NCBI GenBank assembly: GCA_030680835.1
Contig: JAUXUD010000027.1
Coordinates: forward strand, 62,001-126,000
From: Bacteroidota bacterium
Lineage (GTDB): Bacteria > Bacteroidota > Bacteroidia > UKL13-3
Direction of reading: 5' to 3'
DNA length: 64,000 nt
In this document: positions 1 through 64,000 of the stretch, one piece after another
Numbering within the stretch: the stretch's first letter is position 1
How the letters are laid out: the number at the start of each line of letters is the position of its first letter
Notes under the pieces: model-generated
What the model was told of the DNA's origin: nothing
The model's input: the letters and a program-made list of their open reading frames with translations, nothing else
The model's database searches: none
Program-made: the position numbers and the translations under genes

Positions 1-1017
1 TTTTTTTACTTTCTGACGCCCTTGTTTTTATCTGTATATATCCTTTATAATCGTCCGCAAACAGATAAAAACAATGCTGTTTATGCAGATATGGTTTTGG
101 TTCAACCCAACCTCGATCCATACAGCGACAAGTTTGGGGGTATGAGTGGTGATGAGCAGTTAAGAAAAATGTTGTTGATGGCAGAATCGAAAATGGATAG
201 CTTAACACAGTTTATTTTACTACCCGAAACTGCGCTGCAAGGTGGTATTGCAGAAAACAACCTGCCTGAAGAACCCCTGATTCAGTTACTGAAATACTTT
301 TTAAGTACGCATCCCGAAGTAAGTATTTTAAGCGGAATGGATTCGTACCGCTTGTATGATGCTAAGGAACCCAGGCCCATTACAGCAAGGCAGGTAAGAA
401 AAGAACCCCGGTATTACGATTCTTATAATGCGGCTCTGTTCATAAACAAATACGATTCGTTGCAGGTTTATCACAAAAACAAACTGGTACCCGGTGTTGA
501 AAAAATGCCCTATCCTCAGGTATTTGGATTTCTTGAAAAATATGCCATTAATTTAGGAGGCACATCGGGCAGTTTGGGGAGCGATGGCGTAAGCAAGGTG
601 TTTAACAATTACCATAAAATCGGACTCGCTCCAATTATTTGTTATGAAAGTGTGTTTGCAGAATTTACAGCCTCTTATGTAAAACAGGGAGCCAAAATTT
701 TATGTGTAATTACCAACGATGGCTGGTGGGGAAACACACCGGGTTACCATCAGCATTTTGATTATGCACGCCTGAGAGCCATTGAAAACCGGCGCTTTAT
801 AGCCAGGGCTGCCAATACCGGTTTAAGCGGATTTATTGACGCTGAAGGTAATATTATACAGCAAAGTGAATGGTGGAAAGAAAGCGTTTTAAGAATGAAG
901 GTTCCGGTTTTAAATGAACAAACTTTTTACACCGAACATGGGGATTGGATTGCATACCTGCTTTTGTTTGTACTGGGTTTTGAACTGATGGGTTTGTGGA
1001 GAATGAAAATGAATTGA
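1..1017 (+). CDS. lnt: Apolipoprotein N-acyltransferase, C-terminal part
   Basis: This is the last ~339 codons of Lnt, the inner-membrane enzyme that transfers the third acyl chain from phospholipid to the N-terminal cysteine of lipoproteins. The reading frame is open from base 1 through a hydrophobic stretch (a membrane segment), so the gene starts upstream of the window; the TTG at 22 is not a credible start. The visible part is the periplasmic nitrilase-type domain, with the three expected catalytic motifs in order: Glu in LLPETAL (~190-260 bp in), Lys in YHKNKLVPG, and Cys in APIICYES. A final hydrophobic helix (IAYLLLFVLGFELMGLW) closes the protein. It converges on the next gene with only 4 bp between stops. 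The window encodes several lipoproteins that would be substrates. Identification is firm; only the N-terminal membrane domain is missing. Confidence 0.93.
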   Translation, partial: FFYFLTPLFLSVYILYNRPQTDKNNAVYADMVLVQPNLDPYSDKFGGMSGDEQLRKMLLMAESKMDSLTQFILLPETALQGGIAENNLPEEPLIQLLKYFLSTHPEVSILSGMDSYRLYDAKEPRPITARQVRKEPRYYDSYNAALFINKYDSLQVYHKNKLVPGVEKMPYPQVFGFLEKYAINLGGTSGSLGSDGVSKVFNNYHKIGLAPIICYESVFAEFTASYVKQGAKILCVITNDGWWGNTPGYHQHFDYARLRAIENRRFIARAANTGLSGFIDAEGNIIQQSEWWKESVLRMKVPVLNEQTFYTEHGDWIAYLLLFVLGFELMGLWRMKMN

Positions 1018-1021
1018 TGCA

Positions 1022-4000
1022 TTAATTCCCACCCACAACAAATGTTTTCTGAAACCGGTAAGTTTCACCTTGTAAATTAAAGACTTCAAAATGGGCAATA
1101 TAAACTCCTGTCAATGCTTTTGCCCCATTATCGGTGATGCCATTCCAGCTGATTTCGCCTTGGGTACCCAGGTAATAATTATTGCAAACAAGTTTAACCC
1201 TATTGCCACTGCTGTTATAAATTTCAATCTTGCCCAAATTGCTATTGCTTCCCAGTTTATAAGTAAAGGTAAGTATATCTTTATATCCATCTCCATCCGG
1301 ACTAAAAACTTCAGGGTCGATATTAAATGAACCTTGTGGTTTTGTTACGGTAAATTGTGAATTGCGATATGCGGGTGTGGCATAAGCATTATTGCTGCTT
1401 GCTGATGCCCAATTGGTAGGATCGTTGCTGTTGCGAAACGGATTGATGCGCTCCAAACTCACACCTTCAGTATTGGTAAGCAATTCAAAATGCATTTTTT
1501 CTGAATAAATGAACTGATCATATATTTTACCTGAACTATTTATTAATATTATGGAGCCGGCATCATCATTCATAGGAGGAAGTTTATTTTCCAGTATCTG
1601 GTTTCTATTAGGAGTTGGGTATATCTTTAATAAGTCGGGAATATTTTCTGTGATTGCGAGGTATTGTTTGGGGCCTATTATCCATCCTTTACCACCCAAA
1701 TGCACCGACTCGGCTACCTGAAAATTTTCGTCAAACCGGGCTAATAAAAAGGGATTCACGTCAATATATTTTTCACTTCGGTTAAACAGTTCCACAAAAT
1801 CATATCCATTTAAATACGGGTTAAACAACACTTCATTGATAATGACATCGCCACTATCCGCTTTATGTGGCATCCCAAAGTCTGCGTTGTTTTCATCGCT
1901 GACTAAATTTCCTGCACAATCCACAATACTATCCATTCGTATGTGATAGATTGAGAAGGTATCAAATGCTTTTGTAAAAATAAATTCAATTTGGTTCAGC
2001 ATTACATTACAATACCGGTATGAAACGGGATGCAAATTATTGGAAAGCGTAATGAGGTTTAAATTTCCTGCACCCATGCTATCAATCGTCTCACTAAATA
2101 TACATTGCAAATGGTTGTTGTCTGTTGGATATACTCTTAACAGGTGCGGACTTTCCCGGTCGGGATTCATTTGTTTTATACTGTTCACCGAGCCGGGAGT
2201 TCCCCCTTTTGGATTCATACATGATTCCCAATTATCATCAAACCCGCATGGATTCTTGCTGTCCTTCATCTCAAGGGTCCAGCCTCCAAATTGTTGTTTT
2301 ATTTTATTGTTTAAAAATGTTTCATTATACAATACCTGATGGAGTATATACCCATTATTATTATATAATGTAAGCTGCTCTTCTGAACCTAATGAAGGAA
2401 AATCATTCAGCCCGAGTACTTTTCCAAACTTATCCAATAGCATTTTATCCGAATTCGAACAAAGCAATAAAAAGCTATCGGGATAAAGTAATACATCAGG
2501 AAAAAAAGCGCGGGCAGAACCATCTGATATAACATAGTCTTTGAGACGAATCACATAGTTGCTGCTATTCAGTAATTCGATAAACTCAGCGTCCGGCATT
2601 GCCGTTGCAGTTGAAGGAGCAAACATAATTTCGTTAATCAGCAATTGATTTTGCCGCGGTTCCCTTTCTTCAACATATACAAATTCACTTGATTGTGTTA
2701 TCTGGTTACTTGCACAATCAAATGCATAATCCATTTGCATCTGATACAACTGTAAATGCATTAAAGGGGTTTGAAATTCAACTTCTAATGATTTTGATAA
2801 ATACTTATTGAAATGTATTTGTTGAATGGCTATCTGAGGATTCATTCCAATTTGAATGGCTGATGCTGACAAAGATGAATCAATCGGTTCATCAAAAAAT
2901 ATTTCAATGCTTGTTGCACTCATTTGTTGCGTCAACAAAACATGGGGAGCAATCGAGTCTGTAAAATTCTGCCAGTTTGAATTTATTTTTCCAGGAGTTC
3001 CTCCTTTCGTATTATTACTGGCCTGCCAGTTTTCAATACCTGTGCAAAGCTTATTAGGATTTGTTAACTCTAAACTCCATCCGCCATTTTGTTTCACCGG
3101 ATGATGAAAATAACCCAAATCGTAATCAACCCCGTTAATTATAATCCCGACTTCATTTTGCAATTCTATTTTGTCTCCCGAATTGTTTAATGAAGGTAAA
3201 CTGCTTATGCCCAAAGTTTGTCCAAACGATTTAAAAATATATTCAAACTGTGACTCACAAACGATCATAAAGCTATCCGGTAAAATAATAAAATCGGGTA
3301 AAAAAACACTGCTGGACATATCTTTCAACTTCCAGTTTTTTAGGTTAAGCGGGAATTTGCTGTTATTGTACAACTCAATGTATTCGGCATCCGGCAAGCC
3401 CTGTGAAGGGTCCGGATCGGGCATCAGTTCGCTGATCAGGATATCGTTTTTTTGCGGAATGTAAAAAGTAAAATTTACCTGGGTATCCTTTAACATATTG
3501 TTATTTTTATCTTTCAGGCCGCTTATTTGAAGACTATGTGCTGATCCTGATATAAAAGAATCCGAAAACAAGAGTTCAACTGAATTAAATGAAGTGCTGT
3601 TTAGTATTTGAGATGGATTATAGGTTTGATCCAGTTTATAATTGTTGGTATTTAACAGCGCGGTTTCATCCATCTTTTCAGAAAAACCTGCTATTATTTT
3701 GTTTTTACCGGATACTTCAAATTGTATTAGCATGGGTTTTAACGTATCTTGTTTTTGAGGACCGGCATACAGGTCATCAAAATAAAAATTACTGATATTT
3801 CCTGTAGTAAACTTTGCAAAAAAACCGGTGTACACACTTGTTGTAAAAGTACTATCGAATGCACTGCCTTCAAGTATATAATTTCCCAGTGCACTGGTAT
3901 CAGAATACAATTGCCAGTTTCCCAACGAATCACAAAGAATTTTTAATTGCACCACATTGTTTGTTTTAGTAATCGTTCCGGCTCTTCCGGCTATCATACG

Positions 4001-4414
4001 GGTTCGGTTCAAACCGTTTTGTTTATACAAACTGATGGTATCGGTATTGCCCGTACTTCCTCCCAATTGCACATAATAGCCATTTAATGCTCCTTTTAAG
4101 TTTGCCTGATCACTGCATAAATAATACCTGCAATAGTTTTGTGTGCTCGGGTTCAGGGCAAAGCAGAGCCAGCAGCTCCATTCACCTCCAAAATTTTGTT
4201 TGGATTCGGTAACCAGGCTGATTTCCTTTGAACTTCCAACCGTGCCTTTGCTTTGTAGTTGAAAATTAGCATTTACAAAAAACAAGGAATCATCGCCCAG
4301 CCAAACTGGATTTGCATTATAATTTCCATCAGTAAAATCATCAGCAACCTGTGCATAGTTGTTTGACCCAAACAATATTCCCAATACAATTAGAATTAGT
4401 TTTTTAAAATCCAT
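1022..4414 (-). CDS. Large secreted lamin-tail-domain protein with T9SS-type C-terminus
   Basis: Exported protein of ~1130 residues with signal peptide MDFKKLILIVLGILFGSNNYA-Q. The body alternates bacterial Ig-like segments, each opening with a D-x-x-x-P-x-L/hydrophobic pattern, with three lamin-tail (LTD) domains at roughly residues 328-460 (ILISELMPDPD, DAEYIELYN), 640-770 (LLINEIMFAPS, DAEFIELLN) and 905-1030 (VIINEVLFNP, YDFVELFN). The end (from FSPDGDGYKD, about residue 1045) is a FlgD-like Ig domain of the kind that ends many T9SS-exported proteins. LTD domains are known as adhesive or nuclease-associated modules; no catalytic domain is visible here, so a surface or matrix role is inferred. 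I chose the ATG at 4414 rather than the TTG two codons upstream because it starts directly at the signal peptide. The gene is monocistronic and convergent with lnt. Confidence 0.85.
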   Translation of the reverse strand: MDFKKLILIVLGILFGSNNYAQVADDFTDGNYNANPVWLGDDSLFFVNANFQLQSKGTVGSSKEISLVTESKQNFGGEWSCWLCFALNPSTQNYCRYYLCSDQANLKGALNGYYVQLGGSTGNTDTISLYKQNGLNRTRMIAGRAGTITKTNNVVQLKILCDSLGNWQLYSDTSALGNYILEGSAFDSTFTTSVYTGFFAKFTTGNISNFYFDDLYAGPQKQDTLKPMLIQFEVSGKNKIIAGFSEKMDETALLNTNNYKLDQTYNPSQILNSTSFNSVELLFSDSFISGSAHSLQISGLKDKNNNMLKDTQVNFTFYIPQKNDILISELMPDPDPSQGLPDAEYIELYNNSKFPLNLKNWKLKDMSSSVFLPDFIILPDSFMIVCESQFEYIFKSFGQTLGISSLPSLNNSGDKIELQNEVGIIINGVDYDLGYFHHPVKQNGGWSLELTNPNKLCTGIENWQASNNTKGGTPGKINSNWQNFTDSIAPHVLLTQQMSATSIEIFFDEPIDSSLSASAIQIGMNPQIAIQQIHFNKYLSKSLEVEFQTPLMHLQLYQMQMDYAFDCASNQITQSSEFVYVEEREPRQNQLLINEIMFAPSTATAMPDAEFIELLNSSNYVIRLKDYVISDGSARAFFPDVLLYPDSFLLLCSNSDKMLLDKFGKVLGLNDFPSLGSEEQLTLYNNNGYILHQVLYNETFLNNKIKQQFGGWTLEMKDSKNPCGFDDNWESCMNPKGGTPGSVNSIKQMNPDRESPHLLRVYPTDNNHLQCIFSETIDSMGAGNLNLITLSNNLHPVSYRYCNVMLNQIEFIFTKAFDTFSIYHIRMDSIVDCAGNLVSDENNADFGMPHKADSGDVIINEVLFNPYLNGYDFVELFNRSEKYIDVNPFLLARFDENFQVAESVHLGGKGWIIGPKQYLAITENIPDLLKIYPTPNRNQILENKLPPMNDDAGSIILINSSGKIYDQFIYSEKMHFELLTNTEGVSLERINPFRNSNDPTNWASASSNNAYATPAYRNSQFTVTKPQGSFNIDPEVFSPDGDGYKDILTFTYKLGSNSNLGKIEIYNSSGNRVKLVCNNYYLGTQGEISWNGITDNGAKALTGVYIAHFEVFNLQGETYRFQKTFVVGGN

Positions 4415-4417
4415 ACT

Positions 4418-4425
4418 CAAATTTA
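4418..4425 (-). promoter_or_regulatory. Bacteroidota -7-like element before the lamin-tail gene
   Basis: On the minus strand this reads TAAATTTG, a perfect match to the Bacteroidota -7 consensus TAnnTTTG, ending three bases before the ATG at 4414. No clear -33 TTTG is seen at the expected spacing. If functional, the transcript would start at or next to the start codon (leaderless). Confidence 0.35.
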
Positions 4426-4496
4426 GTTTTACGCTCTGAGCATAAACAGCTATTTTTGCATATGTTAAAAAGTAAATCCCAGATATAGGATACTTG

Positions 4497-4620
4497 GAGT
4501 CTGACTATAATGTCCTCTGGCTGCGTTATGCTCATTCCCAAAAATGCTCAAGTACACCAGTACATTGCGCTTTTTGTGAACTTCGCATGCCTTGCCAGAG
4601 AACATTCTAGCTCAGACTCC
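4497..4620. repeat. 124-bp imperfect palindromic repeat, copy 1
   Basis: The element begins GAGTCTGA and ends TCAGACTC, with outer arms (about 25 bases: CTATAATGTCCTCTGGC on the left, GCCAGAGAACATTCTAG on the right) and an inner near-palindrome around GTACACCAGTAC. A second copy of the same length, in inverted orientation, lies at 37965-38088; I count about nine differences between them. It sits in the spacer between the divergent lamin-tail gene and asd. It has no coding capacity, so it is best described as a MITE- or REP-like mobile palindrome; the family is not one I can name. Confidence 0.8.
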
Positions 4621-4685
4621 AGTTTAAGATGAAACATACATTTTAGAAATTTAAGATTTTTTTTGAACGAATAAATAAAAATTGA

Positions 4686-5672
4686 ATGAAAATAGCAGTA
4701 GTAGGTGCCACGGGTTTGGTTGGTAGTATGATGTTAAAGGTTTTGGAGGAAAGAAATTTCCCGGTAAGCGAGTTGGTTCCTGTTGCATCAGAAAAATCGG
4801 TAGGCAAAAAAATAGTATTTAAAGGTATAGAATATACCGTACACAGTATGGAACAAGCCATTGAAGCAAAGCCTCAAATTGCGCTATTTTCGGCAGGTGG
4901 CGGTACTTCACTGGAATGGGCTCCCAGGTTTGCCGAAGCCGGAATTACCGTTATTGATAATTCTTCAGCCTGGCGCATGGACCCTGATAAGCCATTGGTT
5001 GTACCGGAAATAAACGGACATGTATTAACGCAAAATGATAGAATTATAGCCAACCCAAATTGTTCAACCATACAAATGGTGATGGTATTAAATCCCTTGC
5101 ATAAAAAATACGGAATAAAGCGGGTTGTTGTTTCAACCTATCAAAGCGTTTCGGGCACTGGAATAAAGGCTGTTGAGCAACTTGAAAATGAACGGAAAGG
5201 TATTGATGGTCCCATGGCATATAAATACCGCATTGATAAAAATGCAATTCCGCAAATTGATGTATTTATGGAAAACGGATACACCAAAGAAGAGATGAAA
5301 ATGGTAAATGAAACGCGGAAAATAATGCAGGATGACCGTATTGCCCTAACGGCAACCTGTGTTCGAATACCTGTAATGGGCGGACATAGCGAGAGTGTAA
5401 ATATTACTTTTGAAAAGGATTTTGAGTTGAATGAATTGAGACAATTATTGTGGTCGACACATGGAGTAACGGTTCAGGATGATCCGGCAAATGCTATTTA
5501 TCCGATGCCATTGAATGCATACAATCATGATGAAGTTTTTGTAGGAAGAATTCGAAGAGACGAGTCGCAGGCCAATAGTTTAAATTTATGGATAGTTGCC
5601 GATAATTTGAGAAAGGGTGCAGCTACCAATGCGGTACAAATTGCGGAGTATTTGGTGAAAGGGAAAGGTTGA
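4686..5672 (+). CDS. asd: Aspartate-semialdehyde dehydrogenase
   Basis: Reduces L-aspartyl-4-phosphate to L-aspartate-4-semialdehyde with NADPH, the branch-point step for lysine/diaminopimelate, threonine and methionine synthesis. The 328-residue length is normal. The N-terminal Rossmann motif GATGLVGSMM is at residues 8-17, the active-site cysteine is in NPNCSTIQ (~residue 126), the substrate-binding stretch STYQSVSGTG follows, and the catalytic histidine is in MGGHSESVN (~235). The start is an ATG immediately before the Rossmann strand (MKIAVVGATG), with an A-rich upstream stretch and no strong Shine-Dalgarno. It appears to be transcribed alone; the 124-bp palindromic repeat lies in its upstream region. 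Confidence 0.96.
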   Translation: MKIAVVGATGLVGSMMLKVLEERNFPVSELVPVASEKSVGKKIVFKGIEYTVHSMEQAIEAKPQIALFSAGGGTSLEWAPRFAEAGITVIDNSSAWRMDPDKPLVVPEINGHVLTQNDRIIANPNCSTIQMVMVLNPLHKKYGIKRVVVSTYQSVSGTGIKAVEQLENERKGIDGPMAYKYRIDKNAIPQIDVFMENGYTKEEMKMVNETRKIMQDDRIALTATCVRIPVMGGHSESVNITFEKDFELNELRQLLWSTHGVTVQDDPANAIYPMPLNAYNHDEVFVGRIRRDESQANSLNLWIVADNLRKGAATNAVQIAEYLVKGKG

Positions 5673-5791
5673 TTGAGCTAATCCCAAATCTGAAAATATT
5701 AATATCTTTTTCGAATACAAGTTACGATTTTTTAAAATTACTAATCCTTGTCGGATTTAAAATAATAAGATTTTATTTTTAAATAATTAAA

Positions 5792-5840
5792 CTTATTTTC
5801 CAATATTTGGTAAAATAAGGTTTTTTTATTAACCTTATTT
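5792..5840. promoter_or_regulatory. Overlapping AT-rich inverted repeats upstream of the DUF4143-type ATPase
   Basis: Two nested inverted repeats share a half-site. CTTATTTTCCAA (from 5792) faces TTGGTAAAATAAG (to 5819), and AAATAAGGTT (5813-5822) faces AACCTTATTT (5831-5840) with perfect 10-base arms. They lie just before the -7-like element at 5845, so they could be an operator or a supercoiling-sensitive structure; AT-richness makes chance similarity possible. Confidence 0.4.
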
Positions 5841-5844
5841 GTAC

Positions 5845-5852
5845 TATTTTTG
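5845..5852 (+). promoter_or_regulatory. Bacteroidota -7-like element before the DUF4143-type ATPase
   Basis: TATTTTTG matches TAnnTTTG and ends seven bases before the ATG at 5860, implying a leaderless or nearly leaderless transcript. A -33 TTTG is not obvious. Confidence 0.35.
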
Positions 5853-5859
5853 TACTCTT

Positions 5860-7287
5860 ATGGCATTAAATCCATTTTCAGAAGAACAAATCGTTGCAAG
5901 GCTTCAATTTGAAAACCCTTGGTGGGCAAGTGGAAATTTGGATGGTTATTATCAATCATTTAAACCACGCCTTTATTTCAATATGTTTTATCCATTGGTT
6001 AAAACCAGTTCGGTCCGCAGAGCCATTGTACTAATGGGTCCACGCAGGGTTGGTAAAACGGTTATGTTGTATCATACCATACAACAATTAATTGCAGATG
6101 GAGTGCAGCCTCAAAAAATTCTGTATGTTTCCATTGAAACACCCATTTATAATAATATTCCATTAGAAGATATTTTTAAATTGGCCATGAAAGCATCCGG
6201 AAATTTGGATTCAGAAAATTGGTATATTTTCTTTGATGAAATTCAATACCTGAAAGAATGGGAGGTACATCTTAAAACCCTTGTTGATGTTTATCGCAAT
6301 ACAAAATTTATTGTAAGTGGCTCGGCTGCGGCTGCCTTAAAACTTAAAAGCAATGAAAGTGGTGCAGGCAGGTTTACCGATTTTATGTTACCACCACTTA
6401 CATTTTATGAGTTTATTCATTTAAAAAATTTGATTGCACTTATCAAACCTGATACCATTATCTGGAAAGGCAATATTGCAATATTTTCAGCCACAACCAA
6501 TATTACTGAACTAAACAAACATTTTATTGACTATGTAAATTTTGGGGGTTATCCGGAGGTTATTTTTAACTCAGAAATTCAGGGAAACCCTGCCCGATTT
6601 ATGAGATCTGACATTATTGATAAGGTATTGTTAAGAGACTTGCCCGGCCTGTATGGTATCCAGGATGTGCAGGAACTGAATTCACTTTTTACAACTATTG
6701 CATGGAATAGCGGGCAAGAATGCAGCATAGATGAGTTATGCAAAAGTAGTGGTGTAAAAAAAACAACCATACGACAATATTTATCTTATCTCGAGGCCGC
6801 ATTTTTGGTACATATTGTAAAAAGAGTTGATCACAAAGCAGGTCGTTTTCAGAGAGAAAATTTCTTTAAAATTTATCTAACCAACCCAAGCTTAAGAAGT
6901 GCACTGTTTGCCCCACTTACAGCCGAAGCTGATGGAATGGGAGCCATTGTAGAAACCGCCATCTTTAGCCAATGGATGCAAAGAACTTCGTTCATACCCT
7001 ATTATGCACGTTGGAAAAACGGAGAGGTAGATTTAGTAAATATAAGTCGAAATACAAATAAACCCGATTGGGCCGTAGAAATAAAATGGAGTAATCGCTT
7101 TTTCGAAGCTCCTAATGAGTTAAAAAGTTTGACTTCCTTTTGTCAGGAAAACAACCTGCTACAGGCATTATCTACTACGATTGATAAAACCGGAATTAAA
7201 GAATACGATAATATTCAAATTCAATATTTACCCGCATCGGTGTATGCTTATAATGTTGGAAAAAATACTCTTGAAAGCCAAAAATAA
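5860..7287 (+). CDS. AAA-family ATPase with DUF4143-like C-terminus
   Basis: A 475-residue P-loop ATPase of the widespread, poorly understood archaeal/bacterial AAA_14-DUF4143 family. The Walker A motif GPRRVGKT lies at about residues 60-67 and the Walker B-type motif WYIFFDEIQY near 130; a sensor-like VSGSAAAALK follows, then the AAA_14 lid with a winged-helix-like segment (SIDELCKSSGVKKTTIRQYLSYLE). The C-terminal domain (RENFFKIYLTNPSLRSALF onward) contains GEVDLV followed by WAVEIKW, resembling the D...ExK core of PD-(D/E)XK nucleases, as usual in DUF4143. The first ATG at 5860 is preferred over the TTG at 5839. It stands alone with no toxin or transporter partner; the family has been linked loosely to toxin-antitoxin and mobile functions, but no role can be fixed here. 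Confidence 0.85.
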   Translation: MALNPFSEEQIVARLQFENPWWASGNLDGYYQSFKPRLYFNMFYPLVKTSSVRRAIVLMGPRRVGKTVMLYHTIQQLIADGVQPQKILYVSIETPIYNNIPLEDIFKLAMKASGNLDSENWYIFFDEIQYLKEWEVHLKTLVDVYRNTKFIVSGSAAAALKLKSNESGAGRFTDFMLPPLTFYEFIHLKNLIALIKPDTIIWKGNIAIFSATTNITELNKHFIDYVNFGGYPEVIFNSEIQGNPARFMRSDIIDKVLLRDLPGLYGIQDVQELNSLFTTIAWNSGQECSIDELCKSSGVKKTTIRQYLSYLEAAFLVHIVKRVDHKAGRFQRENFFKIYLTNPSLRSALFAPLTAEADGMGAIVETAIFSQWMQRTSFIPYYARWKNGEVDLVNISRNTNKPDWAVEIKWSNRFFEAPNELKSLTSFCQENNLLQALSTTIDKTGIKEYDNIQIQYLPASVYAYNVGKNTLESQK

Positions 7288-7385
7288 ATAACACACATTA
7301 AATATAAAACTTAACCCATCTAACATTTCAAAATTGTTTTGTTAAATATACATAAACCAAAATAAATCTCTTGGATCAAACCAAA

Positions 7386-7622
7386 ATGGCTCACCCAACC
7401 TATACCAAATCTCAACTTGCATTGCGCAACGGACAAGACCGTGAAGAAATATGGATTGCATTTGAAGGAAACATTTATGATGTAACCCGAAGCCGGTTAT
7501 GGCGTGATGGGATGCATTATGAACACTGGGCAGGCCAGGATTTAACCGATGAATTAAAAGATGCCCCGCATACCCGGAATGTGTTTGATAAATTTGAGGT
7601 CGTTGGAATCTTGATTATTTAG
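7386..7622 (+). CDS. Small cytochrome b5-like heme/steroid-binding domain protein
   Basis: A 78-residue soluble protein that is essentially one cytochrome b5-like domain: YTKSQLALRNGQ, then WIAFEGNIYDVT (the core strand typical of Cyt-b5 folds), RDGMHYEHWAGQDLTDELKDAPH and the closing FEVVGIL. The single-domain form is common in anaerobic and environmental bacteria, where it is predicted to bind heme or another hydrophobic ligand. The histidines in HYEHWAGQ and DAPH are candidate ligands. A TTG at 7371 would add five residues (DQTKM); the ATG at 7386 is preferred. No partner gene is adjacent, so its redox partner is unknown. Confidence 0.75.
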   Translation: MAHPTYTKSQLALRNGQDREEIWIAFEGNIYDVTRSRLWRDGMHYEHWAGQDLTDELKDAPHTRNVFDKFEVVGILII

Positions 7623-7725
7623 TTCTCCATAATCATTCTATATAAACTAATTGATTAATGATACGTTTAGTTGAAATAATCCTATTTTTCGGGTAATAAG
7701 GAATCGTGTATTTAATTTGTTATCC

Positions 7726-7788
7726 TTAGTTTCTTCGTTACTTCGTAGCAATTGGTAGTTTATGGCTACAAAGAAACAAAGCAACTAA
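7726..7788. repeat. GCTACAAAGAAAC hairpin repeat, copy 1
   Basis: TTAGTTTCTTCGTTACTTCG then TAGC on the left faces GCTACAAAGAAACAAAGC on the right around a short core (AATTGGTAGTTTATG). Related copies lie at 31603-31668 and 39459-39545. The rest of the 7623-7904 spacer holds only AT-rich sequence and the next repeat. Confidence 0.7.
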
Positions 7789-7868
7789 AAATATATAATT
7801 GTGAGTTATTGTTTAATTCAAAACCATCCTCTGAATCGTAAAGCATTCACAATTCATATCACCACAAC

Positions 7869-7898
7869 GCTCCATGCTCTCTGCCCCATGCTCCATGC
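7869..7898. repeat. CCATGCTCTCTGCC short repeat cluster, copy 1
   Basis: GCTCCATGCTCTCTGCCCC followed by ATGCTCCATGC: the unit GCTCCATGC occurs twice around CTCTGCCCC. A longer version lies at 49223-49280. Both sit directly downstream of a minus-strand stop codon (xth here, moxR there). Confidence 0.6.
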
Positions 7899-7904
7899 CT
7901 TCTT

Positions 7905-8669
7905 CTATCCCATATGCACCCAAACCGGACAATGGTCAGAATGCTTTTCATTAGGCATAATACCTGCTTCTTTAATTTGTGATTGAAGCGAATTGGCCAC
8001 CATGCAATAGTCGATGCGCCAACCTTTGTTATTGTTACGGGCATTGGCACGGTAACTCCACCAGCTGTAGTTATGAGGCTCCGGGTGCAAGCTTCTGAAA
8101 CTGTCTGTAAATCCGCTTTCAACAAATCGGGTAAGCCATTCGCGCTCTTCAGGTAAAAATCCGGAACTGTCTTTATTGCCTTTGGGATCATGTATATCAA
8201 TTGGATAATGACAGATATTATAATCACCGCAAATAATCAAATTGGGTCTTTGGGCTTTTAACTGATTGATATAATCTAAAAAAAAATCAAGCCAAACCAT
8301 TTTAAAAGCCTGCCGGGTTTCGCCGCTGCTTCCACTGGGAATATAAACGCTGATGACACTTGTTGAACCAAAATCGGCCCGGATAATCCTCCCTTCATTG
8401 TCATAAATTGGGTTTCCAAAGCCAAATTCTACATAATCCGGCTTTTTTTTACTGAACAGAGCCACCCCGCTGTAACCCTTTTTTTCGGCACTTACCCAAT
8501 ATCGGTGTTTAAAACCGGCCACTTCAATTAAGTATGTTTCAACCTGAGATTCCAGGGCTTTGGTTTCCTGTAAACAAAAAACATCCGCATTTGAGCTTTG
8601 TAAAAAATCGGCTAAACCCTTACTCAGGGCCGATCTTATTCCATTAACATTATAACTTATTATTTTCAT
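7905..8669 (-). CDS. xth: Exodeoxyribonuclease III / AP endonuclease
   Basis: A 254-residue member of the ExoIII/APE1 endonuclease-exonuclease-phosphatase superfamily, which cleaves the backbone 5' of abasic sites in base-excision repair and has 3'-phosphodiesterase/exonuclease activity. All family motifs are present: MKIISYNVNGIRSAL (Asn ligand), LQETKA (metal-binding Glu), YWVSAEKKGYSGVA, GDYNICHYPIDIHDP (catalytic Asp-Asn), WRIDYCMV and the terminal SDHCPVWV with the catalytic histidine. Length is normal. The start ATG is the first residue of the conserved N-terminal strand, so the start is secure. It is transcribed alone, with a short CCATGCTCTCTGCC repeat right after its stop. Confidence 0.95.
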   Translation of the reverse strand: MKIISYNVNGIRSALSKGLADFLQSSNADVFCLQETKALESQVETYLIEVAGFKHRYWVSAEKKGYSGVALFSKKKPDYVEFGFGNPIYDNEGRIIRADFGSTSVISVYIPSGSSGETRQAFKMVWLDFFLDYINQLKAQRPNLIICGDYNICHYPIDIHDPKGNKDSSGFLPEEREWLTRFVESGFTDSFRSLHPEPHNYSWWSYRANARNNNKGWRIDYCMVANSLQSQIKEAGIMPNEKHSDHCPVWVHMG

Positions 8670-8870
8670 TCAATACGAATATGCAATGATTCTTTTAAAT
8701 TTCAATATAATTACCTGAAGTTTTTATTGCATTTTTCTTATAAATTTTTATAAATTTCAGAATAATTTTTATCAATGGGTTCAGAATAAGTATGCTACTA
8801 AAAATTTATTTTTAAAATGTGGGTAAGCTTATATGAATAATCAATCTAGTTTTCTCACATTTGCAGCCGC

Positions 8871-9371
8871 ATGAATTTAGTGATTAAAAAATCAAAAATC
8901 CCCGGAGCGGGAAAAGGACTCTTTACCACAACGCTTATAAAAAGAGGAGAACCGGTTATTGAATATACGGGTGATAACATTACCTGGGCAGAATGCAAAA
9001 GGAGAAATGAACATCATGACGGAGTATCTGCATATTTCTTTTATATTTCAGCCAGAAAATGTGTTGACGCCCAAAACTGTCCCGAATCGAAAGCACGGTA
9101 TGCCAATGATGCAGCAGGTTTTATAAGGCTGCCCGGCTTTAAAAACAACTCTCGTTTCGAAATAAGAAACGGAAGACCTTTTATAGTTGCCAGCAAAAAC
9201 ATTAAACCGGGTGAGGAAGTATATGTTGCTTATGGCAAAGAATACTGGGATGCCATGCGTGAAAATGGCTTTGGACCAGACGGTAAAAAGAAAAAAGCAT
9301 CCCGGGAAAGTGATGATAAAACAGTGCATGAACACCATTTGGTACCTAAAAGAGAAGCCGCCAAGCATTAA
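8871..9371 (+). CDS. SET-domain protein (putative protein-lysine methyltransferase), copy 1
   Basis: A 166-residue protein consisting of a SET domain and a basic tail. Visible motifs: GAGKGLFTTTLIKRGEPV and IEYTG at the N-terminal fold, RYANDAAG at the place of the usual N-H-S-C motif, and PGEEVYVAYGKEYW for the GEEL-x-x-x-Y segment that contributes the catalytic tyrosine. SET proteins use S-adenosylmethionine to methylate lysines; in Bacteroidota the substrates are unknown. The C-terminal ~30 residues are rich in Lys/Arg/His (KKKKASRES), possibly for nucleic-acid or substrate contact. A second, clearly related but divergent SET protein is encoded at 18272-18712 (shared YAND and YGK-x-YW). 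CACATTTG, one mismatch from the -7 consensus, ends seven bases before the ATG. Confidence 0.85.
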   Translation: MNLVIKKSKIPGAGKGLFTTTLIKRGEPVIEYTGDNITWAECKRRNEHHDGVSAYFFYISARKCVDAQNCPESKARYANDAAGFIRLPGFKNNSRFEIRNGRPFIVASKNIKPGEEVYVAYGKEYWDAMRENGFGPDGKKKKASRESDDKTVHEHHLVPKREAAKH

Positions 9372-9465
9372 AACTTTTTTTTGATGTAAGTTTTTATATT
9401 TTTGAAAATTAAACCCAAAATAAAATATTTAGGTAATCGTTTTAATTAAACCTTACTCGAACACA

Positions 9466-10158
9466 ATGAAATATATGTATAAACTGGTTGTATTGGCTTT
9501 GTTAATTTTTGTGAGTCAATACAGCATTGCTCAGATACAGGACCCTACCTCGCCTACTTATGATGCCACTTCGCCTGATACCACTGTAGTTGACAGTAAT
9601 GCCATTATAGAAGAGTCACCGGCTCAGCCTGCAGCCCCCATTGATCCTTTTTTAAAACCCTACGAAAAAATAGTTTTAAATATCGATTCCACAACAAATC
9701 TGATTACCTATAATATGATTGTTGAACAGGAAGAGAGCGGTTCAGATTCGCTTTATGTGAGAATTAAAAGGTGGGTGCAAATAAACCTGGATAAAAGCAT
9801 AAAGGTAGAAATGGACAAGCGAAACCAGAAACTTGTTTATATAGCCAGTATTCCTGCATATACCTATATCAGTAAATATACAAAACGCGAAATTGGAAGA
9901 TTTGAATTCAAAATTACTTTTCTGATTAAAGAAGGTCGCTACAAATTTCAGATTACAAACCTGGTTCACGAAACCGTAAAACCGGCTGATGGGGGCAAAA
10001 GTAACCGCAACTATTTCGAATATTATTATACTTCAACAACAAAAATTCGCGAAAACGATATCATTTTAAGAAATGCCAATAAGGATATTTTAAAAATGAT
10101 GGAAAACATTAAATTATACCTAAGAGAACCGGTTTTGATTGATGAGGATGATTGGTAG
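9466..10158 (+). CDS. Exported DUF4468-like protein
   Basis: A 230-residue exported protein with signal peptide MKYMYKLVVLALLIFVSQYSIA-Q, followed by a Thr/Ser/Pro-rich linker (residues ~25-60) and a compact alpha/beta domain (~65-220). The domain features, with alternating strands such as KSIKVEMDKRNQKLVYIAS, FEFKITFLIKEGRYKFQITN and an acidic end, resemble DUF4468 (TBP-like fold), a Bacteroidota envelope family of unknown function; assignment is by resemblance only. It is convergent with the FkbM gene, with two bases between them. No catalytic residues are recognisable. Confidence 0.65.
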   Translation: MKYMYKLVVLALLIFVSQYSIAQIQDPTSPTYDATSPDTTVVDSNAIIEESPAQPAAPIDPFLKPYEKIVLNIDSTTNLITYNMIVEQEESGSDSLYVRIKRWVQINLDKSIKVEMDKRNQKLVYIASIPAYTYISKYTKREIGRFEFKITFLIKEGRYKFQITNLVHETVKPADGGKSNRNYFEYYYTSTTKIRENDIILRNANKDILKMMENIKLYLREPVLIDEDDW

Positions 10159-10159
10159 A

Positions 10160-10906
10160 TTAGATTGATTTAAAGTAAAAGTCTCCGCCTTCGTAACGCA
10201 GGGCGTTTTCATCATCCAACAATTCAAGTTGATCATTTTTTAAACCATATGGCTGGTATCCAATTGGTTTCAGTAAGTGTAATATTTCCTTTCGGTTATT
10301 GATTGCTGTAATCTCAATTTGAATAAGGGGTTTAAACTTACTCAGGGTTTTGATCATATGCGGAAATAAATGCACTTCATACCCTTCCACATCACACTTA
10401 ATAAAATCAATTTTCGGAAGTGATGAAAATAAATCATCGGGTATTTGCATATGCGCTTCATAAGTCAGACTGCTTCCGGTTTCTTCCTGATCCAAAATCC
10501 GGGTAAGGCCATGCCTGAAAACACCATCCAATACAGGAGTTCCCAGCGTAACGGTTTTTACCGAATCCCCCAGGGCATAGGGATAAAGCGTAATATTATC
10601 AAGCGCAAACTTTTTTGTGTTTCTTTTGAAAATATTTGCAAATAAAGGCACCGGTTCAACCGCATAAACCTTTCCATCCCTGCCTGCATACTTCGATAAA
10701 AAAACCGAATAGTAACCCACATTTGCACCAATATCTATGCAAACAAAACCCGGTTTAACCAAGGTCGACAAATAATACAGTTCGGGATACTTTCCTTTTA
10801 AAAATCCCGCCTGAATGAGCCTGATATAAGCCGAACTCACCAAACCCAGATAAGATTCGGTTCCCAGCCATTTCAATAAAAGTGCGCGTAGTTTTTTTTC
10901 CAGCAT
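10160..10906 (-). CDS. FkbM-family SAM-dependent methyltransferase
   Basis: A 248-residue class I methyltransferase. The SAM-binding motif FVCIDIGANVGYYSVF lies at about residues 53-68, motif II VYAVEPVPL about 20 residues later, and the FkbM signature DFIKCDVEGYEVHLFP near 165. FkbM proteins O-methylate sugars or polyketides; in Bacteroidota they often act in polysaccharide or glycolipid synthesis, but no glycan genes flank this one, so the substrate is unknown. The start ATG (MLEKKLRALLLKWLG) follows the stop of the upstream DUF4834 gene by one base, indicating co-transcription with it. Confidence 0.87.
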   Translation of the reverse strand: MLEKKLRALLLKWLGTESYLGLVSSAYIRLIQAGFLKGKYPELYYLSTLVKPGFVCIDIGANVGYYSVFLSKYAGRDGKVYAVEPVPLFANIFKRNTKKFALDNITLYPYALGDSVKTVTLGTPVLDGVFRHGLTRILDQEETGSSLTYEAHMQIPDDLFSSLPKIDFIKCDVEGYEVHLFPHMIKTLSKFKPLIQIEITAINNRKEILHLLKPIGYQPYGLKNDQLELLDDENALRYEGGDFYFKSI

Positions 10907-10907
10907 T

Positions 10908-11132
10908 TTACTTCACTTCCTCAAAATCTACGTATTCACCTAACTTTTTATCGGTGTCCTTGCTTTTGGGTTTAACTTTTGGGTCTATGGTAATCTTACC
11001 TTCTTCTTGCCCCTCAGGCTGTTGCTTATAGTGGTTATGCTGATTAAAATTATATACCCTTACCTTAAACAGTCCGCTGAAAATAAAGCGGTACAGAAAA
11101 TAAAATGCAAAAAGATACAATAGAAATTTCAT
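10908..11132 (-). CDS. Small DUF4834-like membrane protein
   Basis: A 74-residue protein with one N-terminal membrane helix (FLLYLFAFYFLYRFIFSGLF, residues 3-22) and a charged cytoplasmic tail (KITIDPKVKPKSKD, GEYVDFEEVK). The layout and the terminal YVDFEEVK match the Bacteroidota DUF4834 family, whose function is unknown. It lies one base upstream of the FkbM methyltransferase and is probably the first gene of that two-gene unit. Confidence 0.7.
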   Translation of the reverse strand: MKFLLYLFAFYFLYRFIFSGLFKVRVYNFNQHNHYKQQPEGQEEGKITIDPKVKPKSKDTDKKLGEYVDFEEVK

Positions 11133-11201
11133 TTGATTCTTAATTACGGGTTACAAAGATGCGAAAAAGTTCAGCCTTAAAAAAATTCATTTTACCGGTC
11201 A

Positions 11202-11744
11202 TTACTTCTTCTTATACTTAAGCGAACCTCCGTTTACACAGTAACGAAGGCCTGTTTTGTCTTTCGGACCATCATCGAAGATATGTCCCAGATGCCCGCC
11301 ACATTTGGCACACATAATTTCTGTACGTACCATCCCATGGCTCGAATCGGTTTTAACCACAATTTTTGTTTTGTCGATGGCATCATAAAAACTTGGCCAG
11401 CCGCAACCACTGTTAAATTTTGTCTCTGAAGTAAATAAAGGGTTGCCACATGCTGCACACTCGTATGTTCCCCCATCGTAATTGGCTTCCAAACTACTTG
11501 TAAATGCCCGCTCTGTCCCTTTTTGACGTAAAATGCTGTATTGTTCATCCGTTAATTCTTTGCGCCAAATACTGTCGGCTTTTTCAACTTCAAATTTTTG
11601 ATCTTTCTCTACTTCAGGATGATTTGATAATAGTTCCATTTTAACGTTTGATGATTTTGAGGGTTTGTTGGTTTGTGCGTTGCAGGAGGTGTAAAAAATA
11701 CATCCCGTCAGCAAGCATATCTTTAAAATAAACAGTAGTTTCAT
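11202..11744 (-). CDS. msrB: Peptide-methionine (R)-S-oxide reductase, probable lipoprotein
   Basis: MsrB reduces methionine-R-sulfoxide in oxidised proteins. The catalytic domain runs from about residue 55 ([15 protein letters not shown]) and shows the two zinc CxxC pairs (CAAC and CAKC), the GCGWPSF motif, and the resolving/catalytic cysteine in RYCVNGGSL. Two starts are possible. The ATG at 11744 gives a lipoprotein-like N-terminus ([15 protein letters not shown], lipobox LTGC, then an N/S/K/P-rich linker), but its first 104 bases overlap the 3' end of the endonuclease gene in another frame. The ATG at 11639 lies one base after that gene's stop and would give a 144-residue cytosolic enzyme. 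I list the longer form because the signal sequence is convincing, but the start is uncertain. Confidence 0.85.
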
Positions 11745-13746
11745 CTTTTAGTTTTATTTGTTGCCGTAAAATTATTTTTCCTGTTAAATCGGTGAGCAGC
11801 AGTTCAGCTTCACCATTACAGTTATTGCATAAGATACGAAATTCATTCTCAAACGGATTCGGTTCAGTAATTATTGTTGCCTCTTTTAAGTTTACAAACG
11901 ATTCGACGTTGTGCAATTCAATCGTTTTCGAAAAACTGAAGTTTCCATCTCTGTTCCACAATTTTAATTTATAGTAAAATACAGCTTGGGTATTTTTTAA
12001 ATGCGATGGTATTTCTGATTCAAAAGAATATTGCCCTTTAATTTTGCTGTTACCCAAAGCCCTTACCGAACCTATTGTTTCAAAGTGAATCGCATCGGTA
12101 CTTTGCATGATGTCAAAGTGAGAAGTATTGGTTTCACTCGCAGTTTGCCAATCAAGCATGAGCTTCTCATTTTCTATTTTGCCATTAAAACTTAACCATT
12201 CAACCGGCAAAAATACACCCGTAGATTGCAGAACCGAACTGCTCAGGTAATTTGCGGTAATGCCCTGTCCGTTATACTCCACAACCGTAAAATAATAGGT
12301 TAACGAAGTGTTTGATACTGTAACCTGTGCCGTACAACCCATTCCATCATACACCACATAATTCCCACTTCCAATTTGGGTACCTGAACCAAATGCGCTG
12401 TTTGCCACATAATAACCCGAATCTACCGGAAGGCTGTTTGGTGTTGAAGAAGCTCTGGCAATAACCATTCTTCGGTTGCCATTGCCACATTTCCAACTAA
12501 TAACGGTACTGCCCAATGTACTGCTTTTTATTACAAAATTACTTGCTGCTATGGTAGGTTCAGCCGGCTTTATACCCCCCCAAACTTTATATACATATTG
12601 CGGACTGTCAATATAAGGATTCCGGTTTACCTGGTATCCGTAAACAGCGTTGTTTCTGTTAATTTCCTTTACACCAGGCGGATCCTGATTATGCCATTTC
12701 TGCATCAGGTTAATAACCCAGGGGTCGTATGCCGGAAAACTGTTCCCCGCCAAAACATCATTGGCGTTTCCATTGCCTTGCCAGCCTGCAATTAAATTCT
12801 CATAACGCGTGGCCATATAAAAATAACTCCGGGCCAGGTCTCCTTTATATTCGTCAACAGGTTCAAATACTGTTCCGGTATAACCTGCAAACGTGTTTGA
12901 ACCCAATTTGCCACCCAATAATGAGGTATATGTGGGCGATGAAACTTCACCAAAAGGGTAATTGTTACGCATTCCGTTTACCTTACCATCTGTTGGGTAG
13001 ATATGAAACATATCGGAAACCATCGGACTGGAAGAAGTAAACCAGCTTTGCGGAAAACTATGCTCGCGGTTATAACAATCTCCTTCAATGGAATAGCTTC
13101 CGCATTGATCGGTGCTAAAGGTAAATTCGTAAGGAGAGGTACCGCAAACGCTGGTTGAATATATATCCCAAACTTTGCCATTATAAAAAGGATCGGTGCT
13201 TGGATACGTTGCCCATAATCCACTGCTTCCGCTTCCATATGCAGTTACCGTATGACCTAATATTTTATTATACAAGACAGTTTTTAAAGCTGAACCGCTT
13301 TGTGTGGTACTTATTGCCGAATAGTAAGTGGATGCATTGGTTCCCTGTGCCGGGGTTGCACTGGCATTTCCGTTAACCGTTATGTTTACGCTTGTACATC
13401 CTGCACTGCTATTGCTAATGCTACCCGTTTTGGTTCCGGTAGTATACGGGCTGAACCGACAATAAATGAGTGTGTTTGATACCGAGCCCGAGGTGGGAAT
13501 AAGTTGCAAATTACTTGCAAATCCGGTATTGCAGTTTATAGATATTTCAAAGTGTTCGGGTGCCTGAACCAAAATATTTTGCGTAAGTGCGCTGCCGCTT
13601 ATGATAAACTTTTGTGGAGATGTAGCGTAGTATACGGGGCAATTGCCGTAATTATACAGGCTACTTACCGAAACGGTAATCGTTCCTGCATACAACTGAA
13701 TGGATGATAAAAATATGAAAAATAAAAATACTTTTCTTAAAAACAT
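11641..13746 (-). CDS. Secreted endonuclease I-family nuclease with T9SS sorting domain
   Basis: A ~701-residue exported nuclease. After the signal peptide ([20 protein letters not shown]) comes an Ig-like N-terminal domain (to ~residue 135), then an endonuclease I domain (~150-400) with the family motif [12 protein letters not shown], containing the catalytic His, and [20 protein letters not shown] fibronectin-like region follows, and the last ~75 residues are a type A T9SS sorting domain (PNPFENEF ... [10 protein letters not shown] ... TLKIIKR). Function: non-specific extracellular DNA degradation, presumably for nutrient or phosphate scavenging. The start is set at 13746, where the signal peptide begins; the longer reading to 13818 passes through a CACAGAG repeat. 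The 3' end overlaps msrB. Confidence 0.88.
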
Positions 13747-13752
13747 AGTATG

Positions 13753-13760
13753 CAAATTTA
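13753..13760 (-). promoter_or_regulatory. Bacteroidota -7-like element before the endonuclease gene
   Basis: On the minus strand this reads TAAATTTG (consensus TAnnTTTG), ending six bases before the ATG at 13746. This supports that start and a very short or absent leader. Confidence 0.35.
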
Positions 13761-13777
13761 CATCAAAAATCTCAACT

Positions 13778-13822
13778 TTAACACAGAGCGCACGGAGTGA
13801 ATATAACACAGAGCGCACAAAG
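13778..13822. repeat. CACAGAG-type repeat cluster, copy 1
   Basis: AACACAGAGCGCAC occurs twice, 25 bases apart, in direct orientation (from 13780 and 13805). Similar words are at 33932-33964 and 34051-34093. It lies upstream of the endonuclease promoter. Confidence 0.55.
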
Positions 13823-13945
13823 AATAAAAATGATTCAATAAATCTTATAAATTAATATGCTTTGGACTTTTGTTATAGGTCTATTTTCAAGACTTAATAC
13901 ACTGCTAATTTTTTTTAAATTAATATTAAGCAACTTAAACTTGTT

Positions 13946-13953
13946 TACATTTG
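13946..13953 (+). promoter_or_regulatory. Bacteroidota -7-like element before the T9SS protein gene
   Basis: TACATTTG matches TAnnTTTG, 25 bases before the ATG at 13979; no clear -33 motif. Confidence 0.35.
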
Positions 13954-13978
13954 ACTTAAAATAATAGACACAATTGTT

Positions 13979-14893
13979 ATGAAAAAATTCATACAAGGAA
14001 AATTTCTTTTACTGTATATTTTCATGATTGTGAATAATTTGCTATTTGCGCAATTAGCTCCAATAGGCACTAAATGGAATTATCTTCATTATTATTACCC
14101 GTCATTTAATGTGAAGCCTAAACCTCTTGTCTATATGATAATCAATGATACCCTCATACAGGGTAGAACGTATTCTGTAATTCCGAATAATGTTTATCTT
14201 TATCCATTTCTCTATGATTTGGATAGTAACCGCCTTTATGAATGGCATAATGAAAGACACTTATTGTTTGATTTCAATTTAAAACAGGGAGATAGTGCAT
14301 ATTTTGATGTTCCCATCTATTTTGATTTGATAAGCCGGATATTTGAACCCAGGTTATTTAAAATAGATTCAATAATTATTGATTCTGTTTTTGGAAATAA
14401 ATATAAATCATCCATTGTAAATGAAAATGGAAAAATGAAACTATACCCTCAAATGATCCGGAAGAAAACCATGTTAGATTTCATGCAGTATTTTCCAAGC
14501 AGCCCAATGGATTTTATAAGCAGAACTCCAATAACAATGGCTGATGGAGGTATTGTTTTATGCAGTTACGAAGAACCGGGTAAGAGCATAAATATAGGTG
14601 CAAAATTTTATTGCGATACGTCCAGGTTCACCGGAATCATTGAAAATTTACCAGCAAAGAATAAAATATATCCCAACCCTGCACAGTCTTCATTTACTGT
14701 TCAGTTTTCGGAATTTTCGCAAGATGCACAGGTACAGGTTTATGACCTAAATGGCAGATTAAGATTAACATCTAAGGTTTCAGATAATTTGATTGTAATG
14801 AATGATAATGGTGAATTATCTTCAGGTTTATATTTTGTTAAAATACAAAATAAAAATCAATTTTTTTCTGAAAAAATACTAATAACAGAATAA
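13979..14893 (+). CDS. Secreted protein of unknown function with T9SS sorting domain
   Basis: A 304-residue exported protein. The signal peptide is MKKFIQGKFLLLYIFMIVNN followed by LLFA-Q. The middle part (~25-220) is a beta-rich region without a recognised domain; it begins APIGTKWNYLHY, a motif seen in many Bacteroidota T9SS proteins. The last ~75 residues form a type A sorting domain: KIYPNPAQSSFTVQF, VYDLNGRL, SSGLYFVKI and a lysine near the end. It is expected to be secreted or surface-attached. It is a single gene, convergent with the flavoprotein gene. Confidence 0.78.
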   Translation: MKKFIQGKFLLLYIFMIVNNLLFAQLAPIGTKWNYLHYYYPSFNVKPKPLVYMIINDTLIQGRTYSVIPNNVYLYPFLYDLDSNRLYEWHNERHLLFDFNLKQGDSAYFDVPIYFDLISRIFEPRLFKIDSIIIDSVFGNKYKSSIVNENGKMKLYPQMIRKKTMLDFMQYFPSSPMDFISRTPITMADGGIVLCSYEEPGKSINIGAKFYCDTSRFTGIIENLPAKNKIYPNPAQSSFTVQFSEFSQDAQVQVYDLNGRLRLTSKVSDNLIVMNDNGELSSGLYFVKIQNKNQFFSEKILITE

Positions 14894-14948
14894 CCCTATT
14901 TCATATTATTGGTTTTATTTCACAAAACAATTTCGCCAAATAATTCAA

Positions 14949-16514
14949 CTATTTCATATTACTTAATTTAACCCTGCCAATTGCCGAGGCACAGTTTTCT
15001 CCATCCATGGCGGCCGATACAATACCTCCTGCATAGCCCGCTCCCTCGGCACAGGGATACAAACCTTTTATTTGCGGGTGTACGTATGTTTCTTTATCCC
15101 TTGGGATTCTTACCGGCGAAGAAGTGCGCGATTCGGTGGCCAGTATAATGGCCTCATTGGTTAAGTATCCTTTCATTTTTGAACCAAATATCTGAAGGGC
15201 TTCTTTCAATCCGTGGGCAACAAAATCAGGTAATATTTCATGCAAATTTCTGCTCACTGTTCCCGGTAAATAAGAGTTTTTAGGCAAACTCTGTGAAACC
15301 GTTTTATCCACAAAATCAATCATACGTTGCGCGGGTGCTTCCAAACTTTTATTTGCTTTTTCGTAACAATCCTGCTCCACACTTTGTTGAAATGCCATAC
15401 CTGCAAGCGGACCTCTGTTTTGAAATGCGTGAAAATCCTCCGGTTTAACCGAAACCACCATGCCACTGTTGGCATACGGGTTATTGCGTTTGCTCGGACT
15501 CCAGCCATTTACCACAATTTCACCGGGTGCCGTCATTGCCGGTGCTATAATACCTCCCGGACACATACAAAAACTAAATACACCCCGATCGCCAATTTGT
15601 TGAACCAGGCTATAACTCGATGCAGGTAAATATTCACTTCTTATGCCGCTGCATTTGTATTGAATCTGGTCAATTAAAATTTGTGGATGTTCAACCCTTA
15701 CCCCCAGGGCAAAGGGTTTGGGTTCAACCAATATTTCTTTGCGATTCAGGAGCTCAAATATATCCCTTGCCGAGTGTCCGGTAGCCAGTATTACTTCGCT
15801 AAATGCATAAAAATCATTTCCCACATACAGCCCTTTAATTGCATTGTCTTTAATTGCGATATCCGTAACTCTTGAGTTAAAATGAACCCGCCCTCCTGCT
15901 GCAAGTATAAGCTCTCTGATATGGGTAATAATCAATGGCAATTTATTGGTCCCGATATGCGGATGTGCTTCATACAAAGTATCTGGATCCGCTCCGTTTA
16001 AAACCAGAATTTGCAGAATACGTTTTACGTTTCCGCGTTTGCTGCTGCGTGTAAACAGCTTGCCATCACTGTAGGTTCCGGCACCACCTTCGCCAAAGCA
16101 ATAATTACTTTCGGGATTTATAGAAATGTTTTTACTGATGGCAGCCAGGTCTCTTCTCCGCTCACGTACGGGTTTTCCGCGTTCAAAAATTACAGGTTTT
16201 AAACCCAGTTCTATAAGTTTAATTGCTGCAAACAAACCCGCAGGACCCGCTCCTATAATACCCACTTCAGGCGCATTGCTTACATCTTTTAATTCGAGTT
16301 CAAATTTGTTTTCTTCAAGCGGTTCGTTGATAAATACCTCAAGCTGTAAATTTATTTTAACCGGATTTCTTCTGGCATCAATACTTTTTTTAATGATTTT
16401 ATACCCGTTTAGTTCTGAACTGCTGAGCCTAAGGTTTTGGGTAATTAATAAGCGTATGCCCGTATCATTTGCTGTTTGCTCTGGAAGGGCCGAAATTTCA
16501 ATTGTTTTTTTCAT
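14949..16514 (-). CDS. FAD-dependent oxidoreductase, COG2509-like
   Basis: A 521-residue flavoprotein. An N-terminal ~80-residue alpha/beta domain (repeated K/R-rich strands, including NGYKIIKKSIDARR) precedes the FAD dinucleotide-binding motif VGIIGAGPAGLFAAIKL (~residues 88-104). Further motifs are YSDGKLFTRSS, the second FAD-contact segment EVILATGHSARDIF, and the C-terminal GLYPCAEGAGYAGGIVSAA. This layout matches the large 'uncharacterised FAD-dependent dehydrogenase' family near geranylgeranyl-reductase-like flavoproteins; substrate and physiological role are unknown. The start MKKTIEISALPEQ is the first ATG. Its neighbours give no clue. Confidence 0.85.
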   Translation of the reverse strand: MKKTIEISALPEQTANDTGIRLLITQNLRLSSSELNGYKIIKKSIDARRNPVKINLQLEVFINEPLEENKFELELKDVSNAPEVGIIGAGPAGLFAAIKLIELGLKPVIFERGKPVRERRRDLAAISKNISINPESNYCFGEGGAGTYSDGKLFTRSSKRGNVKRILQILVLNGADPDTLYEAHPHIGTNKLPLIITHIRELILAAGGRVHFNSRVTDIAIKDNAIKGLYVGNDFYAFSEVILATGHSARDIFELLNRKEILVEPKPFALGVRVEHPQILIDQIQYKCSGIRSEYLPASSYSLVQQIGDRGVFSFCMCPGGIIAPAMTAPGEIVVNGWSPSKRNNPYANSGMVVSVKPEDFHAFQNRGPLAGMAFQQSVEQDCYEKANKSLEAPAQRMIDFVDKTVSQSLPKNSYLPGTVSRNLHEILPDFVAHGLKEALQIFGSKMKGYLTNEAIILATESRTSSPVRIPRDKETYVHPQIKGLYPCAEGAGYAGGIVSAAMDGENCASAIGRVKLSNMK

Positions 16515-16591
16515 GCGTGTTCGGTCAGGTTTCTATCCTAAAATTTTTATAAAAATAATAAACTCCGATGAGTTTTTAAAATTTAAAATTA

Positions 16592-17125
16592 TTACAAATC
16601 CTGTTTTGTGTTTTCAATTTGATACCAATCCGTTTGTTCACCTTCATATTCAAAAGTTTCAATCCAGCTTAAGCCAGCCTTTTCAAGTACTTTTTTAGAA
16701 ACAAAATTTTTGATATCAACAATACCAAAAATATCTTTTAAGTGCAATACTTCAAACCCGTATTTTATAGCCGCTTTTGCCGATTCAGTTGCATATCCTT
16801 TTCCCCAGTGTTTTCGCATAAACCGATAACCTACATCATAAAAAAGTATATGACTGTTTACCGGATCCCTTACCAGTTTCAATCCCGACCAGCCCAAAAA
16901 GGTACCGCTCGAAGTTTCAGTAACGGCCCATCTGCCAATGCCATTCGTTTTATATTGATTTCTTACAAATTCAATCTGAGCTCTGGATTGTTCAATATTT
17001 GTAAAAGGTTTTGTGCCCAGGTATTTATGCACTTCCGGGTCTGAATCCATTTCAAACATTCCGGTATCATCCGAATATTGAAGTTCTCTCAATGTTAATC
17101 GTGGGGTTTGTACGAATATTTTCAT
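16592..17125 (-). CDS. GNAT-family N-acetyltransferase (RimJ/RimL type)
   Basis: A 177-residue GNAT enzyme of the RimJ/RimL-like group, which uses acetyl-CoA to acetylate amino groups (ribosomal proteins, other proteins or small molecules). The order of elements is typical: TPRLTLRELQYSD at the N-terminus, WAVTETSSGTFLGWSGLKL, then the acetyl-CoA loop RKHWGKGYATESAKAAIKY at about residue 105, and IVDIKNFVSKKVLEKAGL (the usual N-x-x-S-x-x-V-L-E-K-x-G-F motif). The substrate cannot be told from sequence. It is transcribed singly on the minus strand. Confidence 0.87.
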   Translation of the reverse strand: MKIFVQTPRLTLRELQYSDDTGMFEMDSDPEVHKYLGTKPFTNIEQSRAQIEFVRNQYKTNGIGRWAVTETSSGTFLGWSGLKLVRDPVNSHILFYDVGYRFMRKHWGKGYATESAKAAIKYGFEVLHLKDIFGIVDIKNFVSKKVLEKAGLSWIETFEYEGEQTDWYQIENTKQDL

Positions 17126-17179
17126 AAATCAATTTTAGTAAAAAAATTAATAATAAAACAAAACAGTGTTTAATAGATT

Positions 17180-18139
17180 TTATAAATCAAGTTTCTGATT
17201 TATTCCAGCCACATGAAAACCTTTTTTTATCACTTCTTTAGATTGTCTGCTATTAATATTCAGTAACGGGTTGGTATGGTTAAAATGTATAAAATAAATT
17301 TTGTTTTTTTCAGCATCCGGAAGATTTTCGAAGGCTGCCAGGGTTTCTATTACCAAGGGATGTGGGATTTCTGAGATATCCCTGCCCTTCATTTCATCTC
17401 CATCAAAAAAAGTTGCATCTATCAATGCATAATCTACTTTTTTTATTTCGTTAATTATTTGTTTGTCCCATTTTGTCCATTTGTCTATATCAGGAATAAA
17501 CAATGCCTTTTTATCTTTACTGCTAATCAGGTATCCAACAGTTTCCGAAAATTCATCGCGGTGCGGCACAATAAATGGCGTAATTTTTATCTGCGATGAC
17601 AGTGATATTTCTTTCCCGTTTTCAATCGGTTCAAGCTGAATGTTTTTTAATGATACCAACTGACTCCAGGGGCCATTTGATTCCAGAAATGTTTTCATTT
17701 TGGGCATGGCATAAACCGGCAGATTGTTTGCGTTCATGGCCTCTCTGCCCAGGTACATTAAACCGGCATAATGGCCAATATGCGCATGGGTTATCAAAAT
17801 TCCATCAGGTGTTTCGTTTTCAAAACCACTCATTTGTTTAAGCGCTTTCATTTGTGCAGGCAAGTCGGGTGTAGCTTCTATAATCCAATCCATTCTGCTT
17901 TTGGGATCCACAATTCCCAATGCAACTACTTTCCTGCTTGCATCCGGATGTTTAAACAAATTTTTACAACATTCTTTTTTACAGGCAATATGCGGTGAGC
18001 CCGCATCCTGCAGCGTTCCCAAGATAACAAGATAAGGATTCCCCTGAGTTGAAGATTTAACCAAACTAATTTTATTGTGATTTGCCGAACCAAACCAGCT
18101 CAATAAAAACAAGAAAAAAACGGTTTGAATAATTTGCAT
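17180..18139 (-). CDS. Exported PqqB-like metallo-beta-lactamase-fold hydrolase
   Basis: A 319-residue protein with a signal peptide (MQIIQTVFFLFLLSWFGSA). The mature part is an MBL fold of the kind annotated PqqB in Bacteroidota: LGTLQDAGSPHIACKKECC near residue 45, the metal-binding loop THAHIGHYAGL (~115), VPHRDEFSETVGYL (~195), LFIPDIDKW (~215), DATFFDGDE and IHFNHTNP near the end. The usual H-x-H-x-D-H is H-A-H-I-G-H, with the metal-ligating Asp replaced by Gly. No pqqA/C/D/E genes are nearby, so a role in PQQ synthesis is unlikely; an exported or periplasmic hydrolase is inferred. The array of 7-bp repeats lies just upstream. Confidence 0.78.
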   Translation of the reverse strand: MQIIQTVFFLFLLSWFGSANHNKISLVKSSTQGNPYLVILGTLQDAGSPHIACKKECCKNLFKHPDASRKVVALGIVDPKSRMDWIIEATPDLPAQMKALKQMSGFENETPDGILITHAHIGHYAGLMYLGREAMNANNLPVYAMPKMKTFLESNGPWSQLVSLKNIQLEPIENGKEISLSSQIKITPFIVPHRDEFSETVGYLISSKDKKALFIPDIDKWTKWDKQIINEIKKVDYALIDATFFDGDEMKGRDISEIPHPLVIETLAAFENLPDAEKNKIYFIHFNHTNPLLNINSRQSKEVIKKGFHVAGINQKLDL

Positions 18140-18194
18140 TTCAATTAATCCTTACTAAAAAACCAAATATTTAATATATCTTACAAAACCTAAA

Positions 18195-18264
18195 TACATC
18201 GTACATCGTACATCGTACATCGTACATCGTACATCGTACATCGTACATCGTACATCGTACATCG
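18195..18264. repeat. Tandem array of ten 7-bp TACATCG units
   Basis: Exactly 70 bases of perfect TACATCG repeats. The flank TCATTCTTCATTCGTACTTC continues with related words. The same unit, in reverse complement, recurs at 30068-30104. The array lies eight bases after the stop of the SET gene and upstream of the MBL gene; such short-period tandem DNA is prone to slippage. Confidence 0.9.
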
Positions 18265-18271
18265 TCATTCT

Positions 18272-18712
18272 TCATTCGTACTTCTTCCTGTAATTCTCCC
18301 AATACCTTTTCCCATATCCACAAAATATTTCTTCCCCTTCTTTTATTTTTCTTTTGGCAACAATACAAACCCGCTGGTGTTCATCCAAAGATATTTTTGA
18401 ATTGCTTTTAAATGCTGATTTTACAATACCCATGGGATCATTGGCATATTTGGCAAAACAGTTTACATGCATGGAGTCAAGAATACTTCCATCCGGCATA
18501 TTTATAAAGAATGTATCCTCTCCATTATTGGCTCTGATGGCTGCTTCTTTACTGCTGATAGATTCCCCAGCAAAAAGAGAAATAATTTCATCTTTATAGA
18601 TAGGAATTGCTGTATATAAACCTTGTCCGGAATCTGGAATCTGAGAAGTTCCTGTATATAAATAATCTGCTTCCTTTGCCTCTATTTCATGTAAACCCAA
18701 ATAATCTTTCAT
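18272..18712 (-). CDS. SET-domain protein (putative protein-lysine methyltransferase), copy 2
   Basis: A 146-residue single-domain SET protein. Motifs: SGQGLYTAIPIYKDEIISLF (N-terminal SET motif), CFAKYANDPMG in place of the canonical N-H-S-C segment, and EGEEIFCGYGKRYWENY with the catalytic-region tyrosine. It is a divergent relative of the SET protein at 8871-9371 (shared YAND and YGK-x-YW), but lacks the basic C-terminal tail and carries instead an acidic N-terminal extension (LHEIEAKEADYLYTG). Substrate unknown. The stop codon is followed eight bases later by the ten-unit TACATCG array, which could affect transcript ends. Confidence 0.8.
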   Translation of the reverse strand: MKDYLGLHEIEAKEADYLYTGTSQIPDSGQGLYTAIPIYKDEIISLFAGESISSKEAAIRANNGEDTFFINMPDGSILDSMHVNCFAKYANDPMGIVKSAFKSNSKISLDEHQRVCIVAKRKIKEGEEIFCGYGKRYWENYRKKYE

Positions 18713-18746
18713 TTCATTTTTATTGCGGCTAAATTTAGTTTATTTA

Positions 18747-18778
18747 ATTGGTTTATAAAGGCCGATTATATAAATTTG
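18747..18778 (+). promoter_or_regulatory. Bacteroidota-type promoter for the lipoprotein at 18798
   Basis: ATTG (18747-18750) and TAAATTTG (18771-18778) are separated by 20 bases, matching the Bacteroidota -33 TTTG / -7 TAnnTTTG pattern. Expected start of transcription is about 18783-18787, giving a ~12-base leader. This is the best promoter match in the window. Confidence 0.6.
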
Positions 18779-18797
18779 CATAATAAAATACACTATT

Positions 18798-19346
18798 ATG
18801 AAAAACATGAAATTGTACATAGCAATCACATTTTGCTCCCTGTTATTATTAAGTTCCTGCTCACAACAATTATATAGCTACCGTCAAAAAGTACCCGTTA
18901 ACAAATCTGTTGCCAAAGTTAACAAAGATCTTCCATCAGTTTCATCTGAATATAAGTCGCTTGCTGCAGTTGAAACTGCGAAAATAAACCCGTCTGTTTC
19001 ATCGAAACCAATGCCTTCCCAAAAAATAAAAATTGAAGATAAGGCACTTGCTCCGGTTATTGCAAATATTCAGCAAATGGCTCCACAGGGGGGCAGCAAA
19101 TCATCAGGCGTTGCTCCAAATTTGTCATTTAAATCGGTTCAGCAACAAGTGAAAGCCATTAAAAAAGAAATTAACAATTCGAATGGCGTGCACATAGATG
19201 GAATGAGATGGATTATTGTAGGCCTGATTTTATTGCTCATTGGTCTGATTTTAAACTTAGTGGGCGTGGGTGGGATTATTTATGCGGTAGGTGGAATTGT
19301 TCTCCTGATCGGTTTAATTTTTTATTTAATAGAAATTCTGGTGTAA
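18798..19346 (+). CDS. Lipoprotein with C-terminal double membrane helix
   Basis: A 182-residue protein with a lipoprotein signal peptide (lipobox LLSSC at about residues 17-21), a Ser/Lys/Val-rich unstructured middle part (~25-130), and two closely spaced very hydrophobic helices at the C-terminus (IIVGLILLLIGLILNLVGV and IIYAVGGIVLLIGLIFYLIE). No known domain is seen. The combination of an N-terminal lipid anchor with a C-terminal membrane hairpin is seen in small Bacteroidota envelope proteins of unknown role. It has its own promoter and a strong terminator, so it is a single-gene unit. Confidence 0.75.
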   Translation: MKNMKLYIAITFCSLLLLSSCSQQLYSYRQKVPVNKSVAKVNKDLPSVSSEYKSLAAVETAKINPSVSSKPMPSQKIKIEDKALAPVIANIQQMAPQGGSKSSGVAPNLSFKSVQQQVKAIKKEINNSNGVHIDGMRWIIVGLILLLIGLILNLVGVGGIIYAVGGIVLLIGLIFYLIEILV

Positions 19347-19362
19347 TGATAAAAAAATAAGC

Positions 19363-19390
19363 AAAAGGCACTCTGGGGGGTGCCTTTTTT
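19363..19390 (+). terminator. Rho-independent terminator after the lipoprotein gene
   Basis: AAAAGGCAC (19363-19371) pairs with GTGCCTTTTTT (19380-19390) around a TCTGGGGG loop and runs into a T-tract. Confidence 0.85.
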
Positions 19391-19481
19391 GTTTGTAAAC
19401 TCCAAAAGTTGCCCTCTAAGCCTTATTCAATCTGATATTCACAATGTGTAAACTTTTTAAGGAATGTTAGCTTAGCCTGCT

Positions 19482-19489
19482 TACTTTTG
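19482..19489 (+). promoter_or_regulatory. -7-like promoter element before transketolase
   Basis: TACTTTTG matches TAnnTTTG, 30 bases before the ATG at 19520; the -33 motif is weak. Confidence 0.4.
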
Positions 19490-19519
19490 CATTTTATTTT
19501 TAGACTTAATGTATAGGAA

Positions 19520-20371
19520 ATGAATAAACTCCCTGCTCCCGAATTAAACAATTTGACTTCTCAGATTCGTCGTGATGTTTTACGTATGGTTCATGGCTGC
19601 AAAAGCGGACATCCGGGTGGAAGCCTGGGCTGTGCCGATTTTTTTGCAGCACTCTATTTTAATATCATGGAACACAACCCCGCATTCAATATGAATGGAG
19701 AAGGTGAAGATATTTTCTTTTTATCAAACGGGCATATTTCACCTGTTTTTTACAGTACCCTGGCGCGTTCAGGATATTTTCCGGTAGAGGAATTAAAGAC
19801 CTTCAGAAAGCTGAATACCCGCTTACAGGGTCATCCCACCACGCATGAACATTTACCGGGTATCCGAATTGCATCGGGCTCGCTGGGTCAGGGTATTTCG
19901 GTTGCGGCCGGAGCGGCACTGGCAAAAAAATTAAATAAAGATACCCATCTGGTTTATGCTTTAATGGGAGATGGTGAAATTGAAGAAGGTCAGAACTGGG
20001 AAGCCTTTATGTTTGCTGCCCATAATAAAGTTGATAATTTAATAGTTACCATCGATTTAAACGGACAGCAAATAGATGGTTCCACCCAAAACATCATGGG
20101 CCTGGGTGCTGATATCGCCGTAAAACTGGCTTCCTTTGGATGGCAGATTCTGCATATGGAGGGTAACAATTCCCAAAGTATTCTGGATACAATGAATGAA
20201 GCAAAAGCTCTTACGGGTAAAGGAAAACCCATTTTTGTAGTGATGAAAACCGAAATGGGTTATCCGGTTGATTTTATGATGGGGAGCCACAAATGGCATG
20301 GGGTTTCGCCCAATGATGCCGAACTTGAAAATGCACTTGCTCAGTTACCTGAAACAATAGGCGATTATTAA
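19520..20371 (+). CDS. Transketolase, N-terminal (TPP-binding) subunit
   Basis: A 283-residue protein equal to the N-terminal third-to-half of transketolase, which transfers two-carbon units between sugar phosphates in the pentose phosphate pathway using thiamine diphosphate. Visible motifs: HGCKSGHPGGSLGCADFF (substrate and TPP contacts), the conserved GHISPVFYSTL, and the TPP/Mg motif MGDGEIEEGQNWEA ... TIDLNGQQIDG (GDG-x~28-N). The protein ends normally; the pyrimidine-binding half is encoded separately at 21833. Split transketolases are normal in Bacteroidota and archaea, with the two halves usually adjacent. Here a von Willebrand A gene separates them. All three are on the same strand with short gaps, so they may be co-transcribed. 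Confidence 0.93.
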   Translation: MNKLPAPELNNLTSQIRRDVLRMVHGCKSGHPGGSLGCADFFAALYFNIMEHNPAFNMNGEGEDIFFLSNGHISPVFYSTLARSGYFPVEELKTFRKLNTRLQGHPTTHEHLPGIRIASGSLGQGISVAAGAALAKKLNKDTHLVYALMGDGEIEEGQNWEAFMFAAHNKVDNLIVTIDLNGQQIDGSTQNIMGLGADIAVKLASFGWQILHMEGNNSQSILDTMNEAKALTGKGKPIFVVMKTEMGYPVDFMMGSHKWHGVSPNDAELENALAQLPETIGDY

Positions 20372-20386
20372 TAGCGTTTATTTTAC

Positions 20387-21781
20387 ATGGTATCCCCAAT
20401 AAAAATAATTTCAACTAAAAGCATCAGCTTTTTACTGCTGATTTTTGGGTTTGGATTGAACACCTTTGCCCAAAGTCCGCGACCCATAAAAACACGCATT
20501 TTATTTTTACTGGATGCCAGTGGAAGCATGTATGCAAAACTGGATGATGATTCAAGAATCAATATTGCCAAAAAATTATTATGCAAAACCATTGATAGTC
20601 TATACGGACAAAAAAATCTTGAAATTGCATTGCGGGTATACGGACATACATCGCCCACAAGTCAGCGCAATTGCAAGGATACCCGGCTCGAAGTACCTTT
20701 TGGCGAAAACAATTTTGCAGCCGTAAAAAAACGCATCAATTCCATCACCCCAAAAGGCACCACTTTAATCGCGCATTCATTGCTACAATCGGCATACGAT
20801 TTCCCCAAAGAACCCTATACCCGCAATGTGATTATTTTAATTACCGATGGCATTGAAGAATGCTCGGGCGACCCTTGTGCTGTATCTGAGGCATTGCAGA
20901 GTCAGGGTATTGTTCTGAAACCTTTTATTATCGGAATTGGTTCAACCGATGAATTTAAAAAAGCCTTCGAATGTGTGGGCCGTTACTATGATGCAAACAC
21001 AGAACAAGGATTTGATGATGCCCTGAAAATTGTAGTTTCTCAGGCATTAAACAATACCACGGCTCAGGTTAATTTATTGGATATTTACAGTAGACCCACT
21101 GAAACCAATGTTAACATGTCGTTTTACGATATGAATTCGGGACAGTTGATTTATAATTATATGCATACGATCAATGAACGTGGCAACCCCGATACGGTAT
21201 TGCTGGATCCGGTTTTCAGATACCGAATGGTGGTACATACCATCCCTCCGGTTATAAAAGAAAATATAAATGTAACTCCGGGCAAACATACCATTATTGG
21301 AGTAGATGCGCCCCAGGGTCAATTTACAGTAAAAGTAGAGGGACTTACCAATTATAACAACCTGCAATGCATTATGAGGAATAAGGGTTCATTTCAAATA
21401 TTACATGTGCAGGAAGCGGCAGTTAAAGAAAAATACCTTGTGGGGAAATACGATGTGGAAGTGCTTTGTTTGCCCCGCATGACTTTTAAAGACGTAAGCA
21501 TTAACCAGGATACAACCACAACCATTCAATTGCCACAACCGGGTAAACTCATTGTAAACTGCCAGGTGCAGGATTATTATGCAGATGTGTATCAGATTAT
21601 CCGCAATGAACTGGTTTGGGTTTGTAAATTACCCGTTGAAAGACGAAGTCATGTATTGATTATACAACCCGGTGATTATAAAATTGTATACCGTGCAAAA
21701 GGTGCCAGACGAAGCAGCAATACCTTTGAACGCGTATTTAAAGTTACCAGTGGTCAGGCTACCAATATTCTTTTAAATTAA
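20387..21781 (+). CDS. Exported von Willebrand factor A-domain protein
   Basis: A 464-residue protein with a signal peptide (ISFLLLIFGFGLNTFA-Q, ends near residue 28). A vWA domain follows (~residues 38-220) with a complete MIDAS motif DASGSM, the conserved GTTLIAHSL and ILITDGIEEC. The remaining ~240 residues are beta-rich with no recognised domain (several PGKHTI/PGKLIV/PGDYKI repeats that suggest consecutive Ig-like or carboxypeptidase-regulatory-like strands). vWA domains bind protein ligands through a metal ion. It lies between the two halves of transketolase, 15 bases after the first and 51 before the second. No functional link to sugar metabolism is evident, so this looks like an inserted gene. 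Confidence 0.85.
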   Translation: MVSPIKIISTKSISFLLLIFGFGLNTFAQSPRPIKTRILFLLDASGSMYAKLDDDSRINIAKKLLCKTIDSLYGQKNLEIALRVYGHTSPTSQRNCKDTRLEVPFGENNFAAVKKRINSITPKGTTLIAHSLLQSAYDFPKEPYTRNVIILITDGIEECSGDPCAVSEALQSQGIVLKPFIIGIGSTDEFKKAFECVGRYYDANTEQGFDDALKIVVSQALNNTTAQVNLLDIYSRPTETNVNMSFYDMNSGQLIYNYMHTINERGNPDTVLLDPVFRYRMVVHTIPPVIKENINVTPGKHTIIGVDAPQGQFTVKVEGLTNYNNLQCIMRNKGSFQILHVQEAAVKEKYLVGKYDVEVLCLPRMTFKDVSINQDTTTTIQLPQPGKLIVNCQVQDYYADVYQIIRNELVWVCKLPVERRSHVLIIQPGDYKIVYRAKGARRSSNTFERVFKVTSGQATNILLN

Positions 21782-21832
21782 ATTATTTTTGAACCGATAC
21801 AGGCAATAGCAGGAACTAAAAAAGCATATACA

Positions 21833-22786
21833 ATGAAAAAATTTGAAATACAAAATGTTAAAGATACGCGCAGTGGATTTGGAGCGGGACTTTCGGAACT
21901 GGGAAAAACAAATCCCAGGGTTGTTGCTTTATGTGCCGACTTAACCGGTTCTTTAAAAATGGATGCTTTTCAAAAAGATTATCCCGAACGCTTTTTCCAG
22001 GTAGGAATTGCTGAAGCCAATATGATGGGTTTGGCAGCAGGATTAACCATTGGAGGATGGATTCCCTATACAGGTACTTTCGCAAATTTTAGCACCGGCA
22101 GGGTTTATGATCAAATCCGGCAATCGATTGCATACAGTGGTAAGAATGTAAAAATATGTGCATCGCATGCAGGCATTACCCTGGGTGAAGATGGTGCCAC
22201 CCACCAGATTTTGGAAGACCTGGGCTTGATGAAAATGATGCCGGGTATGGTGGTTATCAATCCTTGTGATTATAACCAAACCAAAGCTGCCACCATTGCC
22301 ATTGCCGATTATGTTGGTCCGGTTTACCTGCGCTTTGGCCGCCCTGCAGTACCTAACTTTACAGATGCCAATCAAAAATTTGAAATAGGCAAAGCATTGC
22401 TACTTAATGAAGGTACCGATGTAAGTATTTTTGCAACAGGGCATCTGGTTTGGAAAGCCATTGAAGCCGGACATATTCTTGCTGAAAAAGGAATCAATGC
22501 CGAGATCATCAATATCCATACTATTAAACCTTTGGATGAAAACGCTATATTAAATTCGGTAGCCAAAACCCGTTGTGTGGTAAGCGCCGAAGAGCACCAG
22601 ATGAATGGAGGTTTGGGGGATAGCATCTGCCAGTTATTGGCCCGCAAAAATCCAACACCGATTGAAATGGTAGCCGTAAACGACAGCTTTGGCGAAAGCG
22701 GCACTCCTGATGATTTAATGAAAAAATATGGCCTTGAAGCTGCGAATATTGTTGATGCTGTTTTACGTGTTATCGCGAGAAAGTAA
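21833..22786 (+). CDS. Transketolase, C-terminal (pyrimidine-binding) subunit
   Basis: A 317-residue protein equal to the central and C-terminal transketolase domains. Motifs: the opening KDTRSGFGAGLSELGKTNP, VVALCADLTGS, the catalytic Glu in QVGIAEANMMGLAAGL (activates the TPP pyrimidine ring), SHAGITLGEDGATHQ and the C-terminal domain starting at about residue 190 (DVSIFATGHLVWKAIEAG, VVSAEEHQMNGGLG). It must pair with the N-terminal subunit encoded at 19520-20371 to form the active site. The ATG at 21833 begins directly at the conserved region. Confidence 0.93.
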   Translation: MKKFEIQNVKDTRSGFGAGLSELGKTNPRVVALCADLTGSLKMDAFQKDYPERFFQVGIAEANMMGLAAGLTIGGWIPYTGTFANFSTGRVYDQIRQSIAYSGKNVKICASHAGITLGEDGATHQILEDLGLMKMMPGMVVINPCDYNQTKAATIAIADYVGPVYLRFGRPAVPNFTDANQKFEIGKALLLNEGTDVSIFATGHLVWKAIEAGHILAEKGINAEIINIHTIKPLDENAILNSVAKTRCVVSAEEHQMNGGLGDSICQLLARKNPTPIEMVAVNDSFGESGTPDDLMKKYGLEAANIVDAVLRVIARK

Positions 22787-22828
22787 TTCGAGAATTTCTT
22801 TTTAATTTCGCTAATACGTTTTACCTTT

Positions 22829-23416
22829 TTATATAATCCTTCTAAAAGTTAAATTAATTCTCGGTTCAATAACCTGCTTTGTTTTAGGTAATGAATGCTG
22901 CCAGTAACGTTGTGTAGTTCCCTTCATAATTAGCAGACTTCCGGGTTCAAGTATTAGTTTTACCAGCGGCTCTTTTGCGTGTTTGTGCCTGAACACAAAT
23001 AAGCGGGCTGAACCCAAACTCAAGGAAGCAATAATTGGATTCTGTCCGAGTTCTTTTTCATCATCACTATGCCATCCCATACTATCGTTTCCATCGCGAT
23101 ACAGGTTCAGCAATACACTATTGAATGTTGTTTTTGCAAGCTGTTCAATTTTGTTTTTGATTGTTAGCAATTCTTTTGTAAAAGGAATAGGATTAAGGGT
23201 TAAACCCGAATAGGTATATCTTGTTCCCGTTTCGCCATACCAGGCCGACAGGCGTGGCTGCTGAATACTTTTACCAAAGAGTTTAATATCATATTGCTGC
23301 CAGGCTATTTGGTTCAGCATGTATTGATACCATTTACCGGCAGTTTTAGCATCTATAAAATGGTTAACCAAATAAGCCTTGCCATCTTGGGGTAATATGT
23401 TTGTCAGAGAATTCAT
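22829..23416 (-). CDS. AlkB-like 2-oxoglutarate/Fe(II) dioxygenase
   Basis: A 195-residue dioxygenase of the AlkB (2OG-FeII_Oxy_2) family, which oxidatively removes alkyl groups from DNA/RNA bases. The residues expected are visible: PRLSAWYG and YTYSGL for nucleotide recognition, NLYRDGNDSMGWHSDDE (H-x-D iron ligands), IASLSLGSARLFVFRHK, and a distal His with the 2OG-binding arginines in WQHSLPKTKQVIEPRINLTFR. The short overall length and the PRL-x-AWYG motif are typical of the human ABH2/ABH3-like bacterial group. It lies downstream of the coiled-coil gene, separated by an 85-bp spacer that is nearly filled by an inverted repeat. Confidence 0.9.
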   Translation of the reverse strand: MNSLTNILPQDGKAYLVNHFIDAKTAGKWYQYMLNQIAWQQYDIKLFGKSIQQPRLSAWYGETGTRYTYSGLTLNPIPFTKELLTIKNKIEQLAKTTFNSVLLNLYRDGNDSMGWHSDDEKELGQNPIIASLSLGSARLFVFRHKHAKEPLVKLILEPGSLLIMKGTTQRYWQHSLPKTKQVIEPRINLTFRRII

Positions 23417-23418
23417 TT

Positions 23419-23494
23419 GAGGTATGAGATATGAGGTATTAGGTATGAGTGATTTCTTATAGACTCATACCTCATACCTAATCCCTCATACCTC
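23419..23494. repeat. Long inverted repeat built from GAGGTATGAG words
   Basis: Left arm GAGGTATGAGATATGAGG then TATTAGGTATGAGT (23419-23450); right arm GACTCATACCTCATACC then TAATCCCTCATACCTC (23462-23494); 11-base loop. Arms are ~32 bases with a few mismatches and each arm is itself a run of 7-10-bp GGTATGA words. It fills the spacer between two minus-strand genes and could act as a transcript-end structure. Confidence 0.85.
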
Positions 23495-23501
23495 TTAAAG
23501 T

Positions 23502-24128
23502 TTACTTCTTCATCCAACCCTCAGCAAAGGTTTTCATTTTCTCAAAACCTTCCTTCATTTGCTTGTTGAACGCTTCCATGTTTTGCATGGCGGTTTGCTG
23601 GGTGGCTTTAAAATGTTCGCCCAGTTCATGAATTTTTTCCTGGATTTCTTTGCGTGCATTTTCAGCTTCTTCTTTTGCCTCCATTTTGCCTAAGGAGAAC
23701 TGTAGTTTTACAATTTCCAGTCCGGTTTTAAAAGCCTGTGCATTGTTATCAAATAATTGCAATAGCTGCGTATAGTTATCGTTAAAAATTTTCTTTCCTT
23801 CCACATATACCTCATGCATGGCCAGTTCAATTTTTTTCTTTTGCATTTCAAACGCATCGGTTCCTTCTGCTTTACCCAACGCAAGCTGCACTTTTAATTC
23901 TTCCAACTTGGCTTTTAATTCGGCTCCTTTTTCTTCAGCTATATCCGTTGCCTTATCCAACTGCTCTTTCATATTAACAACCATGTTGCGCATGGTGTCT
24001 TTCTGCTTTTCAAAAGCATCTGCTGCATCCATTTTACCCAGTGAAAACTGCATCTTTAATTCTTCAATACTTTTTTGCCAATCGGCTGCAAATTTTTTAA
24101 CCTGCTCTTCCATTTGTTTTGTGTCCAT
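23502..24128 (-). CDS. Coiled-coil protein with three internal repeats, unknown function
   Basis: A 208-residue, Lys/Glu/Met-rich, highly charged protein predicted to be all alpha-helical coiled coil. It contains three copies of a ~20-residue module, ELKMQFSLGKMDAADAFEK (~res 23-41), ELKVQLALGKAEGTDAFE (~77-95) and IVKLQFSLGKMEAKEEAE (~143-160), each followed by ~30 residues of charged helix. No signal peptide or membrane segment is present, so it is probably cytosolic. It resembles no family I can name; helical-repeat proteins of this sort can be scaffolds, phasin-like granule proteins, or structural factors. It is followed by the GAGGTATGAG inverted repeat. Confidence 0.7.
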   Translation of the reverse strand: MDTKQMEEQVKKFAADWQKSIEELKMQFSLGKMDAADAFEKQKDTMRNMVVNMKEQLDKATDIAEEKGAELKAKLEELKVQLALGKAEGTDAFEMQKKKIELAMHEVYVEGKKIFNDNYTQLLQLFDNNAQAFKTGLEIVKLQFSLGKMEAKEEAENARKEIQEKIHELGEHFKATQQTAMQNMEAFNKQMKEGFEKMKTFAEGWMKK

Positions 24129-24206
24129 TTTCGTAAAATTTTAATTGTTTCAAACCCAACTGCAATATTAGTTAAAACAGTTGGAATTAGACGGATGATT
24201 ATTCTT

Positions 24207-25229
24207 TTAATGCCCTCTGGGCAAATCCGCTTCAAACTTTATTTTAAGGTCTTTAAACGCCAGATAGGTTTCCTGCTTTAATTGGATAATGATTTCGGTA
24301 ATGCTCTTAATGTCATTGATGAGTTCAACACTTTGTCCGGCCGACCATAAATTATTGTAATTGCCCGGTTTAACAGAGGCTTCCAGCTTTTTCATGCCCC
24401 GTAACTGGGTGAGCATTTTAAAATATTTTTTTGTTGTTTGATTCGTATTGAGCAGGTGTTCGAACCAATTTTGATGATATCCGATTTTTTGTGCATAGGG
24501 CGTATTGATAATATTTGAAGGCGTGCCCGACAAGCGCTCCGATAATACGATATCTCCCATTTTTGCTGCAACAATTGCCTGTTTGTATGCATCCGAAACC
24601 GGCGCTTCCCGGCTGGCAATAAAGCGTGTTCCCATATAGGCTGCATCTGCTCCCAGTGCCATTACCGAAACAATTCCGGCTCCATCGGCCAGGCCTCCGG
24701 CAGCCATTACCGGCAATTGGGGAAAAGCTTTTTTTAATGCAGGAACCAATAAACTTAAGGGAAAATTTCCTGCATGGCCACCTGCTCCCATTCCTACTGC
24801 CACAAATCCGTCACAACCCATGGAGGCGGCTTTTTGGGCATGTGTAAGATTGGTCACATCACAAAAAACTTTGGCTCCATAGATTTTGGCCTCTTCAATA
24901 ACCTGAGCCGGATTGCCCAGGGAAGTGATATAAAATGGGACCCGGGCTTCGGCGCAAATGGCCAGATGTTTCAAATACGTTGGGTTCGACTTTTGAACAA
25001 TCAGATTGACTCCGTAATTTCCCGAACCCGGAAGTTTTTGTTTAAATTGGTTCAGGGCAAGAATTGTGCTTTTTAATTGTTCCGGATTGCGGTAATTAAG
25101 GGTAGGGAATACCCCTGCAATCCCATTGTTCATAGCTTCTTCCATCATTTTTTGGTTCGAAACCAAAAACATGGGTGCCATGATTAATGGGAATGAAATA
25201 TTTAAAGATTTGGTTAAAGCGGTTTCCAT
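24207..25229 (-). CDS. Nitronate monooxygenase-like flavoprotein
   Basis: A 340-residue FMN-binding TIM-barrel protein of the 2-nitropropane dioxygenase/nitronate monooxygenase family. Motifs: LIMAPMFLVSN near the N-terminus, NNGIAGVFPTLNYR, VNLIVQKSNPTY, the FMN-phosphate loop VMAAGGLADGAG and GADAAYMGTRFIAS, which is diagnostic. The enzyme class oxidises alkyl nitronates; many members are probably FMN-dependent enoyl reductases or have other substrates, so the exact reaction is uncertain. The catalytic His equivalent is in GAGGHAGNFP. The gene is divergent from the beta-oxidation island with a ~180-bp spacer. Confidence 0.88.
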   Translation of the reverse strand: METALTKSLNISFPLIMAPMFLVSNQKMMEEAMNNGIAGVFPTLNYRNPEQLKSTILALNQFKQKLPGSGNYGVNLIVQKSNPTYLKHLAICAEARVPFYITSLGNPAQVIEEAKIYGAKVFCDVTNLTHAQKAASMGCDGFVAVGMGAGGHAGNFPLSLLVPALKKAFPQLPVMAAGGLADGAGIVSVMALGADAAYMGTRFIASREAPVSDAYKQAIVAAKMGDIVLSERLSGTPSNIINTPYAQKIGYHQNWFEHLLNTNQTTKKYFKMLTQLRGMKKLEASVKPGNYNNLWSAGQSVELINDIKSITEIIIQLKQETYLAFKDLKIKFEADLPRGH

Positions 25230-25350
25230 CCGGATTGCAGTTTTAAGTCCTGATTCTTTTGTAAATTCATAGTACTCAGTAAAACTACATTAAATTATGA
25301 ATTTTAAAAAATAAATAAAGATTTTGCTATGCAAGCATAATAAATTTATT

Positions 25351-25358
25351 TAACTTTG
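25351..25358 (+). promoter_or_regulatory. -7-like promoter element before the acyl-CoA synthetase
   Basis: TAACTTTG matches TAnnTTTG; a TTTG at 25323-25326 lies 24 bases upstream (slightly long spacing). Leader of about 45 bases to the ATG at 25408. This is the candidate promoter for the beta-oxidation island. Confidence 0.45.
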
Positions 25359-25407
25359 AGTTAGAAATCAGAACATATCATACGAACGCTCCTTAAAAAA
25401 CCGAATT

Positions 25408-27168
25408 ATGGAACCCACCCGCTTATTCGACCTCCTGCCAAGGTACGCAAAACAGTATAATAAACCCGATATGCTGGCCGCCAAAGAAAATGGCGTTTGG
25501 AAAACTTACAGTTCGGACGAGGTAACGGAGGATGCCAATTTAATAAGCTACGCGTTGTTTGAAATGGGTTTGCAGAAGGGAGATAAAATTACCATTATTT
25601 CCAATAACCGCCCCGAGTGGGTTATGGTGAATATGGGTATGATGGAAGCGGGCTGTATCAATGTGCCCATTTATCCAACCATCAGCTTAAATGACTTGAT
25701 TTTTATCCTGAACAATGCTGAGGTAAAATATGTATTTGTTTCGGATCAACATTTGTACGATAAGGTAAAAGAGGCCACACAACAGGTGCCAGGGGTAAAA
25801 AAAATATTTTCTTTTGATCCATTACCCGGAGTTACACATTGGAGCACCCTATTGGAATCTGGGAAAAACTTTCCGGATAAAGCAAGACTGAATGCTGTGA
25901 AGGACAGTATTCAAACAAACGATGTGGCAACCATCATCTATACTTCAGGCACTACAGGAAATCCAAAAGGCGTCATGTTATCGCATCATAATTTACTGAG
26001 CAATGCGATAGCCCAGATACATGCCATTGAATGGCGGGATGATTACCGGGTATTGAGTTTTTTACCTTTGAATCATGTGTTTGAAAGAATGCTTACGGTG
26101 CTTTATATTTACAAAGGCCTGTCAATTTATTATGCCGAAAGTTTAGAAAAAATATCAGACAATTTAAAGGAAGTGAAGCCACATTGTTTTGCAACAGTAC
26201 CCCGTCTGTTAGAAAAAGTTTTTGAAAAAATTGTTGCTAAAGGAAATGAACAAAAAGGCATCAAAAAAATATTATTTTTCTGGGCCTTGAACCTCGGTTT
26301 ACGCTATGAATTAAACGGAGCCAATGGATGGTGGTACGAGTTTCAGTTAAAAATTGCCAATAAACTTATTTTTAGTAAGTGGAGAGAAGCACTTGGCGGA
26401 AATATTATTGCCATCATAAGCGGGGGAGCCGCACTGCAACCTCGGCTGGCACGGGTTTTTAATGCGGCCCGGATTCCGGTTTTGGAAGGTTATGGTTTAA
26501 CCGAAACCTCACCGGTGATCGCTGTAAATACAAAGCAGCCCAATTCCATGCGTTTTGGAACGGTTGGTCCGATTATTAAAGATGTAGAAGTAAAAATAAA
26601 TGAAGATGGGGAGATCTTGGTTAAAGGTCCGAATGTAATGCTGGGATACTATAAAAATTCAGCGGAAACCAATAAAACAATTATTGATGGCTGGCTTCAT
26701 ACCGGTGATATTGGGGAGATGGTTGAGGGCAGGTTTCTGAAAATTACCGACCGCAAAAAAGAAATTTTTAAAACTTCGGGAGGAAAATACATTGCCCCGC
26801 AACCTATTGAAAATGCCTTAAAACAATCTATGTTTATTGAACAGGTTATGGTGGTGGGTGAAAGTCAGAAATTCCCGGGAGCTCTTATTGTACCTGCCTT
26901 TCTGCATTTGAAAAGTTGGTGTAAAATACACAATATACCTTATACTTCGGATGCTGATATTATCAATAACAAACAAGTGCAACAAAGAATCTGGAGGGAA
27001 GTTGAAAAGGTAAATCTTAGCCTCTCGCATTTTGAGATGGTTAAAAAAATAGCACTTGTTGATCGCGAATGGACCATTGATAAAAATGAACTGACACCTA
27101 AATTAAGTTTGAGGCGAAAACTTATTGCCCAAAATTTTAGTAAGCAGATAGCAGAAATATATTCATGA
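25408..27168 (+). CDS. Long-chain acyl-CoA synthetase (AMP-binding)
   Basis: A 586-residue adenylate-forming enzyme that activates long-chain fatty acids to acyl-CoA. The P-loop-like motif YTSGTTGNPKGVMLSHHN is at about residues 177-194; GYGLTETSPVIAVN and the hinge motif WLHTGDIGEM ... KITDRKKEIFKTSGGKYI follow, with the catalytic lysine in DKNELTPKLSLRRK near the C-terminus. Length and motifs fit the bacterial FadD/FACL group of Bacteroidota. It is the first gene of the beta-oxidation island, followed after 34 bp by a MarR regulator. It supplies acyl-CoA to the downstream enzymes. Confidence 0.94.
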   Translation: MEPTRLFDLLPRYAKQYNKPDMLAAKENGVWKTYSSDEVTEDANLISYALFEMGLQKGDKITIISNNRPEWVMVNMGMMEAGCINVPIYPTISLNDLIFILNNAEVKYVFVSDQHLYDKVKEATQQVPGVKKIFSFDPLPGVTHWSTLLESGKNFPDKARLNAVKDSIQTNDVATIIYTSGTTGNPKGVMLSHHNLLSNAIAQIHAIEWRDDYRVLSFLPLNHVFERMLTVLYIYKGLSIYYAESLEKISDNLKEVKPHCFATVPRLLEKVFEKIVAKGNEQKGIKKILFFWALNLGLRYELNGANGWWYEFQLKIANKLIFSKWREALGGNIIAIISGGAALQPRLARVFNAARIPVLEGYGLTETSPVIAVNTKQPNSMRFGTVGPIIKDVEVKINEDGEILVKGPNVMLGYYKNSAETNKTIIDGWLHTGDIGEMVEGRFLKITDRKKEIFKTSGGKYIAPQPIENALKQSMFIEQVMVVGESQKFPGALIVPAFLHLKSWCKIHNIPYTSDADIINNKQVQQRIWREVEKVNLSLSHFEMVKKIALVDREWTIDKNELTPKLSLRRKLIAQNFSKQIAEIYS

Positions 27169-27202
27169 ATTTAAGGACTCACAAACAAAATTTTATTATA
27201 TA

Positions 27203-27646
27203 ATGCCACGTAAAGAAACAAGTTGTTCGCGCATAAAACAAACCTGGCATATTATTGATAAGATGTATAATAATGAAGCAATCGAACACGACCTCACCAC
27301 AACCATCGGGTTTGTATTGTTAAATATAGACCCCATTGAAGGAACACCTTCAACCAGCATTGCACCCATGCTGGGAATGGAGCCCACCAGCCTGAGCCGA
27401 ACCCTTTTTGCCATGGAAAAAAAGAAATTAATCATCCGTAAAAAAGATCCCGATGATGGCAGAAAAGTAAGAATATTACTCACTAAAAAAGGACTGAAAA
27501 AAAGAGATATTTCTAAAAATACCGTGAAGGATTTTAACACGGATATCAGTGATCTGATTGCTCCTAAAAGACTTGAAATTTTTAATGAGGTGCTTCAACA
27601 AATTGCACAATTGGCCTCCGAAAAAAAATTTACGAATAACGGTTAA
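27203..27646 (+). CDS. MarR-family transcriptional regulator of the beta-oxidation island
   Basis: A 147-residue winged-helix regulator. The recognition region is visible as PSTSIAPMLGMEPTSLSRTL (helix-turn-helix, ~residues 47-66) followed by the wing KKKLIIRKKDPDDGRKVRI and LTKKGL; the N- and C-terminal helices form the usual dimer domain. It lies between the acyl-CoA synthetase and fadN genes, 12 bases before the latter, so it is part of the unit. It is a good candidate for an acyl-CoA- or fatty-acid-responsive repressor, by analogy to FadR-type control, but the effector is inferred from position only. Confidence 0.9.
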   Translation: MPRKETSCSRIKQTWHIIDKMYNNEAIEHDLTTTIGFVLLNIDPIEGTPSTSIAPMLGMEPTSLSRTLFAMEKKKLIIRKKDPDDGRKVRILLTKKGLKKRDISKNTVKDFNTDISDLIAPKRLEIFNEVLQQIAQLASEKKFTNNG

Positions 27647-27657
27647 GTGTTCATGAT

Positions 27658-30060
27658 ATGACAAGAAGAATAAAAAAAGTTGCAGTACTGGGTTCAGGCG
27701 TTATGGGTTCACGCATTGCCTGTCACTTTGCAAATATTGGTGTTGAAGCATTACTATTAGATATTGCACCCAAAGAACCCAATGCAGCAGAAATTGCAAA
27801 AGGATTGGATAACAATCACGCGCTTGTAAAAAACCGGATTGTGAATGAAGCATTACAAAGCACCCTAAAATCGAATCCCGCTGCGCTCTATCATCCATCC
27901 TTTGCCCAACGAATTGTAACAGGTAATTTTGAAGACAATCTGAAAGATATTCATGAATGTGATTGGATCATAGAAGTGGTTATTGAAAATCTGGAAATTA
28001 AACAACAATTGTTTGAACGCATTGAACCTTACAGAAAACCCGGAACCCTTATTACTTCTAACACTTCAGGTATACCCATTCACCAAATGGTTGCCGGCAG
28101 AAGTGATGATTTTGCAAAACACTTTTGTGGTACCCATTTTTTTAATCCCCCGCGTTATCTGCCCCTCCTGGAAATTATTCCCACTCCTTTAACCGATGCG
28201 TCGGTTACAGATTTTTTAATGGATTACGGGAAACGGTTTCTTGGAAAAACCACTGTACTCTGCAAAGACACACCTGCTTTTATTGCCAACCGCGTTGGTA
28301 TTTATGCGATTATGGAAGTGTTTCATGCAAGTGAAAAACTGGGTTTAAGTGTTGAAGAAATTGATAAACTCAGCGGACCTGTTATTGGTCATGCCAAATC
28401 GGCCACCTTCCGTACCGCTGATATTGTGGGAATTGATACCTTGATAAAAGTAGCGAAAGGATTGCAGGAAGGTCTGGAAAATGATGAACAGCGTGAACGT
28501 TTTATTTTACCTGCCTACCTGCTCAAATTGGACGAAAATAAATGGTATGGCGATAAAAGCAAACAAGGCTTTTACAAAAAAGTTAAAAACGAAACAGGCG
28601 ATACCGAAATCTTGTCTCTTGATTTAAAAACACTGGAATACAAGTCGCAGCAAAAAGCAAAATTTGCAACTCTGGAATTAACAAAATCGATTGACGATTT
28701 GAAGAAAATACTTCCGGTTTTGATACAGGGAACCGATGTTGCCGGTGCATTTTACAGGGAAACCTTTTATTCATTATTTGCTTATGTAAGCAACCGCATT
28801 CCCGAAATCAGCGATCATTTATACAGCATTGATGATGCAGTTTGTGCGGGCTTTGGCTGGGAACTGGGTCCGTTTGAAACCTGGGATTGCCTGGGCGTAA
28901 AAGAAACACTTGATAAAATAAAGGAAGCAGGATACAAACCTGCCGCCTGGGTTGAAGAGATGCTGGCTTCAGGGATTACTTCTTTCTACAAAATAGCAAA
29001 AGGCAAAAAATATTATTATAGCCGCAGGGACAAAACCCATAAACAAATTCCGGGGACAGAAAATATAATTGTATTGGATCATATCCGGCCTACGCAAAGG
29101 GTGTGGCAAAACAGCGGTGCGGTTATTACCGATTTGGGTGATGGCATTTTGAACCTTGAATTCAGAACCAAGATGAATACGATTGGTTCAGAAGTAATAC
29201 AGGGTTTGAATAAAGCAATAGATTTGGCGGAACAGGATTACAGGGGTTTGGTAATTGGCAATAACGGACAGAATTTTTCGGCAGGTGCGAACCTTGCTAT
29301 GTTACTCATGTTTGCCGCTGACCAGGAGTATGATGAAATTGATATGATGGTTCGTGTTTTTCAAAAAGCCATGATGCGGGTAAGGTATTCATCCATTCCT
29401 GTAGTAACTGCTCCACACCATTTAACTTTGGGAGGTGGTTGCGAATTAAACCTGCATGCCGATGCCATACAAATGTTTGCTGAAACCTATATTGGTTTGG
29501 TAGAAGTTGGGGTTGGATTAATTCCTGCCGGGGGCGGAAGTAAAGAGATGACTTTGCGCGTTGCCGATGCTTTTGAAAAAGGCGATGTGGAATTGAATAC
29601 CCTGCAAAACTATTATATGAATATTGCCATGGCCAAAGTGGCAACATCTGCTTATGAAGCCAAAGATATGAATATCTTAAGAGCAGGCGATTCAATCAGC
29701 ATGAACCTGGCATCGCAGATTGCAGAGGCAAAAGCCAAAGCGATTTCAATGGCAGATAAAGGGTATACACAGGCAATCCCACGCAAAAATATTCGTGTTC
29801 AGGGCAAAGGTGGAATGGCCTTATTTTATGCAGGTGCCGAATCCATGTTAAGAGGCAAATACATTTCTGAACACGATAAAAAAATCTCTCAGAAACTCGC
29901 TTATATCATGTGCGGTGGCGATTTATCCTATCCGCAGGAAGTGAGTGAACAATACTTGCTGGACTTGGAACGGGAAGTATTTTTATCATTATGTGGTGAA
30001 CGCAAAACACTCGAACGCATTCAGCACACACTTAGAACCGGGAAACCATTGAGAAATTAA
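27658..30060 (+). CDS. fadN: Bifunctional 3-hydroxyacyl-CoA dehydrogenase / enoyl-CoA hydratase (FadN type)
   Basis: An 800-residue enzyme covering the hydration and NAD-dependent oxidation steps of fatty-acid beta-oxidation. The domain order is dehydrogenase first: NAD-binding VAVLGSGVMGSRIACHF at residues 8-24, the catalytic His in GTHFFNPPRYLPLLEI (~160), and two C-terminal 3HCDH helical domains to ~430. The enoyl-CoA hydratase/isomerase domain follows (~480-700) with the oxyanion-hole GNNGQNFSAGANLAML and GGGCELNLHADA, then AGGGSKEM. This order is opposite to E. coli FadB and matches FadN of Bacillus and Bacteroidota. The ATG starts 12 bases after marR. It should form a trifunctional pathway with the thiolase encoded next. 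Confidence 0.94.
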   Translation: MTRRIKKVAVLGSGVMGSRIACHFANIGVEALLLDIAPKEPNAAEIAKGLDNNHALVKNRIVNEALQSTLKSNPAALYHPSFAQRIVTGNFEDNLKDIHECDWIIEVVIENLEIKQQLFERIEPYRKPGTLITSNTSGIPIHQMVAGRSDDFAKHFCGTHFFNPPRYLPLLEIIPTPLTDASVTDFLMDYGKRFLGKTTVLCKDTPAFIANRVGIYAIMEVFHASEKLGLSVEEIDKLSGPVIGHAKSATFRTADIVGIDTLIKVAKGLQEGLENDEQRERFILPAYLLKLDENKWYGDKSKQGFYKKVKNETGDTEILSLDLKTLEYKSQQKAKFATLELTKSIDDLKKILPVLIQGTDVAGAFYRETFYSLFAYVSNRIPEISDHLYSIDDAVCAGFGWELGPFETWDCLGVKETLDKIKEAGYKPAAWVEEMLASGITSFYKIAKGKKYYYSRRDKTHKQIPGTENIIVLDHIRPTQRVWQNSGAVITDLGDGILNLEFRTKMNTIGSEVIQGLNKAIDLAEQDYRGLVIGNNGQNFSAGANLAMLLMFAADQEYDEIDMMVRVFQKAMMRVRYSSIPVVTAPHHLTLGGGCELNLHADAIQMFAETYIGLVEVGVGLIPAGGGSKEMTLRVADAFEKGDVELNTLQNYYMNIAMAKVATSAYEAKDMNILRAGDSISMNLASQIAEAKAKAISMADKGYTQAIPRKNIRVQGKGGMALFYAGAESMLRGKYISEHDKKISQKLAYIMCGGDLSYPQEVSEQYLLDLEREVFLSLCGERKTLERIQHTLRTGKPLRN

Positions 30061-30067
30061 AGAGTTG

Positions 30068-30131
30068 CGATGTACGATGTACGATATACAATGTACGATG
30101 TACGAATGATGAAGTATGAAGTATGAAGTAT
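30068..30131. repeat. Heptamer arrays: CGATGTA units then three GAAGTAT units
   Basis: CGATGTACGATGTACGAT, then ATACAATGTACGATGTACG, then AATGAT, then GAAGTAT three times exactly (30111-30131). CGATGTA is the reverse complement of the TACATCG unit at 18195-18264, and the CATTC/CTTC flanks also match in reverse, so the two loci are related elements in opposite orientation. Confidence 0.85.
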
Positions 30132-30211
30132 GAATAATATCAAAATAAGGTTAATGATTTTGAGTTTACTAGTTACGATTCAATGCCAACGATATGGAAA
30201 TGCATGCGGTA

Positions 30212-30286
30212 TTCGACCCCGGTGGGGTCGTAGGTTTATAGGATACATGCAACCTGCTATAAACCTGCGACCCCATCGGGGTCGAA
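30212..30286. repeat. Nested hairpin with GACCCC/GGGGTC arms
   Basis: TTCGACCCCGGTGGGGTCG then TAGGTTTATAG on the left is mirrored by CTATAAACCTGCGACCCC then ATCGGGGTCGAA on the right (16-base loop). Each arm is itself a palindrome (CGACCCC...GGGGTCG), so the element can fold as one long or two short hairpins. Similar GACCCC repeats recur widely in Bacteroidota genomes from my recollection; I cannot cite a name. Confidence 0.85.
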
Positions 30287-30415
30287 CAAAACATTAACAA
30301 AACGACATTGAATTACTAATATAAAAGTATAGTAAAATATCAAAACAATAAACAAATGAGCACACATGTAACCAACTCGTAACTCGTAAATACAATTAAT
30401 AATATAAACAATACA

Positions 30416-31591
30416 ATGGACGCATATATAGTAGCAGGATTCAGAAGTGCAGTGGGCAAGGCTTCCAGAGGTAAACTACGTTTTACCCGGCCCGATGATT
30501 TGGCCGCAATGGTAATTAAACATGTATTGGAAAGTGTGCCTCAACTTGATCCAAAACAAGTGGACGATTTAATCGTGGGATGTGCAGTACCTGAATCGGA
30601 ACAGGGCATGCAAATGGGGCGGATGATTTCATTGCTTGCTTTACCTTTGGAAGTACCCGGAATGGTATTGAACCGGTATTGCGGATCGGGCTTGGAAAGC
30701 ATTGCATTGGCCAGTTATAAAATTCATGCAGGCATGGCCGATTGTATTATTGCTGGAGGGACCGAAAACATGAGCATGATTCCGGTAATGGGATGGAAAA
30801 CGGTATTGAATTATGAGATTGCCAGCAAGCATCCGGATTGGTACAGCAGTATGGGAGCCACAGCAGAAGCGGTTGCACAGGAATACCGGGTGAGTCGCGA
30901 AGACCAGGACCGCTTTTCTTTTGAATCCCATCAAAAAGCAATTGCTGCGATAAAAGAAGGAAAATTTGCAAGCGGAATTGTACCCATCACGATCAACGAA
31001 ACGTATGTGGATGAGAACAACAAAAGGAAAACAAAATCAATGGTGTTTGATACCGATGAAGGTCCGAGAGCGGATACAACTTTAGAAGCATTATCAAAAC
31101 TAAAACCCGTTTTTGCCAACAACGGAAGTGTTACAGCCGGTAACTCTTCACAAACATCCGATGGTGCTTCTTTTGTTATTGTGATGAGTGAGCGTATGGT
31201 TAAAAGTTTAAATCTTGAACCGATCGCGCGACTGGTAAGTCATGCCGCAGCAGGCGTTGATCCGCGGGTTATGGGAATTGGTCCGGTTAAAGCCATACCC
31301 ATGGCCCTGGCCAAAGCAGGATTAAAGTTAAATCAAATTGATCAGATAGAATTGAATGAAGCATTTGCAGCCCAATCATTGGCAGTAATCAGAACCTTAG
31401 AGCTTGACCCAAAAATTGTAAACGTAAATGGCGGAGCCATTGCATTGGGACATCCTCTTGGTTGTAGTGGAGCAAAACTTACGGTACAGTTGATCAATGA
31501 AATGCGTTTACGCAAACAAAAGTATGGCATCGTAAGTGCCTGCGTTGGCGGCGGACAAGGGGTAGCGGGGGTATTTGAATTATTAAAATAA
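30416..31591 (+). CDS. Acetyl-CoA acyltransferase (thiolase)
   Basis: A 391-residue degradative thiolase that cleaves 3-ketoacyl-CoA with CoA to acetyl-CoA and a shortened acyl-CoA, the last step of beta-oxidation. The nucleophilic cysteine is in [15 protein letters not shown] (~residue 86); [27 protein letters not shown] (catalytic His) and the second catalytic Cys in [15 protein letters not shown] follow. Length is standard. It is expected to work with the fadN product as a multienzyme complex. It begins after a 355-bp repeat-filled spacer, so it may have a separate promoter (none clear is visible). Together with the next gene it finishes the pathway. Confidence 0.93.
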
Positions 31592-31602
31592 AACCAATGC
31601 AT

Positions 31603-31668
31603 TTGTTTCTTAGTTTCTTTGTAGCAATAAGAATTTATGGAGGCTACAAAGAAACGAAGGAACGAAGA
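31603..31668. repeat. GCTACAAAGAAAC hairpin repeat, copy 2
   Basis: TTGTTTCTTAGTTTCTTTGT then AGC faces GCTACAAAGAAACGAAGG then AACGAAG around AATAAGAATTTATGGAG. An ATG inside the element (31637) opens a spurious extension of the next gene. Confidence 0.75.
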
Positions 31669-31702
31669 AAAAATAATTAATGAGCATAAAACATATAACA
31701 AA

Positions 31703-33496
31703 ATGGAACCATTAACACAAACCAAAGCTTTAAAAGGAGGCGAATTTTTAATAAAGGAAACACTTGCCGAAAGTATATTCATTCCCGAAGAATGGAATGA
31801 AGAACAAAGAATGATTGCACAGAGTTGCCATGATTTTTTGGCTGCTGAAGTATGGCCGAACCTGAACCGGATAGATGCCCAGGAAGAAGGTCTCATGGAA
31901 AGTTTGTTAAACAAGGCCGCCGATTTGGGTTTACTGGGATTAAATGTTCCCGAAACCTATGGGGGCTTTGAAAAAGATTTTGTAACGGGCATGCTCGTAC
32001 TCGAAACTTTAGGAGCAGGACATTCTTTTGCAGTAGCTTTTGCCGCACATACCGGAATAGGTGTATTGCCTATTTTGTATTATGGTACTGAAGCGCAAAA
32101 AAGTAAATATATTCCTAACTTAACCAATGGTACCTGGAAGGCCAGTTATTGCTTAACAGAACCCGGCTCCGGCTCTGATGCCAATTCGGGTAAAACCAAG
32201 GCGGTGTTAAATGCAGAGGGAACTCACTATTTAATTACGGGTCAAAAAATGTGGATTACCAATGCCGGGTTTGCACATATTTTTATTGTGTTTGCCAAAA
32301 TTGATAACGATGATCATTTATCTGCTTTTATTGTTGAAAAAACATTTGGAGGAATTACCATAAATCCTGAAGAACATAAATTGGGAATTAAAGGAAGTTC
32401 TACCTGCCAGGTATTTTTTAACGATTGTCCGGTACCTGTTGAAAATTTATTATCCGAAAGACAAAATGGATTTAAAATAGCTGTAAATATTTTGAACCTG
32501 GGAAGAGTAAAATTGGCAGCTGCGGCATTGGGGGCTTCAAAAGAGACTTCTACCAAATCGGTTCAATATGCCAATGAGCGCATTCAATTTGGCAGACCCA
32601 TTTCAAAATACGGAGCCATAAAATATAAATTGGGAGAACAGGCTATCCGCATTTTTGCCTGTGAATCGGCTTTATACCGTGCTACCCAAAACATTGAAGA
32701 TGCAATTAAAGAACTGGAGCAATCGGGCAAAACACATGAACAAGCCATATTAAAAGGAGTAGAACAATTTGCACCCGAAGCAGCTATTTTAAAAGTATAT
32801 GGTTCAGAAGTTTTAGACTATGTTGTAGATGAAGGGGTGCAGATATACGGAGGTATGGGTTATTCTGCAGAGGCGCCCATGGAACGGGCTTACCGCGATT
32901 CACGGATTAACAGAATTTTTGAAGGCACCAATGAAATTAACCGCATGTTGATTGTTGACATGATGCTGAAGCGTGCCATGAAAGGCGAATTGAATTTGAT
33001 GGAACCTGCCATGAAAATTCAGCAGGAGCTGATGTCGATTCCGGATTTTGGAGATTTGGAAGAAACCCTGTTTGCAGATGAGAAAAAATATCTGCTCAAT
33101 TTTAAAAAAGCCATCTTAATGGTTGCCGGAATGGCAGCGCAAAAACTGATGATGGAATTAAGCAAGGAGCAGGAGGTTTTAATGAATATTGCCGATATGC
33201 TTATTGATGTTTATATTGGAGAATCCACTTTATTACGGGTTGAAAAAATGATTCAGTTGAAAGGGGAACCGGCCTGTGAAAAACAGATTGCGATGATGCG
33301 GGTTTTCATCAGCGATGCAGCCGACCGGATCAATAAAAATGGCAAAGAAGCCATCAGTTCATTTGCCGAAGGGGATGAGTTGCAAATGATGCTGATGGGG
33401 ATCAAACGTTTTACCAAAACCAAACCCCATAACAACAAAAATGCAAGACGCCTGGTTGCTGATGCATTGATTGAAGCGGGTAAGTATTGTTATTAA
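31703..33496 (+). CDS. Acyl-CoA dehydrogenase (long-chain type)
   Basis: A 597-residue FAD-dependent dehydrogenase catalysing the first oxidation of acyl-CoA. The core (~1-400) contains [19 protein letters not shown] (FAD/substrate binding), [35 protein letters not shown] and the C-terminal dehydrogenase motif [19 protein letters not shown] then [10 protein letters not shown]. An additional ~180-residue helical C-terminal part resembles the VLCAD/ACAD9-like long form. I set the start at 31703; the ORF can be extended to an ATG at 31637, but that extra segment ([12 protein letters not shown]...) is translated from the GCTACAAAGAAAC hairpin repeat. It should deliver electrons to ETF, whose genes are not in the window. 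Confidence 0.92.
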
Positions 33497-33510
33497 GATT
33501 AATCCTTGTT

Positions 33511-33590
33511 AAACACATAGGCACTTAGCAGTACATAGTCACATAGAAAAATCTATGTGACTATGGTTTTCCTATTGTGCCTATGTGTTT
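33511..33590. repeat. Perfect nested hairpin with CACATAGG arms
   Basis: Outer arms AAACACATAGGCAC (33511-33524) and GTGCCTATGTGTTT (33577-33590) are perfect over 14 bases; inner arms CATAGTCACATAGA (33534-33547) and TCTATGTGACTATG (33552-33565) are perfect over 14 bases with an AAAA loop. It follows the acyl-CoA dehydrogenase stop by 14 bases and may end its transcript, but lacks a classic T-tract. Confidence 0.9.
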
Positions 33591-33661
33591 ATTCTCCCAT
33601 ATGCTTTGATTGAAATAAACAAATATAGCTATCACCACTTACACCAATAAAATTAATTTAA

Positions 33662-33916
33662 ATGAATACAGAAGAACAATTTGAAGCCGCGAAAAAACGT
33701 GTGCAAACATTGAGTGAAAGGCCGGATAACAATACCTTGTTAAAGCTCTATGGCCTCAACAAACAGGCAACCCTCGGGGATTGCAATGAGCCATCCCCAC
33801 CCGCGTATAATTTTATTGAAGTGGCCAAACAAAATGCCTGGAAGGGTTTTGCCGGCAAATCAAAAGACGCTGCAATGCATGAATATATTGCCTTGGTTGA
33901 TTCGCTGTTTACCTAA
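33662..33916 (+). CDS. Acyl-CoA-binding protein
   Basis: An 84-residue, four-helix acyl-CoA-binding protein (ACBP), which binds medium- to long-chain acyl-CoA with high affinity and acts as an intracellular carrier or buffer. Family residues are visible: FEAAKKRVQTL, the KLYGLNKQATLGD segment (Tyr and Lys that contact the acyl-CoA), KQNAWKGFAGKSKDAA and the final EYIALVDSL. ACBPs are common in eukaryotes and scattered in bacteria; this one fits with the beta-oxidation genes just upstream. The ATG at 33662 follows an AAATTAATTTAA stretch. It is after a strong hairpin, so may be separately transcribed. Confidence 0.92.
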   Translation: MNTEEQFEAAKKRVQTLSERPDNNTLLKLYGLNKQATLGDCNEPSPPAYNFIEVAKQNAWKGFAGKSKDAAMHEYIALVDSLFT

Positions 33917-33931
33917 AAACAATATCCTCTA

Positions 33932-34093
33932 TCTCTGTGCGCCTTAACTCTGAGAACTCTGTGGTAAAATAGAAAAATTCCATTAAAACCGGTTATTAAT
34001 GGGCAATCTGCGTTATCCAATCAACAAGCACTTATCAATGAAACATTCCATTTTTAACACAGAGAAGGATGAGGTAACGTTGAGAAGGATGAG
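33932..34093. repeat. CACAGAG-type repeats in inverted positions
   Basis: CTCTGTGCGCC and CTCTGTGG (33932-33964, with ACTCTGAGAACTCTGTGG) face AACACAGAGAAGGATGAGG and TTGAGAAGGATGAG (34051-34093, itself a direct duplication of GAGAAGGATGAG). The ~90 bases between them show no gene. It fills the convergent spacer between the ACBP gene and the band-7 gene. Confidence 0.55.
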
Positions 34094-34114
34094 AAAACAA
34101 CTGATTCAACTAAT

Positions 34115-35050
34115 TTACATTTGCTTATTTTTTTCTTCTTTCGCAAACATCATGGCCTGAATTTGTCTCATGGTTTTTTCCATGCCATCCGGACTGCCAT
34201 CAAGGAATATCACATTGCCCTTTCCGTATTCAGCAAAATTCTTAACCGCTTCAACCCACATGCTGAACAAAATTACATTGGTATCGAGGTTCGCCTGTTT
34301 CATTTCGGTAGCGGCCTGCGACATGCCTTTGGCAACAGCTTCACGGAATAATGCTACCCCTTCACCACGCAATAAAGCAGCTTGTTTTTCCGCTTCCGCA
34401 GAAATTTTAATCGCATTCCCTTCTGCTTCGGCGGCTTTTGTTTTAGTAATCAGCAAAGCCTGACCTTCATTTTCAGCGGCTGCTTTTAAATTGTTGGAGG
34501 CCACCACCCTGCTCATGCTCTCAATAATGGCCTGATCGAAGGTGATGTCATTGATTTGCAAATCCTGTAGATGATAACCCCAATCAGACAATACATGATC
34601 AATCTGGTCTTTCACAAAATCAACAATTTCTTTACGTGAAGCCAAAACCTCTGCCTGTTTTTTAGAAGCCACAAATGCCCGGATACTTCCTTCAATGGTA
34701 CGGATTAAAGCCTGCATCAAATCTTTTTCACTATAAAACTTGAACGCTACTTTTTGAATGGTTTCATCTTGCTTATCCAGCACACTAAACAGCAACATCG
34801 ATTTAAAATATACATTGGCCTGATCGATAGTAACCGCCTGAAATTCGAGTTCAACAGATTTGTTTTGAATAGAAATAATTTTATAAACCTGTTCGATAAT
34901 GGGTATTTTAAAATTAAACCCCGGAGGCAATATCCGGCGGTATTTACCAAACAGCGTAATCACGGCAACGGTTCCTTGTTGCACGGTTTGTATGGAAGAA
35001 AAAAGGATGATAACACCCAATAAAAGTAAACTTAAAAAATAGTATGACAT
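34115..35050 (-). CDS. SPFH/band-7 (stomatin-prohibitin-like) membrane protein
   Basis: A 311-residue protein with one N-terminal membrane helix (YYFLSLLLLGVIILFSSIQ), followed by the SPFH domain: VQQGTVAVITLFGKYRRIL, PPGFNFKIPIIEQVYKI, the strands up to ~residue 150, then a long charged helix (AEAEGNAIKISAEAEKQAAL) typical of flotillin/prohibitin family members. These proteins oligomerise into membrane microdomain rings and often partner with membrane proteases such as FtsH/HflK-HflC. No NfeD or protease gene is adjacent. It is transcribed alone, convergent with the ACBP gene. Confidence 0.88.
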   Translation of the reverse strand: MSYYFLSLLLLGVIILFSSIQTVQQGTVAVITLFGKYRRILPPGFNFKIPIIEQVYKIISIQNKSVELEFQAVTIDQANVYFKSMLLFSVLDKQDETIQKVAFKFYSEKDLMQALIRTIEGSIRAFVASKKQAEVLASRKEIVDFVKDQIDHVLSDWGYHLQDLQINDITFDQAIIESMSRVVASNNLKAAAENEGQALLITKTKAAEAEGNAIKISAEAEKQAALLRGEGVALFREAVAKGMSQAATEMKQANLDTNVILFSMWVEAVKNFAEYGKGNVIFLDGSPDGMEKTMRQIQAMMFAKEEKNKQM

Positions 35051-35167
35051 GGTTTTTGAAGATTAAGAGTTTAAAATGTAGTGGTAATTTTAATGAGCAA
35101 TGATACAATATTTTTGAGTAAGGAAGCTGTTAAAATTTAGATCCGAATGGAAGCATCAGCGTAAAAA

Positions 35168-35878
35168 TTACTTATGAAACTCCGGTATGATATAAATTCC
35201 CGCTGAAAAGTAAAAGATGCCAACACTTACATTTCTTATATAACCTGAAGGCACTGTGCTGCTGCCCTGCTTAACTTTAGTATTAGATAAAGGTTTAGTT
35301 CCCTGATATTGATAGGATAATTCAAAAATTGCTCCCATTTTACCATTAAAAGGAATTCTGGCCCCATTGCTGATACAGAAAACATAGGCATAGTCAAAAC
35401 CACTTTGAACCGTAGTGGTTTCGATTGCAGGTGCTTGTCCCTGCAAAGAAGTTGAGGCTACCGTTTGAACTGAAGCATTTAAAATTTGTGTGCCGGCTAA
35501 GCCTGCACCTACACTGAAAAAATAATGATTATCAAAAATATTATACTGAAAATGCAGGGTGCTTCCAATAGACATAAATGGCCGGTAAGTGCGTTGGAGC
35601 ACTTTTTCATTAGCTACTTCTGTGGCAGGATTTGCATTGTAGATATAAAATAATTTTGACTGCAAGGCGTAGTTTCCAAAATGATCTTCCGCATAAACAT
35701 TCAACTGGTAACCGGAATTTTGAGATAAAACTGTTATTCGATCCGAACCTTTATCGCTATTTAAATTTACCTGATGCAATGCAAAATCAGGTCCGCCGCT
35801 CACACCAAATTCAGTTTGAGCACTGCACAAGTAGCACGATACCGTGAAAAACAAAATAATGATCAATTTACTTTTCAT
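35168..35878 (-). CDS. Unknown beta-rich envelope protein, module B copy 2
   Basis: A ~236-residue exported protein (signal peptide MKSKLIIILFFTVSCYLCSA-Q). The mature part is built of amphipathic strands rich in aromatic and small residues and ends in a strand-like YFSAGIYIIP, consistent with an outer-membrane beta-barrel-like fold; no named family is recognised. It is paralogous to the protein at 36640-37374 (shared EFGVSGG/EVGINIG start, YRPF/YKPF, NGARIPFN/NGVRIPFN, FELSYQ/LELSYI). I set the start at 35878, where the signal peptide begins; the longer reading to 35935 overlaps the upstream gene by more. At 35878 it overlaps that gene's stop by 11 bases, so the two are translationally coupled. 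Confidence 0.72.
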   Translation of the reverse strand: MKSKLIIILFFTVSCYLCSAQTEFGVSGGPDFALHQVNLNSDKGSDRITVLSQNSGYQLNVYAEDHFGNYALQSKLFYIYNANPATEVANEKVLQRTYRPFMSIGSTLHFQYNIFDNHYFFSVGAGLAGTQILNASVQTVASTSLQGQAPAIETTTVQSGFDYAYVFCISNGARIPFNGKMGAIFELSYQYQGTKPLSNTKVKQGSSTVPSGYIRNVSVGIFYFSAGIYIIPEFHK

Positions 35879-36395
35879 GCGTAATGCTTGGCTCAGGCCC
35901 TGAATTGAAGGCAACATTTTGGGGTAATAGCACAACCTTATGCGTACGGATCAGCTGAAATTGTGGAATAAGAAAGGCCCACAACGGACTGCTTGCCATA
36001 ATGGCTATTGCAGCACCCCTATCTCCGGTATAATTTCTATGGAGCAGCAATAAGGTACTGAAAACAGCTACATTGAATACGGTAATATAGTATACGGGTT
36101 GAAAGATTTTTCGTGATGTACGGTAAGGTTTAAATTGGATCGTATCTATGTTTTTATAAGCGTAAAATCCTGCCTTTTTAAAATAAAGTCCTCCCGAATC
36201 AAGCTCAGCGATCTGATCCTTGAATTTTATTCTTTGGGGTTCGCGTGTAATTACTGTAACATTGGTTTTATAGAACCTGATGCGATAATCTTGTTTTGTG
36301 ATACTGTCATACACATACACGTATTGTTCCTGAGCAACAACCTTTGAGGATATAATAATGAGGCCAAAAAATATCAAAAAAATAATTTTATTCAT
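35868..36395 (-). CDS. Unknown membrane protein, module A copy 2
   Basis: A 175-residue protein with signal peptide MNKIIFLIFFGLIIISSKVVA-Q, a compact extracytoplasmic beta domain (~24-95; YVYVYDSITKQDYRIRFYKT, GLYFKKAGFYAYKNID) and two hydrophobic helices (PVYYITVFNVAVFSTLLLL and IAIMASSPLWAFLIPQF). It is clearly paralogous to the protein at 37379-37918 through the segment V-Y-D-S ... Y-K-T-N-V-T-V ... K-N-I-D. No function can be assigned. It is the first gene of a tandemly duplicated A-B pair; the following B gene starts within its last codons. Confidence 0.75.
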   Translation of the reverse strand: MNKIIFLIFFGLIIISSKVVAQEQYVYVYDSITKQDYRIRFYKTNVTVITREPQRIKFKDQIAELDSGGLYFKKAGFYAYKNIDTIQFKPYRTSRKIFQPVYYITVFNVAVFSTLLLLHRNYTGDRGAAIAIMASSPLWAFLIPQFQLIRTHKVVLLPQNVAFNSGPEPSITHEK

Positions 36396-36639
36396 AAAGA
36401 ATATAATTTATATAATTTTATCAGGGTGTTTGAAGTAGTAAAAATTCTCAACATATTTGAACCTAATGAATAAGATTTCAATACTTACACAATAATTTAA
36501 TTACTTAAATACTTTAATGATTTTCTCCCCAACCACAGTTATCTCAGGATAATAAAAATACCTATTACCATGCAAACTGTTGAATAAATTTATTCATAAT
36601 CAAATGTAATAACAATTACTTGAAACTATTAATCGTTTT

Positions 36640-37374
36640 TTATGATTTAAGTTTGATTTTACCGATCCTATAATAGAGCCCTCCTGAAACACTAAATACA
36701 CCCGCGGTAATTTCTGTTTTTGTAAATGGTGTTACAGGGTTTTTCGCAATGCTTTCATTTATATAATATTTTACTAAAGGATTTAAAGTTTGAATAATAT
36801 ATGATAATTCAAGAGTTAATCCCAGGTTTTTATTAAACGGAATTCTTACTCCATTGTTAAAACAGTACACAGTAGCAAGGGCAAAATTACTTTCATAAAC
36901 ATATGTTATTGTTTTGGGTAAAGGAAACTGTGCATAATTATATTGATAAAGGGTTTGTATTGAATAATTCATAATTCTCGTTGAAGAAAAACCTAAACCT
37001 AAGCTAAGAAAATAAAAATTATTAAAAAAATTGAATTTTAAATTGCCGCTTCCTCCAAGAGAAACAAATGGTTTATAAACAGCCTGAATGATCGTTTCTG
37101 TAGCATAACAACTTCCATCCTCGTAACAATGCTCAAATGTTGGATCTGAAATTGTATTGTTGATATAGAATAATTTAACCTGAACAGCTACTACATTATA
37201 CCTTTTTTCAGCATTCAAGTTTATTTCAAAGCCTTTATTATTGTTTACAATTTCAGTACCTAACTTAGTTAAAATGACAGACGAATACCCGATATTAATA
37301 CCCACTTCTGTTTGTGCCCTTGATTGGTGGCATAATATAAAAAGGCCAATTATCAATTGAATACTTGCTTTCAT
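36640..37374 (-). CDS. Unknown beta-rich envelope protein, module B copy 1
   Basis: A ~244-residue exported protein (signal peptide MKASIQLIIGLFILCHQSRA-Q), paralogous to the protein at 35168-35878. It shares the same order of beta strands and landmarks (NNGVRIPFNKN, LTLELSYI, GGLYYRIG at the C-terminus). It looks like a small outer-membrane or surface beta-barrel, but no family is recognised. The start is set at the ATG at 37374, five bases after the stop of the A-copy gene (37379); the alternative start at 37398 would overlap it. Confidence 0.72.
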   Translation of the reverse strand: MKASIQLIIGLFILCHQSRAQTEVGINIGYSSVILTKLGTEIVNNNKGFEINLNAEKRYNVVAVQVKLFYINNTISDPTFEHCYEDGSCYATETIIQAVYKPFVSLGGSGNLKFNFFNNFYFLSLGLGFSSTRIMNYSIQTLYQYNYAQFPLPKTITYVYESNFALATVYCFNNGVRIPFNKNLGLTLELSYIIQTLNPLVKYYINESIAKNPVTPFTKTEITAGVFSVSGGLYYRIGKIKLKS

Positions 37375-37378
37375 TGTA

Positions 37379-37918
37379 TTAACGGAATGGGGAAACATTA
37401 CCTGACGATTTAAAAACAGCGCTTTTAGTCTTTATAACTTGTTTATGTGGAACTCTAAATCCAATAATTACCCGAGGAATTACAAATGCCCAAATTGGAC
37501 TTGTTAAAATCACAAAACCAGTCAATCCAATCATATATCGGGTCTCCTTATAGTGTTTGAAAGCTGTATAATATGTTAAGTATAATACACCATTTAGAAC
37601 GGATAAATAATAAATACGTTGAAAAATACTTCGTGCTAAGTGATAAGGTATAAAACTTACACTATCAATGTTTTTATAAGAATAGAACCCCTTAATTTCA
37701 AAATATATACCATTTGAATCAATAGCAATAATTTTATCATTAAACTTCTCCTTTTCAGGCGTGTATGCAAGCACTGTTACATTGGTTTTGTAATACCTGA
37801 TGCAGTAATCATGTTTTGAGGTACTATCATACACATATGCAAATTGTTCCTGAGCAAAAATTTGTGAACATATACCTGTAGCTAAAATAAAAAATACAAT
37901 AGATAATTTGCTCTTCAT
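37379..37918 (-). CDS. Unknown membrane protein, module A copy 1
   Basis: A 179-residue protein with signal peptide MKSKLSIVFFILATGICSQI-FAQ, an extracytoplasmic domain (FAYVYDSTSKHDYCIRYYKT, GIYFEIKGFYSYKNID) and two membrane helices (YYLSVLNGVLYLTYY and MIGLTGFVILTSPIWAFVIP). It is the paralogue of the 35868-36395 protein and begins the 5' A-B pair. The upstream spacer holds the 124-bp palindromic repeat (37965-38088), about 47 bases before the ATG. Confidence 0.75.
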   Translation of the reverse strand: MKSKLSIVFFILATGICSQIFAQEQFAYVYDSTSKHDYCIRYYKTNVTVLAYTPEKEKFNDKIIAIDSNGIYFEIKGFYSYKNIDSVSFIPYHLARSIFQRIYYLSVLNGVLYLTYYTAFKHYKETRYMIGLTGFVILTSPIWAFVIPRVIIGFRVPHKQVIKTKSAVFKSSGNVSPFR

Positions 37919-37964
37919 TTTTAAGGATTATTCAATTATTAATTAGTGTCTATCCATATAGTCA

Positions 37965-38088
37965 GGAGTCTGAGCTAGAATGTTCTCTGGCAAGGCTTGC
38001 GAAGTCACCAAAAAGCGCAGTGTACTAGTGTACATGAGCATTTTTGGGGATGAGCATAACGCAGCCAGAGGACATTATAGACAGACTC
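37965..38088. repeat. 124-bp imperfect palindromic repeat, copy 2 (inverted)
   Basis: Reverse complement of the element at 4497-4620, same length with about nine differences. Ends GGAGTCTGA and TCTGTCTATAATG; the core GTACACTAGTACA is near-palindromic. The element's last bases supply the TAG stop codon of the gene at 38088-38669, suggesting insertion at that gene's 3' end or loss of its original stop. Confidence 0.8.
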
Positions 38089-38669
38089 TAATTAAACACT
38101 CCAAATTCCCAGTTCAGTTCTGTTTCCAAAATAGTTTTTTCCTCAGGTGTTAATCGGATATAGATTACATTCTGGCCGGCCCATGCTTCGTTGGGACCAA
38201 AGCACAAATGAAATTGCTCCTTGCCTCCCTTTGCCATTTCTTTGCAAATGACATTAAAAAAGGTACCGTCAATCCAGTCTTCGTTATAGGCCGGATCGTA
38301 TTTAATTTTTTTGCCGTTGCTCATAAAACTTACGGTAACCGGACCTTCATCACTGCGCCATGTTTCTACCATATCGGTGGCGATAAATTGTCCGTTTGAG
38401 GCATCGGTAAAGGCTTCCAGGAGCCGGCAATAAACTTCATTGCCGGGAGATACATCTGCCTCCAGATCAATATCCAATACTTTGGTTTTGTCCTGAATGG
38501 CAATTCCCAGATCATCGTAACTCCTTCCGGGTTTATAATCCAGTTCAAAGATTTCTGCGTATTCTTTTTTCCTGATCTGGTATAAGGTTTCTAAAAGTTC
38601 AACATCCGATAAATTCTGATACTCTTTAAAAAAACCTGCTTTGCGTAGTATGGGAAGATGATGGCTCAT
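38088..38669 (-). CDS. Hypothetical cytosolic protein
   Basis: A 193-residue soluble protein without signal peptide or membrane helix. It is acidic, with a helical N-terminal part (YQNLSDVELLETLYQIRKKE, ~20-40), DDLGIAIQDKTKV and then a mixed alpha/beta part with many aromatic residues (VETWRSDEGPVTV, NVICKEMAKGGKEQFHL, LNWEFGVFN). Several features (small acidic protein, isolated) resemble immunity or SMI1/Imm-like proteins, but that is a weak inference and no toxin gene is adjacent. Its stop codon lies inside the 124-bp repeat. Confidence 0.65.
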   Translation of the reverse strand: MSHHLPILRKAGFFKEYQNLSDVELLETLYQIRKKEYAEIFELDYKPGRSYDDLGIAIQDKTKVLDIDLEADVSPGNEVYCRLLEAFTDASNGQFIATDMVETWRSDEGPVTVSFMSNGKKIKYDPAYNEDWIDGTFFNVICKEMAKGGKEQFHLCFGPNEAWAGQNVIYIRLTPEEKTILETELNWEFGVFN

Positions 38670-38814
38670 ATTTGTGTTACATTAGTAAGAAATTAACAGA
38701 TTAACAAAAACATCAGTACAATTTTTAACACCAGAATCCTGTCTGAGTTTTACAAATGAGGGTTCTAACGTGCTGGAAAATTACATTATATATTTAGAAT
38801 TCCCATATTTTCAA

Positions 38815-39444
38815 TTAATTAACTGAGCCACCGATTTCGATAATCACCCGATTTCCCATTTTTTCAAATGAAAAACCATCATAACTCATATTAGTTTGAC
38901 TCGTATCCGGATTGTTAATGTGATATCGCTTATACGTAGATTTTTTTTTGGTTGAAACTCCTTTTTCATACCATCCGTTATCTATACATTCCGAATATTT
39001 TAAATCAAATCCACTGCCTTCAAAAAAAGTTTGTGCCAGCCATTTTGCCTTTTCAGTGAGTGCCAGGGTATCGGTAAAAGGAATGGAAGAACTTAGTTTG
39101 GCGAGATAGGTAAAATGATTACAACCTCCAATATGTAACCATAGCGTATCACCGTTACTCAATACAGCTGTTGCCTGTTTTAATTTATTGCTGTAAGAAA
39201 CATCCAGTTGGGGATCAAATTTTAAAATTGCTTCCGTTGTAAATTGACAGGAATTGGTATCAAAAACACAATTTGAATAATCATTTTCGTTTACATCCGA
39301 TTCTCCATTAACAGCATTCGGATCCGGAATTTGCACAGAATCTTTTTTTGCAGCAGATTCATCATACTTAAATTTATAGGAATTATCTTCACAACTAATT
39401 AATAAATTGGCGCAAATGATTAGTGTCAAAATTCTTAGTTTCAT
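38815..39444 (-). CDS. Hypothetical lipoprotein
   Basis: A 209-residue predicted lipoprotein: signal MKLRILTLIICANLLISC with lipobox LISC, followed by an acidic linker (SAAKKDSVQIPDPNAVNGES). The C-terminal domain (~60-205) is alpha/beta with a conserved-looking core (CNHFTYLAKLSSSIPFTD, AKWLAQTFFEGSGFDL) and no known family. It is presumably outer-membrane or periplasmic. It is transcribed alone; the GCTACAAAGAAAC repeat (39459-39545) lies directly upstream. Confidence 0.7.
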   Translation of the reverse strand: MKLRILTLIICANLLISCEDNSYKFKYDESAAKKDSVQIPDPNAVNGESDVNENDYSNCVFDTNSCQFTTEAILKFDPQLDVSYSNKLKQATAVLSNGDTLWLHIGGCNHFTYLAKLSSSIPFTDTLALTEKAKWLAQTFFEGSGFDLKYSECIDNGWYEKGVSTKKKSTYKRYHINNPDTSQTNMSYDGFSFEKMGNRVIIEIGGSVN

Positions 39445-39458
39445 ATTTAAAATTTCTC

Positions 39459-39545
39459 TTCTTTGTTCAACTTCGTTTCTTTGTTTCTTTGTAGCAACTG
39501 GAATGTTTATGGGCTACAAAGGAGGAACAAAGAAACAAAGAATAA
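39459..39545. repeat. GCTACAAAGAAAC hairpin repeat, copy 3
   Basis: CTTCGTTTCTTTGTTTCTTT then GTAGC on the left faces GGGCTACAAAGGAGG and AACAAAGAAACAAAG on the right around AACTGGAATGTTTATG. It contains an extra internal duplication of the CTTTGTTTCTTTG word compared with copies 1 and 2. Confidence 0.7.
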
Positions 39546-39570
39546 TTAAATAAATTATCAATTATACAAA

Positions 39571-39608
39571 CACAAAAAGCCCCGACTTGTCAGTGGACAA
39601 GACGGGGC
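39571..39608 (-). terminator. Rho-independent terminator of the LruC gene
   Basis: GCCCCGTCTTGTC and GACAAGTCGGGGC (minus strand) form a stable stem with a short CACT loop, followed by TTTTT. It sits 37 bases downstream of the stop at 39645. Confidence 0.9.
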
Positions 39609-39644
39609 CAAATGCTTTGTAAAGGTTGGATGCTTGGTTTATCT

Positions 39645-41759
39645 TTAGTATATGTTAGCCGCATTGCGGTAACCAGTTCCGTTTGTATACCAGTCGTTGT
39701 AAAGGGTACCACCACTGCTTACCCAGGTTGCGAACTTTAAATAAGCGGTATTGATGTCTGCTTTTTCGACTGGATAGCTATAGTTTGCAGGAATATTGAT
39801 GGCCCATGGATATCTTCCGTCGTTGCTTACATAAGTATCTCCGTTTCCAATATTGGTCGCATCATTATAGCTTCCAAATAAACTGGTATTGGCTAAATCG
39901 GTTGGCAACTGTCCGGGTAAATGAATTTCATATCCTCTTCCAAAACCACTGGTTCCATTCCAGATAAATGGATTGTATCCGCTTAATCCGAAACTTGCTA
40001 AACTCGGTGCGCCACTTACGTTAAATGCTACAGTATAAGTTATTGATGAACTGGTTGGCCATGCAGGAACGGTATTCCAGTTTGTCATTGCAGCACGCAT
40101 ATCGTTGAAGATTACAAGTACTGCTTTGGTTTGGCCTGCTTCTAAAGTTGCTCCGGTTACACCACTAACGCTTGAACGGTTTATTGGGAACTGCACTGCA
40201 AATCCATTATTAAAACTGCCACCTGTTGCACGTAATACATAAGTTGCTTCAACTCTAACTACATTATTGGCTGCATTGGTAATAACATTATAATTGTATG
40301 CAATAACCACATCATTTAAATCATAATCTCCTTTTGATGGCCATAAATCTTCAAAGGCAACACTTGAGGTTCCGTAAGGATTGCAAAATGCTTTATTGGG
40401 GTCGCTTGGGTAACAATCATTTGCATCGCAAACACCGTCACCATCAGTATCCGTTACCGGAGGAACTCCGTTACCTGCAGGGTTACAAGCACTGATGGGA
40501 ATAAACAGACTGCAGCTTTGTGAGGCACCACCACTAATGCTTGCGTTAAATAATGCTTCAATGCCATTTAAATCGCAATAGTTTTGTGCACCGTTTACCA
40601 AGCCCGAAGTATTTCCTTTTGAGTGGTCAATTACTTTAATCAATGAAGTAGTTCCCATACCGGTAATGGTTCCGTTTACCTGGATATCCAAAGTATGCAG
40701 CATGGCACCATTGTATTGTTTGAATACCTGATTTGAACCTCCGTCAACAGTTGATTCCTGATCACATTTTATATAACCGTAGTTATGGAAAGTTCCATTG
40801 TTCTGGAAATCGTCGTGTACGATTAATTTACAATTATTCGTAAATGTTGCGTTAGCACTATTGATTAATTTTTCTGCTACTTCTATTGAACCATTATTTG
40901 TTATAACACAACTTCCATTGGGATTAAAGTCTTTACCAAAAGTACAGGTTCCGTTATTTTCGAAAGTTGCTGTTGAGTTCACATTAAAGTTGCTTCCGCT
41001 AACCACTGTAACAGTTCCATAATTGGTAAATGAACCTTCGTCAACCGGAGTTGTTCCGGTAAAAGTTATGTTACCTGTTCCGGTAATAATTAACTGAGCA
41101 GTACTGCTGCTAAATTCAAGATTATCGATGGTACCGGTTCCACAAATACGAACAATGGCTGTACCGTCAATGGTTAGTTTGCTGATGTTAATAGAACTAC
41201 CGGTTAAACATTTTGTTCCACTGGTATAAGTTAAATTTCCACTTGCATTGTATACAGTAGCAGTACAACCTGTTGAACAATCCGGGCCGGGACCTGATTT
41301 GCCTAATTTAACATTTGCACTTGCAGTAAAAGTTGCATTCACCGCGTTATTAATAATTGAAACTTTTTCAATGGTTTTGGATTGATCCGGTGACACCTTC
41401 ACCAAATAAAATTCTGTGATGATGTTCGCTGTATTTATTTTTGCTTCAAAAGGTTTTGAAACGGATACAGGACCTTCAGCCAATTTGATTCCGCCATTAC
41501 CAGGATTTCCATTATAAACCATCACCTTGTGAATGGTTCCGCCAAAACGATTGTCAGTTGAGCTGATTTTTACATTTACATTGCGTGACATCTCCCACTT
41601 AAATCCTGCTGGTACTTTAATATCACTCATTTTATCTGCTTTACTGTTTATAGCAGTAATGTTTCCATTCGTAGAGGACTCATTATTTGTTATGAGCTCT
41701 TTCTTGCAAGCAGTTAATGCTAATGTGGCCAGGGCTAAGAAAATAATTAAGTTTTTCAT
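39645..41759 (-). CDS. LruC-domain lipoprotein
   Basis: A ~704-residue exported protein. The lipoprotein signal MKNLIIFLALATLALTAC (lipobox LTAC) is followed by Ser/Thr/Asn-rich beta-helix-like strands (~150-440) with many repeated T-x-N-G-T-I-T-N words. The C-terminal ~250 residues form an LruC domain: SVAFEDLWPSKGDYDLNDVV, RATGGSFNNGFAVQFP, FGRGYEIHLPGQLPTDLA, NDGRYPWAINIP and VEKADINTAYLKFATWV. LruC proteins are known Bacteroidota surface lipoproteins of unknown exact role. A TDTDGDGVCDANDCYP segment resembles a calcium-binding thrombospondin-type repeat. The start is the lipoprotein ATG at 41759. Confidence 0.86.
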   Translation of the reverse strand: MKNLIIFLALATLALTACKKELITNNESSTNGNITAINSKADKMSDIKVPAGFKWEMSRNVNVKISSTDNRFGGTIHKVMVYNGNPGNGGIKLAEGPVSVSKPFEAKINTANIITEFYLVKVSPDQSKTIEKVSIINNAVNATFTASANVKLGKSGPGPDCSTGCTATVYNASGNLTYTSGTKCLTGSSINISKLTIDGTAIVRICGTGTIDNLEFSSSTAQLIITGTGNITFTGTTPVDEGSFTNYGTVTVVSGSNFNVNSTATFENNGTCTFGKDFNPNGSCVITNNGSIEVAEKLINSANATFTNNCKLIVHDDFQNNGTFHNYGYIKCDQESTVDGGSNQVFKQYNGAMLHTLDIQVNGTITGMGTTSLIKVIDHSKGNTSGLVNGAQNYCDLNGIEALFNASISGGASQSCSLFIPISACNPAGNGVPPVTDTDGDGVCDANDCYPSDPNKAFCNPYGTSSVAFEDLWPSKGDYDLNDVVIAYNYNVITNAANNVVRVEATYVLRATGGSFNNGFAVQFPINRSSVSGVTGATLEAGQTKAVLVIFNDMRAAMTNWNTVPAWPTSSSITYTVAFNVSGAPSLASFGLSGYNPFIWNGTSGFGRGYEIHLPGQLPTDLANTSLFGSYNDATNIGNGDTYVSNDGRYPWAINIPANYSYPVEKADINTAYLKFATWVSSGGTLYNDWYTNGTGYRNAANIY

Positions 41760-41899
41760 GGTTTTAATATTTCCCTCGGTATTGCCAAAAGGAAGCCAGG
41801 ACATGTATATGTCTGATTATTAGACCATAAAAATAATTGGAGCTTGATGGATTAATCCCAAAATGAAACAAAAAGACCCGAATTTGTATTTAAAGATTC

Positions 41900-42766
41900 T
41901 TAAATCTCTTCCACATCGTTCTTTTTTAACCAACCCACACTGCCATTTGCAATGCTTATTTTTATCCAGTTTTCGTAAGTATCCAGCACATTTAATTTGG
42001 TACCCTCATGTAAAAGGAATAAATCTGTGCTGGTTTCGCCCGGTGCGCTTTTTACATATGCGCTCACTGAAATTACAATTCCGCTTTTGCTTAAGTGGGT
42101 CAATTTGTAATTCTGTTGTCCCAAAAATCCGGTACCCAAAGAAAGTAAAAAAAAGATCAGTGCCAGTATAAATCCGACTTTCCTTAAAATAATCCTGTTG
42201 GAAAGTATATATAAAGCTGCAGATAAAAACAGAAGCCATACACAGGCGCTTATTATTATTGCCCATGTATCTGTTGCAAATAATGCATACAAATCATAAA
42301 GCCAGCGCTTGTAAAATATTTGGGGAACCACATCAATTTTATCAATTAACTTTAATTGAGTGACTTTTAAATTAAAAAGAATATCCTCATCATCCGGTTT
42401 GTATTTTAGTGCTCTTTCATAGTTTAAAACAGCCCTGGCATTGTTATCTGTTTTATAGTAACAGTTGCCCAGGTTATAATAAATTTCGGGTAATGTATAT
42501 TGCTGTTTGATCAATTGCTCATATTGCAGGGCAGCATTGGTATAATCTTTGGCCATGTATAATTCATTTGCTTTTTTAAAAACAGATGCAGGCTCAATGG
42601 TAAATCCATTTAAGTTTGAAAAAAGAATGAATAAAACAATATAAAAAAATCGCTTCAAAGAATCTTTTGACCCTTCATCATGCTCAGAACAGAATGTGTT
42701 CAGGATAACACGTGTGTTTATGTAAAACTGTAAAGTGCCGGAATTCCAATTCAAAATATTTTTCAT
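41900..42766 (-). CDS. batE: BatE-like TPR protein with SH3-like C-terminus
   Basis: Last gene of the Bat (aerotolerance) operon. The protein has a hydrophobic segment (RFFYIVLFILFSNLNGF), three or so tetratricopeptide repeats (ASVFKKANELYMAKDYTNAA, LPEIYYNLGNCYYKTDN, ARAVLNYERALKYKPDDED), two membrane helices (WAIIISACVWLLFLSAALYI, FILALIFFLLSLGTGF) and an SH3-like tail. The start is uncertain. The ATG at 42766 overlaps batD by four bases, but residues ~20-36 (VILNTFCSEHDEGSKDS) are translated from a dispersed repeat. A TTG at 42658 begins a perfect signal peptide (M/LKRFFYIVLFILF) and may be the functional start after repeat insertion. Confidence 0.8.
   Translation of the reverse strand: MKNILNWNSGTLQFYINTRVILNTFCSEHDEGSKDSLKRFFYIVLFILFSNLNGFTIEPASVFKKANELYMAKDYTNAALQYEQLIKQQYTLPEIYYNLGNCYYKTDNNARAVLNYERALKYKPDDEDILFNLKVTQLKLIDKIDVVPQIFYKRWLYDLYALFATDTWAIIISACVWLLFLSAALYILSNRIILRKVGFILALIFFLLSLGTGFLGQQNYKLTHLSKSGIVISVSAYVKSAPGETSTDLFLLHEGTKLNVLDTYENWIKISIANGSVGWLKKNDVEEI
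42661..42710. repeat. Dispersed repeat within the batE 5' region
   Basis: Minus strand: TTATCCTGAACACATTCTGT then TCTGAGCATGATGAAGG then GTCAAAAGATT. The ATCCTGAAC...GAAGG(A)TC pattern resembles a Bacteroidota dispersed repeat I recall; a single copy occurs here. It is translated as part of the BatE N-terminus. Confidence 0.5.
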
Positions 42767-44595
42767 TTTATTTCCTCCTCCAGTTTACTGATAATTGCAA
42801 TCCCTTTTCTATAGATCTCTTCATTTGATTCGGCCATGCCTCTTGCAAACCGTGCCATTTCACAGGTGTCTAAAGTTTGTATAAACTGCTGAACCGAATC
42901 TTCTGAAACATGTTTTTGGTTCAAAATACTTGAAACATTTTCTTTTGATAATTGCGAAACGGGAATTTGTAAACGGTCGCTGATAAAACCCCATAAGGCT
43001 CTGAACATCTCGTCTAAAAATGCTTCGGATTTTTTATCTGCCAGAAACTTTTTGGCTGCACTCAAACGTCTCATGGCAACTTTATTGGCTCTTCTGCTTT
43101 TTAACAGATTTACATTACTGTTCATTTTTAAATAACGCATCCTCAGAATAAGCGTCACCAAAAATAGTATTGCCGGTATGATCAGGTAGAGATAGAACTT
43201 ATTTGATCGGTAAAACAAGCCTTCGCTTATTTCAAAATCGGGAATATTTGTTTTGATAAAACGGATATCTTTTCCCAGATATTCAATTTCGTTTTTTGAA
43301 ACACCCGTAACCGCTGTGCTAAGCGTTTCGTCCCCTTTGGCTATTTTTAAAATAAAATCTGAACCTTTTATGGTTTCATATTTGTTTTTATCAATATCAA
43401 AAAAGCTAAAGTCGTTTACACTTACTTTGTAATCACCTGCATTTTTAGGAATCACCAGGTATTCAAATGTTTTACTGCCACTCATTCCATCGGTTGTGGC
43501 AGTAGCATTGGAGACTTCCTTTGGGTCATAGGTTTCAAAATCCGGAGGGAATTCCACATGCGGGGGATCCAGTAATTTAATGTTTCCTTTCCCGCTGATT
43601 TTTATTTTCAGGTTCAGGGCATCATGTGCTTTGGCTTCCTTGCGGTCGAAGGTGGCGTTTAAGGTAAACCTGCCCACCGAACCTTTAAACGAGTCCGGAC
43701 TTCCCTTGGGCAATTCTTTTACGTTTATTTTTACAGGCATACTTTTTATTTTTACCTGTACATCCTGAACCGAGTTGTTAAAGAACGGATCATTAAAGAA
43801 AAAATCGAAAGGATTGTTGCTTTGCTGTTGCCTTTTTACCTGAACCCGGGCAACTACCTCTCCTTCCATGGCATCTAATGTTAAAGTCCCGCTTCGCTGT
43901 GGAAACAAAACCATTTGTTTAATAATTGCTGATTTGTATTGCACCCCCTCCAGGTTTTCAGTAACAAACTGAAGTTGCTGGTTTGTATTTATATCCTGAG
44001 AATAAAATCCTTCAAGGGAAGGCATTTTTTTGAGTCCGTAATTTACGAGTGATACCTTTGTATATATTTTATAAGTTACGATAATAGCTTCTCCACGATA
44101 TACATTTGCCTTATCCACACTTGCCTTTATGAAAACACTTTTGTCGCCCAGGCCACCTGCATCATTCGATTGAGGCTTTTGCTGCGTTCCCTGTCCTCCT
44201 GAATGTGGTTGTGACCCTTTTACAACGGTAATTGTAAGTTCATTGGATTGAACCCGCTTCCCTTCCACTTCAATAGAGGCAGCACCTATTTTATACGTTC
44301 CCTCTTTCAGGGCTTGAATTACATAAGTAAATGAAATAGACTGAGACATGTTTCCATTTATTATCTGCATATTGGAAGATTGACTCGGTCCCATCAACAC
44401 ATTAAATCCCGCAAATGTGGGTGCCTGAAAACGTGCACCATTTCCCTGTAACTCAAAAGTAATCTGAATCTGCTCCCCTGCTGCCACCGTTGTACTTGAA
44501 GCCGTAGCCACAAAGCGCGGCGTAGCCGCTTCAATGGGTACAAATACTAATATGCAGATAAGGGTCAGAAAATATTTTATCGTTTTTAAATTCAT
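42763..44595 (-). CDS. batD: BatD, oxygen-tolerance membrane protein
   Basis: A 610-residue exported protein: N-terminal signal peptide (LICILVFVPIEA), large extracytoplasmic beta-sandwich region with several Ig-like copies (~25-460), one membrane helix near 465-485 (LYLIIPAILFLVTLIL) and a helical cytoplasmic tail. It includes the typical RSGTLTLDAMEGEV and AKAHDALNLKIKISGKGNIKLL stretches of BatD. It is proposed to work with the vWA proteins BatA/B in envelope stress or aerotolerance. Its stop overlaps the start of batE and its ATG follows batC by 8 bases, so it is co-transcribed. Confidence 0.9.
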   Translation of the reverse strand: MNLKTIKYFLTLICILVFVPIEAATPRFVATASSTTVAAGEQIQITFELQGNGARFQAPTFAGFNVLMGPSQSSNMQIINGNMSQSISFTYVIQALKEGTYKIGAASIEVEGKRVQSNELTITVVKGSQPHSGGQGTQQKPQSNDAGGLGDKSVFIKASVDKANVYRGEAIIVTYKIYTKVSLVNYGLKKMPSLEGFYSQDINTNQQLQFVTENLEGVQYKSAIIKQMVLFPQRSGTLTLDAMEGEVVARVQVKRQQQSNNPFDFFFNDPFFNNSVQDVQVKIKSMPVKINVKELPKGSPDSFKGSVGRFTLNATFDRKEAKAHDALNLKIKISGKGNIKLLDPPHVEFPPDFETYDPKEVSNATATTDGMSGSKTFEYLVIPKNAGDYKVSVNDFSFFDIDKNKYETIKGSDFILKIAKGDETLSTAVTGVSKNEIEYLGKDIRFIKTNIPDFEISEGLFYRSNKFYLYLIIPAILFLVTLILRMRYLKMNSNVNLLKSRRANKVAMRRLSAAKKFLADKKSEAFLDEMFRALWGFISDRLQIPVSQLSKENVSSILNQKHVSEDSVQQFIQTLDTCEMARFARGMAESNEEIYRKGIAIISKLEEEIK

Positions 44596-44603
44596 TTTTA
44601 TAG

Positions 44604-45299
44604 TTACCAGTTTTTTTCAATATTCATTCTTCCCGATTCTGCTTTTATCTTTTTTTTCTGCAAATCCTTTTCATCGTTATTTAAGGCTTTCAATATTTTT
44701 TCTGCATCTTCCTTTGATATTTTCTGAGGTTTGGGTTGTGCTTGTTTTCCCTTTTCTTTTTTATCATCACCGGGTTTCTGCTGTGAATCTTTTTTCTGAT
44801 CCTTGTCTTGATCCTGCTTCTGATCTTTGTTTTTTTGCTGCTGTTGTTGTTGCTGCTTTTCCTTTTGCAGTTTTGCCTGTGCATACGCCAGGTTATAGCG
44901 TGTATCTTCGTCTTTTGGATTTAATTTTAAAGCATTTTTATAGGCAGCAATACTTTCTTCATATTTTTTTTGCTGTAAAAAAGTATTTCCGAGATTATGA
45001 TAGGCACTTGCTTTTTCTGCTTTGTTTAAATTTTTATTTGATGCAATCCCCGTAAATTGTTTTACCGCATCTTCATATTTTTCCTGTTTGTAATAGGCAT
45101 TGCCCAGGTTAAATTCTGCATATTTTGATTCCTTGTTTTTTAACAATGCCTTTTTATAACTCACTTCGGCATCACTGTATTTTTTCTCTTTATATTGATT
45201 GTTCCCTGCCCTAACAATTTTTCTTTCCCCTTGTGCACTTGAATGAACAGCTGCAATTATAAAAATAAACAGAGCAATATGTCTTTTTAGTCTTTTCAT
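44604..45299 (-). CDS. batC: BatC-like TPR protein with low-complexity tail
   Basis: A 231-residue exported protein: signal peptide (MKRLKRHIALFIFIIAAVHS), three tetratricopeptide repeats (~35-140; YAEFNLGNAYYKQEKYEDAV, ASAYHNLGNTFLQQKKYEES), then a Gln/Lys/Asp-rich low-complexity linker (about eight Gln in a row and several KDQK units) and a short helical end. It is expected to be a periplasmic scaffold for the Bat complex. Its ATG overlaps the stop of batB by four bases. Confidence 0.88.
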   Translation of the reverse strand: MKRLKRHIALFIFIIAAVHSSAQGERKIVRAGNNQYKEKKYSDAEVSYKKALLKNKESKYAEFNLGNAYYKQEKYEDAVKQFTGIASNKNLNKAEKASAYHNLGNTFLQQKKYEESIAAYKNALKLNPKDEDTRYNLAYAQAKLQKEKQQQQQQQKNKDQKQDQDKDQKKDSQQKPGDDKKEKGKQAQPKPQKISKEDAEKILKALNNDEKDLQKKKIKAESGRMNIEKNW

Positions 45300-46336
45300 T
45301 TCCCGGCCATAATTTGGTTCAACCTTTCAATCCATTTACTCTTGCGGTTGCTGATGATAAATTCGAAAAGCAATAATAATAAACCCGCTCCTATAAAATA
45401 CTGAAAACGATCTTCGTAATCGGTAAATTGCTTTGCCTCAAATGTCTTTTTATCCATTTTGGAAATCTCTTTCATTACCGTTTCCAAACCGTCTTCGGCA
45501 TTTGAGGCACGCACAAAAATTCCTTTCCCTTCCACAGCTATTTTTTCCAGAGATAACTGATCGAGTTTTGTTATTACCGTAGTCCCGTTATTGTCTTTTA
45601 AAAAATCACTGTTGCCGTTATTGCTTACCGGAATGGGTGCTCCTTCGGGTGAGCCCATTCCAATGGTATGAATCACTACGCCTTCCTTTGCTGCTTTTTT
45701 TGCCGACTCCATTGCATCGTCTTCATGGTTTTCGCCATCGGTAATGATGATGAGCGCTTTGTGTTTATTATCCTTTCCGACAAACGAGCTTAATGATAAA
45801 TCAATGGCAGCACCTATTGCTGTACCTTGTGTTGGAATCAGGCTGGTATTAATGGTTGAAAGAAAAAGTTTGGCAGCACTGAAATCGGTTGTAATGGGAA
45901 GCTGAACATAGGCCTTGCCGGCAAATACAATCAGTCCAATCCGGTCGTTTTCCAGTTTGTCTATAAAACGTGAAATGGATTGTTTGGCCCGTTCCAAACG
46001 GTTCGGTCTGATATCCTCTGCCTTCATCGAATTGGAAACATCCAGAGCAATGATCACATCGATTCCTTCGCGCTTGATTTCTTCCAGTTTGGTGCCTATT
46101 TGCGGACTGGCCAATCCAATAACAATGAAACCAAAAGCAAGACAATAGAGGATAAGTTTTAAAACCGGTTTCCCGTTTGAAGTTTGAGGGGAAAGCTTGT
46201 CAAGTAAAGTTGGATCCCCAAGTTTTTTCCAGGCTTTTCTTTGCCGGTAGCGCATCACAAAAAAAATCAGCATGATGAGCGGAATAAAAGCCAGTGCATT
46301 TAAATATTCTATATGTGCAAATCTAAACAGACTCAT
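45296..46336 (-). CDS. batB: BatB vWA-domain protein
   Basis: A 346-residue membrane-anchored vWA protein. Two N-terminal helices flank residue 10-60 (ALAFIPLIMLIFFVMRY), a vWA domain follows with the MIDAS motif ALDVSNSMKAEDIRPNR, TQGTAIGAAIDLSLSS and IIITDGENHEDDA, and a C-terminal helix (FIGAGLLLLLFEFII) ends it. It is paired with batA (46333-47337), whose stop it overlaps by four bases. It is thought to bind metal and partner proteins in the periplasm. Confidence 0.92.
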   Translation of the reverse strand: MSLFRFAHIEYLNALAFIPLIMLIFFVMRYRQRKAWKKLGDPTLLDKLSPQTSNGKPVLKLILYCLAFGFIVIGLASPQIGTKLEEIKREGIDVIIALDVSNSMKAEDIRPNRLERAKQSISRFIDKLENDRIGLIVFAGKAYVQLPITTDFSAAKLFLSTINTSLIPTQGTAIGAAIDLSLSSFVGKDNKHKALIIITDGENHEDDAMESAKKAAKEGVVIHTIGMGSPEGAPIPVSNNGNSDFLKDNNGTTVITKLDQLSLEKIAVEGKGIFVRASNAEDGLETVMKEISKMDKKTFEAKQFTDYEDRFQYFIGAGLLLLLFEFIISNRKSKWIERLNQIMAGK

Positions 46337-47337
46337 GGTAATTTTTTTAGTAAAGTAAATTGCAATAGCCGTTCCACTGCAAGTAATATAAGTGCAAGCA
46401 GAACCAAAGGATGAAACTCTTCCGACTTATGCCTGAATGTGGTTACTTCAATTCTTGTTTTTTCAAGCTTGTCAATTTCGGCATAAATACTTTTTAGCTG
46501 GGCAGTATGTGTGGCTCTGAAATATTTCCCGCCGGTTTCTGCAGAAATTCCTTTTAGAGTTGTTTCATCAATATCAACAGGTACATTCTGGTATTGAATT
46601 CCAAATGGTGTTGGGAATGGATAGGGAGCCATACCCCGGGTTCCCACTCCAATGGTATATACCCGCACATTAAATGTTTTGGCAATATCCCCGGCAGTTT
46701 GTGGAGATATTTCTCCCACATTATTTACCCCATCGGTTAATAAAATAATCACCTTGCTTTTTGCCTTGCTTTCTTTAATGCGACTCACAGCAGTAGCCAA
46801 ACCTTCACCTATTGCTGTTCCATCTGCAAGCAATCCGCTCTCCAAACCTGCAAACAAATTTTTAAGAACCGCATGGTCTGAAGTAATCGGACATTGCGTA
46901 AAGCTTTCGCCCGCAAAAATCACCAGTCCGATGCGATCATCCGGACGGCTGTCTATAAAATCAAGCGCAACTTTTTTTGCAGCTTCTATCCGGTTTGGCC
47001 TCAGATCTTCGGCAAGCATGGAGGTAGAAATATCAATTGCCATGACGATATCTACCCCTTCGGTATTTACATTTTGTCCGCCTGAACTCGATTGGGGTCT
47101 GGCCAATGCTGTTATAATGGCCAGTAACGCCAGTAACCATAAAATAAAAGGAAGATGCCTGAAACGCTGACGCAGGCTTGGCTTATATCCTTTAAAATTT
47201 TCAAATGAAGAAAATGTTAGTTTGTTCTGCCTCAGTCGTATCAATAAAATATATACAACGATTAATGCCGGTATCAATAATAATAACCAGAAAAATCCTT
47301 TATTGGCAAATTGTATATGATCAAATAGGTGCATCAC
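46333..47337 (-). CDS. batA: BatA vWA-domain protein
   Basis: A 334-residue membrane-anchored vWA protein: N-terminal helix (FFWLLLLIPALIVVYILLI), a second hydrophobic helix near 60-80, a vWA domain with MIDAS MAIDISTSMLAEDLRPNRIE, ADGTAIGEGLATAVSRI and IILLTDGVNNVGEIS, and a final helix (LVLLALILLAVERLLQF). Paralogue of BatB encoded next. Overlaps the upstream gene by four bases (47334-47337). Confidence 0.93.
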   Translation of the reverse strand: MMHLFDHIQFANKGFFWLLLLIPALIVVYILLIRLRQNKLTFSSFENFKGYKPSLRQRFRHLPFILWLLALLAIITALARPQSSSGGQNVNTEGVDIVMAIDISTSMLAEDLRPNRIEAAKKVALDFIDSRPDDRIGLVIFAGESFTQCPITSDHAVLKNLFAGLESGLLADGTAIGEGLATAVSRIKESKAKSKVIILLTDGVNNVGEISPQTAGDIAKTFNVRVYTIGVGTRGMAPYPFPTPFGIQYQNVPVDIDETTLKGISAETGGKYFRATHTAQLKSIYAEIDKLEKTRIEVTTFRHKSEEFHPLVLLALILLAVERLLQFTLLKKLP

Positions 47338-48311
47338 TTTTTATCTTCTCCCTTCTCAATGGTCTCAAAGTCGCTGATTGTGGCCGGTTTGGTTAGGGCT
47401 ATAAATTGATATGCGTATTCCATCACCATTTCATTTTCTGAACCCAATGGAATGGCCTTTGCAAATTTCACCATATCGGCCAATTGCAGCATATATTTTA
47501 ATTTTTCATGTGCCTCTGCAGTAATCAGATTTCGCTTTAAATGTTTTAGGGTTTCATCTGTTGTGAGTTCCAGAGCCGGTATTGAAAAACGATTTTCAAT
47601 ATACATGCGGATGGTATCGGAAACTTCACTTTGATACTGTTTGTAATGTCCATCCTGCCATAATTTTTGGGCCTCAGTTTTATGCAGGGCTTCCAGGGCA
47701 ATTTCATGCGCCGGACGAGGAGGTGGCAGAACAACAACGGGTAGTTTTTGCCTGTTTTTCTTTTTGATATACCATAGGATAATCAAAATAATTGCCAAAG
47801 CAATCAGGCCCATGATTAAATAAGGTAAAAACTCCTCTAAAGTATAAGGGACATCAAGCGGTGCTTTAATATCTTTTATCACCTTGTTGGTATCTACCGC
47901 TATGGTTTGAACCTGCAAATACAAGGTGCTTGTTGCAATGCTGTCAATTGTTTTTGAAGTGGCTAACTGATAGTAAAAATAAAAAGGCTGGAGCATATAA
48001 TTTCCCGGATCAAACGCTGTTATTGTAAGTGATTGTTTATAGGTAGTTGATTTACCATCTTCCGACTTCAGGGTATCCAGTTTGGTACGATCAACAATTT
48101 CTATTTTACCAATGGAATCGCCAAATTGCGGAAAAGCTACTTTCGCATCTGAAGGAAACAGTACCTCCACATTTAAATGCAATTGATCTCCGATTTTAAT
48201 AGCCGTGGTATCAAAGGATGCGTCTACCTGAATCTGAATCCGTTGTGCATATAAGTGCGAAGTGTGAATAGAAAACAGGAATGCAATCAATATAAAATTT
48301 AAAATTTTCAT
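47334..48311 (-). CDS. Bat-operon membrane protein of unknown function (DUF4381/BatD-like)
   Basis: A 325-residue exported protein: signal peptide MKILNFILIAFLFSIHTSHL-YAQ, an Ig-like extracytoplasmic domain (~22-160), one membrane helix (FLPYLIMGLIALAIILIILWYI) and a helical C-terminal domain (ALEALHKTEAQKLWQDGHYKQ, DTIRMYIENRFSIPALELT). Such a gene regularly lies between the DUF58 gene and batA in Bacteroidota. It overlaps the DUF58 gene's stop by one base (TAATG), so it is co-translated. Confidence 0.82.
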   Translation of the reverse strand: MKILNFILIAFLFSIHTSHLYAQRIQIQVDASFDTTAIKIGDQLHLNVEVLFPSDAKVAFPQFGDSIGKIEIVDRTKLDTLKSEDGKSTTYKQSLTITAFDPGNYMLQPFYFYYQLATSKTIDSIATSTLYLQVQTIAVDTNKVIKDIKAPLDVPYTLEEFLPYLIMGLIALAIILIILWYIKKKNRQKLPVVVLPPPRPAHEIALEALHKTEAQKLWQDGHYKQYQSEVSDTIRMYIENRFSIPALELTTDETLKHLKRNLITAEAHEKLKYMLQLADMVKFAKAIPLGSENEMVMEYAYQFIALTKPATISDFETIEKGEDKK

Positions 48312-49186
48312 TATGCCTTTCTTCCCCTCTTTTTAAACAGTCTCATTAACTGATGTACGTAATTTTCATCTGTACGCAATTTAATCCAGTCTATTCCGCT
48401 TTTGGCAAATGCATCATTCAGAAATTTTTCTTTTTGAATGGCCATTTTTCTAAAGTTGTTTCTGGTTTCAGGGTCATTCGTATCTATCTCCAGGGTTTCG
48501 CCCGACTCTGCATTTTCAATTCGAATAAGCCCGGCATTGGGTAATTCATTTTCACGCGGATCGTATATTTGAAGTGCAACCACATCATGTTTTTTATTGG
48601 TGTATTTCAATGCCTCTTCAAAGTGTGTATCCATAAAATCAGAAATCACAAAAACGATACTTTTCTTTTTAATTACATTGGAAACATAACGCAAGGCTTC
48701 GCTGATGGCTGTTTTTTTATTGGCCGGTTTAAATTCTATCAGCTCACGAATGATACGCAGAATATGTGTTTTGCCTTTTTTAGGGGGAATAAATTTTTCG
48801 ATTTTATCACTAAAAAAGATAATGCCGATTTTATCATTATTCTGAATGGCAGAAAAAGACAATACCGCACATAACTCAGTTATCAGATCTTTTTTAAATT
48901 GAAAGGTAGTTCCAAAATTTCCCGATGCACTCACATCCACCAGCAAAATTACCGTGAGCTCGCGCTCTTCCTCAAAAACCTTTACATAGGGATGATTAAA
49001 GCGTGCGGTTACATTCCAGTCAATGGTACGTATGTCATCACCCGGCATATATTCCCGCACATCACTAAAAGTCATTCCCCTGCCCTTAAAAGCACTGTGG
49101 TACTCCCCCGCAAAAATGTGGCTGGAGAGTCCCCGGGTTTTGATTTCAATTTTCCGAACCTTATTTATGATTTCTCTGGTGATCAT
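48311..49186 (-). CDS. DUF58 vWA-like domain protein
   Basis: A 291-residue soluble protein of the DUF58 family, usually encoded just after moxR. Core motifs: GLSSHIFAGEYHSAFKGRGM and VREYMPGDDIRTIDWNVTAR (signature), then LLVDVSASGNFG, a vWA-like MIDAS, and a C-terminal ISDFMDTHFEEAL. The protein is assumed to be a substrate or cofactor of the MoxR chaperone. Located 102 bp after moxR, with the CCATGCTCTCTGCC repeat (49223-49280) between them. Confidence 0.92.
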   Translation of the reverse strand: MITREIINKVRKIEIKTRGLSSHIFAGEYHSAFKGRGMTFSDVREYMPGDDIRTIDWNVTARFNHPYVKVFEEERELTVILLVDVSASGNFGTTFQFKKDLITELCAVLSFSAIQNNDKIGIIFFSDKIEKFIPPKKGKTHILRIIRELIEFKPANKKTAISEALRYVSNVIKKKSIVFVISDFMDTHFEEALKYTNKKHDVVALQIYDPRENELPNAGLIRIENAESGETLEIDTNDPETRNNFRKMAIQKEKFLNDAFAKSGIDWIKLRTDENYVHQLMRLFKKRGRKA

Positions 49187-49222
49187 TTAGTTTAGTTTGT
49201 TGATTTGCTTTGCAAAACAAAT

Positions 49223-49280
49223 GGCATGGAGCATACCCTATGCTCTCTGCTCCATGCTCTCTGCCCCCTGTCCTCCGCCC
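49223..49280. repeat. CCATGCTCTCTGCC short repeat cluster, copy 2
   Basis: Contains GCATGGAGCA (49224-49233) and its exact complement TGCTCCATGC (49248-49257), plus the direct unit TGCTCTCTGC twice. Fills the moxR-DUF58 gene spacer. Confidence 0.6.
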
Positions 49281-49287
49281 TTTTCCC

Positions 49288-50271
49288 CTACGGTACTTCC
49301 ACTGCATTCAAGATATCGTTGATTATATTTTCACTGCTCACATTTTCAGCTTCCGCTTCGTAGGTAAGTCCGATGCGATGGCGCAATACATCTGCACAAA
49401 CTGCACGTACATCTTCTGGTATCACATAACCCCTTCTCTTGATAAAGGCATAAGCCTTAGCTGCCAATGCCAGGTTAATACTTGCACGCGGAGAGCCTCC
49501 GTAGGAAATAAGCGGAGAAAGTTTGGCCAGTTTATAATCTGCAGGATTGCGCGTGGCAAAAACAATATCAATTATATACTGCTCTATCTTTTCATCCATA
49601 TACACTTCGCGCACCACATTTCGGGCATTAATAATTTCCTGCGGACTTACAACCGGATTCACCTTAGGAAAGGTTTCAGCAATATTCTCGCGGATAATCA
49701 GTTTTTCTTCTTCTTTGCTTGGATAGCCGATTACAATTTTCAGCATAAAGCGATCCACCTGCGCCTCGGGTAAAGGGTAGGTTCCCTCCTGCTCGATTGG
49801 ATTTTGTGTAGCCAAAACCAAAAAAGGTTCTTCCAGCGGATAGGTATTTTCACCTATGGTAATTTGTCGTTCCTGCATAGCTTCCAATAAGGCAGATTGC
49901 ACTTTTGCCGGGGCGCGGTTTATTTCATCCGCCAGTATAAAGTTGGAAAAAATCGGACCTTTGCGCACGATAAATTCTTCCCGTTTCTGATTGTAAATCA
50001 TGGTTCCGATTAAGTCGGCCGGCAACAAATCGGGCGTAAACTGAATGCGGTTAAATTTGGCCTGAACCGTAGCTGCCAGGGATTTAATAGCCAATGTTTT
50101 GGCCAGGCCGGGAACCCCTTCCAGCAAAATATGGCCATTGCTCAACATGCCAATCAACAGCCGCTCCACCATATATTTCTGGCCAATAATTACCTTTCCC
50201 AACTCCATCGAAAGCAAATCCACAAAGGCAGATTCGCGCTGAATTTTTTCATTAATTTCCTTGATATCCAT
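49288..50271 (-). CDS. MoxR-family AAA ATPase
   Basis: A 327-residue AAA+ ATPase of the MoxR group, acting as a chaperone-like activator for vWA proteins. Walker A GVPGLAKT (~residues 53-60), Walker B FILADEINRAPAKVQSALLE, sensor-1 FLVLATQNPIEQEGTYPLPE, and arginine finger region QVDRFMLKIVIGYPS. It is the first gene of the Bat operon (transcribed leftward) and should energise assembly or maturation of the DUF58/BatA/BatB group. The start MDIKEINEKIQRES is the first ATG. Confidence 0.94.
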   Translation of the reverse strand: MDIKEINEKIQRESAFVDLLSMELGKVIIGQKYMVERLLIGMLSNGHILLEGVPGLAKTLAIKSLAATVQAKFNRIQFTPDLLPADLIGTMIYNQKREEFIVRKGPIFSNFILADEINRAPAKVQSALLEAMQERQITIGENTYPLEEPFLVLATQNPIEQEGTYPLPEAQVDRFMLKIVIGYPSKEEEKLIIRENIAETFPKVNPVVSPQEIINARNVVREVYMDEKIEQYIIDIVFATRNPADYKLAKLSPLISYGGSPRASINLALAAKAYAFIKRRGYVIPEDVRAVCADVLRHRIGLTYEAEAENVSSENIINDILNAVEVP

Positions 50272-50662
50272 ATCTTTTTTTAATTCTATTTTTTCTTTGT
50301 AACGCCTGTAAATACTGAATATTACATTTTTTCAAACATAAGGGATTCCATGACTAATTTTGGGCACAATTATATTAAATTTTTAAAAAATCAAAAATAG
50401 TAATGAAATTTTTTAGAATTTTTTAATTATAAAGCTGAAAATGCCTATAAATTAGTAGTGTAACTTTTTTTGAAGTGTTTAATTTTATACTATTTGGCAT
50501 AATTCTATTTGGTATAAAATCGTGATAAGAATATTCATTGTACTTGCAACAACTATCCCATTAAACCAGTAATTTAACTCTCAAAATTTACTAAATTTAA
50601 TCTTCCAGCAATTTAGTTTTTATTATTTACTTTTGTTAATCCACAATCAAACAAATAGCATC
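50272..50662. other. 391-bp AT-rich intergenic region between moxR and the T9SS protein gene
   Basis: Divergent spacer. Apart from the -7-like element at 50628 I see only AT-rich DNA, including a run of A/T patches near 50380-50430; no repeat family member, hairpin with T-tract, or small ORF is convincing. Confidence 0.55.
50628..50635 (+). promoter_or_regulatory. -7-like promoter element before the T9SS protein gene at 50663
   Basis: TACTTTTG matches TAnnTTTG and ends 27 bases before the ATG at 50663; no clear -33. Confidence 0.4.
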
Positions 50663-52282
50663 ATGAAAAAACTAATTACCATTCATTGCCTGTTATTTTC
50701 AATGCTGTCATCTGCCCAAATTGTTTATACCCGCGCTGATTTTGGCAGCCATGGAGATAAGATTATTTATGCTGTGGATTCACCAATCTTTTCAACCATT
50801 AATTTTGGTTCAACCGGACCAAACCATAACTGGAATTTTTTGACTAATCAATCCCCCAAAAGATATGATTCCACTTTATTTTTTAGTGTAACTTCTGATC
50901 CGAATGCCCCAGGTGTTACGGCAAATCTGTTGCTTCGATCTGTTGTCGGTGGCGACCAATATGCCGAGGTTACCGATAGTTTTGTGAAAGCCATCGTTGA
51001 TATGCCGGCAAATCATGTGGTTGGGGTCAAACTTAAAATGTTTAATTTCCCACTTACCTATCAGTCTTTTTCTATTGATTCAACCACAGCAACTGCTAAA
51101 GGGTTGCTGGCAGAGTTTGGACTTCCTCCCATCACAGGTATTGATTCGGTAAGAATAGATGCGAGAATATTTAATGTTTCATTATGTGACGGGTGGGGTT
51201 TATTAACTTTACCCGACAGTTCCACATACAATAGTTTAAGGGTACAAAACAATACGGTTATCCAGGCCAATATTTTTCTTCATACTATTTTTGGCTGGGG
51301 GTTAGTTGGAAACAGAATTCAAACCAATGCGTCCTATTCATGGTATGCACCCGGTTCAAAAAATTATATTGCCAATGTGGGTCTTGATAGTTTGGGAAAT
51401 ATTTCGAGCTTTACCTACAAAATTAATTCAGTTCCAAAATATTACTATAGTAAAATTGTTTCGGTAAGTCCGGATAGTGCTATGCAGGGAGAAAGCCTTG
51501 TACTTACCATTAAAGGAAAGAACACTTATTTTACGCAGGGAATTCAATGGCTTTATTTAACATCAACTACAATTGATAGTTTTAAAATAATCAATGATTC
51601 AACCATTTTAGCATACATAAAACTAAGTCTGTCTGTTACACCAGGATGGAAAGCGATTCAGATTCAGGACATATTTAACCGTTCCCTGTATTTATTTAAT
51701 GCATTTAAAGTAATCGCATCTCCTTATGCTCCTAAACTTGTATCTGTTAGTCCGGGTTACGGTGCAAATGGACAAACCATTGATGTGGTAATAAAGGGTT
51801 CAAGAACGCATTTTACAAAAGGGAGTACCATTAATTTTAATCCTCAAACAGCATCACCCGGCGGTATTTATGTGAACACTTTTATGGTAATAAATGATTC
51901 TGTTTTGAACTGTAAAATAACTATTGATTCAATTACTAAATTTACAGCATTTAATATCAGAGTCTTTAATTCAATTGATGGTTCCTTAAGTTTAGATAAC
52001 TCATTTAGTGTGGTACCAACAGGAATTAATGAAATCTCCCTGAGTTTCCAAAATGTTCTACTTTGCCCCAATCCCAATCAGGGTAACTTTAGTGTTCAGT
52101 CTATTATTTCAATCTTAAGTTATGAGGTATATGATATCAGCGGAAAACTACTTTTTAAAAATGAAACCGATTCTAATAAAAATAAAATAGATTTAGATTT
52201 TAAGCTTGAAATGGGATGTTATTATATAAGACTAAACGCTGAAAATAACAGTGTGATTAAAAAGTTTGTTATCAATAATTAA
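50663..52282 (+). CDS. Secreted protein with IPT/TIG-like repeats and T9SS sorting domain
   Basis: A ~539-residue exported protein (signal peptide MKKLITIHCLLFSMLSS-AQ). An N-terminal ~240-residue region typical of T9SS proteins (TRADFGSHGDKIIYAVDS) is followed by two IPT/TIG-like Ig repeats (~270-345 and ~360-450; KIVSVSPDSAMQGESLVLTI and KLVSVSPGYGANGQTIDVVI), and a type A sorting domain from NPNQGNFSV. The start is set at the signal-peptide ATG; the ORF extends to a TTG at 50633. Function unknown; probably surface adhesion or matrix. Confidence 0.78.
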   Translation: MKKLITIHCLLFSMLSSAQIVYTRADFGSHGDKIIYAVDSPIFSTINFGSTGPNHNWNFLTNQSPKRYDSTLFFSVTSDPNAPGVTANLLLRSVVGGDQYAEVTDSFVKAIVDMPANHVVGVKLKMFNFPLTYQSFSIDSTTATAKGLLAEFGLPPITGIDSVRIDARIFNVSLCDGWGLLTLPDSSTYNSLRVQNNTVIQANIFLHTIFGWGLVGNRIQTNASYSWYAPGSKNYIANVGLDSLGNISSFTYKINSVPKYYYSKIVSVSPDSAMQGESLVLTIKGKNTYFTQGIQWLYLTSTTIDSFKIINDSTILAYIKLSLSVTPGWKAIQIQDIFNRSLYLFNAFKVIASPYAPKLVSVSPGYGANGQTIDVVIKGSRTHFTKGSTINFNPQTASPGGIYVNTFMVINDSVLNCKITIDSITKFTAFNIRVFNSIDGSLSLDNSFSVVPTGINEISLSFQNVLLCPNPNQGNFSVQSIISILSYEVYDISGKLLFKNETDSNKNKIDLDFKLEMGCYYIRLNAENNSVIKKFVINN

Positions 52283-52292
52283 TACCCGGCTT

Positions 52293-54086
52293 TTATAGTT
52301 TTTTAACCGGCTTTTGTATTTCAGACGACTCCGGCTTGCAACCTCCATTTGATTTTAATCCTGCCACTTCCGGGCACTTGTCGTCTTTATCAGGAACTCC
52401 ATCCTGGTCGCGATCAGGGCAACCTTTTGTTTTTTTAGTTCCAAACACATCCGGACATTCATCTTTGTGATCGGGTATGCTGTCTCTATCGGCATCTGGG
52501 CAGCCTTTGGCTGAAATTTCTCCGGCCAGGCGCGGGCACTTATCCTCACGGTCCTGAATGCCATCAGCGTCTTTATCCGGACATCCTTGCGCAGAAGAAA
52601 CTCCTTTTAAATCGGGACAGGCATCGTCTATATCCGGTATCAGGTCATTGTCAAAATCCGGACAACCTTTAAATATTTCAATCCCGGCTATTTTTTTACA
52701 GCGATCCATTTTATCCGGAATCCCATCATAGTCCCAATCTTTATTTCTGGAAATATTTAGATTTAAACCCATACTAAAAGTAGAGAATTTCAATGTTTGA
52801 TAATTCATCAATCCTATGATATTGTCGGTATTTGCATACCATTGAACTGCACCCATATTGAGGGCGAAACCCACATTGATATTTTCAAATGTTTTGTGAT
52901 AAGCTGTCCAGCCCACGCGAACATCCAATCCATTATGTATTTTTTGAGTATATGATAAATTGAAGGCCGGATACAAGGTTCTGCGCATTGCCTGCAAAAG
53001 AATTGTAGCTCCTATCGTTTTATTCTTTTGTATTTTCCATTCTACCCCAAGATACAATTTAAAATTTAAAAATGTGGCATAGTTTTCCAGTTTTTCCTCC
53101 GGTTTAAAAAGTTCAAAGAGGGAATCTTTGAGGTGAACAAAAAGATTATTAAGCGAGTCAGCAGATGAACCGAAATCATATCCCAATCCTTCGAAATTAA
53201 ACGTAGAATTTGCATAATAACTTCTTGCATTCTGATGCCAATAAATAAAACCTGCATCCAGCAAACTTGCCGATAAAACAAGATTATTTTTCGGCATTTT
53301 ATATGAGACACCTGCATCAAACCCAAGGCCTAAACCATTTGGATTGGCCATAAGCGAAGCCAGGCCATAAGTATTATCGAATATATCTCCGGAGGTATTT
53401 ACTTTATAATCAGCCGCCGCATGAAGCCTGTATGGGTTGGTTGCTCCATCACCACCGGTAATAAGTGAAATATTAGCCTTTGAGGTACTTATATTTGCCA
53501 AACCCATTAACAATTTGAACCGGTAACCAATAGTCATATTTTGATTTATAGGTTCAGAAACACCGAAATGCAGGTATGAATATTCGCTGATATCAATTCC
53601 GATTCCGCTGAGTTTGGCAAAACGACCCGAAAAATCCATTACTGTGGCATTTCCATCATACATGAGTCTGATAAAGTCTTTTGAAAGATTTAGCAATCCA
53701 TCGGTAGCCAGTGAATACCCAAATGAAAAATACTTTTGATTGCTTTTAATCCCAAAGAATAAAATATCACTGCGCACACTTAAATTAATTCTGCCAAAGT
53801 CTATAGTTTTATCTGCCAGCATTCTGTCTATGGTCTCCTGCGAATTTGTTCCTTCTTTAAATAGATCAATAAAGGTAAACCCCGGATTATAATATACAGC
53901 TGATACAGACGGGAAAATGCTATATGTAGTGTCGTTTTCAGGAATTGCTGCAGGATTTAACATGACACATTGGGCTACATTTTTAAACTGATACAATCCC
54001 AGATTTGAAATACCCTGTCCTATGCACTTTAAACTGATACAGATGAGAAGGTATACCAAAACTATGTAATTTGCCCTTTTAAACAT
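52293..54086 (-). CDS. DUF5723-type outer-membrane protein with thrombospondin type 3 repeats
   Basis: A 597-residue exported protein. After a signal peptide (FKRANYIVLVYLLICISLKC) comes a DUF5723-like domain (~25-420) with beta-barrel character (NVAQCVMLNPAAIPEND, FGRINLSVRSDILFFG). The end holds five tandem thrombospondin type 3 calcium-binding repeats (DYDGIPDKMDRCKKIAG, DIDDACPDLKGVSSAQGCPD and so on, ~470-590), each with D-x-D-x-D-G-x-x-D and Cys residues, ending in GGCKPESSE. Such proteins are common in Bacteroidota envelopes near gliding/T9SS genes. It is followed six bases upstream by a large lipoprotein gene (54093), and the two are co-transcribed, lipoprotein first. Confidence 0.85.
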   Translation of the reverse strand: MFKRANYIVLVYLLICISLKCIGQGISNLGLYQFKNVAQCVMLNPAAIPENDTTYSIFPSVSAVYYNPGFTFIDLFKEGTNSQETIDRMLADKTIDFGRINLSVRSDILFFGIKSNQKYFSFGYSLATDGLLNLSKDFIRLMYDGNATVMDFSGRFAKLSGIGIDISEYSYLHFGVSEPINQNMTIGYRFKLLMGLANISTSKANISLITGGDGATNPYRLHAAADYKVNTSGDIFDNTYGLASLMANPNGLGLGFDAGVSYKMPKNNLVLSASLLDAGFIYWHQNARSYYANSTFNFEGLGYDFGSSADSLNNLFVHLKDSLFELFKPEEKLENYATFLNFKLYLGVEWKIQKNKTIGATILLQAMRRTLYPAFNLSYTQKIHNGLDVRVGWTAYHKTFENINVGFALNMGAVQWYANTDNIIGLMNYQTLKFSTFSMGLNLNISRNKDWDYDGIPDKMDRCKKIAGIEIFKGCPDFDNDLIPDIDDACPDLKGVSSAQGCPDKDADGIQDREDKCPRLAGEISAKGCPDADRDSIPDHKDECPDVFGTKKTKGCPDRDQDGVPDKDDKCPEVAGLKSNGGCKPESSEIQKPVKKL

Positions 54087-54092
54087 TACTTT

Positions 54093-56177
54093 TTATTGTA
54101 ATTTAAATTTCTGCTTTGTAATGATGCCAATGCCTATTTTCAAAAAGTAATCTGAATAAATTTTAACCCATTTGGCTCCATCATCCGGGGAAGAAAAATA
54201 TATCGTGAACATAAGTTGTTTTGAATGTTTTAATCTGTTTGCTGCTGCGGTATCAATGGGTATATTGACTGTATTTTCTGTTGCACGTATAATACGGCCC
54301 GCAGGATTGATGTAACCTGCTGTTATGGCCCCTGAGAAATAAAAAGAATCGAGTGTAAGAAAAGTATCATTTACAAATTTAAAATTTACATGGGCATCAA
54401 ACGGAAATGCATTGGTAAACTTTATAGCCAGATTTTTGATATTAAGCTCAGAAATTAATGAGCCCTCAAACTTAAAAGTATCCGATAAGGCAATATTCTT
54501 TCCACTAATAGCCAATGGCAAATTCATTTCAATGCCTATATTAAGTCCTTTACCTTTTTTGATAAAATTATTATAGGCAGGACTTGGGCCGGGTGCACCC
54601 ACAGAAGCGAATCCATCGAAGTTGATTGAATTGGGGGGCAAATTGCAAAATGAAGAAATATTGGAATTGGTTTTATTGTAAATATTTGTAACCGAAAATA
54701 CTTGTCCCACCTGAGACAATGATGGGAAATTCAAATTGAAAGGAGAAATACCCAATGCCTGTTTTGTACCCTGAATATTTTCGCCAATCATATCAAAATT
54801 TATATGTAAGGGTATTCCAAATCCATTGCTAATTTTTAATTTTAGGTTTGCATCATCGATATGAAAGCCACTTTGAAACTGCTTAAAAAAATCAATTTGT
54901 TCCTTAAATTTGAATACAAAATTCGCGCCCGTTTCAAAATTGCCTTCGGCATAATCTATTTCCAATTCATCAATAAATAATTGAATGGTAAACGCGTTTG
55001 AGGCATCAAACAAAACTTTTTTTCCAGAGGACACAATCATTGCTTCAGTAATAAACGGTAAAATATTGTATGGCTTGGCCGCATTGCTGTTTAATTCAAA
55101 GCTCACATTTGCGATATCAATAAATCCCGAAATCTGAGTTACCGGTGAATAAGGGATTGAAATACTTTGTTCAGGAAAAGGCAATGAAAACTTTGAAGCT
55201 GTTGGAAAGTTTAGTTTTACATCAATCTGCTCCCGTATTGTTGATTTTAACAGGTATTTGATTTTACCCTTAACAAGCGTTAATTTGGTTATTTTTTGCG
55301 CTGAATTATTGGTAGAAATATCAATATAATCGTTTGTTTTATTAAATTTTACGCTGGCTAAATTCACCCGTCCCCCTTTAGCCACTATATTGTTAAACTG
55401 ATAATTCATCCCAATTGAGTCGGAATAATTTATCGTAATGGCATTGGGGGCACTGGTGTTGCTGGCAAATTTTACCACGCTATAACCCAATGGTGCCGTA
55501 ATGCTAAGGTTTGAAAGGTCGATGGTAGTTGTTTTGCTACCAAAGGGTGCAATATTTAATAAGGTAACTTTTGCAATATATCGTTGCGGATTGAGTGCGT
55601 ATAAATAGGTAGTTAATTCAGTTATGTACATGGGTAAATTGTTTTTTGCAGTGATATCAAGGGTACCTGATTGAATATCTATAGAACTAAAAAAAGTACT
55701 GTCTAATGGCATGGTTTGAAGCGGACCATTTGTACTTAAAAAGGCAGGAAGGATTGCATTTTTACCCACCAGACTATCGAGTAAAACTTTATTTGCGCTG
55801 TTTAATCCTGCTGCCAAAACACTAACCGATATCCCAGAATTATAGGGTATGTTAGGTATAGAAATGGGTCCCAGGTTGGTCCCGGTCTGCGTTTTTACGG
55901 GTGCTGAAAAAACCAGCATATCCGAAGGCATGATGTTGTATATTGAATCCCTTCGATATACAAATTGAATTAATCCGTCACTGCCAATTTCTGATTGAGT
56001 AGTATCCTTTATCAGGTTTTTAATATCCAGTACTGTATATATAAAGGGGATCGCAAGTTCGGGACCCGCTTCTGTTCCATGAAATTTATCCAAATCAAAC
56101 TTTTCTTTTTTGCAGGAGAGAGACAGCAGTATAATGAATGCGGTAAACCTTGTCAATATAAAAAGAGTTGGTTTCAT
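54093..56177 (-). CDS. Large hypothetical lipoprotein, partner of the DUF5723-type protein
   Basis: A 694-residue exported protein with a lipoprotein signal (MKPTLFILTRFTAFIILLSL then SCKKEKF; lipobox LSLSC). The mature protein is a long series of beta-rich Ig-like segments (TLDITAKNNLPMYI, FKFKEQIDFFKQFQSGF, LNIKNLAIKFTNAFPFD), with no known family. It lies six bases before the DUF5723 gene, so they form a two-gene operon and probably interact in the outer membrane. Confidence 0.75.
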   Translation of the reverse strand: MKPTLFILTRFTAFIILLSLSCKKEKFDLDKFHGTEAGPELAIPFIYTVLDIKNLIKDTTQSEIGSDGLIQFVYRRDSIYNIMPSDMLVFSAPVKTQTGTNLGPISIPNIPYNSGISVSVLAAGLNSANKVLLDSLVGKNAILPAFLSTNGPLQTMPLDSTFFSSIDIQSGTLDITAKNNLPMYITELTTYLYALNPQRYIAKVTLLNIAPFGSKTTTIDLSNLSITAPLGYSVVKFASNTSAPNAITINYSDSIGMNYQFNNIVAKGGRVNLASVKFNKTNDYIDISTNNSAQKITKLTLVKGKIKYLLKSTIREQIDVKLNFPTASKFSLPFPEQSISIPYSPVTQISGFIDIANVSFELNSNAAKPYNILPFITEAMIVSSGKKVLFDASNAFTIQLFIDELEIDYAEGNFETGANFVFKFKEQIDFFKQFQSGFHIDDANLKLKISNGFGIPLHINFDMIGENIQGTKQALGISPFNLNFPSLSQVGQVFSVTNIYNKTNSNISSFCNLPPNSINFDGFASVGAPGPSPAYNNFIKKGKGLNIGIEMNLPLAISGKNIALSDTFKFEGSLISELNIKNLAIKFTNAFPFDAHVNFKFVNDTFLTLDSFYFSGAITAGYINPAGRIIRATENTVNIPIDTAAANRLKHSKQLMFTIYFSSPDDGAKWVKIYSDYFLKIGIGIITKQKFKLQ

Positions 56178-56310
56178 AACATGATTTTATGCAAATTACA
56201 TTTTATCCTGCTTACACATTCAGGGATGCCGAATATTAACATAAAATTATGATTCAGGGCTCTAACTATTTATTCACCGCAAATTTACTTCTGGTATGAA
56301 TTGCTCATTT

Positions 56311-56354
56311 CTCGCATATTTTCGCAGAAGGTTACGCAGATGTTCGCATATACG
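56311..56354. repeat. TTCGCA-type short repeat cluster
   Basis: CTCGCATATTTTCGCAGAAG then GTTACGCAGATGTTCGCATA: the word TTCGCA/ACGCAGA occurs several times in ~44 bases. It lies between the lipoprotein gene and the 56442 gene. Confidence 0.4.
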
Positions 56355-56405
56355 TATTCAGATAACATTTTAATCACTGGTTTAATCTGGTTTTTGCAAT
56401 AATTT

Positions 56406-56436
56406 TTTGTGGTATAAATCTTTTTTTGCAACTTTG
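56406..56436 (+). promoter_or_regulatory. Bacteroidota-type promoter for the 56442 gene
   Basis: TTTG (56406-56409), 19-base spacer, CAACTTTG (56429-56436; one mismatch to TAnnTTTG), then only five bases to the ATG. Transcription would begin at or beside the start codon. Confidence 0.5.
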
Positions 56437-56441
56437 GAAAT

Positions 56442-57008
56442 ATGCAAGAGATAGAGCCCTTTTATAAGTGGCGTGATATATACCAGAGTGAGAACGATCC
56501 GGATTCTCCCTTTTATGAACGCGAGTACAGCGAATTTGAATTTACAAATCATATTTATAATTATGCCATACACCCACAATGGGATGAGATTGGTTCAAGT
56601 ACCCTATATGTAAAAATTTTATATGCCGAATACGATAAAGGTTTTGCTGTTATCGAATTATTTGGAGAATGGAATGATGCCATTCATAACGATATCATGT
56701 TTCTGAAACGTGAAGTGGTTGAACCTCTTGTTGATTGCGGGATTCTGAAGTTTATCCTGATTGGTGAAAATGTTTTAAACTTTCACAGCAGCGACGATAG
56801 TTATTATGAAGAATGGTTTGAGGATGTGGATGACGGGTGGATTGCAGCCATCAATTTTCAGCCCCATGTCTTGAACGAATTCAGGACGGGCAGAATTGAT
56901 TACTATATCAATTTTGGCGGGGAACTCGATGAAATGAACTGGCGCAAGTTTAATCCCATGCAATTGTACAGCGAAGTGCAAAGGGTGATGAGCCATAGGC
57001 TGGGGTGA
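56442..57008 (+). CDS. Conserved hypothetical protein, acidic alpha/beta
   Basis: A 188-residue soluble acidic protein rich in Asp, Glu, Trp and Tyr. Order of elements: helical YKWRDIYQSENDPDSPF; strands TLYVKILYAEYDKGFAVIEL; an acidic helix-loop EEWFEDVDDGWIAA; and a C-terminal DYYINFGGELDEMNWR. It has no signal peptide. It is probably a Bacteroidota-specific unknown; nothing in the sequence fixes a function. It has an isolated promoter with almost no leader. Confidence 0.7.
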   Translation: MQEIEPFYKWRDIYQSENDPDSPFYEREYSEFEFTNHIYNYAIHPQWDEIGSSTLYVKILYAEYDKGFAVIELFGEWNDAIHNDIMFLKREVVEPLVDCGILKFILIGENVLNFHSSDDSYYEEWFEDVDDGWIAAINFQPHVLNEFRTGRIDYYINFGGELDEMNWRKFNPMQLYSEVQRVMSHRLG

Positions 57009-57051
57009 AACAAGCAAAGAAGGAGACACCAAAAAATATTAATAAATAATA

Positions 57052-57059
57052 TATATTTG
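57052..57059 (+). promoter_or_regulatory. -7-like promoter element before the toxin-antitoxin pair
   Basis: TATATTTG matches TAnnTTTG, 17 bases before the ATG at 57077. Confidence 0.4.
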
Positions 57060-57076
57060 AATAAAAAATAAGCATA

Positions 57077-57298
57077 ATGACACTTATTCATTTAAAAACT
57101 GAAACATACGAACAGGCTCAAATATTGGAACAAGTTTTAAGTAACATCAATTTCGTCCATGAAGTTAAATTAGATAAAGACGAAATGGATGACTTTACTG
57201 TCTCAAAATTGGAAGAAAGTGCCGCTTTATATAAAAGCAATCCTGAAAGTTTTAAAAAATGGGATGATGTAAAAAAAGATCTGCTAAAAAAATTATGA
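57077..57298 (+). CDS. Putative antitoxin of a ParE/RelE-type module
   Basis: A 73-residue small acidic protein (LIHLKTETYEQAQILEQVLS, then a helical KWDDVKKDLLKKL). Its size, charge and position directly upstream of a ParE-like toxin gene, with a four-base ATGA overlap, indicate the antitoxin. It does not carry a recognisable DNA-binding fold, so autoregulation is not shown by sequence. Confidence 0.72.
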   Translation: MTLIHLKTETYEQAQILEQVLSNINFVHEVKLDKDEMDDFTVSKLEESAALYKSNPESFKKWDDVKKDLLKKL

Positions 57299-57588
57299 TT
57301 TACGAAATCATAATCTCCCCTTTGGCAGATGCTGAACTATATGAATCTGCCTTGTGGTATAATGAACAAAAAGAGCATCTTGGAATCGAATTTATCGAAG
57401 AAGTTGAAATCGCCTTGAATTTATTAAAATCAAATCCATTTCTTTGTGCAGTTGTGCATGCTGATTTCAGAATGGCTTTAATGAAACGATTTCCTTTCGA
57501 AATATTTTATTCAATTGATGACAACAGAATATTGATTCATCATATCTTTCATTCAAGTCGTAATCCGAAAATATGGAAGAATAAATGA
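57295..57588 (+). CDS. ParE/RelE-family toxin
   Basis: A 97-residue type II toxin of the ParE/RelE superfamily: YEIIISPLADAELYESALWY, FIEEVEIALNLLKSNPF, FRMALMKRFPFEIFYSID, IHHIFHSSRNPKIW. ParE proteins inhibit gyrase, RelE proteins cleave ribosome-bound mRNA; which applies is not clear. It is in an operon with the antitoxin and runs to the convergent prfA with a 16-base gap. Confidence 0.88.
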   Translation: MIYEIIISPLADAELYESALWYNEQKEHLGIEFIEEVEIALNLLKSNPFLCAVVHADFRMALMKRFPFEIFYSIDDNRILIHHIFHSSRNPKIWKNK

Positions 57589-57604
57589 GTTGGCCATATA
57601 CTTT

Positions 57605-58678
57605 TCAAATTGTAATTCCGTCCTTCAATTTCTCAGCATTCTCAGCAATCTGCAACTGATCAATAAATTCCTGGATTTCGCCGTTCAATACTTCGGGCAG
57701 GTTGTATTTGGTAAAGCCAACCCGGTGATCGGTTACCCGGCTTTGTGGGTAATTATAGGTTCTGATTTTTGCCGAACGGTCGCCACTGGATACCATGGTT
57801 TTTCGTTTACCTGCAATATTTGCATTGTGTTTTTGCAACTCTATTTCGTATAATTTTGAACGCAACATCACCATGGCCCTTTCGCGGTTTTTGTGTTGGG
57901 TACGTTCAATCTGACAAACCACCACAATGCCCGATGGCCTGTGCGTTAATTGCACCTTGCTTTCAATCTTGTTTACATTTTGTCCGCCTGCACCTCCCGA
58001 ACGCGAAGTCTGTAAATCAATATCGGCAGGATTTAAATATACATCCACCTCTTCGGCTTCGGGTAAAACCACTACAGTTGCCGCTGAAGTATGCACACGT
58101 CCCTGGGTTTCGGTCTCGGGTACCCGTTGTACGCGGTGCACTCCGCTTTCGTATTTTAAAATTCCGTATACATCGTCACCGGTAACTTCTACAATAATTT
58201 CTTTGTAACCACCTGCGGTGCCTTCTGTAAAATCTACCAGCTCTGTTTTCCATCCGCGTTTATCGCAAAAATACATATACATCCGATACAGGTCGCCGGC
58301 AAAAATACTGGCTTCATCTCCCCCGGTTCCGGCTCGTATTTCCAATAATGCATTTTTGCTGTCTTCAGGATCTTTTGGGATCATCAAAACCCTGATTTCT
58401 TCCTCCATCACAGCTACCTTAGGTTCCAGCTCATCCAGTTCGGCTTTTGCCATGCTGCGCATTTCATCATCTTTCTCTGTCTTCAGTAGCTCGCGGGCAG
58501 ATTCTATATTTCCCACCAGATTTTTGTAAATGAAATATTTATCTACAATAGCCTGCAGCCCTTTATATTCACGGTTCATTTGGGTAAAACGCTTCATATC
58601 ACTCAGCACATCAGGCTGACTGAGCATTTCTTCAACTTGCTTAAAACGAATATATATGGCTTCTAATTTCTCTAACAT
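57605..58678 (-). CDS. prfA: Peptide chain release factor 1
   Basis: A 357-residue class I release factor for UAA/UAG codons. Visible: the N-terminal helices ([18 protein letters not shown]), [20 protein letters not shown], the codon-recognition tripeptide P-E-T in [15 protein letters not shown], and the catalytic GGQ in [14 protein letters not shown]. The start is placed at MLEKLEAIY (ATG at 58678), seven codons after the ORF's first ATG, because the -7 element at 58697 lies between the two. It is monocistronic. Confidence 0.95.
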
Positions 58679-58696
58679 GCACTCAAAATAAGGCGG

Positions 58697-58704
58697 CAAA
58701 TATA
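58697..58704 (-). promoter_or_regulatory. -7-like promoter element for prfA
   Basis: Minus strand reads TATATTTG, 18 bases before the ATG at 58678. Confidence 0.4.
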
Positions 58705-58705
58705 G

Positions 58706-60751
58706 CTAATATTCCTTCACTTCAATAGCCCAGTTGTCAATGAAGGCTTCCGTGGGTTTTTTATCCATCAAAAGGTAGATTTTAAGGGTTGCATGTTTGT
58801 TTGCATAATCAGCCTGATTCAGGATTACTTCATGGGTAACAGGCCACCACAATCCATAGGCTTTCATATATTGGTTGGCATCGGCACCGGCCCAAAACAG
58901 GTTTTTTTCTTTGTTTGAAATGTCAATGATGAGCTTTAAATCGGTGCGGTCTTTCATTTTACATTGTACCGTTGCCTTGATCATAAATTCCCCTTTTCCA
59001 CTTAAATGAATTGAGTCGAGGGGAAGAATAAATGAGGATGAATATTCCTGTTGTTGTTCAGAAAAACTACCCGCAAACGCATTTTTTTGAACGATCTGCG
59101 CTTTGTTTACATCTCTGTATTCAGATTTGCCCTCATATCCAAATGTATTTTTAAACAACGTTTTGGCAGACAGGGAATCATGTATTTTAAAAGCTTCAAT
59201 TCCCAAAATTGTATCTCTGAATAAACCTGTTTTCTTAAGCGATTCCAATCGCATCCACAAGGGTAAATCCTGCTCCTGCATACCTGATAAATATTGGGTA
59301 TACCAGTTTTTGTAAATAATTTTATTTACATAGGAATTCCCTATTATTTCTTCAAAAATTAAAACCTTATTGTAACTTCCTGAATCAAATTGCTGGTAAA
59401 AACGCAGTAGGTTTCGTTGTACTTCATCGGTGATTATTGTTTCATTGGGATATGCTGAACTCAGTTTATTGATATCTTCTTTTTGTTTTTCATATCTTAA
59501 ACCTTGTGCATAGTTTACCCAATGATAAACGGGATATAATTGGGTCAAAAGCAAAACTAAAATAAAATATTTTTTAAACCAGGTATTGCGGTAAAAACCA
59601 TGTAGTAGCCAAACCAATGTAAAAGGTAAATACAGGGTAAAGGTAAATGATGAACCAAAATACCAGGACGCGATACAAATCACAATCAGCCAGCGGGTAA
59701 TTGAAAAATCACTTTCTTCCTTTTCAAGATAATTCTTCAAACCCAAACCTGCCATGATTGCCAATACCGGCATCATCCATAAAAAGTGGCGTATATCCAG
59801 GCAAATCGGACTGTAGGCTTTGATGCTGGTCGACATAAAATTGCCTGAAATCAAAATTAAAAGACTCAATACAATATAGAAATCTCTTTCTGACTGAGGC
59901 TTCCAAAATGAAACTGGCTTCCGTGATATGGCACTTAGTAAAAAGGCCAATGGGATTGCCAATCCGGTTTGTATGAAGAGTTCTATAAACTGGTAACCAA
60001 TTCTTCGCAGGGTAAAAATAAATGCCTGAACATCGTAACTGCATAAATTATAATAGGCATTGGCCTGTATGGCACTAAACCGGGCCATTACGTCTCCTGT
60101 TAATACCTGGATAAAATAAAAATATATGGCTAAAAATAATATGCCAAAAGCAGCAGTCATATACCAAAATATACGGTTCTTTTTCTGAACCCAATCGCTG
60201 ATTGCAAAAAACAATAAAGGCGGCGCCAGCAACAAAATCGTTTCCTTGCTCAAAAAGCCTAAAAACAATGCTATTGACAATCCAAAAGCATTAAGAATTG
60301 TAATCGGTTTTGCGCTTCCAAATTTTTGCTTTACCAAAAAGTAAATACTAAGGGTTGCAAACAACAAAACGTAAATATCGGGAGTGAGTTTATCACTATA
60401 AAATAAATACCAGCTACCCAATACCTGCAACGAAAGTGAAAAAAATACAGTGGCGGGTTTCTGATGCCTGAGTAATAAAAAACTGATGAATAAGGTTGCT
60501 ATGGAAATACTTAATGCCGAACATGCAATGGCAAAATCGCCCACCCCAAAAACTTTAAAGAACAATGCCGTGTAAATGATGGTTGTCCATCTGTATGAAT
60601 AGTGATCGTAATAATCAATCTGTCCGTCTAAAAATTGTTTGGCAAGTTTGGCATAAAATAAATCATCATACCCATAATGACCCGTATAGGCAAAGAGATG
60701 AAAACAAATCAGTACCAATACAAAAAACCAAAAGGGATAGGATTTAAGCAT
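58706..60751 (-). CDS. Polytopic GT39-like membrane glycosyltransferase
   Basis: A 681-residue membrane protein with about ten hydrophobic helices in its first ~430 residues and a soluble, beta-rich C-terminal part (~450-681). The N-terminal loop HYGYDDLFYAKLAKQFLDGQ, with adjacent Asp residues, resembles the active loop of PMT_2/GT39 and ArnT-type glycosyltransferases, which use polyprenyl-linked sugars. The substrate is unknown. It follows the beta-propeller gene (60763) with a 11-base gap and precedes prfA. Confidence 0.82.
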   Translation of the reverse strand: MLKSYPFWFFVLVLICFHLFAYTGHYGYDDLFYAKLAKQFLDGQIDYYDHYSYRWTTIIYTALFFKVFGVGDFAIACSALSISIATLFISFLLLRHQKPATVFFSLSLQVLGSWYLFYSDKLTPDIYVLLFATLSIYFLVKQKFGSAKPITILNAFGLSIALFLGFLSKETILLLAPPLLFFAISDWVQKKNRIFWYMTAAFGILFLAIYFYFIQVLTGDVMARFSAIQANAYYNLCSYDVQAFIFTLRRIGYQFIELFIQTGLAIPLAFLLSAISRKPVSFWKPQSERDFYIVLSLLILISGNFMSTSIKAYSPICLDIRHFLWMMPVLAIMAGLGLKNYLEKEESDFSITRWLIVICIASWYFGSSFTFTLYLPFTLVWLLHGFYRNTWFKKYFILVLLLTQLYPVYHWVNYAQGLRYEKQKEDINKLSSAYPNETIITDEVQRNLLRFYQQFDSGSYNKVLIFEEIIGNSYVNKIIYKNWYTQYLSGMQEQDLPLWMRLESLKKTGLFRDTILGIEAFKIHDSLSAKTLFKNTFGYEGKSEYRDVNKAQIVQKNAFAGSFSEQQQEYSSSFILPLDSIHLSGKGEFMIKATVQCKMKDRTDLKLIIDISNKEKNLFWAGADANQYMKAYGLWWPVTHEVILNQADYANKHATLKIYLLMDKKPTEAFIDNWAIEVKEY

Positions 60752-60762
60752 GGTTAATCCGT

Positions 60763-61620
60763 TTAATTTCCTTTAAGCGGAAGTTGATAAATTGCAACGG
60801 AATCTGATTTTTGCAGGTAGAGATGTTCCTTTTCAATACATACTCCTTTAAAATTACTATCAGGCAATGCAATGGATTTATACTGCAGGGTTTTTAAATG
60901 ATAAGCCATTAAATTTTTGCTTTTTACATAATACAATTCATCGCCCAAAATTTTAAATTCTTTTAAACCCTTTATAGGAATTGTTTTTTGATAATTGGCA
61001 AATACATCAAAAACCATGATGCCCAAAAGACTATCATTAACAAAAACTTTTGAACCATTATCGAAAATAAAATTGGGCGCCATGTTTTTTGTATCCGCAT
61101 ATTGCAATACATTGCCGCTTACCTGACTTATTTTTGCATCCCTATCCAGTTTCTTGAGTTGTAAATCGCCCTGATCAAAAATCCATAATCCATTTGCATA
61201 ATTACGTGCCGCGCTGCTTGCCTGTATGATGCCGGCATCACTCAGGTTCATCCTGCCCCGGTATGCGAGGTTATTGTCTAAAAAAATTACTGCATTTAAC
61301 TCCCTGTAAAACAAATACAATTCAAAAGGATTGCTCGCATCAATATGGGTTATGTTTCCGATATACGAATAGTTTAAAGTGCTTAGTAATTTCCCTGTTA
61401 TATCATACTTATAGAGTTGATTGGTTTGGCTCAAAATATATAAATTACCCAGGCGGTCGGTTTGCATATCTTTGGCCTGAATGGCAATACCTGCAAGCAA
61501 TTTAAACCCTCCGGCATTTGGAATCTGAAAGGAGCATAACATAAATACAAGTCCGATAAACAAGCCTTCTATTCGCGGTTTATTTTTAAATTTATAATAT
61601 AAAATATTCCGTAAAACCAT
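60763..61620 (-). CDS. Hypothetical beta-propeller-like protein
   Basis: A 285-residue protein with one N-terminal hydrophobic helix (GLFIGLVFMLCSFQIP; signal or anchor) and a series of beta strands with the spacing of a propeller (DRLGNLYILSQTNQLYKYDI, YANGLWIFDQGDLQLKKLD, KEFKILGDELYYVKSKNL). No family is recognised. It sits two bases downstream of lpxH, so it is part of the lpxH-initiated unit. Confidence 0.7.
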   Translation of the reverse strand: MVLRNILYYKFKNKPRIEGLFIGLVFMLCSFQIPNAGGFKLLAGIAIQAKDMQTDRLGNLYILSQTNQLYKYDITGKLLSTLNYSYIGNITHIDASNPFELYLFYRELNAVIFLDNNLAYRGRMNLSDAGIIQASSAARNYANGLWIFDQGDLQLKKLDRDAKISQVSGNVLQYADTKNMAPNFIFDNGSKVFVNDSLLGIMVFDVFANYQKTIPIKGLKEFKILGDELYYVKSKNLMAYHLKTLQYKSIALPDSNFKGVCIEKEHLYLQKSDSVAIYQLPLKGN

Positions 61621-61622
61621 GT

Positions 61623-62369
61623 TTATTTATCTTCAGTAAAGGTTTCTAATTTCAATTCCGTTCCATCAAAAACAGCATAGGAATTAAATCCGATCCAGTC
61701 GCCTAAATTTATATATTTACTTCCCGCATTTAAATCAAAAATTAAGGGCAAATGTCTGTGTCCAAAAATAAAATAATCGTAATGTTCCTTTTGCAAAACA
61801 CCTCTGCAATAAGCAATCAAAAACTCCTTCTCTTCATAAAAAGTAAAGTTCCCGTCAAAGGTTTTTAGCTTGCTTCTTTTGCTAAGCCAATTGGCCAGGC
61901 TCATTCCAATACTTGGGTGAAAAAAGGCAAAGAGTCGTTGGAAAAAATAATTGCGGTATATGGCCAATGTCAGTTTAAATTTAAACTGACCGGGACCCAG
62001 GCCATCTCCATGTCCGATAAAAAACTTTTTGCCCCCAAATTCTCGAATAATGGGTTTCGTATGCACTTGTACCCCCAACTCTTTTTCAAAATATCCAAAC
62101 TGCCATAAATCGTGATTGCCATGAAAAAAATGTACTGGTATGCCCGAGTCGGTATACTCTGCAAATTTTGCCTGCAAGCGCACAAAACCTTTGGGCACAA
62201 CCAGGTTATATTCAAACCAGAAATCAAAGATATCTCCAACAATAAATAGCTCGGCGCAATCCTCCTTTATTTCAGCAAGCCATTTCACAATTCTTTTCTC
62301 GCGTTCAAAACTGCTTGCTTCATCGGGTATGCCCAGGTGAAAATCGGAAGCGAAATATATTTTCTTCAA
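61623..62369 (-). CDS. lpxH: UDP-2,3-diacylglucosamine diphosphatase
   Basis: A 248-residue metallophosphatase that hydrolyses UDP-2,3-diacylglucosamine to lipid X in lipid A synthesis. Motifs in order: FASDFHLGIPD, FIVGDIFDFWFEY, FFHGNHDLWQF, FFIGHGDGLGP, IFGHRHLPLIF; all metal ligands (Asp, His, Asn, His) are present. It is the first gene of a unit with the propeller-like gene, the GT39-like gene and possibly prfA. Confidence 0.93.
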   Translation of the reverse strand: MKKIYFASDFHLGIPDEASSFEREKRIVKWLAEIKEDCAELFIVGDIFDFWFEYNLVVPKGFVRLQAKFAEYTDSGIPVHFFHGNHDLWQFGYFEKELGVQVHTKPIIREFGGKKFFIGHGDGLGPGQFKFKLTLAIYRNYFFQRLFAFFHPSIGMSLANWLSKRSKLKTFDGNFTFYEEKEFLIAYCRGVLQKEHYDYFIFGHRHLPLIFDLNAGSKYINLGDWIGFNSYAVFDGTELKLETFTEDK

Positions 62370-62393
62370 GAGTTTATCGGATTAATGAAAGCA

Positions 62394-63137
62394 TTAATCG
62401 GGCTTTCGGTCATCAATCAAAAATAAGATGAGTTCAATCGGTCCATGTGCTCCAATCACCTCTACCGGAACCCCTTCATAATCGCGCGAAGGCAGATCGG
62501 ATGTTCGGCTGGGACCTGTTATATACGTTAGCATGGAAGGCATATTGCGGCCATATCGGTTTTTTAAATACTGAAAGGATTCTTTAATATCCAACACAAT
62601 TTGCGAGCGTTTTGCAATAACAATATGTACTGGAGGCCATATGGTAAGTATCCTGCTGTTTTTACTGCTGCTCACTAAAATACTTCCAGAGCTGGCCAAT
62701 AGCGTTTCGCAACCGGTAACCGATACCTGTATTTTTTCGAGGAGTTCTCTCTTATCATAAAATGCAATACCGCTATCCGTTAGTAATTGTTGTATTTCAT
62801 CTTCCCAGCTAAACAGGTATTTCCATTTACGTTGTTCGATCAAATCCAGGAGTTTGTCAACGCAGTCGAATTGATTGTCACAATACACAAATTGCCCCGA
62901 CACCGCCGAAAACTTTTTTACAAAAGCCTCCGCAAGGGTTTCTCCTTCGGGCCGCGTAAACACATTGCTCTCCAGGTCTATGTTCTGAAAACTGCTTTTA
63001 GACTTGAAATTCAAGGCTTGCCTGACCTTTTTAAGAATCTTTTCTTTTGATGTAATTTGATGTTCCAACCTTTGGGCAAGGTATAATTTTTTTATGAAGA
63101 AAGAAAAAAGGGGAGAATAAAAAAGCTGCAATATCAA
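62394..63137 (-). CDS. LUD-domain protein (LutC/YkgG-like)
   Basis: A ~247-residue protein with an LUD (lactate utilisation) domain: TSKEKILKKVRQALNFKSK, then VTGCETLLASSGSILVSS, VHIVIAKRSQIVLDI, ITGPSRTSDLPSRDYEGVPV and the terminal GAHGPIELILFLIDD. LutC proteins belong to the iron-sulfur lactate dehydrogenase complex LutABC; no lutA or lutB is in the window. The start is uncertain: the ORF's first ATG (63137) adds a hydrophobic ~25-residue extension, whereas family members begin at T-S-x-E-K-I-L; a TTG near 63069 would suit them. Confidence 0.82.
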   Translation of the reverse strand: MILQLFYSPLFSFFIKKLYLAQRLEHQITSKEKILKKVRQALNFKSKSSFQNIDLESNVFTRPEGETLAEAFVKKFSAVSGQFVYCDNQFDCVDKLLDLIEQRKWKYLFSWEDEIQQLLTDSGIAFYDKRELLEKIQVSVTGCETLLASSGSILVSSSKNSRILTIWPPVHIVIAKRSQIVLDIKESFQYLKNRYGRNMPSMLTYITGPSRTSDLPSRDYEGVPVEVIGAHGPIELILFLIDDRKPD

Positions 63138-63195
63138 AACGGATAAAGCAGCTTTCTGATTATATTATTTTTTTTGCTATTAAATAGTTCCCTAT

Positions 63196-64000
63196 TTATG
63201 TTACAGGAACCTGCTTCGTCATCACCAGAAGCAGTTGTGTAAGTTTGGTTTTGAGTTCGGTACGTGGCACTATAAAGTCCAGAAAACCATGTTCTAAAAC
63301 AAACTCCGAACTTTGAAAACCTTTGGGCAAATCTTTGCCAATGGTTTCTCTGATTACGCGGGGACCTGCAAAGCCAATTAAGGCTTCCGGTTCAGCAATA
63401 TTAACATCACCCAACATGGCAAAGCTGGCCGTTACGCCGCCTGTGGTTGGATCAGTAAGTAATGAAATATAGGGTACGCCGGCTTTGCCCAATAAGGCTA
63501 GTTTTGCTGATGTTTTGGCCATTTGCATTAATGAAAATGCGGCTTCCATCATACGTGCCCCACCCGATTTGGAAATGATTAATAAAGGAATTCTGTTTTC
63601 GCGCGAATAATCTATGGCACGTGCTATTTTTTCGCCAACCACACTTCCCATACTTCCACCAATAAAACCAAAATCCATGCAGGCACAAACCAATTTTAAT
63701 TCAGGACTCAGATTGCCTGTGGCAACACGCATGGCATCGCTCAATCCGCTTTTTTCCTGCGACTCAGTCAAGCGTTTTGAGTACTCTTTGGTATCCGTAA
63801 AATGTAAAGGATCGCTGGGCTTTATGTTTTCGAAGAGCTCCTCAAATTCGGTTCCAAACAAAATTTCAAAATATTCGTGTGAACCAATTTTATCGTGGTA
63901 GTTGCAATTCGGACATACATACGCATTTTTTTGATGGTCGTCGGTTAAAAAAGTTTTTTTGCAGCGGCTGCACTTATGCCACAAACCATCCGGCACCGAT
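63196..64000 (-). CDS. accD: Acetyl-CoA carboxylase carboxyltransferase beta subunit (5' end outside window)
   Basis: At least 266 residues of AccD, the zinc-containing carboxyltransferase beta subunit that transfers a carboxyl group from biotin to acetyl-CoA to form malonyl-CoA. It contains the N-terminal C4 zinc motif (CSRCKKTF ... [10 protein letters not shown]), [17 protein letters not shown], and [20 protein letters not shown] with [12 protein letters not shown]. The frame is open to the window edge, so the gene begins beyond base 64000; the GTG at 63996 (residue before PDGLWHKC) is not a likely start. A LUD-domain gene follows. Confidence 0.93.

Follow-up and report, generated by a model that had tools for sequence, protein, structure and literature searches.

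Tandem copies of a two-gene cassette in a Bacteroidota genome pair a predicted inner-membrane protein with a predicted small outer-membrane barrel

The window analyzed here, a stretch of 64,000 nucleotides on contig C3 of a 4.3 Mb Bacteroidota genome in 104 contigs (G000), carries a two-gene cassette twice in tandem. In what is a well-supported anatomy, drawn from structure models together with gene order, the first gene of each copy, A, would encode a periplasmic protein anchored in the inner membrane, and the second, B, an outer-membrane beta barrel. Two hypothetical genes become, in this way, a defined and portable two-gene unit. By sequence, neither the cassette nor the family of A-like proteins appears to have a name in the libraries searched (Pfam, NCBIfam, PADLOC, and PHROGs), and a literature search on the pair found nothing, as judged from titles and the beginnings of abstracts. 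What seems to be new is the pairing of a gene for a small outer-membrane barrel with a gene for an unnamed inner-membrane protein, the predicted fold of B being already known.

Two paralogous copies of the A-B pair

All four reading frames are open on the minus strand, with ends exactly where the first-pass annotation had placed them. Along that strand they follow the order A1 (37379–37918, 179 aa), B1 (36640–37374, 244 aa), a 244-nt spacer (36396–36639) with no match in Rfam, A2 (35868–36395, 175 aa), and B2 (35168–35878, 236 aa); an Rfam search of the whole region to E = 0.1 found no RNA element. The two genes of each pair had been described as nearly overlapping, and so they are: 4 nt separate the A1 stop from the B1 start, and the A2 and B2 frames share 11 nt. 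B1 has a second in-frame ATG upstream, at 37398, and it is the ATG at 37374 that gives the protein a leader peptide. Judged by eye from the sequence, a hydrophobic leader ending in AQ opens all four proteins (SAQ in B2, RAQ in B1).

The proposed paralogy holds for both genes, with A1 and A2 42% identical over 178 aa (E = 5e-46) and B1 and B2 32% identical over 242 aa (E = 2e-38), a resemblance that lies far beyond chance. Estimates of dN/dS of ∼0.23 for A1/A2 and ∼0.5 for B1/B2 are consistent with constraint, dS being near-saturated and the measure hence a weak one.

Several features of the surroundings were recorded. Just upstream of A1 (37950–38085) lies a 136-bp intergenic repeat that forms a hairpin (predicted fold −51.5 kcal/mol); it has 32 matches in the genome, most of them near full length and at 78–98% identity, and its ends resemble short inverted repeats, giving it a REP- or MITE-like character. 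A gene at 39645–41804 (minus strand) encodes an exported protein of 719 aa that contains a DUF4842 domain (E = 1.1e-52). A defense or phage origin of the four cassette proteins was considered and rejected, as PADLOC matched none of them and PHROGs gave nothing credible.

Recurrence and co-duplication of the pair in related genomes

An initial contig scan with A1 and A2 as queries found no relative. Searching 19 genomes of the same genus with A2 returned, in addition to its own two loci, a pair of weak matches in G010 (E = 5.6e-4 and 7.3e-4), each an A gene that shares 4 nt with a leader-bearing barrel gene, and a third, partial match in G017 that contains stop codons. A profile built on the A genes of G000 and G010, four in all, was run against 64 genomes of the taxonomic family and matched 15 of them (E up to 1e-3). 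Two of its 20 rows (L020 and L021) were discarded by eye as A-like matches inside unrelated reading frames. Nine of the matched genes belong to A-B pairs, found in 6 of the 64 genomes and 4 of 14 genera (two pairs each in G000, G010, and G024; one each in G030, G035, and G044), and the remaining matches are A-like genes without B, single or in A-A arrays.

Each of the nine pairs consists of an A gene and then a leader-bearing barrel gene, with the frames overlapping or a few nucleotides apart. A precedes B in all nine, and the frames overlap in eight, by 4, 4, 4, 4, 8, 11, 17, and 17 nt (the two 17-nt overlaps, both in g8 genomes, require B to start at an inferred TTG), the ninth being A1-B1 with its short gap. 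The five A genes outside G000 and G010 (those of G030, G044, and G035 and the two of G024) were reached with a profile from G000 and G010 only, at E values of 2.4e-23 to 2.6e-7, and all five have a leader-bearing barrel gene directly next to them. The co-occurrence of A and B, which the first-pass annotation had proposed to survey, is conserved in these nine pairs from 6 of 64 genomes. In G010, one locus (L007) carries an extra tandem B copy, A-B-B′, in which B′ is 41% identical to the neighboring B. No third gene is common to the A-B neighborhoods that were read, and the neighbors differ between loci, which argues that the pair itself is the unit; on this comparison of genomes, A-B appears to be a real one.

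Searching with a B profile gave 10 strong matches, all beside an A (one of them being B′ after B), 9 of the 10 already in the profile, and no further strong B in 62 genomes, which is the part of this otherwise circular search that informs. Four weak matches (L058–L061, E = 1.3e-4 to 7.0e-4) are taken as generic barrels: they are barrel genes, and the stretches read around them contain no adjacent A.

In FastTree phylogenies, A1 clusters with A2 at a local support of 0.998, and B1 with B2 at 1.0, which suggests that the pair was duplicated as one unit. G024 carries a tandem duplication of its own, in which the two A genes pair (1.0) and the two B genes pair (1.0), and G030 and G044 group in both trees (0.978 for A, 0.951 for B). 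The A and B trees agree on these paired branches (the window pair, G030 with G044, and the G024 pair), the deep branches being poorly supported and A too diverged for the wider tree to be read. By these groupings, the cassette was copied as a whole on at least two independent occasions, in the genome of the window and in G024. The description of the region as a tandem duplicate of a two-gene unit is borne out by this co-grouping and by the conserved pairing.

One possible reason for such a history is surface variation: B would be targeted by phages or predators and kept as diversifying tandem copies, and A would prevent harm from mis-exported B. B diverges faster than A, tandem copies are found in two genomes and an extra B in a third (the A-B-B′ locus), and the pair is patchily present and sits in different genomic places; between the near-identical g8 loci, dN/dS is ∼0.66 for B (14 nucleotide differences) and 0.34 for A (7 differences). 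Such counts are, however, too small for a selection test, and the pair has no link to phage or defense families, so that we regard this reading as improbable.

Predicted structures of A and B

The AlphaFold2 model of B2 (5 sequences; mean pLDDT 68.1, pTM 0.63) is an 8-stranded barrel spanning residues 21–230 of 236, with strands at residues 21–41, 44–67, 70–82, 101–114, 119–132, 162–176, 181–194, and 216–230. Foldseek gave 72 matches at E up to 1e-3 (best 1.3e-6), among them OmpA, NspA, OprG, OmpW, Ail, and OmpX, and VIA-align gave Z scores of 18.8 to a Legionella Dot/Icm machine porin, 17.8 to OmpA, 17.6 to NspA, and 17.2 to OmpW. With eight antiparallel strands in the model and an export leader seen by eye, B2 belongs among the small 8-stranded outer-membrane barrels, and B1, a leader peptide followed by a barrel, is placed there by homology to B2. 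The model points to B being an 8-stranded outer-membrane barrel of the OmpA/NspA/OmpW shape, which is an ordinary fold, and agrees with the earlier description of B as a beta-rich exported protein.

At the sequence level, B1 and B2 do not match Pfam OMP_b-brl (PF13505), and two of the nine B proteins touch PF13505 below its curated cut-off (best E = 3.5e-5, 24.5 bits versus 28.7). Among solved structures, sequence searches found no credible relative (B2 best E = 0.34; the B profile reached only E = 0.39, to OmpX). The first-pass annotation had stated that neither family is recognized. This stands for A, which is unnamed in Pfam and NCBIfam, but not for B, whose barrel fold is a common one (Z = 17–19 to OmpA, NspA, and OmpW); an OmpW-like identity had been named as counting against novelty, and B comes close to it, both by its OmpW score and by the two sub-cut-off contacts with PF13505.

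Profile comparison matched B1/B2 to the B proteins of G030, G044, and G010 (E = 8.6e-7, probability 91.5) and detected no kinship of the G024 B proteins to the other Bs (E = 0.067 against the B1/B2 group and 0.005, at low probability, against the other group). By sequence, the partner always seems to be a small barrel-like exported protein, with a single B family shown for only part of the set, and the partner of A may be “some barrel” rather than one conserved family.

The AlphaFold2 model of A1 (5 sequences; mean pLDDT 63.7, pTM 0.50) opens with a leader helix, followed by a beta domain (residues 26–93) and two long helices (residues 96–122 and 127–154), with block pLDDT values of 76–90 in the beta domain (residues 31–90) and 39–60, that is, low confidence, in the hairpin helices. 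On the DNA, the small beta barrel of Sm/Hfq shape (residues 25–93), predicted to be periplasmic, corresponds to 37640–37846, and the hydrophobic two-helix hairpin (residues 96–154), predicted to be an inner-membrane anchor, to 37457–37633, both on the minus strand. At a hydropathy threshold of 1.4, residues 129–147 of A1 and residues 100–118 and 128–146 of A2 are flagged; across nine A proteins, both hairpin helices are flagged in four and one helix in the other five. The earlier assignment of A as a membrane protein is supported: its C-terminal hairpin probably fixes A in the inner membrane, and the leader would place the beta domain in the periplasm.

Foldseek found no match for A1 at E up to 1e-3, and all 50 rows among the matches listed are Hfq (E = 0.33–0.73). 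VIA-align aligned A1 to chains of Hfq, U6 snRNP Lsm, and Gemin6/7 at Z = 5.4–6.0, mostly over ∼58 residues (58–60 for Hfq); a Z score below 8 may mean merely a common arrangement, and that of A1 is ∼6, a high Z being, in our judgment, not expected for a 65-residue domain. We describe the beta domain of A as Sm-shaped and do not call A an Sm protein, the match being weak and at the level of the fold. Pfam and NCBIfam contain no significant model for A1 or A2, and Pfam none for the nine A proteins aligned in A5; this includes the Hfq/LSM family models, sought in both libraries for A1 and A2 and in Pfam for the nine. Sequence searches against solved structures gave a best E of 0.11 for A1 and no match up to E = 10 for the A profile.

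These structures bear on the proposal of the first-pass annotation that A and B act as a complex, considered here as a trans-envelope one that would serve uptake, signaling, or secretion. The overlapping genes, the conserved order, and the co-duplication would all suit such a complex. In the B2 model, however, the barrel takes up residues 21–230 of 236 and leaves no periplasmic domain, A would expose only ∼70 residues to the periplasm before its hairpin, so that by size neither protein should bridge the compartment, and no third gene is shared by the loci. Without a periplasm-spanning part in A or B, a direct complex of the two is doubtful, and the proposal as a whole seems quite unlikely.

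A-like proteins beyond the pair and a possible role for A

When 395 genomes from across the class were searched with a broad profile built on 19 A-like proteins, at least 51 of them, in at least 35 of 196 genera, gave matches (E up to 1e-5), these counts being lower bounds because scoring covered only ∼9 candidates per genome. The search brings to light a family of A-like envelope proteins that has no name. The genes are mostly solitary or in A-A tandems and lack B. None of 29 loci around broad-profile matches has a B of the kind described above overlapping an A; A-A tandems were found at L090, L098, and L113, and two loci (L104 and L108) showed no A-like reading frame by ATG-only gene calling. 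The genome of the window has four A-like matches: A1, A2, one on contig C39, and a weak one on C19 (E = 3.3e-6).

Individual loci offer further detail. The match on C39 is an A-like tandem without a barrel gene (166 + 157 aa; L117:5081–6056, minus strand) that adjoins a methionyl-tRNA synthetase-like gene, named by eye, and similar tandems occur in other genera of the family; G044 has a tandem array of at least five A-like genes. A 223-aa barrel-like gene lies directly upstream of the A-A pair at L098 and a 305-aa exported gene follows an A at L099, neither with a Pfam match and neither with demonstrated kinship to B. In another family, solitary A-like genes in G130 (L086) and G089 (L103) have a response-regulator gene, identified by eye, 53 and 40 nt downstream, respectively.

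An SPFH/Band_7 gene was considered as a further partner. In the window, such a gene (34115–35050; Pfam E = 2.3e-31) lies, like the cassettes, on the minus strand and begins 117 nt past B2. The genome has four SPFH genes, one more of which lies ∼3 kb from the A-like pair on C39, and at the homologous loci L027 (G044) and L089 (G036) A-like genes lie directly downstream of an SPFH gene. Over 12 genomes, 4 of 32 SPFH genes are within 5 kb of an A-like gene, a post hoc count in genomes picked for having A-like genes. We keep SPFH/Band_7 as a lead only, because just one of the seven genomic A-B loci has such a gene nearby.

Since A-like genes commonly occur without B, A does not need B, and this argues for an older role of A’s own. 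A could then be a self-standing envelope protein of a widespread Bacteroidia family, active in stress sensing or membrane organization, that merely shares an operon with a barrel responding to the same condition and has no physical or assembly link to it. The abundance of A-like genes, alone or in A-A tandems, in at least 51 of the 395 class-level genomes and the presence of some beside unrelated genes, such as the response regulators (L086 and L103) and SPFH/Band_7, speak for this reading; the tight A-B spacing in nine of nine pairs and the two independent duplications of the unit instead suggest matched production, and we hold the self-standing reading to be somewhat unlikely.

The strict gene order, the overlaps, and the repeated co-duplication lead us to favor matched production of A and B, and because neither protein should span the periplasm by size, a helper role or a contact-free shared regulon is likelier than a lasting A-B bridge. 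The reading we put forward, tentatively and as a possibility, is that A is an inner-membrane-anchored periplasmic factor that is co-produced with, and serves, a small and fast-changing outer-membrane barrel, B. Coupled translation would make the two proteins together. A would be exported by its leader, leaving a small beta barrel of ∼70 residues in the periplasm and a C-terminal hairpin in the inner membrane, and might be oligomeric, as other Sm-shaped domains are. B would cross the periplasm and fold in the outer membrane as an 8-stranded barrel whose periplasmic turns are short and whose surface loops are long. From the periplasmic face of the inner membrane, A could act as a dedicated helper of B in handling, dosage, or quality control, and B could perform a surface job, such as binding or adhesion, through its fast-changing loops. 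Duplication would then leave the cell with two differing surface barrels, each with its matched A.

Against a helper role for A, the frequency of A-like genes without B suggests that by ancestry A is not only a helper of B, the B proteins of G024 show no detectable kinship to the others by profile comparison, and the model of A is of moderate confidence, its Sm match being weak. More speculative, and rather improbable in our estimate, is a broader picture in which A represents a large Bacteroidia family without a name, whose exported and membrane-anchored members, Sm-shaped, form rings at the periplasmic side of the inner membrane, such rings being recruited here as dedicated stations for small outer-membrane barrels, the ring-barrel cassette being amplified in tandem to diversify the surface. 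The A-B pairing provides an easy way to ask by genetics whether helpers in the inner membrane are important to particular outer-membrane barrels of Bacteroidota.

Among known systems, A is closest in predicted shape to the Sm/LSm/Hfq fold, residues 25–93 of the A1 model weakly matching chains of Hfq, U6 snRNP Lsm, and Gemin6/7. Unlike Hfq and LSm proteins, A is predicted to be exported and membrane anchored, matches none of their family models, and gives no sign of an RNA role. The Sm-type fold is best known from RNA biology, and if the Sm-like shape of A is true, that fold would here be used outside the cytoplasm and anchored to a membrane. The unnamed family DUF6232 (PF19744), on which a literature search by that name returned no papers, is weakly matched by 4 of 10 distant A-like proteins, along the beta domain and the helices after it (best E = 1.8e-4, 22.3 bits versus a cut-off of 27.4), whereas A1, A2, and the rest of the A proteins aligned in A5 gave no match to this family. 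B, finally, resembles the small barrels OmpA, NspA, OmpX, and OmpW (PF13505 and relatives) in its leader, its eight antiparallel strands, its short periplasmic turns, and its long outer loops, and differs from them in lying below the curated Pfam cut-off, in its low identity to the solved barrels listed, and in having its gene paired with A.
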